30,364 bases of DNA from positions 1 to 30,364 of IMG/VR virus record IMGVR_UViG_3300021962_000019. One strand, written 5' to 3'. How positions within the stretch are numbered: the first letter of the stretch is position 1; every line of letters begins with the position of its first letter. The DNA is from a virus. Position numbers and translations under genes: made by a program. Positions 1-30,364 of the stretch are shown here, in pieces. Under the pieces are notes generated by a model. That model made no database searches. It saw only the letters and a program-made list of their open reading frames with translations, and was not told where the DNA came from.

Positions 1-127
1 GGGGCTCCGGTGCGCCTGGCCGAGCCGGTGAAGGCTAAGGTCTGGGCTCGGGACGCCTCCGGCGCTATCGTCCAGAGCAGGAACCGCGTGATCATCCCGG
101 AGGGCTGGTACGCCCTCCCGAAGGAAT
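1..127. repeat. Terminal direct repeat, left copy (circular assembly overlap)
   Basis: Bases 1-127 are identical to 30238-30364. The repeat lies inside one gene, the reading frame runs through cleanly when the ends are joined, and 127 is a common largest k-mer in assemblers. The simplest reading is a circular or circularly permuted genome whose ends were not trimmed, rather than a true packaged terminal repeat. Confidence 0.9.
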
Positions 128-129
128 AA
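1..129 (+). CDS. Small phage lipoprotein, C-terminal part (gene crosses the circular junction)
   Basis: Reading from base 1 gives 42 codons and a TAA at 127-129, ending in EGWYALPKE. There is no start here because the gene begins at 30139 at the other end of the contig. Joined across the 127-bp overlap it encodes about 75 residues with a lipoprotein signal peptide. This part is the mature, probably periplasmic domain, rich in V, A, R and P (APVRLAEPVKAKVWARD). It resembles small outer-membrane lipoproteins of lysis cassettes (o-spanin or Rz1-like), but I do not recognise a specific family. It lies 4 bases before the next gene. Confidence 0.7.
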   Translation, partial: GAPVRLAEPVKAKVWARDASGAIVQSRNRVIIPEGWYALPKE

Positions 130-133
130 TCCC

Positions 134-634
134 ATGTCCCAGCAAATCATCAACATCGGCACCATCGCCAACGACAACACCGGGGACACGCTCCGGGGCG
201 CCGGGCAGAAGATCAACGACAACTTCGACGAGGTCTACGCCGCCCTCCCGCTGACCGCTCCATCGACCTGGGTGCCGGTGCTGACCGATTCCGGCGGCGG
301 CCGGACCTTCACCTACACGGTCAACACCGCGCGGCATACCTCCATCGGCTTCGTGACCACATTCACGGCCGACTTGACCATCGACTCGGTCAGCGGTGCC
401 GCCACCGGCGACCTCCGGATCACCCTTCCGGACGCCGTGTCATACGATGCCGCCCTGGCCATCTGGCTCGACAACGCCACCACCCAGGCCAAGACCGCGG
501 TGATTGGCAAAGCAGTCGGCGGCACCTCCTACGCTGCGCTCTACCATTACGAGACCGGCGACATCACCAGCCTGGCCAGCCAACTCCAGGCCACGACCCG
601 CCTTCTGATCTCGGGCACCTACTTCACCCCGTGA
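134..634 (+). CDS. Fibre-like or appendage structural protein
   Basis: This 166-residue protein opens with IGTIANDNTGDTLR and KINDNFDEVYAAL. That N-terminal pattern (IG..ANDGTGD.LR.A..KIN.NF..LY) recurs in phage tail-fibre and appendage proteins, where it probably anchors the protein to the virion. The rest is Thr/Ala/Gly-rich and likely beta-structured, with no recognisable enzymatic domain. ATG start at 134, four bases after the lipoprotein stop, with no Shine-Dalgarno sequence. Its stop overlaps the next start (GTGA). Sitting before the neck genes, it could be a neck whisker or a side fibre; the exact position in the virion is unknown. Confidence 0.6.
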   Translation: MSQQIINIGTIANDNTGDTLRGAGQKINDNFDEVYAALPLTAPSTWVPVLTDSGGGRTFTYTVNTARHTSIGFVTTFTADLTIDSVSGAATGDLRITLPDAVSYDAALAIWLDNATTQAKTAVIGKAVGGTSYAALYHYETGDITSLASQLQATTRLLISGTYFTP

Positions 635-1086
635 CCATCATCGGATCCAGTCTCCAGCAGGGCATGACCGTGCTCCAGCAAATGCTGGGGGCGCCCATGT
701 TCATCTGGGAGGGATCCTCCATCCGGTGCATACCGGCTGCCGTCACCGACGGCAACACCCCGGTGCCCGGCGGGTTCCAGGACAACGTCACCTCCCGGAT
801 CCTGGTCAAGTTCTCGGACTGGAAGACCTTCGACTCGACGCTCGTGTCGATGGACACGACCCTTTACACCCTGGACCAGGGCACCGAGTTCTCGAGGCTG
901 CTGAAGGAGGACGGGTTCTACCTGCTGCAGGAGAACACCGACCGCATCGCCCTGACCTTCTGCAAGCCACGCCCGGTGGTTGGCCGCACGCTGGTCTACC
1001 AGGGTCGGACGCTCCGGATCCTGTCCTGCCGGGTGGACGCCTCCGGCGCCTACTACAGCCTCGAACTAGGAGCCAAGACACGGTGA
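631..1086 (+). CDS. Putative head-closure / head-tail joining protein
   Basis: This is a 151-residue protein starting at GTG 631, which overlaps the upstream TGA. Size and order (this gene, a gp10-like gene, a terminator-like gene, the major tail protein) match the siphovirus neck module, where the first protein closes the portal channel after packaging. The N-terminal part (QGMTVLQQMLGAPMFIWEG) and the C-terminal part (RTLVYQGRTLRILSCRV) fit a small beta-barrel connector, but I see no diagnostic motif. The call rests mostly on synteny and size. Confidence 0.5.
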   Translation: MTIIGSSLQQGMTVLQQMLGAPMFIWEGSSIRCIPAAVTDGNTPVPGGFQDNVTSRILVKFSDWKTFDSTLVSMDTTLYTLDQGTEFSRLLKEDGFYLLQENTDRIALTFCKPRPVVGRTLVYQGRTLRILSCRVDASGAYYSLELGAKTR

Positions 1087-1880
1087 GGCCTGCCGTCTAC
1101 ATGGAGGTCGACACAAGCCGCTTCGATGCGGCCTTGAAGCAGTACCTGCTGACGACCCGGCGCGACCTTCACAAGGCCATCAACGCCCGGTTCTTCTACC
1201 TCATGGTCCGCCTGTTCGTCCTGGTGCCGCCGCGGAGCCCTGGGCAGGAGCGCCGCCGGATCTCGGATTACCTCGGCAAACCGCTGGGCGACATCAACCG
1301 GAAGTCGAAGAAGACCGGCAAGCGCATCGGCCGCTCCCGCCTGCTGCGTCGGGTGCATCTGATCGTCCAGGCCAAGGAGGCCAAGGCGGGCCGCCGCGGG
1401 CTCTATGGCGAGGAGATGAAGACGATGGCCTCGGCCTTGATGCGGAAGTCCATCGCCTCGGTCGGCTACCTCCGGTCCGCGGTGGTCAAGGCCATCCGGG
1501 TCTACAACAAGGGCTTCACCCAGTTCCAAGCGCAGAAGTGGAAACCCTTGGTGAAGCCTGCCGGCTACAAGGCGCCGAAGAAGACCAACGCCGCCCTGGT
1601 GGCCTTGGCCAACCAATACGGCCTTCCAGAGGAGAACGTGGCCGTGCACAAGGGCACCCGTGCCCGCGGTTTCCAGGCTGTTCCAGGTTACAACCCGACC
1701 GCCACCATCGTCATGGCGGCCGGCATCGCCGACAACCAATACAACCGGGTCGCCAGCATCTACAACCCGGCCATGCAGCGGGCGCTCGACGACGAGACCG
1801 CCGAGCTGGCCAACCACATGACCGAGGCCCTGCTTGCCAACGGCAAGGTCCTGGAGGACAACGGCTTCGACATCAAATGA
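1083..1880 (+). CDS. Putative HK97 gp10-like neck protein
   Basis: The frame is open upstream of 1083, but GTG 1083 overlaps the previous stop (GTGA) in the style of this genome, giving 265 residues; ATG 1101 would give 259. The protein is basic (a KSKKTGKRIGRSRLLRR segment near residue 85) with a repeat of aromatic and alanine residues toward the C-terminus. Its place between the head-closure and terminator candidates fits the gp10-like family, which helps join head and tail. It is longer than a typical gp10 (about 150 residues), so this assignment is tentative. The stop overlaps the next ATG (ATGA). Confidence 0.5.
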   Translation: MRPAVYMEVDTSRFDAALKQYLLTTRRDLHKAINARFFYLMVRLFVLVPPRSPGQERRRISDYLGKPLGDINRKSKKTGKRIGRSRLLRRVHLIVQAKEAKAGRRGLYGEEMKTMASALMRKSIASVGYLRSAVVKAIRVYNKGFTQFQAQKWKPLVKPAGYKAPKKTNAALVALANQYGLPEENVAVHKGTRARGFQAVPGYNPTATIVMAAGIADNQYNRVASIYNPAMQRALDDETAELANHMTEALLANGKVLEDNGFDIK

Positions 1881-2359
1881 ACGCCGTCGCCCTCAGAGCC
1901 GAGAAGGCCGTCGCCGACTACCTGGCGGCCGCCGACTGGTCGTCATCCGGCACCGGGACGCCCACCTGCCTGACGTCCTACAGCCGCGGCCTTTACGACG
2001 ACCCGGATCTGCAGGACACGATGCCCAACTTCCCGCGCATCATCGTCTCGACCAACTCCGCGCGGCCGGTGCAGCGCACGGATCTGACCTGCGAGGTCGA
2101 GGTCGAGGTCGAGCTGCAGCTCTCGGCCGACGACACCGACGAGGCGGACGCCCTCTCGACCGTCCGCGTCCTGGACAACCGGATCCTGCCGCTGTTCGAC
2201 GACAGCGGGGCCTCGGCCTTGGATGCCGCGGCAAACGACGACAACGGCCCATTCACGGCGCAGTTTGCCGCCCCGCTTGATTTCGGAGCCTCCTCGATTT
2301 CCAATCGGGCAAGGACCTTCACTCGGACCTTCTCCCTTTACTGCAGCGCAACCACCTAA
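1877..2359 (+). CDS. Putative tail terminator / tail completion protein
   Basis: This 160-residue protein starts at ATG 1877, overlapping the previous TGA. The frame is open further upstream, but coupling and the change of protein character favour this start. It begins MNAVALRAEKAVADYLAA, as tail terminator proteins commonly begin with a helix of this kind, and continues with PRIIVSTNSARPV and an acidic strand EVEVEVELQLSADDTDEAD. That strand comes from a perfect three-fold hexamer repeat (gaggtc at 2093-2110). Terminators cap the tail tube after it reaches its final length. Position directly before the major tail protein supports the call. Confidence 0.6.
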   Translation: MNAVALRAEKAVADYLAAADWSSSGTGTPTCLTSYSRGLYDDPDLQDTMPNFPRIIVSTNSARPVQRTDLTCEVEVEVELQLSADDTDEADALSTVRVLDNRILPLFDDSGASALDAAANDDNGPFTAQFAAPLDFGASSISNRARTFTRTFSLYCSATT

Positions 2360-2371
2360 CCACCACCAATC

Positions 2372-2872
2372 ATGGCTAATTCACAAGGCCGCGTTTATCG
2401 TTTCGGATCACCGGCCACCCTCGCCCTCTACAACAGCGCCGGCAACCTGGTCGTGACGCTCTACACGTCTCCGGACATGGAGTCCTACGACCTCACGCAC
2501 GAGGCCGACACCGAGGAGGTCCGCAACAGCTCCGGCGAGGTCGTCGGGCACATCACCTACAACAACCGCCTTACCCTCACGGTCAACTTCATCCCGGCCG
2601 GCGCCAATGCCGCGGATGCGTTGAAGGCCATGGCCAGCCCGGATGCCAACGGCACCTGCGTGATCACCGGGGCGCCTGCGGTGCAATGTGGGCCCTACGA
2701 GGACGCCATCAACGCCCCGGGCAGCCCGGGCACCGGCCCTGGCGGCCGTTGGATCTATGCTGGTGGCGCTTCGCTGAAGTTTACCCAGACCGGCAAGGTC
2801 ACCGGCACCATCACGCTCAAGCGCTACGCCGGAATGGGCACCACGGTCACCGGCGCCGCCATTGGCTTGTGA
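2372..2872 (+). CDS. Major tail tube protein (putative)
   Basis: This 166-residue protein follows a C/A-rich leader without a Shine-Dalgarno sequence. It is predicted beta-rich with many Gly, Thr and Ala residues (NSSGEVVGHITYNNRLTLTV, GKVTGTITLKRY), and its size and position between the terminator and the chaperone/tape-measure genes match siphovirus tail tube subunits. These polymerise into the tail tube. No catalytic motif is present. The stop TGA 2870-2872 overlaps the GTG of the next gene. Base composition changes sharply just after this gene. Confidence 0.65.
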   Translation: MANSQGRVYRFGSPATLALYNSAGNLVVTLYTSPDMESYDLTHEADTEEVRNSSGEVVGHITYNNRLTLTVNFIPAGANAADALKAMASPDANGTCVITGAPAVQCGPYEDAINAPGSPGTGPGGRWIYAGGASLKFTQTGKVTGTITLKRYAGMGTTVTGAAIGL

Positions 2873-3435
2873 CCGGCCTGGCCGACATTCTAAACGCAGC
2901 ATCTCCTGCGACTCCAACCGTGCTTGGTCTCCGCATGGAACCTTTCACGGTCGGCCACGCCATACTACTCCACAGGCTCAATTCTCCATTCGTAATCGGT
3001 GGAGAAATCACATCAAGCTCATTGGTGGAGGCCGTTCTGGTCTGCAGCCAATCCGCTGTCGAGTCGGTCAAGACCATGGCCTCACCATTCCGGTGGCTGC
3101 CGCTGCGGCTGATGCGCTCCCGAGTTCAGCGGTCGAATCTGGTCCAGGAATGTGAAGCCATGAAGTCTTGGATTGAATCTCAAACCGATTGTCCGGAGGT
3201 TTTACAAAAGCCCGGATGTCGCGCAAAACGGCCGACAATGCCGTGGCCAGAACGCCTTCTCGTTGGATTGGTGGACATCGGTTTCAGCGAATCGACCGTC
3301 ATTCAAATGCGAGTTGCCGATGCAGAGCGCCTCTATTTGACGAGGGCCGAGATGAATGGAGACGTTGAACTGTGGTCCGATAGGGACGAGGAGCTGTGGC
3401 GCTACGCTCAGGAACATTCAGCCAATCGAAATTGA
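2869..3435 (+). CDS. Putative tail assembly chaperone
   Basis: The frame is open from well upstream, but GTG 2869 overlaps the major tail protein stop (GTGA), giving 188 residues. The start of the protein (LGLRMEPFTVGHAILLHRL) and its alpha-helical character, with a C-terminal segment of acidic and aromatic residues (WSDRDEELWRYAQEH), fit chaperones that bind the tape measure during tail assembly. The position between tail tube and tape measure supports this. Such chaperones are often made in two lengths by programmed frameshifting; I see no clear slippery site, so it may be a single product. GC content is lower than in genes upstream. Confidence 0.5.
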   Translation: MTGLADILNAASPATPTVLGLRMEPFTVGHAILLHRLNSPFVIGGEITSSSLVEAVLVCSQSAVESVKTMASPFRWLPLRLMRSRVQRSNLVQECEAMKSWIESQTDCPEVLQKPGCRAKRPTMPWPERLLVGLVDIGFSESTVIQMRVADAERLYLTRAEMNGDVELWSDRDEELWRYAQEHSANRN

Positions 3436-3438
3436 CGC

Positions 3439-4431
3439 ATGGCAATTTTTTCTCTCATCGCAAAGCTCGGCCTCGATGGCACCGCCTATGAATCCGGACT
3501 CAAGCGGGCCAGCAGTCTGACGGACAAGTTCCGAGGCAGCATTGGCGCACAGCTTGGCGCAGCGCTTTCGGTCGCTGCGGTCGCCAGCTTTGTGTCCAAG
3601 GTGATTGAAACCACCGATGCCATCGGCGATCTTTCAGAGCAGCTCAACATCAGCACCGATGACGTCCAGCGCCTGCAGGTCTTGGCCAGTCAAACAGGGG
3701 TTTCTTTTGAGACGATGGCAAAGTCCATCACAAAGGTCTCTCAAGAACGCCTGAAAGCCATCGAGGAAGGTGGAAAGGCCAGAGAGTATTTCGCAGCCTT
3801 GGGCATCTCGGTCAGCGAGCTAAACGACAAGAGCCTCTCCAACATCGAGCTGATCACCAGAATGGGCCAAGCCCATCAGGATGCCGGCAAAAGCGCGCAG
3901 ACTCAGGCCGCCATCATGGAGCTATTGGGCGAAAAGGCGTTCAAGGCTGCCGGTGCGATTTCCAAGATCAACGAGCTCGGCCCGATCAACCTCATAACAA
4001 AAGAGCAAATTGACGGCATCGGTCGAATGGCTGACCGCATCGACGAGATCAAGCGGCAGATGCTTGTGCAGGCCGCGCCATCGGTCAATTTCTTCGCTGA
4101 CGCTATTGAAAGGGCGATCAAAGACGCGGAAGGCCTCGAAGATGGAATGAAAGGAATCGGCCAGATGCTGACAGGCAAGGGGTCCATCGTGAAGGCCGCA
4201 TTCCAGGAGGCATTCGCCTCTCCGGAGGAAGCATCAAGACGTTTTGAACCTTTGCCGGTAATGCGTGGCGCTATTTCACGGATCGACATGAGAAAGAAGG
4301 AGACAGTTCTCGGAGGAAAGGACGTTCCAATTTGGGCGCAGTCGCTGTTGAATCAGACCAGGTCGCAGACATCGGAAATTAGGGGAATCAGAAGTAACAC
4401 CGGACGAACGGCGAAGGCCGTCGAGGAATAA
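3439..4431 (+). CDS. Short tail tape-measure protein
   Basis: This 330-residue protein is predicted mostly helical. The N-terminus (IAKLGLDGTAYESGLKRA) matches the opening of many tape-measure proteins, followed by a small hydrophobic Ala-rich segment (LGAALSVAAVASFV, about residues 38-52) and TP901-like text (TDAIGDLSEQLNISTDDVQRL, QTGVSFETMAKSI). Tape measures fix tail length by extending through the tube, usually about 0.15 nm per residue, so this one implies a tail of only about 50 nm. It is short for the family and of lower GC than its neighbours. No muralytic domain is visible. ATG 3439 lies 3 bases after the chaperone stop. Confidence 0.75.
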   Translation: MAIFSLIAKLGLDGTAYESGLKRASSLTDKFRGSIGAQLGAALSVAAVASFVSKVIETTDAIGDLSEQLNISTDDVQRLQVLASQTGVSFETMAKSITKVSQERLKAIEEGGKAREYFAALGISVSELNDKSLSNIELITRMGQAHQDAGKSAQTQAAIMELLGEKAFKAAGAISKINELGPINLITKEQIDGIGRMADRIDEIKRQMLVQAAPSVNFFADAIERAIKDAEGLEDGMKGIGQMLTGKGSIVKAAFQEAFASPEEASRRFEPLPVMRGAISRIDMRKKETVLGGKDVPIWAQSLLNQTRSQTSEIRGIRSNTGRTAKAVEE

Positions 4432-4432
4432 C

Positions 4433-5263
4433 ATGGCCACGATTCAAGGCATCCCCAACCCGACGGCGCTCGAATACATCGAGGTCAGCCGAGGCTACGA
4501 GAACACCGGCAATGGCCGGGTGGTGACGCTTGTCTACCGCGGAAGCAAGGACGCCCTCCGCATCGCCTCGGCCGACTGGGTCCGGATCGGCGCCCGGTAT
4601 TCCATCCGGGAGGACGGCCCCTACTCGGAGGCCACGGTCACCGTCGGTGGCACCGCCTTCGATCCCGGCATCCCCATCCAAGAGAACGGGACTCCAACGC
4701 CTGGCGAGCTGGCCGACATCCGCTACGAGTTCCGGACCGATTACCTTGACCAATCTCTGTTTGCTTTGCCGGCTGTGGCCAAGGAGGCGGATTCAACGGG
4801 CAACCCGATGGCCTATCGGTTTGTCATCGAGACGGCGGCAAAAAATGGCGAGGCATTGCCAACGCCTCCTGAGAGCTTTGTCGGGAATCTTCCTATCGCG
4901 CAAAAGGTCTGGCGCTCTTTGTATCGGGGCGAAGACTCGGTCGCTGTGGCCCGGGTCAGCCTGACCAGGATCGCCACGTTCTCCGGCAACCTCGGGCTGC
5001 CTGAGGTGCCGCAGGGCATCCCGCCGGTCTACCGGCCCGCCTCGTTTGCATTCAACTGGAACCTGCCGTCGTCCGTCCAATCCATGCTTCCGCGGGTCCC
5101 AACCGATCTGGCAACGGGCCAGATCCAGGCGCCCAGCGGCACCGAATGGGGCTGGAAGCAGACCAACTATTCCTCGAGCCTCGTCCAGAAGACCAACCAG
5201 GTCGAGCAGGTGATCTCCTGGACGTTTGCTCCATACGCCACCGACATCTATCCCTTCTTCTAA
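4433..5263 (+). CDS. Unrecognised tail structural protein
   Basis: I do not recognise this 276-residue protein. It is rich in Pro, Thr, Tyr and Val and looks beta-structured, with no signal peptide, membrane segment or catalytic motif. It follows the tape measure by one base and precedes the tandem paralogues and the tip protein, the place where distal tail or baseplate hub proteins are found. The C-terminus is aromatic (WTFAPYATDIYPFF). GC content returns to the high genome level here. Distal-tail component is the best guess, from position alone. Confidence 0.5.
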   Translation: MATIQGIPNPTALEYIEVSRGYENTGNGRVVTLVYRGSKDALRIASADWVRIGARYSIREDGPYSEATVTVGGTAFDPGIPIQENGTPTPGELADIRYEFRTDYLDQSLFALPAVAKEADSTGNPMAYRFVIETAAKNGEALPTPPESFVGNLPIAQKVWRSLYRGEDSVAVARVSLTRIATFSGNLGLPEVPQGIPPVYRPASFAFNWNLPSSVQSMLPRVPTDLATGQIQAPSGTEWGWKQTNYSSSLVQKTNQVEQVISWTFAPYATDIYPFF

Positions 5264-5287
5264 CCCTAACCCACACCATCCCCATCT

Positions 5288-5647
5288 ATGGCAGACGAGA
5301 TCCAAATGACGGCCCGGCTTTATGCGTCCAAGAATGGCGCCTACCTGCCGTCGGTAACCTACACCAAAACCGCCACCATGGTCGGCACCGACATGGGCAG
5401 CCAGACTCAGATAATCGGCCTGACCGTCGAGTCCCTCGACGTGCCGGTCGATGTCAGCAGTCCATACAAACTGCTGATCAGCAACCTGGACAACACCAAC
5501 TATGTCGAGCTGGGCTTTGTGAGCGGCACCTACACCATGCGGATCCCGGCCGGCGAGACCCTGCTGATCCCCTACGTCAGCGCCACCCTGTACCTTCTGG
5601 CCAATACCTCCGCGGTGACCGTCCAGGCCACCTTCTGCGAAGTCTAA
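5288..5647 (+). CDS. Small structural protein, tandem paralogue A
   Basis: This is a 119-residue protein that aligns over its full length with the next gene; by eye about half of the positions are identical, including RLYASK, GTDMG.QTQ, IPAG and the C-terminal FCE. It is beta-rich and hydrophilic with no enzymatic motif. The start is ATG 5288 after a C/A-rich leader without a Shine-Dalgarno sequence. In the tail-tip region such a pair could form a hetero-oligomeric collar or decorate the baseplate. Function is unknown; the duplication is directly visible. Confidence 0.65.
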   Translation: MADEIQMTARLYASKNGAYLPSVTYTKTATMVGTDMGSQTQIIGLTVESLDVPVDVSSPYKLLISNLDNTNYVELGFVSGTYTMRIPAGETLLIPYVSATLYLLANTSAVTVQATFCEV

Positions 5648-5659
5648 CCGACCAACCCT

Positions 5660-6016
5660 ATGGCAAACGAAGTCGAGATGTCGGCCCGTCTGTACGCCAG
5701 CAAGGGCGGCGCCGTGATCAATTCGCAATCTTACAGCACGGTGGCCAACATGACCGGCACCGATATGGGCCAGCAGACCCAGGTAGTCGGCACCACCGAC
5801 GAGGCCTTGGATCTGACCGCCGACCTGGCCACACCCTACCGCCTGCTGGTGGTCAACCTCGATCTGGTCAACCCGGTCTCCATCGGGCCTTCATCACCCT
5901 ATTCGTTCCAGATCCCGGCCGGTCAATTCATCCTGATCCCTTGGGTCGACGCTACAATGTACGTCAAAGCCTCGAACAGCCCGGTCAAGATCTTCGCCCA
6001 GTTCTGCGAAATCTGA
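5660..6016 (+). CDS. Small structural protein, tandem paralogue B
   Basis: This 118-residue protein is the second member of the tandem pair. It shares the opening MAxExxMxARLYASK, the central GTDMG.QTQ and the ending IPAG..LIP / FCE, and it differs most in the middle (ALDLTADLATPYRLLVVNLD). The stop lies 4 bases before the next ATG. Retention of the fold with strong sequence divergence suggests both copies are functional rather than one being a relic. The likely place is the tail tip or baseplate; no known family is recognised. Confidence 0.65.
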   Translation: MANEVEMSARLYASKGGAVINSQSYSTVANMTGTDMGQQTQVVGTTDEALDLTADLATPYRLLVVNLDLVNPVSIGPSSPYSFQIPAGQFILIPWVDATMYVKASNSPVKIFAQFCEI

Positions 6017-6020
6017 CGCC

Positions 6021-6230
6021 ATGCCGATCCAACTGCCTGCCAAGCTGGCCGAGCGCGGTCTCAAGTCCGACCACGCAAGGGCGATCAACCAACTGATCGA
6101 GGCCGTCCGCCGGGTCCAGCTCGTCGCCGGGCCGGGCCAGCGGGTCGAGCAGAACGCCAACGGCACGGTGCTCAAGCTTCAGCCTGGCACCACCATCACC
6201 CAGACGTCCGAGGAGTCCTGGTTCTACTGA
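6021..6230 (+). CDS. Small conserved-looking linker protein of the tail-tip region
   Basis: This 69-residue protein has an N-terminal helix (AKLAERGLKSDHARAINQLI) followed by a short beta-like segment (NGTVLKLQPGTTITQ). Short proteins of this design lie directly before large phage adhesins in many genomes and may act as adaptors, but I do not recognise the family. ATG 6021 is 4 bases after the paralogue stop, and the next gene starts 6 bases later. Confidence 0.6.
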   Translation: MPIQLPAKLAERGLKSDHARAINQLIEAVRRVQLVAGPGQRVEQNANGTVLKLQPGTTITQTSEESWFY

Positions 6231-6236
6231 CCTGCC

Positions 6237-9026
6237 ATGCCCTACGCCGTCGACCGCCGGGAGAAGATGTGGACGGCGGCGAATCTCAACAGCCTCTACA
6301 GCCGCTTCGACCAGAAGTGCGCCCGGGTGCTGGATGACAAGTCGCCGCTGTTTGCCAACAGCAAGGACGGCCCGTGGGTCGGGCAATACCCTTACGGCGT
6401 CTGGTACGTCTATCGGAACGACCCGGACTCCTGCCGGCGCCTGGTCGACGACGGGGCCGTGCCCAACCCCTACATCCCGGGCATCGGCAGCATCTGGCGC
6501 AGCGAGCACAACGAGGTCTCCGCCCGCATCGAGCTGTCGAAGCTGGAGAATAAGCACGTCGACGTCGAAGGCGGGCAGGTCTACGTCGACCGATTCGTTG
6601 GCGCCGGCGACCCGTTCACCTGCGACGTCGGGCGGATCCACTTCTCCTTCGAGCTGCACCGCCGGGAGATCGCCGGCGTGCCCTACGACGTCCACCTCGG
6701 CTGGGATCCGACCACCGCGGGGCTGACCTCCTACGTCCGCGGCAGCCTCGGCCCCATCGACCCGACGCTGCCGCCAGGCCGGATCCATAAGCACCGCCTT
6801 GCCGTCGCTGAGATCGCCATCGAGGGCCTTTCGTCGTTCTCGATCCTCAACACCTATCAGCGCTTCGACTGCTGGCGGGTGCACAACTGCGGCGACAACG
6901 TGCTCCGGGTCAACCTGCAGAACCCGGATGGCAGCTCGGCGCCGCATTATGTCCCGAAGGGCGGGTGCCGCGCCTTCCGAAGGAAGCCCGACGGGAGCTG
7001 GGCGAACACCTGGCCGGGTGGCGGCGTCTGCACTTATTTCTTCCCATGCCTCACCGGCGACGTTCCATTTTTCGCGGGCGGCCCTCCGGAATGGTCCGCC
7101 AACGCGACAGAATCGCCCTTCCTGGCCTTGGAACGGTCGGCCGCGGCCAACAACGTCGCCAACCCGTTCGTGCTGCTGGAATGGCGCCGGGTGATGGGAG
7201 CGGTGCACGATCCGTTCGCCTCCTACGACATCCGCCAGATCTACCAGGGCGTCTACGGCGACCCGGGCGCATTCGCCAACGGTGTGGGCGACTGCGTCTT
7301 CACCTGGGGCCGCGCCCGTGTCACCTACTCGGACGCCACCGGCAATGTCTTCGACCAGCGGGTCGTCCGGTTCAGCGGCGCCGGCACCCTGGTGGCCGGC
7401 CTCCGGTCTCTGGGCATGACCGTGGTCGAGAACGCCACCAGCCTGACCCTGACCTCCAACCGCGGCATCATTCGGATCTATCCGGTCGACGCCAACATCT
7501 TCACCACCGCATCCGACGCCTTCTGGGAGATCGGCGGGTCGCCGGTGACCATCTCGACAGTCTACCCGCAGACCTTCATCCGATCCAATGGCGCCAACTT
7601 CTACGAGTCGAAGTCCTGGGCGGCAGGAAACGAGGTCACAATCTTCGACTCCATCATCGACCTGCGGAGGAAGGTCGCCGTCGAGGAAGGATTCCTCAGC
7701 AACTACGACGACGCCCCGGACATCCTCGAGGAGAAGGTCTCGACCGTCACGATGACACCAATGGGGCTGGTCGTCCGCGCGACCAGCTCGAGCGGCATCT
7801 CCGGCGACCTCCTGGTCAACTTCGAGGCCAACGCCGACAACGAGTCGCTGTGGATCGGCGACCGCCCGATCAACTGGGGCGTCGGCCCATGGGCCAACAG
7901 CCGCTACACGTCCACCACCCGGATCTACTACCTGCACCGGGAGCGCAGCACATCGTCTCCGCTGTGGTCGAACCTCTTCCCGGGCATGTCGCTGGCCACC
8001 GTCAGCGGCTCCTACAGCTCGCAGGCGGTCAACACCGCATTCATCCCTCCGGGCGGCCCATGGGGCTTTTCATCGTCCATCTACGACACCGAGAAGGCCC
8101 GGGCCTTCGGCTTCTCGGAATCAAGCACCGAGACCCGCGGCTGGGGCGCCGACTTCTGGCTCGACAAGTGGGGCGGTGCCGAAGGTGGGGACGCCTCGGT
8201 CCGGATCCCGGGCAGCCCCAACCGCACCCGGCAATACGAGCGCATCGTCGACCCGTTCACCTTGGACGAGCTGACCGGGCAGATCGAAAGCCGCACCGAT
8301 GACATCTTCAAGGACCAGGACGGGGCCGCCTTCGCCGCCACGGTGCCGCTGCCGGTGACCGGGGCGGCCAATTACAAGGAGGGCCTGACCGACATCCGGT
8401 GGACCTACGGCAACGACCAGCAGTTCGCCCTGGACTTCTATGCGGTCGAGAATCGCCTGCTGGCCGGTGGCGGCCCATTCTTCCACAAGATCCCGAAGTC
8501 GCCCTGGCTTTGGAACCTGCTTGAATGGTCGGTCCGGAGCTGGACCCGCGCGGTGCCTTTGTGCCACGGCAACCTGGTCTGCCCGATCTTCGACGCCAGC
8601 GGGACCGCCGCGGTGCTGCAGGTGCTCACGGTCAACATGCTCCTGCTCGGGACGACCGGCTACGAGGCCGGCCTCGACATGGACGTCTGGTACGTCAACG
8701 AGGGAGCGCACGACATCCTGATCGCCAACGGCGTGCCCGCCTACAAGCAGGTCGACCCATTCGGCAACGACTACTGGTTCGTCCAGGCCATCGACCTCGC
8801 CGCCTATTGCAACCGGATGGGCTTCGCCTCCTGGAACTGGGACACGCAGGACGGCCGCCCCACCAAGAATCCGCCCGTCGACCCGACCCGCTACAAGTCG
8901 GTCCGGAACTACGGCCCGGGCGAGCGGGTGCAGGTCGGCAGCTACCTCGACGTCACGACCGGCGACTATGTTTTTTTGACCCTCCGATACGTCGATCTCC
9001 GACTTCCCAACGAGTTCTCCGCCTGA
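6237..9026 (+). CDS. Large putative tail-tip / adhesion protein
   Basis: This is the largest protein of the genome, 929 residues. It is rich in Trp, Tyr, Gly and Asp, with no signal peptide or membrane segment, and I see no glycosidase or peptidase signature. It is the last gene of the tail module, where siphoviruses place the central fibre, hub or receptor-binding protein. GC content and codon use match its neighbours. Near the 3' end a run of seven T (8971-8977) encodes part of GDYVFLTLRY; the frame continues 16 more codons to the stop. Below average GC and the palindrome at 9038 follow it. The function as a receptor-binding or tip protein is inferred from position and size. Confidence 0.6.
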   Translation: MPYAVDRREKMWTAANLNSLYSRFDQKCARVLDDKSPLFANSKDGPWVGQYPYGVWYVYRNDPDSCRRLVDDGAVPNPYIPGIGSIWRSEHNEVSARIELSKLENKHVDVEGGQVYVDRFVGAGDPFTCDVGRIHFSFELHRREIAGVPYDVHLGWDPTTAGLTSYVRGSLGPIDPTLPPGRIHKHRLAVAEIAIEGLSSFSILNTYQRFDCWRVHNCGDNVLRVNLQNPDGSSAPHYVPKGGCRAFRRKPDGSWANTWPGGGVCTYFFPCLTGDVPFFAGGPPEWSANATESPFLALERSAAANNVANPFVLLEWRRVMGAVHDPFASYDIRQIYQGVYGDPGAFANGVGDCVFTWGRARVTYSDATGNVFDQRVVRFSGAGTLVAGLRSLGMTVVENATSLTLTSNRGIIRIYPVDANIFTTASDAFWEIGGSPVTISTVYPQTFIRSNGANFYESKSWAAGNEVTIFDSIIDLRRKVAVEEGFLSNYDDAPDILEEKVSTVTMTPMGLVVRATSSSGISGDLLVNFEANADNESLWIGDRPINWGVGPWANSRYTSTTRIYYLHRERSTSSPLWSNLFPGMSLATVSGSYSSQAVNTAFIPPGGPWGFSSSIYDTEKARAFGFSESSTETRGWGADFWLDKWGGAEGGDASVRIPGSPNRTRQYERIVDPFTLDELTGQIESRTDDIFKDQDGAAFAATVPLPVTGAANYKEGLTDIRWTYGNDQQFALDFYAVENRLLAGGGPFFHKIPKSPWLWNLLEWSVRSWTRAVPLCHGNLVCPIFDASGTAAVLQVLTVNMLLLGTTGYEAGLDMDVWYVNEGAHDILIANGVPAYKQVDPFGNDYWFVQAIDLAAYCNRMGFASWNWDTQDGRPTKNPPVDPTRYKSVRNYGPGERVQVGSYLDVTTGDYVFLTLRYVDLRLPNEFSA

Positions 9027-9155
9027 TTTTTTGCCCCGTTTTCCTAAGGAAAACGCAGGTTTCCGTTTTTTCTGTAAAAAAGTGGTGGACGTCAAGTGAT
9101 TGCCATGCCATTGTCTGCCCGTCGAACGAAGCAAACAAAGCAAGCAAAGCAAACC
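9027..9155 (+). other. 129-base intergenic gap between tail module and early block
   Basis: This is one of the longest gaps in the genome. It holds the palindrome at 9038-9054, homopolymer T and A tracts (9066-9080), and an unstructured leader of repeated CAAAG/GCAAA words (about 9129-9154) directly before ATG 9156. I could not identify convincing sigma70 -35 and -10 hexamers. A promoter for the early genes is likely here but is not proved by the sequence. Confidence 0.45.
9038..9054. promoter_or_regulatory. Perfect 8+1+8 palindrome downstream of the tail module
   Basis: gttttcct, one base, then aggaaaac form a perfect inverted repeat 12 bases after the tail-tip gene stop. A T-run (9066-9071) follows 12 bases later rather than directly after the stem, so it is not a textbook terminator. 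It sits between the late tail genes and the early block, in an AT-rich gap, where an operator or a weak terminator would make sense. Confidence 0.4.
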
Positions 9156-9488
9156 ATGAGCTACGCAACACTCCAAGAACAAGAGCACTACGAGCACGAG
9201 GCCGGTGCCTGCAGCGAACTGCAGAACTGCCTGTTTGAAGCCCGGCTATTGGTCGCTGACAAGGCGGCCCCTGATCGGGCCAACATCAACCGAGCCTTGG
9301 CCCTCGGGCTGTTCGTTGTTGTTAAGGAGTTCCCGCAGTACTGCAAGTCGACTGATGCTTTCGCTGGTACTTTTACGGCTTTCGTTTGCGCTTATCCGAG
9401 CCGTGAGGCCGCAGAAGAGAAGGTCGCCAAGCTGTGCGGACCTTACGACGCCGATTACGACGTCTCTTTCGGAATCATAGCACCATAA
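9156..9488 (+). CDS. Unrecognised 110-residue protein
   Basis: This soluble, acidic protein has several cysteines (GACSELQNC, PQYC, FVCAYP, KLCGPYD) and no motif I know. ATG 9156 was chosen because it follows an A/C-rich leader of the type used elsewhere in this phage; in-frame ATG 9105 would add 17 basic residues. It stands alone between the tail module and the lysozyme gene, with over 100 bases of non-coding DNA on both sides, which suggests its own expression unit. Function unknown. Confidence 0.6.
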   Translation: MSYATLQEQEHYEHEAGACSELQNCLFEARLLVADKAAPDRANINRALALGLFVVVKEFPQYCKSTDAFAGTFTAFVCAYPSREAAEEKVAKLCGPYDADYDVSFGIIAP

Positions 9489-9497
9489 CACATCTTA

Positions 9498-9513
9498 GGG
9501 CACGGTGGTGCCC
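9498..9513 (+). other. Short GC hairpin after the 110-residue protein gene
   Basis: gggcac and gtgccc form a 6-bp stem with a 4-base loop, 9 bases after the gene stop. No U-tract follows, so a terminator role is uncertain. Confidence 0.3.
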
Positions 9514-9543
9514 AGAACCACCCATCCGACCCGGGAGGAATCC

Positions 9544-9596
9544 GGGGATCCAGGGGCGCGACTGGTTCAACAACGCGCACAACTTCCCACACTCCC
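9544..9596 (+). promoter_or_regulatory. Duplicated GC-hairpin leader, copy A (before the lysozyme-like gene)
   Basis: Three blocks, ggggatc (9544), ggggcgcg (9553) and aacgcgcacaac (9572-9583), recur in the same order before the exonuclease gene at 13349. gcgcg (9556-9560) and cgcgc (9574-9578) can pair with a 13-base loop, and the start codon follows the 12-mer by 13 bases. A regulatory protein site, a promoter or a translation-controlling hairpin are all possible. Confidence 0.5.
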
Positions 9597-9929
9597 ATGA
9601 CCACAATCTCCAACCTCATCAGCGCCCTGATCATCGTCGAAAGCTCCGGCAACGACATGGCCATCGGCGACAACGGACGCGCCATCGGCCCCCTGCAGAT
9701 CCACAAGGCTGTTGTGCTCGACGTCAACCGGATCACGGGCAGCCACTACCGGCATCAGGACATGACCAACAGGGCGCAGGCGCGGGCGGTGTGCGAGGCC
9801 TACCTGCGCCACTACGGCCGCGGCGCAAGCACCGAGCAGCTTGCCCGTCGTTGGAATGGGGGGCCGTCCGGCGACAAGAAGCAGGCCACCGAGGCCTACT
9901 GGGCCAAGGTCAAGAAGCACCTCAAATGA
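9597..9929 (+). CDS. Lysozyme-like muralytic enzyme (SLT-type), putative endolysin
   Basis: This 110-residue protein resembles the catalytic core of lysozyme-like or soluble lytic transglycosylase domains, which cut the glycan strands of peptidoglycan. The ESSGND segment puts the likely catalytic Glu at residue 15, followed by IGDNGRAIGPLQIHK, the usual GxxGxxQI block, and ARRWNGG near residue 84. There is no signal peptide, so release would depend on a holin. It is shorter than most members (typically 150 or more residues). It is preceded by the duplicated leader and separated by several kilobases from the membrane-protein cassette. The stop overlaps the next ATG. Confidence 0.75.
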   Translation: MTTISNLISALIIVESSGNDMAIGDNGRAIGPLQIHKAVVLDVNRITGSHYRHQDMTNRAQARAVCEAYLRHYGRGASTEQLARRWNGGPSGDKKQATEAYWAKVKKHLK

Positions 9930-10060
9930 AACCCAAAACCATCAACGTGACCAACGACACCCACAAAGCGCTGCGGGCCTATTGCCTGCAGGCAGGCCTC
10001 AAGATGCAGGCCGTGGCCGACAAGGCGATCCTGGCCTGGCTGAGAAAGGCTGCCCGATGA
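9926..10060 (+). CDS. Small ribbon-helix-helix-like protein
   Basis: This 44-residue protein starts at ATG 9926, overlapping the lysozyme stop. The order strand (TINVTNDTHKAL), helix (RAYCLQAGLKMQAVADK), helix (AILAWLRKAA) matches the MetJ/Arc/CopG fold, in which a dimer inserts a two-stranded sheet in the DNA major groove. It could repress early or late transcription. At 44 residues it is near the minimum for the fold. Its stop overlaps the resolvase start. Target sites are unknown; the palindromes in this genome are candidates. Confidence 0.65.
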   Translation: MKPKTINVTNDTHKALRAYCLQAGLKMQAVADKAILAWLRKAAR

Positions 10061-10512
10061 AACGCATCCTTGCTATCGACCCGGGCCTGTCTGGCGGCCT
10101 GGCATACTACGGGCCCGCGGGGATCATCCTGGATTCGATGCCTGCGACCGACCTGGACGTGTCGATTCTGATCATGGACAGGCTGGCCATCAGCGACGTG
10201 GTCTACATCGAGAAGGTGGGCGGCTATATCGGAGGAGCGGGCGCACCGGGCAGCCGGATGTTCGCCTTCGGCAGGAACGTCGGGTTCCTGCACGGCCTGA
10301 TCGCAGCGAGCAAGACCCGGGTGATCGAGGTGCCGCCACAGACCTGGCAGAAGACCGTCCAGGCCGGCACAGCCAAGACCCACGCGGACCGCTGGAAGGC
10401 CCATCTGAAGCAGATCGCACAGCAGCGGCAGCCTCGGCTGGTGATCACGCTCAAGACCGCGGACGCGGTGCTCATCCTCGAGCACGCCATGCTGCTGGAG
10501 GGCCTGAAGTGA
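10057..10512 (+). CDS. RuvC-like Holliday junction resolvase
   Basis: This 151-residue protein has a RNase H-type fold. It opens with MKRILAIDPGLSGGLA, with Asp8 as the first catalytic acid, then YIEKV (Glu52) and KTADAVLILEHA (Asp136), the conserved acidic residues of RuvC-type enzymes that coordinate Mg2+. RuvC resolvases cut four-way DNA junctions; in phages they resolve branched replication intermediates before packaging. Phage versions are commonly this short. ATG 10057 overlaps the preceding TGA and the stop overlaps the GTG of the next gene. The usual fourth acid is not certain in the C-terminal part. Confidence 0.8.
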   Translation: MKRILAIDPGLSGGLAYYGPAGIILDSMPATDLDVSILIMDRLAISDVVYIEKVGGYIGGAGAPGSRMFAFGRNVGFLHGLIAASKTRVIEVPPQTWQKTVQAGTAKTHADRWKAHLKQIAQQRQPRLVITLKTADAVLILEHAMLLEGLK

Positions 10513-10703
10513 TCGAAGATCCGCAGGCCGAGATTGACCGGCTTAGAAAAAAGATCGCGCAGCTCTACGAAGGCGCAGAGGAGCAGCGTCAACGCATCAA
10601 GCGCATGGAGGACGCGGGGGATGCGATGCTGAACGCTGAGAATGACGATGAAGAATACAAAGCAATCCTTCAATGGAACAAATACAAAAAGAACAAGAGA
10701 TGA
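10509..10703 (+). CDS. Small coiled-coil protein
   Basis: GTG 10509 overlaps the resolvase stop. The 64-residue product is charged and helical, with a heptad-like segment (AEIDRLRKKIAQLYEGAEE) typical of small phage accessory proteins. No domain or catalytic residue is visible. It starts a run of small overlapping genes of lower GC. Function unknown. Confidence 0.55.
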   Translation: MIEDPQAEIDRLRKKIAQLYEGAEEQRQRIKRMEDAGDAMLNAENDDEEYKAILQWNKYKKNKR

Positions 10704-10918
10704 ACGACGCCGACTATGCAGCCGAACAGGCTTGGCAAGATCACTGTGATGCTGAGTTCCAAGCGGAGTTGGATGCGGCCAATGAAAAGATCAAGCGAAT
10801 GGAATCATTCATCAACCGATTCCTAGATCCTGAGGACTTGGGCTACGCCGTGAACAACTACGTCCGCGACGATGCTCGTGAGGCTCTTGGGCGTGAACGA
10901 GTGGAGTCAAAGGCATGA
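10700..10918 (+). CDS. Small acidic helical protein
   Basis: ATG 10700 overlaps the upstream TGA, giving 72 residues; an in-frame ATG at 10673 would add 9. The protein is acidic and helical (AEQAWQDHCDAEFQAELDAA, then ANEKIKRMESFI). The segment EKIKRME resembles QRIKRME in the preceding protein, hinting at shared ancestry. The stop overlaps the next ATG. Function unknown. Confidence 0.55.
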   Translation: MNDADYAAEQAWQDHCDAEFQAELDAANEKIKRMESFINRFLDPEDLGYAVNNYVRDDAREALGRERVESKA

Positions 10919-11112
10919 ATCCATTCAAATGGTATCGCAACTGGCGTATTCGTCGAATGACAGAGCGCATCGTTTATCTTGAAAATTACTGCCGGTTTTA
11001 TGCCCCAGATGGAAAGTGCGCTACATCGTATGATGTTCATTACGGAATCGGCAAAAAGCAGGCTAAACTCGCAGAGCTTCGGAAGCGTGTGTACCACCTA
11101 AGAGAATTCTGA
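10915..11112 (+). CDS. Small basic protein of unknown function
   Basis: This 65-residue protein is strongly basic (KWYRNWRIRRMTERI, GIGKKQAKLAELRKR) with a predicted helix at each end and two cysteines in between (ENYCRFYAPDGKCATS). It could bind nucleic acid, but no family is recognised. ATG 10915 overlaps the preceding TGA. Confidence 0.5.
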   Translation: MNPFKWYRNWRIRRMTERIVYLENYCRFYAPDGKCATSYDVHYGIGKKQAKLAELRKRVYHLREF

Positions 11113-11114
11113 CC

Positions 11115-11327
11115 ATGAACCATCTTGTTAACGCCAACAAAAAGGTCAGCGATACACCGCGCACAGACCGGCAGGCATACATAACGTGGGATTTAATCCA
11201 GTTCGTGAAAGCCGGCTTCGCTCGCCAGCTTGAGCGGCAACTGGCCGGTGCGAACAAGCGGATCAAGGAACTGGAGGCCAAGGAGGCTGAACTGCAAGAC
11301 CTCAAGAAGTGGATGGAGGGAAGATGA
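11115..11327 (+). CDS. Small coiled-coil phage protein with SDTPRTD motif
   Basis: This 70-residue protein carries the segment VSDTPRTDRQAY followed by FARQLERQLAGANKRIKEL. The combination SDTPRTD plus ARQLER plus a coiled coil is widespread in small uncharacterised phage proteins. No function is known to me. ATG 11115 lies 2 bases after the preceding stop; its TGA overlaps the next ATG. Confidence 0.6.
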   Translation: MNHLVNANKKVSDTPRTDRQAYITWDLIQFVKAGFARQLERQLAGANKRIKELEAKEAELQDLKKWMEGR

Positions 11328-11542
11328 ACGTACCAATCGGACCCGCCGCATTCGTGTTCCGCCACAAGCGAACCGGACAAATCGTAGTCGTTTCCAACGA
11401 GCGATGGCATGAATTGTACGACAAGAAGGAGGACTGGGAACATACCACCAGCCTGAACGCCTGTGGTGCTTTGCAGTACATCATCGACGCCAAACCGGCT
11501 GAACGGAACCGATACATCAAAAAACTTAAAGAATACCCATGA
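11324..11542 (+). CDS. Unrecognised small protein
   Basis: ATG 11324 overlaps the upstream stop and gives 72 residues. The first half looks beta-structured (AAFVFRHKRTGQIVVVSN), and the second half is charged and aromatic (ERWHELYDKKEDWEH), ending in a helix. A similar recipe occurs in small phage proteins that might bind other proteins, but I recognise no family. The stop overlaps the next ATG. Confidence 0.5.
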   Translation: MNVPIGPAAFVFRHKRTGQIVVVSNERWHELYDKKEDWEHTTSLNACGALQYIIDAKPAERNRYIKKLKEYP

Positions 11543-11736
11543 AACTCCTCCACGAAATGCCGGTCGATCATCCGATTCGGAACACCGCTCTGGTCAACCT
11601 AGATGTCCGCATCCGCTGCCGCCACACCGGCGCCAGGCGAGATCCGAGGAGCTGGAAGATCGGTGGCGACACCTACAACCGGCTCGGCGACACCTGGCGG
11701 AACAACTTCGACTGGGTGCTCAACCAGAAACCATGA
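11539..11736 (+). CDS. Unrecognised small protein
   Basis: ATG 11539 overlaps the preceding TGA; the product has 65 residues. It is rich in Arg, Asp, Asn and Trp (IRCRHTGARRDPRSWKIGG, GDTWRNNFDWVL) with a basic central patch. GC content rises back to genome average within this gene. No motif is recognised. The stop overlaps the next start. Confidence 0.5.
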   Translation: MKLLHEMPVDHPIRNTALVNLDVRIRCRHTGARRDPRSWKIGGDTYNRLGDTWRNNFDWVLNQKP

Positions 11737-11885
11737 ATGACCGCATCAAACGCGACCGGGACGGCACCGGGCTCTACAACCTATCGAAGAAGGCAGCGGG
11801 CGAGATCTACCGCGCGGCCAAGAACTACAAGCTCAAGGACGACGTCACCACATGGAAACGACCAAAGAAGAAGGCCAGCCAATGA
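11733..11885 (+). CDS. Small basic protein of unknown function
   Basis: This 50-residue protein begins at ATG 11733, overlapping the preceding stop. It is Lys/Arg-rich (RIKRDRDGTGL, TTWKRPKKKASQ), so nucleic-acid binding is possible. It ends in an ATGA overlap with the next gene. The unbroken coupling of start and stop across this whole block argues that it is translated. Confidence 0.5.
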   Translation: MNDRIKRDRDGTGLYNLSKKAAGEIYRAAKNYKLKDDVTTWKRPKKKASQ

Positions 11886-12079
11886 GACAACCGACCGACA
11901 GAGACGTGGCCAGGACGATGGAGGAATACGGCGGCAGCTTCGTCTCCCGCCTCGGGCACGCAGCGCTGGCCGCCGACCCCGGCAACCTCAAGAAGATCCG
12001 GGACACCTGGCCCGACTACTGGGCGCACTACACCCGGCTCGCACAATCCAATCTCGAGGACGAGCAATCGCCCTCATAA
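11882..12079 (+). CDS. Unrecognised small protein
   Basis: This 65-residue protein starts at ATG 11882 (ATGA overlap). It contains helices and a PDYWAHYTRLAQ segment and is acidic at the end (EDEQSPS). It closes the string of coupled small genes: a 32-base A/C-rich gap follows before the SSB-like gene. Function unknown. Confidence 0.5.
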   Translation: MRQPTDRDVARTMEEYGGSFVSRLGHAALAADPGNLKKIRDTWPDYWAHYTRLAQSNLEDEQSPS

Positions 12080-12111
12080 CACAACAAAAACAACCAAGAC
12101 AAAGCAACGAC
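12080..12111 (+). promoter_or_regulatory. A/C-rich leader without Shine-Dalgarno sequence
   Basis: The 32 bases before the SSB-like gene are almost only A and C (for example acaacaaaaacaacc) and contain no purine-rich ribosome-binding sequence. Unstructured A-rich leaders of this type are known to support initiation in hosts that rely little on Shine-Dalgarno pairing. Confidence 0.45.
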
Positions 12112-12903
12112 ATGGGAATCACAGCAACCAAGAGCCAAGGCGGCGGCAACTTCCAGCCCTGCCCGGAATACCAAGGCAGGGCGGTCTGCGTCGACATCAC
12201 GCCGCTGAAGGCCTACGAGACGCAGTTCGGCACCAAGGAGAAGTTCAAGATCGCCTTCGAGATCGACCTGATCGACGACTCGAGGAAACCGCCGCAGCCC
12301 TGGGTGGTCATGACCGCCCCGATGACGCCAAGCCTGCACGAGAAGGCAGCCCTGACCCGATTCCTGCGGGACTGGTTCGGCCGGAGCCTCACACCGCAGG
12401 AGACCTCCAGCCTCGACCTGGACACGCTCATCGGGCGCCCGGCCTCGGTGGTGATCGTGCACGAATCCAGCCCGGACGGGTCGAAGACCTTCGCCAACAT
12501 CAAGCTGATCATGGCCCACAAGGCCGGCGAAGCCTTGAAGCCCAGCGGGCTCTGGGTCCGCCTGCAGGACCGCCCGCCGAAGGACGGAGCCCCGGGGCAA
12601 CCCGGCGAGGCCGCAGGCGACAGCACCTACCGCCGCACCTCCGGCACCCAGGAGGTCGACGCCGACACCGACATCAGCAAGACCAAGGTGCACGTCGGCA
12701 AGCACAAGGGCGTCGAGCTGCGGGAGCTGACCGAGGAGGCCATCACCGCCCTGATCGAACATTGGCTGCCGAAGGCCAAGGCCGCCGAGAAGCAGACGGC
12801 AGACGACAAGCGGCTGATCCGCGGCCTGGACTGGTACCAGGATCGATTCAAGCAGGCCGAGCTGGCCCAACAGGACCTCGAGCAGGACGACATCCCCTAC
12901 TGA
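12112..12903 (+). CDS. Single-stranded-DNA-binding-like protein
   Basis: This 263-residue protein opens with a beta-rich domain (about residues 10-150; GRAVCVDITPLKAYETQFGT, SKTFANIKLI) that looks like an OB-fold ssDNA-binding domain of the kind phages use instead of bacterial SSB. The C-terminus is Gln/Asp/Glu-rich and ends EQDDIPY, close to the DDDIPF tip through which SSB proteins recruit replication partners. Between them lies a KVHVGKHKGVELRELTEE segment, like the GKHKG module at the C-terminus of some exonucleases. It precedes exonuclease, helicase and primase genes. I am fairly sure of the role, less so of the exact family. Confidence 0.6.
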   Translation: MGITATKSQGGGNFQPCPEYQGRAVCVDITPLKAYETQFGTKEKFKIAFEIDLIDDSRKPPQPWVVMTAPMTPSLHEKAALTRFLRDWFGRSLTPQETSSLDLDTLIGRPASVVIVHESSPDGSKTFANIKLIMAHKAGEALKPSGLWVRLQDRPPKDGAPGQPGEAAGDSTYRRTSGTQEVDADTDISKTKVHVGKHKGVELRELTEEAITALIEHWLPKAKAAEKQTADDKRLIRGLDWYQDRFKQAELAQQDLEQDDIPY

Positions 12904-12906
12904 CCC

Positions 12907-13284
12907 ATGACCACGCAGGAAAAGGTGCAGATCGCCTCGGAGATGCGCCGGGCCGGGGCCACCTATCAGCAGATCGCCTACCGCCTCGGCGTCTCGAGGC
13001 AACGCGCATGCCAGATCACCCAGGTCGGCGCCCGGCAGGATCTCGTTGAGTCTGTCTGGGGCTTTCGCTTCAGCGTCAGGACGATGAACTGCCTGGCCAA
13101 GATGGCCATCACCAAGAAGGAGGACGCCATGGTGCTCTACCAATCAGGCCACCTCAGGCCCAACATCGTCCGCGGGTTCGGCATCGTCTCATTCTTCGAG
13201 GTCTGCAGGTGGCTCGGCGTGCCGCCGACCGTGCAGAACCTCTGTCGCAACTGCGGCAAGCCAACTTCCTCGGCCTGTAGCTGA
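12907..13284 (+). CDS. HTH protein fused to an RNA polymerase alpha-CTD-like domain
   Basis: This 125-residue protein has three parts. Residues 1-40 form a helix-turn-helix of sigma70 region-4 type (ATYQQIAYRLGVSRQRACQI). Residues 54-104 align with the C-terminal domain of the RNA polymerase alpha subunit: FSVRTMNCLAKMAI matches its VRSxNCLK helix, and GFGIVSFFEVCRWLGV matches the NLGKKSLxEI segment. Of the E. coli UP-element contacts, R265, N268, C269, G296, S299 and E302 have counterparts (R58, N61, C62, G92, S95, E98); K298 is replaced by Val. The tail LCRNCGKPTSSAC may bind zinc. It could redirect or mimic host transcription. ATG 12907 is 3 bases after the SSB-like stop. Confidence 0.65.
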   Translation: MTTQEKVQIASEMRRAGATYQQIAYRLGVSRQRACQITQVGARQDLVESVWGFRFSVRTMNCLAKMAITKKEDAMVLYQSGHLRPNIVRGFGIVSFFEVCRWLGVPPTVQNLCRNCGKPTSSACS

Positions 13285-13348
13285 GGGGATCATGGACACA
13301 GCGGGGGGCGCGCATCCGCGGAATAACGCGCACAACAACTTTCACCAC
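13285..13348 (+). promoter_or_regulatory. Duplicated GC-hairpin leader, copy B (before the exonuclease gene)
   Basis: The region carries ggggatc (13285), ggggcgcg (13305) and the exact 12-mer aacgcgcacaac (13325-13336), in the same order as copy A before 9597. gcgcg and cgcgc can pair around a loop of about 14 bases; the ATG follows the 12-mer by 12 bases. An in-frame ATG at 13292 would translate the element, but the conservation at DNA level and the exonuclease fold beginning after 13349 argue it is a leader. Confidence 0.5.
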
Positions 13349-14011
13349 ATGCCAGCCAATCCAACCATCATCTTCGACATCGAGACCGGGCCGCTGCCTG
13401 CCAGCGAGCTGGTCATCCCGCCATTCAACCCTGCCGACGTGAAGCTCGGCAACATCAAGGATCCCGACAAGATCGCCGCCAAGATCCAGGCGGCCGAGGA
13501 AAGCCACGCGGCCGACTACATCCGGAACGCCGCCCTGGATGCCATCAGCGGGCAGGTGCTCTGCATCGGCTACCGCATCGAGCACGACCAGCCCGCGGTG
13601 CTGTGCTCGGACGCCGACGGCGAGGCCGCCATGCTCCGGCAATGGTGGGCCGCACTCAACGACTTCCAACGCCAACCAAAGCTGGTCGGCTTCAACATCA
13701 AGGCCTTCGACCTGCCGTTCCTGATCCGCCGAAGCTGGCGCCATCGGCTGACGCCGCCCTATTGGCTGCGCCAAGGACGCTATTGGAACGACCTGATCGT
13801 CGACCTGCGTGAGGTGTGGCAGCTCGGTGACTCGAGAGCCCACGGCAGCCTAGCCTCGATCTGCCGGCACCTGAGCCTCGGTGAAAAGGCGGGCAACGGT
13901 GCCGACTTCTCGAATCTATGGCAGACCGACCGCGAGGCCGCCATCAACTACTGCCTGCGCGACGTCCAACTCACCCAGCAGGTCGCCGACATCCTCATCC
14001 CGTCCTACTGA
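13349..14011 (+). CDS. DEDDy-type 3'-5' exonuclease (DnaQ/PolB-exonuclease-like)
   Basis: This 220-residue protein carries all motifs of the DEDD superfamily: ExoI FDIET (Asp10, Glu12), ExoII VGFNIKAFDLPFL (Asp121) and ExoIII YCLRD (Tyr201, Asp205), the latter giving the DEDDy subtype. These residues bind two metal ions and remove nucleotides from 3' ends. It has no polymerase domain, so it may serve proofreading in trans, end trimming or recombination. The start at 13349 was chosen over an in-frame ATG at 13292 because the upstream part is a repeated leader. The stop overlaps the helicase ATG (TGATG). Confidence 0.8.
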   Translation: MPANPTIIFDIETGPLPASELVIPPFNPADVKLGNIKDPDKIAAKIQAAEESHAADYIRNAALDAISGQVLCIGYRIEHDQPAVLCSDADGEAAMLRQWWAALNDFQRQPKLVGFNIKAFDLPFLIRRSWRHRLTPPYWLRQGRYWNDLIVDLREVWQLGDSRAHGSLASICRHLSLGEKAGNGADFSNLWQTDREAAINYCLRDVQLTQQVADILIPSY

Positions 14012-15282
14012 TGACCACAACCACCTGCCCGGTAATGGACGACATCGACAGCTTCAACCCGACCCCGGAGGCCCGGTTCCTCGCCTGGGCGACCACGGGC
14101 GGGAACGTCTTCCTCACCGGGCAGGCCGGCACCGGCAAGTCCACCCTGCTCGGCCGGTTCCTCGACTGGGCCCGGCTGAAGGGCATCACCGTGGCCGTCA
14201 CCGCCCCCACCGGGATCGCCGCCCTCAACGTCGGAGGGACCACCGTGCACCGCTGGTGCGGCATGCAGCTCGGGCCACAGGACACCGAGACGTTCGAGGC
14301 CGCAGCCGCCCGACTGGAAAGCCACGGCGCCTACTACGGGGCGGTCAACCGTGTCCAGGAGACCTCGGTGCTGGTCATCGACGAGATCTCGATGATGGCC
14401 GGGCGGCAGCTCGACTTCCTCGACTTCTGGCTCAAGCGCATCAGAGAAGACGACGCACCGTTCGGCGGGCTCCAGGTGATCTTCCTCGGCGACTTCCTGC
14501 AGCTACCACCCGTCCGGACCGACGCCTCCAAACCCTACGACTGGGCCTTCCGCAGCGAGGCCTGGAAACAGGCCGATTTCAAGACCATCCGCCTCGAGAC
14601 CGTCCGGCGTCAGAACGACCTGGCCTTCGTCCAGGCCTTGAGCGGGTTCCGCATCGGCAAAATGCGGAAGATCGACGCCGACATCCTGCGCTCCCGGGTC
14701 CAATGGTTCCCGAAGGCCGAGATCACCCACCTGCTGACCCACAACGCCCAGGTGGACAAGTGGAACACCTACCGCCTCGAGAACGTGCCCGGCGAGGTCC
14801 TGACCTTCGAGGCCCGCACCAAAGGCGTCGAGCAGGCGGTCGACTTCGCCACCAAGAACATGTCCACCCCCCGGGTGCTCCAGATCAAGGTGGGCGCCGC
14901 CGTCATGTTCACGGCCAACGACGCCGAGCAGGGCTTCGCCAATGGTCAGATCGGCACCATCACCCGGGTCAGCGGCACCGTCATCCATGTCCACAGCCGC
15001 GGCAGCACCATTTCCTTGGAGCCACGAAAATGGTTCTTTGACAACCTGGGCGTGACCGTCTGGCAATACCCGCTCCGCCTGGCCTACGCCATGACCATCC
15101 ACCGCGCCCAAGGCCTGACCCTCGACGCCGCCTACATCGACATCCGGGCCGCCCGGGAGCCCGGGCAAGGCTACGTCGCCCTGAGCCGCGTCCGCAGCCT
15201 GCCGGGCCTGCACCTCAAGGAATGGCCGAAGGGCTGGTTCATCTCAGAGGAGGCCCTCGCGTTTGAAAGGGGAGAACGATGA
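14011..15282 (+). CDS. Pif1-like SF1B DNA helicase
   Basis: This 423-residue protein is a 5'-3' helicase of the Pif1/RecD group. Motif I is FLTGQAGTGKST (about residues 32-43), motif Ia is VTAPTGIAAL, motif II is VLVIDEISMM, motif III is FLGDFLQLPPV, and the C-terminal motifs are YAMTIHRAQGLTLD and GQGYVALSRVRS. Pif1 enzymes unwind DNA, remove proteins and resolve G-quadruplexes; in phages they assist replication and recombination. ATG 14011 overlaps the exonuclease stop. The stop at 15280-15282 overlaps ATG 15279 of the second-frame protein, and the methyltransferase ATG lies 2 bases downstream. Confidence 0.85.
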   Translation: MTTTTCPVMDDIDSFNPTPEARFLAWATTGGNVFLTGQAGTGKSTLLGRFLDWARLKGITVAVTAPTGIAALNVGGTTVHRWCGMQLGPQDTETFEAAAARLESHGAYYGAVNRVQETSVLVIDEISMMAGRQLDFLDFWLKRIREDDAPFGGLQVIFLGDFLQLPPVRTDASKPYDWAFRSEAWKQADFKTIRLETVRRQNDLAFVQALSGFRIGKMRKIDADILRSRVQWFPKAEITHLLTHNAQVDKWNTYRLENVPGEVLTFEARTKGVEQAVDFATKNMSTPRVLQIKVGAAVMFTANDAEQGFANGQIGTITRVSGTVIHVHSRGSTISLEPRKWFFDNLGVTVWQYPLRLAYAMTIHRAQGLTLDAAYIDIRAAREPGQGYVALSRVRSLPGLHLKEWPKGWFISEEALAFERGER

Positions 15283-16211
15283 CATGGATACTACCAAAAC
15301 AACTACACACATTGGCCTGTGCGCTGGATACGGCGGCATTGAGCTTGGACTCAAACGAGTCATCCCGAATCTGCGCTCAGTCGCTCTTTGTGAGATCGAA
15401 GCCTTCGCCATTGCGAACCTGGTCAGCAAAATGGAAGCGGGACTCATGGACCCGGCACCTATCTGGCCGGATCTTAAGACCTTCCCTTGGGCAGCGTTTC
15501 GCGACCGAGTGGACATACTTACTGGCGGTTACCCGTGCCAACCATTCAGCGCAGCCGGGCAGCGCCGAGGCAAAGAAGATCCGAGGCATCTATGGCCCTA
15601 CATTGCAGATGGCATTCGACTTCTCCGACCCAAGCTCTGCTTCTTTGAAAACGTCGAAGGACATATCTCGCTGGGGTTGTCCGACGTCATCGAAGACCTG
15701 GCAGGAATGGGTTACAGAACAACGTGGGGCATATTCTCAGCGGCTGAAGTCGGCGCGCCTCATCAGCGGAAGCGGGTGTTCATCCTGGCCCACAAGCTCG
15801 GCACGGGACTGGAAGGGTTGCTACACGACCCTGCAACGCAAGGACGGCAAGATGCGGGGCGACTTGTTGCCGGATGCGGTGAACATCGAGGAGATGCATG
15901 GCCCTCCCGTCCCGGCGAGCAGCAGTACGGATGGGAGCCGCCCAGAGTCGTGGGCGACACCAATCATGGGCGACTCGCATCTAGCCTCAACGCCGGAAGC
16001 TGCACAGAAGCGGATCGAGGAGGGCAAGGTGACGTTGAGCAGGCAGAATCCGGGCAAACTCAACCCCCGCTGGGTGGAGACGCTGATGGGGCTGCCGGTG
16101 GGATGGACTATGCCGAGCTGTGTGTCTCCTGTGACAATCGCACCGATGAGCTGCGCCTCCTCGGAAACGGAGTTGTCCCAGCAACCGCTGAGCGGGCCTT
16201 CCGGGTGCTGA
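15279..16211 (+). CDS. Second-frame protein with LNPRWVETLMG motif, overlapping the cytosine methyltransferase
   Basis: This 310-residue frame is open across almost the whole methyltransferase gene and starts at ATG 15279, which overlaps the helicase stop (ATGA) as authentic genes do here. Its C-terminal half shows WPTSSARDWKG, SWATPIMGDSH and LNPRWVETLMGLPVGWT, a pattern I know from phage proteins found with or on cytosine methyltransferases (WPTP..DWKG...LNPxWVExLMGxPxGWT). The N-terminal 90 residues look like a shadow of the other frame. It may be a true dual-coded protein or a motif conserved because both frames are constrained. Function unknown, possibly an accessory to the methyltransferase. 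Confidence 0.5.
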   Translation: MTWILPKQLHTLACALDTAALSLDSNESSRICAQSLFVRSKPSPLRTWSAKWKRDSWTRHLSGRILRPSLGQRFATEWTYLLAVTRANHSAQPGSAEAKKIRGIYGPTLQMAFDFSDPSSASLKTSKDISRWGCPTSSKTWQEWVTEQRGAYSQRLKSARLISGSGCSSWPTSSARDWKGCYTTLQRKDGKMRGDLLPDAVNIEEMHGPPVPASSSTDGSRPESWATPIMGDSHLASTPEAAQKRIEEGKVTLSRQNPGKLNPRWVETLMGLPVGWTMPSCVSPVTIAPMSCASSETELSQQPLSGPSGC

Positions 16212-16228
16212 TCAAAGAGCTTTTATGA
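15284..16228 (+). CDS. DNA (cytosine-5) methyltransferase
   Basis: This 314-residue enzyme transfers a methyl group from S-adenosylmethionine to C5 of cytosine. Motif I is GLCAGYGGIELGL, motif IV TGGYPCQPFSAAGQ with catalytic Cys85, motif VI FFENVEGH, motif VIII APHQRKRVFILAH and motif X LLGNGVVPATAERAF. The target-recognition part (about residues 170-280) is Gly/Asp-rich and of unusual composition, where the second frame holds its conserved motif. ATG 15284 is chosen over TTG 15263, which lies inside the helicase gene. The stop overlaps the PrimPol ATG. No restriction endonuclease is adjacent, so it is likely an orphan that protects phage DNA. Confidence 0.88.
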   Translation: MDTTKTTTHIGLCAGYGGIELGLKRVIPNLRSVALCEIEAFAIANLVSKMEAGLMDPAPIWPDLKTFPWAAFRDRVDILTGGYPCQPFSAAGQRRGKEDPRHLWPYIADGIRLLRPKLCFFENVEGHISLGLSDVIEDLAGMGYRTTWGIFSAAEVGAPHQRKRVFILAHKLGTGLEGLLHDPATQGRQDAGRLVAGCGEHRGDAWPSRPGEQQYGWEPPRVVGDTNHGRLASSLNAGSCTEADRGGQGDVEQAESGQTQPPLGGDADGAAGGMDYAELCVSCDNRTDELRLLGNGVVPATAERAFRVLIKELL

Positions 16229-18213
16229 TCTCCCTTCACGACCTCGAGCAATGGCTCGGCACCCCGCTCTTCATGGTGCCATGCCGCCCCGGAACCAAGA
16301 TGCCGGTGGTCAAATACACCCAGGAGACCCTGCAGGGCACCGCACGGCCCGCCTACCAAGCCCTGCTGGAGCAATCGAACATCGCCGTGCGACTGGGCGA
16401 ACACTCGGGCGGGCTGTGCGCCATCGACTTCGACGACGACGACAGCCTCGAGGAGTTCCTGGCGGTCAACCCGCACCTCCGGACTTCCGCGCGGTGGAAA
16501 GGCCGCCGCGGCGCCCAGATCGGCGTTCGCCTGACCGGCACCTACCCGGGCCCATGCAGCGCCCGCCACCCGACCGAGACCGTCGAGGTCAACGGCCGGC
16601 AGCTCGGGCGCCCCCTGTACGAATGGCGCAGCACCGGCAACCTCTCGACCGTCCGCGGCACCCACCCATCCGGCTGCAGCTACCAGGTGCTCGTCGCCAA
16701 CCCGCCGGTCACCATCGCCTTCTCGCAGATCCGCTGGCCGGAGGGCTGGCCGGTTCCTGGCGAGGACGACAGCGTGGCCCGCCTCCTCGAGCAGTTCGGC
16801 GAGGCCTGGACCTTCAACAAGGCCGGCAACGGCACCCTGCAGCCCCCATTCTTCGCCGCCTACCTCGCGCACCGCGAGCGGGTGCTGTTCGACACCGTCA
16901 CCGGCCAGTTCTACTTCTACCTGCCCGACCGCGGCATCTGGCAGTCGATGTCCAGGGAGGAGGTCGGGCAACGTGTCCTGGCCATGGCCCGGAAGATCAT
17001 CCTGGACCACGCCGCGGCCCAGCAGGCGCCCCACCTCCGCACCCTCCTGCCGAAGCTAACCGCGCAGTTCAGCAACCAGGTGATCGAGCTGGCCAGCCAC
17101 CTCCAGGTCGAGCGGGCGCCATTTGGCCGCCCCGACTCGGTGGTGCACGCCGAGAACGTCATGGTCGACCTCCGGGTCAGCCCCTACGGCATGCACAGCT
17201 TCTCGCCGGAATGGTTCAGCCGGAACCAGACCCCCATCCGGTACGTCGAGGGCGCCACCAGCCCGATGTGGCAGGCCTTCCTCGACCATTGCCTGCCGGA
17301 CCAGGACGACCAACGCCTCCTCCAGCATTGGGGCGGCCTCGCCCTCCTCCAACGCAACCGCCCGCAGGTGATCTTGCTCCTGACCGGCACCGGAGGCGGC
17401 GGAAAGTCCACCGTGGCCGGCGTCGTCCGGCGCCTGGTGGGCGACGAGAACTGCACCGAGCTCCGCACCCAACACCTCGGCGGGCGCTTCGAGGCCGGCC
17501 TGTTCCACGACAAGACCCTGCTGATCGGCTCCGACGTGGCACCGGACTTCCTGTCCTGCGACTCTAGCGCCTTCCTCAAGGCCATGACCGGCGGCGACCG
17601 GATCATCGCCGAGTTCAAGAACAAGAACGGCGTGAAGACTCTGGTGGGCGACTGGAACGTCATCGTCACAGCAAATAGCCGGCTGAAGGTAAACGTGCAG
17701 GGAGACCTAGGCGCTTGGGCACGCCGGCTTCTGTTGTTGGATTTCTCACAGCCGAAACCATCGACGGTCATTCCAAATTATCACGATGTGATGATAGACA
17801 AAGAAGGGCCAGGCATCCTCAACTGGTTCTTGGCCGGCGCTAAATCACTTCGCCTTGTAATAGAATCGGGACGGTCTTTTCCTATTACTTCAAAGCAACG
17901 ACACCGGGTCGATAACCTGCTTTCAGAATCCGACAGCGTCCGGTACTTTATCACCAACCACGTCCAGGCCTCTAGCATGGCCGCCGATTGCATCACGCGG
18001 TCCGAGTTGTTCGAGGCCTACCTCCAGCTGTGCGGTGCGAAGGAATGGTCGCCGGAGCCCAACAACCGCTTCCAGCGCCGGGCTGCGGAGCTGATGCTCG
18101 AGCTGCACCAGGCCACCGCCACCGAGCACCTGCACCGGGACAACCGCGACGATTCAGGCGACCGCGGGTGGATCCGGGTCGTTTTCACCGGCCTCCATGA
18201 CCTGTCAAGATGA
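16225..18213 (+). CDS. PrimPol-like primase fused to SF3 helicase
   Basis: This 662-residue replication protein has an N-terminal PrimPol-like domain (about 1-180: CAIDFDDDDSLEEFL with the acidic pair, and EWRSTGNLSTVRGTHPSG resembling its end) and a D5/P4-type SF3 helicase. The Walker A is LLLTGTGGGGKST (about residues 382-394), followed by LLIGSDVAP as Walker B region and VIVTANSRLKV as sensor, then a C-terminal winged-helix-like part. Such proteins prime and unwind at the phage origin. The usual SxH motif of PrimPol is not evident; RRGAQIGVRL stands in its place. GC falls between about 17680 and 17960. ATG 16225 overlaps the preceding stop. Confidence 0.8.
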   Translation: MISLHDLEQWLGTPLFMVPCRPGTKMPVVKYTQETLQGTARPAYQALLEQSNIAVRLGEHSGGLCAIDFDDDDSLEEFLAVNPHLRTSARWKGRRGAQIGVRLTGTYPGPCSARHPTETVEVNGRQLGRPLYEWRSTGNLSTVRGTHPSGCSYQVLVANPPVTIAFSQIRWPEGWPVPGEDDSVARLLEQFGEAWTFNKAGNGTLQPPFFAAYLAHRERVLFDTVTGQFYFYLPDRGIWQSMSREEVGQRVLAMARKIILDHAAAQQAPHLRTLLPKLTAQFSNQVIELASHLQVERAPFGRPDSVVHAENVMVDLRVSPYGMHSFSPEWFSRNQTPIRYVEGATSPMWQAFLDHCLPDQDDQRLLQHWGGLALLQRNRPQVILLLTGTGGGGKSTVAGVVRRLVGDENCTELRTQHLGGRFEAGLFHDKTLLIGSDVAPDFLSCDSSAFLKAMTGGDRIIAEFKNKNGVKTLVGDWNVIVTANSRLKVNVQGDLGAWARRLLLLDFSQPKPSTVIPNYHDVMIDKEGPGILNWFLAGAKSLRLVIESGRSFPITSKQRHRVDNLLSESDSVRYFITNHVQASSMAADCITRSELFEAYLQLCGAKEWSPEPNNRFQRRAAELMLELHQATATEHLHRDNRDDSGDRGWIRVVFTGLHDLSR

Positions 18214-18249
18214 GAAAACCGACCCCTGTTTTTGTTCTTGAAGTCGGCC

Positions 18250-18690
18250 ATGTGGCACACTTCTCGAAAAGATGTGTGCCACAGAAAACCCGCGCCAGTA
18301 TTGGTCCAAATGCGATGTGGCACACAAGTCACACATTTTTCTGAACTCACCCGTACCCACGAGAAAATGACCGTTTCAGCGTATTCAGTAGGAACCGAGT
18401 CGGAAAAACGTGTGACTTGTGTGCCACACGGCAACCCAGGCCTCCAGCTCGACCTTGTCGCAAACCTCCGTCGCCAATCGTCCGGCTTTGTTGGACGGTG
18501 CCCAGCATGCGCCGAGGCAGGCCAGGACAAAGGCGGGAACCACCTGGTCATCTGGCCCGACGGTAAGTTCGCCTGCGTCTGCCACCCAGGCTACCAAGGC
18601 CGGGAACACCGGAAGCGCATCTTCTTCCTGATCGGTAACAAACAACAGAAGCGATCATTCAACGTATCCATTCAACCTTCCCTGCTGTGA
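18250..18690 (+). CDS. Zinc-binding protein related to primase zinc fingers
   Basis: From ATG 18250 the product has 146 residues; from ATG 18367, 107. The core, GRCPACAEAGQDKGGNHLVI followed by WPDGKFACVCHPG and REHRKRIFFLIG, carries Cys84, Cys87, His98, Cys109, Cys111 and His112 (numbering from 18250), resembling the CHC2-type zinc ribbon of DNA primases. It follows the PrimPol/SF3 gene, so it probably supplies template recognition for priming as a separate subunit. The first 60 residues contain the peptide forms of the inverted repeats (MWHTSRK, CGTQVTHF, RVTCVPHG), so the true start is uncertain. The stop overlaps the next GTG. Confidence 0.6.
   Translation: MWHTSRKDVCHRKPAPVLVQMRCGTQVTHFSELTRTHEKMTVSAYSVGTESEKRVTCVPHGNPGLQLDLVANLRRQSSGFVGRCPACAEAGQDKGGNHLVIWPDGKFACVCHPGYQGREHRKRIFFLIGNKQQKRSFNVSIQPSLL
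18251..18283. repeat. Inverted repeat pair 1 (10-bp arms)
   Basis: tgtggcacac at 18251-18260 and its exact reverse complement gtgtgccaca at 18274-18283, separated by 13 bases. The same 10-mer occurs again at 18316 and, inverted, at 18419, so four copies lie within 180 bases, two in each orientation. Confidence 0.85.
18316..18428. repeat. Large inverted repeat pair 2 (26-bp arms, one mismatch)
   Basis: The 26 bases 18316-18341 are the reverse complement of 18403-18428 except for one position (A in the left arm; G-equivalent in the right). Both arms begin or end with the tgtggcacac word of pair 1. The 61-base loop contains ATG 18367, a possible start of the zinc protein. Candidates are a replication origin, an operator cluster, or an RNA hairpin controlling the gene in which it lies. 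Confidence 0.85.
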
Positions 18691-19046
18691 TACAACAATA
18701 CGACATCGAACGCGCCAAGCTACTGGCGGAAGCAAAGGCGCTTGTCGCCAAGGCGGTCAAGGCTGGCCTCATGTCCTATCCACTAGGCGTGAAGCTCGAC
18801 ATCACCGGAACACCTATCAACGTGATCGACCCGGATTATCAGACGCCGTCTCGTATTCACACACCGGAATTATGTTTGAAGGCATACGAATTACGCGAGC
18901 TGGGTTTATGTCTTGATGATGTGGCAAGGCAATGTGGTTTGCCGAAAGGATCCATCGTTTATGTGATCAGCAAAGGCCACGAGCTGTTCCTCGCCCGCGA
19001 AAGGGCCGAGCGCAACGCAGCCAACAGCGTCAAGGAGTCTCCTTGA
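18687..19046 (+). CDS. Putative helix-turn-helix protein
   Basis: GTG 18687 overlaps the zinc-protein stop; the product has 119 residues. The C-terminal half has a helix-turn-helix pattern (LGLCLDDVARQCGLPKGSIV, about residues 72-91), and the N-terminal half starts with an Ala/Lys-rich helix (AKALVAKAVKAGL). A DNA-binding role is likely, perhaps as a regulator near the inverted repeats or as an early packaging factor. GC is below the genome average here. No specific family is recognised. Confidence 0.5.
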   Translation: MIQQYDIERAKLLAEAKALVAKAVKAGLMSYPLGVKLDITGTPINVIDPDYQTPSRIHTPELCLKAYELRELGLCLDDVARQCGLPKGSIVYVISKGHELFLARERAERNAANSVKESP

Positions 19047-19079
19047 CCCCTCCCAGAAACAGGTGAACGCGAGACCCCT

Positions 19080-19343
19080 ATGATCTCGAGCGATCAAGTG
19101 CAGATTTCCTTTCCTATGCCACCCACCCACCTCCAATTCCTCATCGACCAGTTCGGCCTGGCCAACACCGCCTGGTTCATCCGCCTCATGAAGCGCGGGA
19201 CCTCTCCGGAGCAACTGGCCGGCTACTGCGTGCCAGATCCGCGCGACAGCCGCCGGGACGGCGTCTTCCGGGCGCTCCAATATGCCGCGTCGGTGCCGGA
19301 CTCGGCGCTGCCGGAGAACATCCGCACCGCCCTGCGCCCATGA
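19080..19343 (+). CDS. Small protein before the terminase small subunit
   Basis: ATG 19080 gives 87 residues; ATG 19116, after which the text becomes more protein-like (MPPTHLQFLIDQFGLANTAW), gives 75. It is helical with no recognised domain. The stop overlaps the small terminase ATG, so the two are probably translationally coupled. The 33 bases before ATG 19080 hold no clear regulatory motif. Function unknown. Confidence 0.5.
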   Translation: MISSDQVQISFPMPPTHLQFLIDQFGLANTAWFIRLMKRGTSPEQLAGYCVPDPRDSRRDGVFRALQYAASVPDSALPENIRTALRP

Positions 19344-19966
19344 CCCAACGAGCCTACGCGGAACACTCGGGCCTGACCACCGGCTACGTCACGATGCTGG
19401 TCAAGAAGGGCATGCCGATGGACAGCCCGGAGGTGGCGGACGCCTGGCGGGCGCAGAACATCCGGGCCAAGAACATCCGCCGCGTGACTGACCCGGAGCC
19501 TGAGGAAGGCCCCGCCCCGGAGCAGGAAGGGCCCTACCGGCCCGCGGAGGCCTCGAACCCCATCGACACCGCCACCGCGGCCACCGACTCGCCAGAGGGC
19601 GCCTACGAGCGGCAGCGGCAGATCGAGCGGGCGGCCTACGATCTGGCGGTGCAGGCGCTTCGGCAGCGTCGGGCTGATGCCGGGCGCCTGGTGGCGATCC
19701 ATGCCGCGGCGGCCAAGAATCTGACCAGCGCCCGGGACGAGGTGACCAACCAGGCCGAGCGTGAGCGCCGGCTGGTCTCCGGCGACTGGGTGCGCCGTGT
19801 CATGCAGGAGCACGACGGGGCGGTGGCCTCCCTGCTCAAGGCCATGCCAAAGCAGCTTTCCGGACGCATCGCACCGCATGACCCGGAGCACGCCGAGCGG
19901 GAGCTGACCCGCTGGGTGCAGGAGGTGGCGCTGAAGACCCTTCATCAGACCGACCCATGGAAATGA
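19340..19966 (+). CDS. Terminase small subunit (putative)
   Basis: This 208-residue protein begins with a winged-helix-like DNA-binding segment (TQRAYAEHSGLTTGYVTMLV, residues 2-21, and KKGMPMDSPEVADAW), as in Nu1-type small terminases that recognise the packaging site. A Pro/Glu-rich linker (about 50-90) leads to a helical part (RQRQIERAAYDLAVQALRQR) for oligomerisation and binding of the large subunit. It is not directly followed by the large terminase: a methyltransferase gene lies between them. ATG 19340 overlaps the preceding stop. GC is high. Confidence 0.7.
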   Translation: MTQRAYAEHSGLTTGYVTMLVKKGMPMDSPEVADAWRAQNIRAKNIRRVTDPEPEEGPAPEQEGPYRPAEASNPIDTATAATDSPEGAYERQRQIERAAYDLAVQALRQRRADAGRLVAIHAAAAKNLTSARDEVTNQAERERRLVSGDWVRRVMQEHDGAVASLLKAMPKQLSGRIAPHDPEHAERELTRWVQEVALKTLHQTDPWK

Positions 19967-21129
19967 CCTACCAGCTCCACCTAGGCGATTGCCTCGAGGT
20001 GCTCGCCGGCATGCCCGACAACTCGGTCGACAGCATCGTCACCGACCCGCCCTACGGCCTGTCGTTCATGGGCAAGCGCTGGGATTACGATGTGCCCAGC
20101 GTGGCCATCTGGGAGCAATGCCTCCGGGTGCTGAAACCCGGCGGTCATCTGCTGGCCTTCGCCGGCACCAGGACGCAGCACCGCATGGCGGTCAGGATCG
20201 AGGACGCCGGCTTCGAGATCCGGGACATGATCGCCTGGGTCTATGGCTCCGGCTTCCCGAAGTCGCTCGATGTCTCGAAGGCCATCGACAAGGCCGCGGG
20301 TGCTGAGCGGGAGAAGGTGCGCGTTGCCGCAATCGACCTGAAAAACCCTCCAAACCTTGTTGGCGGGGTCAACAACGGAAGCGACAGACCGTGGCGAAAA
20401 AAAGCGATGGAAGTCGGCTATTACGAGAAAAACAGCAATGAACCCGCCACCGACGCCGCCCGGCAATGGTCCGGATGGGGCACCGCCCTAAAGCCTGCCT
20501 TGGAGCCGATCACCATGGCCCGGAAGCCGCTGATCGGAACGGTGGCCGAGAACGTCCTGACGCACGGCACCGGGGCAATCAATGTGGATGGGTGCAGGGT
20601 GGGGGATGAGGTGCGGCTCAATTCAAGCGCCGGAAACAAAGACTTGGAAAACAGGAAAACGGTCACACCGATCTCCAGCCACAAAGAGACAGCCGGACGA
20701 GAATGCATCGGCCGATGGCCTGCTAACCTGATCCATGACGGCAGCAACGAGGCCTGCCTGGCGCTCAAGTCCGGCGCCCGATTCTTCTACAGCGCCAAGA
20801 CCGGCAAGGATGACCGGAATGAAGGCTGTGAATCTTTTGAAGAAAAACCTGCCGGAGGAATGCAGGGTCGAAATGACGGCAGCCTTGGCACTATTACTAT
20901 GTCCAAAAACCATCATCCGACCGTGAAGCCTACCACCCTGATGGCCTACCTCTGCCGGCTGGTGACGCCACCCGGAGGCACCGTGCTCGATCCGTTCATG
21001 GGCTCCGGTTCGACCGGCAAGGCGGCCACGGTCAACGGCTTCCGGTTCATCGGGATCGAACGGGATCCGGCCTATCACAAGATCGCCGAAGCCCGGATCT
21101 CCAACCAACACCAAGGCCGCCTTTTATGA
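19957..21129 (+). CDS. DNA amino-methyltransferase (N6-adenine or N4-cytosine)
   Basis: This 390-residue enzyme methylates an exocyclic amino group. Motif IV, DPPYG (residues 30-34), comes first and the AdoMet-binding motif I, LDPFMGSGSTGKA (about residues 344-356), is near the C-terminus. This permuted order defines the beta group. HHPTVKPTTLMAYLCRL is the conserved segment before motif I. The middle (about 115-250) is a variable region of lower GC that would include the target-recognition domain. It overlaps the small terminase end by 10 bases and its stop overlaps the large terminase ATG. No endonuclease neighbour is seen. Confidence 0.85.
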   Translation: MEMTYQLHLGDCLEVLAGMPDNSVDSIVTDPPYGLSFMGKRWDYDVPSVAIWEQCLRVLKPGGHLLAFAGTRTQHRMAVRIEDAGFEIRDMIAWVYGSGFPKSLDVSKAIDKAAGAEREKVRVAAIDLKNPPNLVGGVNNGSDRPWRKKAMEVGYYEKNSNEPATDAARQWSGWGTALKPALEPITMARKPLIGTVAENVLTHGTGAINVDGCRVGDEVRLNSSAGNKDLENRKTVTPISSHKETAGRECIGRWPANLIHDGSNEACLALKSGARFFYSAKTGKDDRNEGCESFEEKPAGGMQGRNDGSLGTITMSKNHHPTVKPTTLMAYLCRLVTPPGGTVLDPFMGSGSTGKAATVNGFRFIGIERDPAYHKIAEARISNQHQGRLL

Positions 21130-22979
21130 TCCTGACCGACCTGCAGCGCTCTTTGCTCGACTACCGCCGCAACCTCTACCGGCCGACCCCGCAGCAGACG
21201 GTGGTGGAATGGTCCGAGGCCAACCTCAAGCTGACCGCGCGGCAGACCGAGCACCCGGGGCCGTTCTCGACCTCGGTCCGGCCCTACACCCGGGAGCCGA
21301 TGGAGGACTGGAAAAACCCGTCGGTCTCCGAGGTGACCTTGTGCTGGGGCTCGCAGACCTCGAAGACCACGACCCTGATGGCCGGCCTGGCCTGGCTGAT
21401 CGCCAACGAGCCGAGCCCGGCCTTGTGGCTAATGCCGAGCGAGAATCTCGCCCGATCCTTCTCGAAGTCCCGATGGATGCCGATGCTCGAGGACAGCCCG
21501 GCAATGCTCGAGTGTTTCCCGGCCGAGGCCGACAAAATCACCAACCTGGAGCAGAACTTCACCCGGTCGACCCTGACCTTTGTCGGGTCCAACAGCCCGG
21601 CCAACCTGGCCAGTCGCCCGGTGCGGGTGCTGATCGCCGACGAGGTCGACAAATTCGCCGAGGCAACGGCCAAGGAAGCCGACGCCCTGGATCTGGCCGA
21701 GCAGCGTCTCAAGTCGTTCTCCAGCTCAAAGGCCTTCATGACCTCGACACCCACCGTCGTCGAGGGCCGGATCTGGCAGCGCTTCCTCCGCGGCGACCAG
21801 CGCCGTTTTTACATCCCGTGCCCCCATTGCCGGGAGCCGATCAAGTTGCTGTGGCCGCAGGTGACCTGGGAAGACGCCAGGACCGAGGACGGCAAGCCCG
21901 ACCTGGCCAAGATCCGGGCCTCGGCGCACTACGTCTGCCAGCTTTGCCAGGGGCGCATCACCGACGCGCACAAGGTGGCCGCCCTGCGCCACGGGCAATG
22001 GATCCCGGAGAACACCGGGGCGCTGCCTGGCGTCCGGTCTTACCACCTGTCCAGTCTCTACAGCCCCGACCGCAAGTGCACCTGGGGGCATCTGGCGGTC
22101 TCCTTCCTCGAGGCCAAGGCCTCCATGGCCGGCCTGCAGGGCTTCATCAACGGAACCTTGGCGGAGCCCTGGGAGCAGCAGGACGTCCAGCAGGACCGAA
22201 CCGAGACCGCCCAGATCGTCCGGGTGGACGGCGGGCGCCGTTACCTGACCGCGGACGTGCAGGCGGTGGCGCCGTTCCTCTGGTGGGTTTGCCGGGAATG
22301 GAAAGATGGGCACAGCACCCTGGTGGCCGCCGGACATGCCGACGACTTCGCCGCCCTTCGGCGGGTGCAGGTGAAGCTCGAGGTGCACGACATGGACGTC
22401 GGGATCGACTCCGGGTTCAACACCCAGACGGTCTACGATGCCTGCGCTGGCTATTCGACGATCACCTCCAACCCGGTGACCTTCCCGTGCGGGCTGCGCT
22501 ACCCGCCGGAGGGCGGGCTCCGGAAGCCCATGGTCATCGGCTGGATGCCGCTCAAGGGCCGGGAGGTGGGCGCCCGGTTCACGACAAAGTCCGGGGCGGT
22601 GCACCCGTTCGGCATCTCGACCTCCTCCTCGATGCGGACCGATGTGGTGCAGCCGCTCCTGGTCTTCGACACCGAGCACCTCCGGGAGATGCTTTCCCGG
22701 CTTCGGAAGGGCGACATCGACCGGGAGTGGGGCATCTCGGAGCCGCCGGCCGAATGGCAGGTCGACGGCGCCTACTTGGCCGAGCCCGACATTTACTGGC
22801 GGCATCTCGACTCCCATCTGCTGCGGCCTCAGGCCAACCGCGCGGGCCGGATCAAGCACGTCTGGACCAAGCGGAACCAGAAGTGGCCGGACCACTTGCA
22901 CGACTGCGAAATCATGCAGCTCGCCATGGTGATGCTGTGGAATGACCTGATCCCGCAGGAATCCACAACAAGCGCTTGA
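21126..22979 (+). CDS. terL: Terminase large subunit, GpA family
   Basis: This 617-residue packaging motor matches the lambda GpA family. The N-terminal ATPase has a Walker A-like GSQTSKTT (residues 75-82) and Walker B VRVLIADEVDKF (Asp172, Glu173). A zinc-binding insert follows (CPHCREP and CQLCQG). The C-terminal nuclease shows acids in VGIDSGFNTQTVYDAC and HLHDCEIMQLAMVML. It cuts concatemers and drives DNA into the prohead. ATG 21126 overlaps the methyltransferase stop. Family members are 600-680 residues long, so this is full length. Confidence 0.88.
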   Translation: MILTDLQRSLLDYRRNLYRPTPQQTVVEWSEANLKLTARQTEHPGPFSTSVRPYTREPMEDWKNPSVSEVTLCWGSQTSKTTTLMAGLAWLIANEPSPALWLMPSENLARSFSKSRWMPMLEDSPAMLECFPAEADKITNLEQNFTRSTLTFVGSNSPANLASRPVRVLIADEVDKFAEATAKEADALDLAEQRLKSFSSSKAFMTSTPTVVEGRIWQRFLRGDQRRFYIPCPHCREPIKLLWPQVTWEDARTEDGKPDLAKIRASAHYVCQLCQGRITDAHKVAALRHGQWIPENTGALPGVRSYHLSSLYSPDRKCTWGHLAVSFLEAKASMAGLQGFINGTLAEPWEQQDVQQDRTETAQIVRVDGGRRYLTADVQAVAPFLWWVCREWKDGHSTLVAAGHADDFAALRRVQVKLEVHDMDVGIDSGFNTQTVYDACAGYSTITSNPVTFPCGLRYPPEGGLRKPMVIGWMPLKGREVGARFTTKSGAVHPFGISTSSSMRTDVVQPLLVFDTEHLREMLSRLRKGDIDREWGISEPPAEWQVDGAYLAEPDIYWRHLDSHLLRPQANRAGRIKHVWTKRNQKWPDHLHDCEIMQLAMVMLWNDLIPQESTTSA

Positions 22980-22998
22980 TCTCTGCGGGTCCACCAAT

Positions 22999-23418
22999 AT
23001 GGTCCGCGCCGTGTTCACGTACACCGTGGCCATCAAGCGGGCCTATCTCCGCAGCGTCTACAGCGCCCTCGGGGGCGCCACGCTGCTGGCCGCCCTGACG
23101 GCCAAGGTGATCGCCGCGGCCTCGACCATCGAGTCCGGGCAGGTGGTGCGGTCGACGTCTTCCTCGGATGTCTCGGTGGAGTTCGCCGAGCCCGGCAAGG
23201 GCGCCCCGACCCCGTCCGAGATGGTGGAGATGTGGGAGTCGTTGATTGGCGACTACGATCTGGCCGTTGAACTGCTCAACCAGGACGGCATCTCCAGCCC
23301 GACCGACGCGCAGATCTTCGCCAAGCTGATGGCGGAGGTGCTGGTCGCCGTCACCTCCTACGGCGGCGACTTCTCCAACTTCCGCCGGGAGGGAACCATC
23401 CGCACCGGAATGACCTGA
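22999..23418 (+). CDS. Unrecognised small head protein (gpW position)
   Basis: This 139-residue protein lies between large terminase and portal, where lambda-like phages encode gpW, a head-completion protein of similar small size, but I see no specific motif. It has an N-terminal Ala-rich hydrophobic helix (SALGGATLLAALTAKVIAAA) and a central acidic part. A 19-base gap precedes the ATG; the stop overlaps the portal ATG by one base. Function is inferred from synteny only. Confidence 0.5.
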   Translation: MVRAVFTYTVAIKRAYLRSVYSALGGATLLAALTAKVIAAASTIESGQVVRSTSSSDVSVEFAEPGKGAPTPSEMVEMWESLIGDYDLAVELLNQDGISSPTDAQIFAKLMAEVLVAVTSYGGDFSNFRREGTIRTGMT

Positions 23419-24962
23419 TGGGCCTGATCACCAACATCCTGTCGAAGTTCCGCTCGGCGCCCGTCGACCGCTACGAGGGCGCGACCAACAGCATTCGCCG
23501 GTCGTTCCTGGACACCTCCTACACCTCGGTCCGGTTCGACGTCACCTCCTCGACCCGACAGCAGATCGTCCGGAAGTCCCGATTCTTCGAGCAGAACAAT
23601 GCGGTGATGAACCGCCTGGGCGACCTGTTCGAGAACTACACGGTCGGCAGCAACTTCTCGGTGCAGCCGGCCAGCTCGAATCCGGACTGGAACCTGCGGG
23701 CGAAGCGCTGGTGGGATCTCTGGTGCCGTTTCCCGGACATCGGCTCTCGGCAATCGTTCGGGACCCTGATGTCGCTGGCGGCCCGGGGCTGGTTCTACGA
23801 CGGCGAGTCTTTCATCCTGCTGACCCGCGGCGAGTCCGGGCGGCCCCGGCTGCAGCTCATCGAGCCGCAGCAGGTGGCGACCCCGACCGGCCAGGAAGGT
23901 CAGCCCGACATCTTCGACGGCGTCCGGTTCGACCCCAAGACCGGCCGGGCGCTTGCCTATTACATCGGCCAGGAGCAGCAGCAGGGGCAACTCAGCGACA
24001 TCCGGTCGATCTCCTCGGACTCGATCATCCACATCTTCGAGGCCCAGCGGGCCGGCCAGCTCCGCGGGCTGCCTTTCGTCGCCTGCGTCATCAACGACCT
24101 CCATGACCTAGACGACCTGCAGCGCCTCGAGATGGAGTCTTGCAAGCTGGCCTCCAGCGTGGCCCAGATCATCAAGACCAGCTCGGGCGAGGTGCAGGCC
24201 ACCAGCCTCCGGTCTGGCGTGGCCGGCAGCCAAGGGACCGCCCAGACGTACTACGAAAACATCTTCGGATCGACGGTCAAGGTGCTGAAGTCCGGCGACG
24301 AGTTCGAGCAGTTCCAGGCCGACCGCCCCAACGTCAATATGCGGGAATACTGGCGCAGCCTGACCGAGAAGGTGTGCGCCGGCGTCGGGATCCCGTACGT
24401 CTTGGTCTTCCCGGAGGGCATGCAGGGCACGGTCTACCGCGGAGCCCTCGACATGTCGTCGGTCTGGTTCCGCAGTCGACATCAGGTGATGGCCTCGGCC
24501 GCCCGCCGCATCTGGGAATATGTGATGGAATACGCCATCCGCGTCGACCCGACCCTGCAGGACTCTCCGGACGATTGGTACGAGGTGGCGATCCAGGCAC
24601 CCAGAGCGCCCAACGTCGACGTCGGGCGCAACTCCGCGGCCCAGCTCGCCGAGCTGGAGGCCGGCGTCACGACCTACGACGAGATCTACGGGGCCCGCGG
24701 CATCGACTGGCGCTCGGCCCTCGAGGCCAAGGCCCAGCAGGCCAAGCACATCCGGGACCTGGCCTCCAAGTACGGCATCGACGTCTCCGAGATCTCGGTG
24801 GCGCAGAAGCAGCCCATCGCCCCGGAGCCTGCGCTGCCGGTGGTCGAGGACACGCCCTCGGGCGAATCGCTGCCGGAGCCCATCCCTGCAGAACCGCCCG
24901 GGCAAGTTATTGCCAAGGCGCCGGCAAGGCGCAAACTGAAGGCGAAGAAGAAAAATGACTAA
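23418..24962 (+). CDS. Portal protein, lambda GpB family
   Basis: This 514-residue protein matches the lambda-type portal: an N-terminal part with DLFENYTVGSNFSVQP, then RWWDLWCRFPDIGSRQSF, a region DSIIHIFEAQRAGQLRGLPF, the typical metal- and DNA-facing segment, and EKVCAGVGIPYVLVFPEGM near residue 320. Portals form a dodecameric channel at one vertex through which DNA enters and leaves. The last 60 residues are charged and flexible (VARRKLKAKKK-like end). Its stop overlaps the protease-capsid ATG by 8 bases. Confidence 0.85.
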   Translation: MGLITNILSKFRSAPVDRYEGATNSIRRSFLDTSYTSVRFDVTSSTRQQIVRKSRFFEQNNAVMNRLGDLFENYTVGSNFSVQPASSNPDWNLRAKRWWDLWCRFPDIGSRQSFGTLMSLAARGWFYDGESFILLTRGESGRPRLQLIEPQQVATPTGQEGQPDIFDGVRFDPKTGRALAYYIGQEQQQGQLSDIRSISSDSIIHIFEAQRAGQLRGLPFVACVINDLHDLDDLQRLEMESCKLASSVAQIIKTSSGEVQATSLRSGVAGSQGTAQTYYENIFGSTVKVLKSGDEFEQFQADRPNVNMREYWRSLTEKVCAGVGIPYVLVFPEGMQGTVYRGALDMSSVWFRSRHQVMASAARRIWEYVMEYAIRVDPTLQDSPDDWYEVAIQAPRAPNVDVGRNSAAQLAELEAGVTTYDEIYGARGIDWRSALEAKAQQAKHIRDLASKYGIDVSEISVAQKQPIAPEPALPVVEDTPSGESLPEPIPAEPPGQVIAKAPARRKLKAKKKND

Positions 24963-27093
24963 GGTCACCAACTGGCTCTCCTACAGCCCGCGGGCTTCGG
25001 CCCACGAGCCCGCCATGCTCCAGATCTTCGACCAGATCGGCGAGGACTGGTTTGGTGGCTCCGGCGTCTCGGCAAAGGCGTTTGCCGACGCCCTGCAGTC
25101 GGTTGGGCCTGGCCCCCTGGTGGTTGAGATCAACAGCCCGGGCGGCAACGTCTGGGACGGCCTGGCCATCTACAACATGCTCCGGGGCCGGCAGGCGCCG
25201 GTTACCACCCGCGTGGTCGGCATCGCCGCGTCCATCGCCTCGATCATCGCCCTGGCCGGCGACGACGTGGAGATCGCCGAGGCGGCGCTTTTCATGATTC
25301 ACGACCCGTCCGGCATGGTGGCCGGAACCAGCGGCGACATGCGGAAGATGGCGGACGCCCTCGACCAGCATGCCGAGGTGCTGGCCGGGATCTACGCCAA
25401 GAAGACCGGGCGGACGACCGATTCGATCCGCGCGGCCATGAAGGCCGAGACCTGGTTCACCGCGGGCGAGGCCATCACCTTCGGCCTGGCGGACCGTTCC
25501 ACCGAGCAGCTCGCCATGGCGGCCTGCTGGCATCCGCGGGCTGTGACCAAGACCGCCCCTCCGGCGGTGCGGGAGGCCCTGGACAAGGGCATCAAGCAGG
25601 TCGAGCAGGGTCTCGGTGGCGAAGGCCTCGAGCCCGTGACCATCCGCGAGGCCTACAGCCTCAAGGCCGGCGAGGCGCCCACCGAGGCCAAGGTCCGGAA
25701 GGCGAATGCCTGGTGGGCCCGCAACGAGCGCTTCCTCGATGCCGAGCCCGACAGCCCGGCCGATGTGGCCGCAAACCTATGGGGCGGCGCCGCGGGCCGC
25801 GACTGGTTCCGGGCCCTCTACGCCCAGCTCGAGCAGGAAGAGCTTGAGGAGGCCGAGGAGGAATCCATCGACGACACACTTTCGACCGGCAGCACTTCCG
25901 CTGCCGTCGATGGCGCGACAAACGCGCCGACATCACAGACACCACAAACTGATATGAGTGATACCAACACCGTGGTGGCGGCTGCTCCTACCGCGCCGTC
26001 CGCCGCCCTCGACATCGAGGCCATCGTTGCCAAGGCTGTTGCCGCGGCGATCTCGGCCAAGGCCCCCACCGCCGCCCCTGCTCCGGAGCCCATCGCCCCG
26101 GTCCGCATCGAGAACCTGGGCAACCCGCTGCTCGAGGCTCACAAGAAGATGCAGGCCGGCGCCAAGCGCCGCGAGTTCCTGATCCAGAACCACAGCGAGC
26201 TGCTGCGCCAGGCGTCGATCCATGCCCCGCAGAACGCGAACACCTTCACCAGCACCTTGGTGGTGGATTACCTCGCCGACGCCGTGATCACCGTGGCCGC
26301 CACCCGGCTGGCTCTGGTTAGCGCCTTCAGCCGCAACGTCGGCCTGGACAACCTCCGCCCCAAGGCCACGGTCCGCGTGAAGCGCTTCACGACCGGCACC
26401 GCCGCCCAGGTCAACCCGACCAACTGGGAGACCAACAACGACTCGACGCTGGCCGCCACGAGCGTCTCGGTCGACCAGATCTCGAAGAACTTCACCGTGA
26501 CCCAGGAGGAGCTGAACCAGGGCTTTGCTCTGGCCGACCTCGCCCAGGGTTCCGCCGACCTGTTCGCCTACGGCATCAGCGACAAGCTGACGGCCCTGAT
26601 GACCGCGGCCAACTACGGCACGGCCATCACCATCGGCACGGCTGCCAACTTCGACACTTCGGATCTCCCGGCGATCCTGGCTGCGGCGAAGAACTACCGC
26701 TCGAAGAACCTGATCCTGGACGGTGGCCACATCGCCCGCCTGCAGTTCAGCTCGGCCTCGAATACGTTCCCTGATGGCCGCCTGGACAGCCTCAACAACG
26801 GCCGCTTCGGCTTCGACATCATCGCCGAGAACAACCGCTGGACCTCGGCCGAGACCAACACGGCCGGTTTCGTCTGCGGCCCTGATGCCATCGCCATCGC
26901 CTCGGGCCTCCCGGTCGGCATGGTCGCCGGCGAGTTCATCGAGCAGCGCACGGTCACGACCAACAACGGCCTGAGCTGCCTGCTGTCGGTCTGGTACAGC
27001 CGCGCGACGCGCAGCCACATGGCGTCCTACGACATCATGTTCGGCGCCGGCGTGGGCGACTCCACCCAGGCCGAGGTGCTGATCACCGCCTAA
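24955..27093 (+). CDS. Prohead protease-scaffold-major capsid fusion
   Basis: This 712-residue protein joins three functions. Residues 1-190 form a ClpP-like (S14/S49) protease: INSPGGNVWDGLAIYNML, catalytic Ser93 in GIAASIASI, His116 in MIHDPSG, and a third acid probably Glu165 in ETWFTAGEA. Residues about 190-390 are charged and Ala/Pro-rich, like a scaffold. From about residue 395 to the end is an HK97-fold-type capsid protein (ENLGNPLLEAHKKMQ, LFAYGISDKLTALMTAANY). The protease would cut the scaffold away during maturation. In-frame ATG 25954 lies after an A/C-rich stretch and could give a separate 379-residue scaffold-capsid product. Confidence 0.85.
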   Translation: MTKVTNWLSYSPRASAHEPAMLQIFDQIGEDWFGGSGVSAKAFADALQSVGPGPLVVEINSPGGNVWDGLAIYNMLRGRQAPVTTRVVGIAASIASIIALAGDDVEIAEAALFMIHDPSGMVAGTSGDMRKMADALDQHAEVLAGIYAKKTGRTTDSIRAAMKAETWFTAGEAITFGLADRSTEQLAMAACWHPRAVTKTAPPAVREALDKGIKQVEQGLGGEGLEPVTIREAYSLKAGEAPTEAKVRKANAWWARNERFLDAEPDSPADVAANLWGGAAGRDWFRALYAQLEQEELEEAEEESIDDTLSTGSTSAAVDGATNAPTSQTPQTDMSDTNTVVAAAPTAPSAALDIEAIVAKAVAAAISAKAPTAAPAPEPIAPVRIENLGNPLLEAHKKMQAGAKRREFLIQNHSELLRQASIHAPQNANTFTSTLVVDYLADAVITVAATRLALVSAFSRNVGLDNLRPKATVRVKRFTTGTAAQVNPTNWETNNDSTLAATSVSVDQISKNFTVTQEELNQGFALADLAQGSADLFAYGISDKLTALMTAANYGTAITIGTAANFDTSDLPAILAAAKNYRSKNLILDGGHIARLQFSSASNTFPDGRLDSLNNGRFGFDIIAENNRWTSAETNTAGFVCGPDAIAIASGLPVGMVAGEFIEQRTVTTNNGLSCLLSVWYSRATRSHMASYDIMFGAGVGDSTQAEVLITA
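25954..27093 (+). CDS. Possible internal start giving scaffold-capsid product
   Basis: Inside the protease-capsid gene, ATG 25954 begins MSDTNTVVAAAPTAP, in the same frame. The preceding bases (accacaaactgat) are A/C-rich like the leaders of free-standing genes in this phage, while the surrounding gene is GC-rich. Translation here would yield 379 residues containing the delta-scaffold-like segment and the capsid domain, as the internal Nu3 start does in lambda gene C. This would supply excess capsid subunits. Alternative: no internal start, with all capsid made by cleavage of the fusion. Confidence 0.4.
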   Translation: MSDTNTVVAAAPTAPSAALDIEAIVAKAVAAAISAKAPTAAPAPEPIAPVRIENLGNPLLEAHKKMQAGAKRREFLIQNHSELLRQASIHAPQNANTFTSTLVVDYLADAVITVAATRLALVSAFSRNVGLDNLRPKATVRVKRFTTGTAAQVNPTNWETNNDSTLAATSVSVDQISKNFTVTQEELNQGFALADLAQGSADLFAYGISDKLTALMTAANYGTAITIGTAANFDTSDLPAILAAAKNYRSKNLILDGGHIARLQFSSASNTFPDGRLDSLNNGRFGFDIIAENNRWTSAETNTAGFVCGPDAIAIASGLPVGMVAGEFIEQRTVTTNNGLSCLLSVWYSRATRSHMASYDIMFGAGVGDSTQAEVLITA

Positions 27094-27102
27094 GGCTGAC
27101 CC

Positions 27103-27279
27103 ATGAGAATCGCCACAACCATCTCGGTGGACCGTAACGGCAAGACCAAGATCGTCGCCGGTCCCGAAGTCGATGCGTCTCTCCAGCGCTCCGACTTCAA
27201 CACCGCGAACGTTCCCGAAGGAGGCAAGCTCATCCTGTGGATACAGGGAGCCCTGGCGCCGAAGATTCGCAAAGGATAA
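27103..27279 (+). CDS. Small protein after the capsid gene
   Basis: ATG 27103, 9 bases after the capsid stop, opens a frame of 58 residues (start MRIATTISVDRNGKTKI, end ALAPKIRKG) closed by TAA 27277-27279. Amino-acid make-up is balanced, with a beta-like first half and a basic end. Position suggests a head decoration or completion protein, but no motif is seen. It is followed at once by the GC hairpin. Confidence 0.5.
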   Translation: MRIATTISVDRNGKTKIVAGPEVDASLQRSDFNTANVPEGGKLILWIQGALAPKIRKG

Positions 27280-27290
27280 AAAACCAACCT

Positions 27291-27320
27291 GGGGGCCTCG
27301 GCAATCCGGCCGGGGCCCCC
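27291..27320 (+). terminator. Strong GC hairpin after the capsid operon part
   Basis: gggggcctcggc (27291-27302) pairs with gccggggccccc (27309-27320) over 12 bp with one G-U pair and a 6-base loop. The next bases are tctactg and a run of A, so there is no U-tract and it is not a classical intrinsic terminator on the + strand. On the - strand a T-run follows. It may slow or partly stop transcription, or shield the capsid mRNA 3' end. Confidence 0.6.
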
Positions 27321-27337
27321 TCTACTGAAAAAACAAA

Positions 27338-27601
27338 ATGGCCGTCCAAGCAGACATCGCAACCGAGTACAGCATGGGCCGACAGGGGTTCCAGCTTGTC
27401 ACCGATACCGCCGCGAAAACCGGCAACTGGTCGTCGCTCGTACCGATTGAGCCGACGGTGTTCTCGTCGATCACCGGCACCAACATCAGCGGGACTTGGC
27501 TGTCCAAGACCATCCCGACCGGACAGGTTCTTCCCGGTGACATCACCGGCTTTCAGATCAACTCCGGTGCCGTGATCGCGTTTCTCGCTCGCACTCCGTG
27601 A
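27338..27601 (+). CDS. Unrecognised small structural protein
   Basis: This 87-residue protein starts at ATG 27338 after an A-rich leader (gaaaaaacaaa). It is rich in Thr, Gly, Ser and Ile and probably all-beta (WLSKTIPTGQVLPGDITGF, NSGAVIAFL), as decoration or spike-base proteins are. It has no enzymatic motif. It is the first gene after the capsid hairpin; the stop overlaps the next GTG. Confidence 0.5.
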   Translation: MAVQADIATEYSMGRQGFQLVTDTAAKTGNWSSLVPIEPTVFSSITGTNISGTWLSKTIPTGQVLPGDITGFQINSGAVIAFLARTP

Positions 27602-27834
27602 TCTCTCTCGGACTAGCAATCGACCGCACACGACCGCTCAACGGCGTGATGCCTGAGCCGCCGATTGAGCGGAGGGACATCCTCTGCGAGAACGGCGACT
27701 TTCTGGTGCAGGAGGAAAACATCGGCGGCAACCGGCTGGTCTATTCCTTCGGCACGTTCGATTCGCTGCTGACCGAAGGCGCAGATTTTCTAACACAAGA
27801 AGACTCGGGCAAACTCATCCTCACCGTTTACTGA
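27598..27834 (+). CDS. Small structural protein with repeated FLxQE motif
   Basis: GTG 27598 overlaps the previous stop; the product has 78 residues. It contains two related segments, ENGDFLVQEE and EGADFLTQED, the second followed by GKLILT. The same style (EDGFYLLQENTDRIALT) occurs in the head-closure candidate at 631-1086, and such motifs are common in short phage structural proteins where they may form beta-hairpins. No specific function is recognised. Confidence 0.5.
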   Translation: MISLGLAIDRTRPLNGVMPEPPIERRDILCENGDFLVQEENIGGNRLVYSFGTFDSLLTEGADFLTQEDSGKLILTVY

Positions 27835-27837
27835 CCT

Positions 27838-28806
27838 ATGGCAGACCTCAAAATCTCAGAACTGACAAACCTCACGGCGGCCGATCCGGCAAACGACATG
27901 ATCCCGATTGTGGACGTGTCGGCAACGCCTCCCGCATCGGGCAGCACCAAGCGAATCTCGATCAACAACATCCTCGCTTGTTCGCCCACCGCCACGCTCG
28001 CCTCCGCCACCATCACCGGCGATCTGACGGTGGATACGAACGTGTTGAAGGTTGATTCGACGACAAACAATGTCGGAATCAATCAAACCAATCCTTCAGG
28101 TTGGCTTGCTAATGGTCTTGGAATAGGAAATGGATCTAGTGATGCAGCCGCTACGATCTACACAGGAACTGCCAACACTGGATATCTGTGTTTTGCAGAT
28201 GGAACAACCAGTACTGACAGGTATCGTGGATACATCGGATATCTTCACAATGGGGATTCTTTAGCTTTCGGGGCAAATGCAATAGAGCAATACCGCATTG
28301 CTCCGCTTGGCGTGTTCACATGGTACGACGGCGCTGGCGGCACCCGAATGACCCTCAACAGCACGGGGCTGGGCGTGGGGGTTGCGAGTCCGAGCAATAA
28401 AATGCATGTTCAGGTTGCTCCTCCAACGACTAATGCAGACGGATTGCGTGTTACAGATTCAACGCGTTCTATTGGTGTTTATCAAACCGGAGCGACTTAC
28501 AGCTATCTTGGAATCGGTGGAAGTCAGAACCTTATTTACACGTCTGGATCGCGACTTGATATCGTCGCTGATGGTCAGTCGCTTTATCTCCGCACTCAGA
28601 CGAACAATTACCTCTTGCTGGACTCCGCCGGCAACGTGGGCGTGGGGGTTAGCACTTTCGGAACTTCTGCTGCTAAGGTGCTTGGTCTTGCAAACGCTAC
28701 CGCACCCAGCACTTCTCCCGCTGGCATGGGCCAACTCTACGTCGAAGCCGGTGCGCTGAAGTACCGTGGAAGCTCTGGCACTGTTACCACCATCGCTAAC
28801 GCCTAA
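27838..28806 (+). CDS. Tail-fibre-like protein
   Basis: This 322-residue protein begins MADLKISELTNLTAADPAND, an N-terminal pattern common in phage fibre proteins (KISxLTxLTxxxxxD.IPIVD), followed by fibre-style repeats NVGINQTNPS, GLGVGVASPSNKMHV and GNVGVGVSTFGT. Such modules form trimeric beta-structured shafts that contact the host. Bases about 28080-28300 and 28400-28700 are clearly lower in GC than the ends, suggesting exchange of the receptor-binding part. The hexamer-rich text gggcgtgggggtt occurs twice. ATG 27838 follows the preceding stop by 3 bases. No chaperone domain is seen at the C-terminus. Confidence 0.7.
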   Translation: MADLKISELTNLTAADPANDMIPIVDVSATPPASGSTKRISINNILACSPTATLASATITGDLTVDTNVLKVDSTTNNVGINQTNPSGWLANGLGIGNGSSDAAATIYTGTANTGYLCFADGTTSTDRYRGYIGYLHNGDSLAFGANAIEQYRIAPLGVFTWYDGAGGTRMTLNSTGLGVGVASPSNKMHVQVAPPTTNADGLRVTDSTRSIGVYQTGATYSYLGIGGSQNLIYTSGSRLDIVADGQSLYLRTQTNNYLLLDSAGNVGVGVSTFGTSAAKVLGLANATAPSTSPAGMGQLYVEAGALKYRGSSGTVTTIANA

Positions 28807-28817
28807 TCCATACCACC

Positions 28818-29189
28818 ATGATTACTCTCAACTGGATCATCGAACGCCTTCTCGTTAAGCCGACCGAAGGCAGTCTCACGGACGTTGTGATTACCGCCGA
28901 CTGGCGTTGCAACGGCTCGCAGGATAACTACAGCGGAACCTGCTACGGCTCGTGCAGTTTCGCTCCTCCGAGCGAGAACTTCACTCCGTATCCCGACCTG
29001 ACGCAGGATCAGGTTCTCGGCTGGTGCTACGCCAATGGCGTGGACAAAACCGCCATCGAAGCCAACGTCACCGCGCAGATCGAGAACCAGATCAACCCTC
29101 CGATCATCGCTCCGCCGCTGCCGTGGGCTCCTCCCGCTCCAGTTGTGGTTGCCGACGAAGCTCCGGTTGCCGATGCTCCCGCCGCATGA
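28818..29189 (+). CDS. Small Pro-rich structural-region protein
   Basis: This 123-residue protein has an N-terminal domain with VVITADWRCNGSQDNYSGTC, a pattern I associate with a small uncharacterised phage family found beside fibre genes, then a helical DLTQDQVLGWCYANG segment, and a Pro/Ala/Val-rich tail (APPLPWAPPAPVVVADEAPV). Function is unknown; the tail might span or bind the virion surface. ATG 28818 follows a C/A-rich leader (ccataccacc) with no Shine-Dalgarno sequence. The stop overlaps the next ATG. Confidence 0.55.
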   Translation: MITLNWIIERLLVKPTEGSLTDVVITADWRCNGSQDNYSGTCYGSCSFAPPSENFTPYPDLTQDQVLGWCYANGVDKTAIEANVTAQIENQINPPIIAPPLPWAPPAPVVVADEAPVADAPAA

Positions 29190-29335
29190 TTCACATTGAA
29201 CTGACTCAGGAGCAGGCCAATAGCCTCCTCCAGCTCATCGACATCGCCATCAAAGCCGGTGGATACCAGAACGCCAAAGTGGGCGTCCCGCTGGCCGACA
29301 TCATCATCCAAGCCGCTCAACCAAAGCCCGAATGA
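29186..29335 (+). CDS. Small helical protein
   Basis: ATG 29186 overlaps the previous stop; the product has 49 residues. It is predicted to be two helices (TQEQANSLLQLIDIAIKAGG and LADIIIQAAQ) linked by a turn, soluble, with no membrane segment. The same design, starting IELTxEQxxxLLxLIDxAxKAGG, recurs in small phage proteins before lysis genes. Function unknown. The stop overlaps the next ATG. Confidence 0.55.
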   Translation: MIHIELTQEQANSLLQLIDIAIKAGGYQNAKVGVPLADIIIQAAQPKPE

Positions 29336-29511
29336 AAAACTGGAAGACCACAGCCGGTGGCGTTGCCGTCCTGCTCGCCGCTCTCTCGGTCGGCATCAAG
29401 CAGATCATCGCCGGTGACATCGCCAACGCCATCGCCGCCATCACGGCTGGCGCCGGTGCCATGTTCACGGCGTTGAAGGCTCAGGACGCGAGCAAGGAGG
29501 ACCAGAAGTGA
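29332..29511 (+). CDS. Small membrane protein, possible holin component
   Basis: ATG 29332 opens 59 residues: a basic start (MKNWKTTAGG), a first hydrophobic segment (VAVLLAALSVGIKQI), an Ala/Ile-rich second segment (IANAIAAITAGAGAMFTAL) and a charged tail (KAQDASKEDQK). Size, two possible membrane helices and charged tail fit small holins, which open the inner membrane at lysis. The following genes are also membrane proteins, so which one triggers lysis is unclear. The stop overlaps the next GTG. Confidence 0.5.
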   Translation: MKNWKTTAGGVAVLLAALSVGIKQIIAGDIANAIAAITAGAGAMFTALKAQDASKEDQK

Positions 29512-29786
29512 AAGACCAGCTACGAGATCTCGGGATAAACATTGGTCTTCTCGTAGCTGGGTTCGCTGGTTCGCTCGTGACCGTCAAGAAGGACGGACAC
29601 AAGGACTGGTTCACCACCCTGACCTCGTTGGCTGCCGGCACGCTGTCGGCCAACTATCTGACACCGCTCCTGGTGGATGCTTTCAAGATCCAGAACAGCA
29701 ATACCCAGTACGCCGCGGCGTTCATCCTCGGCTTCCTCGGCCTGCACGGTGTGGAGTTCGTGATCGACAAGTTCCGCAAGAAGTGA
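29508..29786 (+). CDS. Small membrane protein, putative holin
   Basis: GTG 29508 overlaps the preceding stop; the product has 92 residues. Hydrophobic segments are at about 9-25 (INIGLLVAGFAGSLVTV), 36-56 (TTLTSLAAGTLSANYLTPLL) and 70-84 (AAAFILGFLGLHGVEF), with a basic tail (DKFRKK). The number of helices, size and location fit class I or II holins. The next gene is a second candidate, so the pair may be holin and antiholin. The stop overlaps GTG 29783. Confidence 0.55.
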   Translation: MKDQLRDLGINIGLLVAGFAGSLVTVKKDGHKDWFTTLTSLAAGTLSANYLTPLLVDAFKIQNSNTQYAAAFILGFLGLHGVEFVIDKFRKK

Positions 29787-30142
29787 AGATCAACACCGCC
29801 ATCAACATGGTCGCCAACGGCATCCTGGCCGGCGGCGTCTCCGCGTTCATGGTGATGCTCTACCGCACCGGAGGGTTGGTGGAGCGCTTCCCGATGACCG
29901 GGAGTCTGGCGCTCCGACTATCGCTAGCAGGCACCGCGGCGGGCGCCCTGGCCAACTGCCTCGGGCAATCCACCCCGGCGGCATCTGAAATCCTGATGAA
30001 CTGCGGCCTAGCCGGGATCTTTGTCTGGGCCTGCATGTTCCACGCGAAACTCATCAAACATGGACCCGCTTCTCAGCATCAGCCAAGGCCTGATGAAGGC
30101 TGCGCTCGACAAGCTGGTCGAGCAGAAGGACATCACGAGTGA
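29783..30142 (+). CDS. Small membrane protein, putative second holin or antiholin
   Basis: GTG 29783 overlaps the preceding stop; the frame has 119 residues. Hydrophobic segments are at about 8-25 (MVANGILAGGVSAFMVML), 42-60 (LALRLSLAGTAAGALANCL) and 68-86 (ILMNCGLAGIFVWACMF). Beyond residue 92 the frame runs through the next two genes and reads as hydrophilic, shadow-like text. Its stop at 30140-30142 overlaps GTG 30139 of the lipoprotein. Function in lysis is inferred from membrane segments and neighbours. Confidence 0.5.
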   Translation: MKINTAINMVANGILAGGVSAFMVMLYRTGGLVERFPMTGSLALRLSLAGTAAGALANCLGQSTPAASEILMNCGLAGIFVWACMFHAKLIKHGPASQHQPRPDEGCARQAGRAEGHHE

Positions 30143-30275
30143 AGACGGCGCCAAGGACCAAGCTCTTACCGCTCGTCTTGCCGCTCGCGTTGACGCTGCA
30201 GGGCTGCGGCCCGACCCGGGTGGTGCTGGTGCCACCGGGGGCTCCGGTGCGCCTGGCCGAGCCGGTGAAGGCTAA
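30060..30275 (+). CDS. Small soluble protein overlapping both neighbours
   Basis: ATG 30060 gives 71 residues. The first 45 (MDPLLSISQGLMKAALDKLV, then EQKDITSEDGAKDQALTARL) look like a genuine helical protein; the last 25 are Gly/Ala/Pro-rich and are read in another frame by the lipoprotein. It overlaps the holin-like gene by 83 bases and the lipoprotein by 137 bases. Start chosen at the first protein-like residue. It may be a lysis accessory; the deep overlap resembles Rz/Rz1 nesting, though no membrane anchor is present. Confidence 0.4.
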   Translation: MDPLLSISQGLMKAALDKLVEQKDITSEDGAKDQALTARLAARVDAAGLRPDPGGAGATGGSGAPGRAGEG

Positions 30276-30364
30276 GGTCTGGGCTCGGGACGCCTCCGGC
30301 GCTATCGTCCAGAGCAGGAACCGCGTGATCATCCCGGAGGGCTGGTACGCCCTCCCGAAGGAAT
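30139..30364 (+). CDS. Small phage lipoprotein, N-terminal part (continues at base 1)
   Basis: GTG 30139 lies 8 bases after aagga, one of the few good Shine-Dalgarno sequences in the genome, and overlaps the upstream TGA. The frame reads MKTAPRTKLLPLVLPLALTLQGC: a basic start, a hydrophobic core and the lipobox LQGC, with the lipidated Cys at residue 23. It continues past the contig end into bases 128-129 after the duplicated 127 bases and finishes at 75 residues in all. This points to a signal-peptidase-II lipoprotein, likely an outer-membrane spanin partner. Confidence 0.7.
   Translation, partial: MKTAPRTKLLPLVLPLALTLQGCGPTRVVLVPPGAPVRLAEPVKAKVWARDASGAIVQSRNRVIIPEGWYALPKE
30238..30364. repeat. 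Terminal direct repeat, right copy (circular assembly overlap)
   Basis: Identical to bases 1-127 and inside the lipoprotein gene. When one copy is removed the ends join with an intact reading frame, which supports a closed circular or circularly permuted genome of about 30,237 bp. Confidence 0.9.

Follow-up and report, generated by a model that had tools for sequence, protein, structure and literature searches.

Split C5-methyltransferases and a phage locus with two frames

The specific DNA contacts of a C5-cytosine methyltransferase are made by its small domain, which comprises the target-recognition domain (TRD) and motif IX and lies between motifs VIII and X. In M.EcoHK31I, the beta gene overlaps the alpha gene in an alternative reading frame. 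Few textbook examples exist of a long same-strand overlap that encodes two parts of the same enzyme. The closest described systems are M.AquI and M.EcoHK31I, split C5-methyltransferases that work as two chains (PMC3404938). The larger subunit of M.EcoHK31I (YGGCCR) has motifs I-VIII and X and is assigned the predicted TRD, and the smaller subunit has motif IX (PMC3404938). The primary paper on this enzyme, by its title as listed there, states that two proteins are required (PMC3404938). In M.AquI (CYCGRG), the small subunit carries motif X as well as motif IX (PMC3404938).

The window analysed here, meaning the whole stretch of DNA, comprises positions 1-30,364 of the IMG/VR virus record IMGVR_UViG_3300021962_000019 (30,364 nucleotides; GC 63%). 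Two ORFs overlap in different frames, and both are open exactly where a first-pass annotation of the window had placed them. The locus is as follows.

13918-15282 (+), Dda-like helicase, 5′ neighbour (phrog_325, E 8e-63)
15267-15274 (+), Shine-Dalgarno-like AAGGGGAG, 4 nt 5′ of the beta ATG (15279) and 9 nt 5′ of the alpha ATG (15284)
15279-16211 (+), beta, 310 aa, proposed target-recognition and motif IX subunit; +1 frame relative to alpha, open in homologous loci, under purifying selection
15284-16228 (+), alpha, C5-cytosine methyltransferase catalytic subunit, 314 aa; with motifs I-VIII, then an unstructured linker and motif X
15284-16211 (+), dual-coding stretch of 928 nt, the overlap of both ORFs
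16225-18213 (+), primase, 3′ neighbour (phrog_1156, E 2e-48)

The helicase ends in TGA (15280-15282), which shares two bases with the beta ATG (15279-15281) in the sequence ATGA, as had been noticed before, and the primase start codon overlaps the alpha stop codon in the same way. With the +1 offset, the synonymous third position of an alpha codon is position 2 of a beta codon.

Judging from the sequences, I estimate a probability of roughly 85% that the locus encodes one two-polypeptide C5-methyltransferase of the M.EcoHK31I kind, with a catalytic alpha and a beta carrying the TRD and motif IX in overlapping frames. It resembles M.EcoHK31I in having two polypeptides, alpha with motifs I-VIII and X and beta with motif IX; the likeness is one of motif layout. 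As in M.EcoHK31I, the two genes overlap in different frames, and in the window both are kept by selection. There are also differences. The window locus is phage-encoded and lies between a helicase and a primase, its beta matches alpha in length and begins 5′ of it, and this beta has variable W-x-T-P modules that are read here as the recognition domain, whereas the predicted TRD of M.EcoHK31I is on the larger subunit. New with respect to M.EcoHK31I are thus a beta that reaches back past the alpha start, the constraint on its first ~60 codons, and the 1-8 W-x-T-P modules.

Division of the motifs between alpha and beta

The motifs of alpha are located as follows.

15317-15349 (+), motif I, LCAGYGGIELG, SAM binding; mostly invariant in the alignment
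15524-15550 (+), motif IV, GGYPCQPFS, with the catalytic cysteine; PC invariant in the alignment
15644-15661 (+), motif VI, FENVEG, from the alignment
15752-15781 (+), motif VIII, GAPHQRKRVF, from the alignment
15830-16162 (+), alpha residues 183-293, pLDDT <50, at the DNA position of the recognition domain of a single-chain methyltransferase; the beta frame has the TRD modules and motif IX there
16163-16201 (+), motif X, GNGVVPATAERAF; GNGVVP invariant in the alignment

Alpha has motifs I, IV (PC), VI (ENV), and VIII, with invariant columns in the alignment, and PF00145 matches only residues 10-175 (E 6e-32). In an AlphaFold (AF2) model built from 52 aligned sequences, residues 1-182 have a pLDDT of ~90 and the motif X helix ~93, while the 111 residues from 183 to 293 stay below 50 with no confident structure. 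The model can be aligned with 190 of the 327 residues of M.HhaI (Z 18.5, rmsd 3.2), suggesting an HhaI-like large domain. As modelled, alpha would have no working recognition domain, and the motif X helix packs back on the large domain. Members of the C5-methyltransferase family combine motifs I-VIII, the TRD, and motif IX in a single chain; alpha does not.

The corresponding features of beta are these.

15279-15458 (+), residues 1-60, an N-terminal extension on the same DNA as the SAM-binding part of alpha; amino-acid constraint
15783-15818 (+), W-x-T module 1, SWPTSSARDWKG, from the translation and module counts
15948-15977 (+), W-x-T-P module 2, SWATPIMGDS, from the translation and alignment
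16059-16106 (+), motif IX, LNPRWVETLMGLPVGW, the most conserved part of beta

The sequences by which the second frame had been singled out, WPTSSARDWKG and LNPRWVETLMGLPVGWT, are present at beta residues 170-180 and 261-277. The first-pass annotation had ascribed every C5 motif to the methyltransferase frame; motifs I, IV, VI, VIII, and X are there, but motif IX is absent from it and was found in the other frame. Scored on the LNP-type motif IX of this family, motif IX occurs in 0 of 97 alphas and in 89 of 96 betas.

Motif X (GN[GAS][VQ]xP) is in 93 of 97 alphas and 0 of 96 betas. Like M.AquI, the locus divides the enzyme after motif VIII, ahead of the part with motif IX; unlike M.AquI, it has motif X on alpha and not with motif IX on beta. 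In Streptomyces phage Vash, motifs I-VIII are in gp32, and the modules and motifs IX and X are in gp33, the gene in the +1 frame. This order is AquI-like but in overlapping frames, and it was also found in Brevibacillus (L240) and Alicyclobacillus (L317).

Is the second frame a gene?

A 308-codon open run in the +1 frame appeared in 0.03% of shuffles of the synonymous codons of alpha (P 0.0003), where the longest +1 run was 136 codons on average. An open frame alone is weak evidence here, since the GC content of the window is 63% and its terminase, primase, and helicase genes likewise have long open +2 frames. It is conceivable on these grounds that the second frame is a by-product of GC-rich codon bias and methyltransferase conservation with no translated product. 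However, besides the shuffle test in the window, +1 stops over 97 alphas number 165 against 650 expected from synonymous shuffles, a 4-fold deficit, while +2 stops show none (1669 against 1617 expected). Mock frames in the helicase and primase genes have little or no stop deficit comparable with that of the +1 frame of alpha. When beta was the query, nearly all of the 80 viral loci retrieved had it open from end to end. Among further distinct loci fetched with alpha alone, the +1 frame is open to near its end in 26 of 26, with 51 +1 stops, all of them terminal, against 425 +2 stops. Frequent +1 stops in homologous loci, which would speak against a second gene, were thus looked for in these 97 and 26 loci and not found.

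As a separate observation, the terminase large subunit gene (21126-22979, +) has a +2 frame that is open for 605 codons (21209-22945, +), a run reached in 0.1% of synonymous shuffles. This is probably a codon-bias effect, as in the +2 frames of other genes.

Purifying selection on beta

The dN/dS of beta is given as NN/NS, computed by counting substitutions in two frames with an OLGenie-type method written for this analysis. It was 0.47 [0.42-0.55] over 47 independent pairs. The mock +1 frames gave 0.83 for the helicase (2 independent pairs) and 1.09 for the primase (6 independent pairs). The ratio is 0.23 [0.15-0.33] for the stretch with motif IX. By region, it is 0.16 for codons 1-40, 0.32 for codons 21-60, 0.44-0.60 for codons 161-260, and 0.13 for codons 261-300, and the regional values were similar with 100 pairs.

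Fourfold sites tell the same in alpha. Their divergence from the window is 0.21-0.35 in alpha, against 0.46-0.56 in the helicase and 0.52-0.61 in the primase of the same loci, and alpha-synonymous divergence is 0.14-0.17 over beta residues 1-60. In bacterial relatives, a within-gene control is possible because beta starts inside alpha there; alpha-synonymous divergence is 1.91 on the 5′ side of the beta ORF versus 0.53 inside it.

The amino-acid sequence of beta is under purifying selection. The strong evidence for beta is this selection together with its conservation across loci, not its openness. The codon-bias artefact is rejected as contradicted by the selection tests, and I consider it extremely unlikely: the alpha-synonymous constraint begins where beta begins, the mock frames in flanking genes show no such stop deficit or constraint, and the frame is kept open in relatives across many bacterial and phage genomes. 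Dual coding is established at the level of sequence. The earlier proposal of more than 900 dual-coding bases is borne out at the level of conservation and selection by the 928 shared nt, the stop deficit, and the dN/dS of 0.47, and selection in both frames supports its further suggestion that the target-recognition region evolves under two constraints.

Between the constrained ends, beta codons 61-140 (15459-15698) stay open despite amino-acid constraint that is near neutral in the lineage of the window (NN/NS about 0.8-1.07). Here alpha may impose a passive linker that connects the two ends. Residues 1-60 are strongly constrained, and most bacterial betas lack this N-terminal extension.

Homology of beta to the missing part of alpha

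Profile searches with beta gave no Pfam or NCBIfam match, and a PDB sequence search gave no credible match. Modelled by itself with AF2, beta reached a pLDDT of only 52, with no usable recognition-domain fold. Residues 80-277 of beta match positions 37-279 of the 329-position profile phrog_1008 ("DNA methyltransferase", E 4.8e-19), whose C-terminus is weakly matched by motif X of alpha (E 0.002).

What this part of beta may be was suggested by single-frame relatives in Pelosinus and mycobacteriophages, in which a W-x-T-P...LNPxWVExLMGxPxGW segment lies between motifs VIII and X. Pelosinus L298 is a complete single-chain methyltransferase with W-x-T-P modules, LNPDWVECLMGFPIGWT, and motif X. 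It matches the window beta over 130 positions (E 3e-10), the beta of Paenibacillus phage Shelly at 8e-25, and a Brevibacillus beta at 1e-48. In the Mycobacterium phages Rita (L164) and prophiGD91-2 (L168) and related contigs, motifs I-VIII, PTPxxxD modules, RLAPAFSEWMMGWPAGWV, and then RIIGNGVVPQQA follow in one frame, and fused loci of this type have 5-11 stops in the +1 frame. With hhalign, the motif IX stretch of the mycobacteriophage fused set was aligned to diverse betas at 96% probability and to the beta group of the window itself at 79%. Homology between beta and the fused methyltransferases is strong at motif IX and patchy over the variable modules. The single-chain enzymes of Pelosinus L298, Rita, and prophiGD91-2 thus share the catalytic motifs, the W-x-T-P or L-P-T-P modules, and the motif IX variant with the window locus, but have everything in one frame. 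The single-chain references consist of Pelosinus L298 and the mycobacteriophage set only. L277, L287, and L316 had been scored as same-frame but were rejected as full fusions; in them the alpha frame passes into that of beta, with motif X left in another frame.

The C-terminal half of beta appears to correspond to the TRD and motif IX segment between motifs VIII and X of a single-chain enzyme. Since this half is homologous to the VIII-X segment and alpha has no motif IX, beta would be the TRD and motif IX chain, and most likely the DNA-recognition half of the enzyme. Betas of viral loci have 1-8 W-x-T-P modules, and those with more modules are longer. Multispecific phage methyltransferases have stacked recognition cassettes, and by analogy the W-x-T-P modules may be such cassettes.

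The single-frame versions (L298, L164, L168, L169, and others) indicate that a fused chain is workable. Could the split loci make one long polypeptide too, by starting in alpha and shifting by programmed ribosomal frameshifting (+1) into the TRD-IX frame, with no separate beta initiation? I regard this as very unlikely. A beta ATG is conserved just 5′ of alpha (2, 5, 8, or 11 nt 5′ of its ATG or GTG) in 90 of 97 loci, and beta is constrained from its first codons, well before any shift site near motif VIII. Moreover, two shifts would be needed because motif X of the window type stays in the alpha frame.

In the fused methyltransferases of Rita (L164) and prophiGD91-2 (L168), part of the +1 frame over motifs IV-VIII is still beta-like; it reads SWKM...FSETWPPSGMTRSG in Rita. 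It looks as if the fused mycobacteriophage enzyme came from a split ancestor, or the reverse; the order could be either.

A proposed two-chain enzyme

In the reading preferred here, that of a two-polypeptide methyltransferase, alpha would fold as the catalytic large domain with motifs I-VIII plus the motif X helix, and beta would bring the target-recognition modules (W-x-T-P-x-A-x-D) and motif IX. Translation of beta would probably occur by coupling at the helicase stop codon, and the single Shine-Dalgarno sequence at 15267-15274 together with helicase termination may load both alpha and beta. The two chains would then bind each other to form one active enzyme, as in M.EcoHK31I, which probably modifies the phage DNA against host restriction. 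One point against this reading is that the long constrained N-terminus of beta is not accounted for by a recognition subunit alone.

If the reading is true, a set of "hypothetical" phage proteins with WPTP...LNPxWVEWLMGxPxGW would be explained, and methyltransferase specificity predicted from the annotated alpha alone would have been read in the wrong frame. The locus would also offer a natural test of co-evolution between two halves of one protein, where each indel affects both.

A second DNA methyltransferase gene is present in the window (19957-21129, +; phrog_67, E 5e-80), and thus the phage has at least two modification genes.

Distribution in phages and bacteria

Is beta ever found apart from a methyltransferase? 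The constraint on its first ~60 residues, the lack of a Pfam or NCBIfam match, and an AF2 model with no methyltransferase-like domain would suit an accessory protein in its own right, such as a regulator or a counter-defence protein, that is overprinted on the methyltransferase and not a part of the enzyme. The first-pass annotation had similarly linked the second product to an independent phage protein family. A scan of bacterial genomes with the beta motif alone gave 354 loci, and among the best 80 of them 0 have beta without alpha. All 80 viral loci seeded with beta also have alpha. Homologues of the LNPRWVETLMG protein outside methyltransferase genes were therefore 0 of 80 in the bacterial set (best 80 of 354) and 0 of 80 in the viral set; every classifiable relative sits on a C5-methyltransferase gene, and an independent beta family is rejected. 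The explanation suggested here is that beta looks like the missing half (TRD and motif IX) of the same methyltransferase. The C-terminal half of beta is homologous to the in-chain TRD and motif IX of single-frame relatives, and alpha lacks exactly that part. An accessory protein is thus unlikely, and the two-polypeptide enzyme remains the preferred reading.

Of the best 80 of the 354 bacterial loci, 73 have the two genes in +1 overlap (70 with beta nested inside alpha, 3 where alpha is short), 4 have both in one frame (one clear fusion), and 3 were scored as +2. The last three, L284, L288, and L312, look like local frame breaks or a mis-split match and were set aside. From organism names, I take the bacterial loci to belong to Bacillota, Pseudomonadota, Bacteroidota, Chlorobiota, Chloroflexota, Verrucomicrobiota, Planctomycetota, Nitrospirota, Calditrichota, Synergistota, and others. 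Many of these loci are metagenome-assembled and may be prophages, and the host phylum is to be read cautiously.

In isolate phages of Acinetobacter, Escherichia, Lacticaseibacillus, Paenibacillus, Microbacterium, and Klebsiella, a beta lies in the +1 frame of an annotated methyltransferase, and likewise in phages C75C1 and C72C1; these betas are mostly unannotated. The reverse was found in Synechococcus phage Ssp-JY39 (L162), where an annotated hypothetical protein (469-1584) is beta and the catalytic alpha on the same bases is unannotated. The overlap recurs in hundreds of genomes but is annotated only in part, as alpha only or, in Ssp-JY39, as beta only. Paenibacillus phage Shelly is among the few records with both annotated (SHELLY_55 and SHELLY_56, with beta listed as "g55 internal gene"). 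Its beta is nested in the +1 frame of the methyltransferase as in the window, but starts 184 nt inside alpha and has no N-terminal extension like that of the window. The distance from the start of the alpha open frame to that of the beta open frame within it is some 130-380 nt in Shelly and most bacterial loci. A search with the full-length beta gave one match each among plasmids and phage isolates, because the long-beta group is mostly environmental. In the literature searched, with most subscription journals outside its scope, no description of a phage-wide overlapping arrangement was found.

A broader view may be considered, to which I would give an even chance. The locus would represent a widespread and probably old enzyme class, whose catalytic and specificity halves are obligately encoded on the same DNA in +1 frames in phages and some ten or more bacterial phyla. 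The recognition cassettes inserted in beta (1-8 modules) would oblige alpha to carry a linker that is disordered and variable. In one phage group, beta would have grown backwards over the whole catalytic domain, gaining a selected N-terminal domain by overprinting.

The chromosome of a Roseovarius metagenome-assembled genome (OX638333.1) has five alpha/beta matches (L262-L266) with the same score and layout, which are either several near-identical prophages or an assembly effect.
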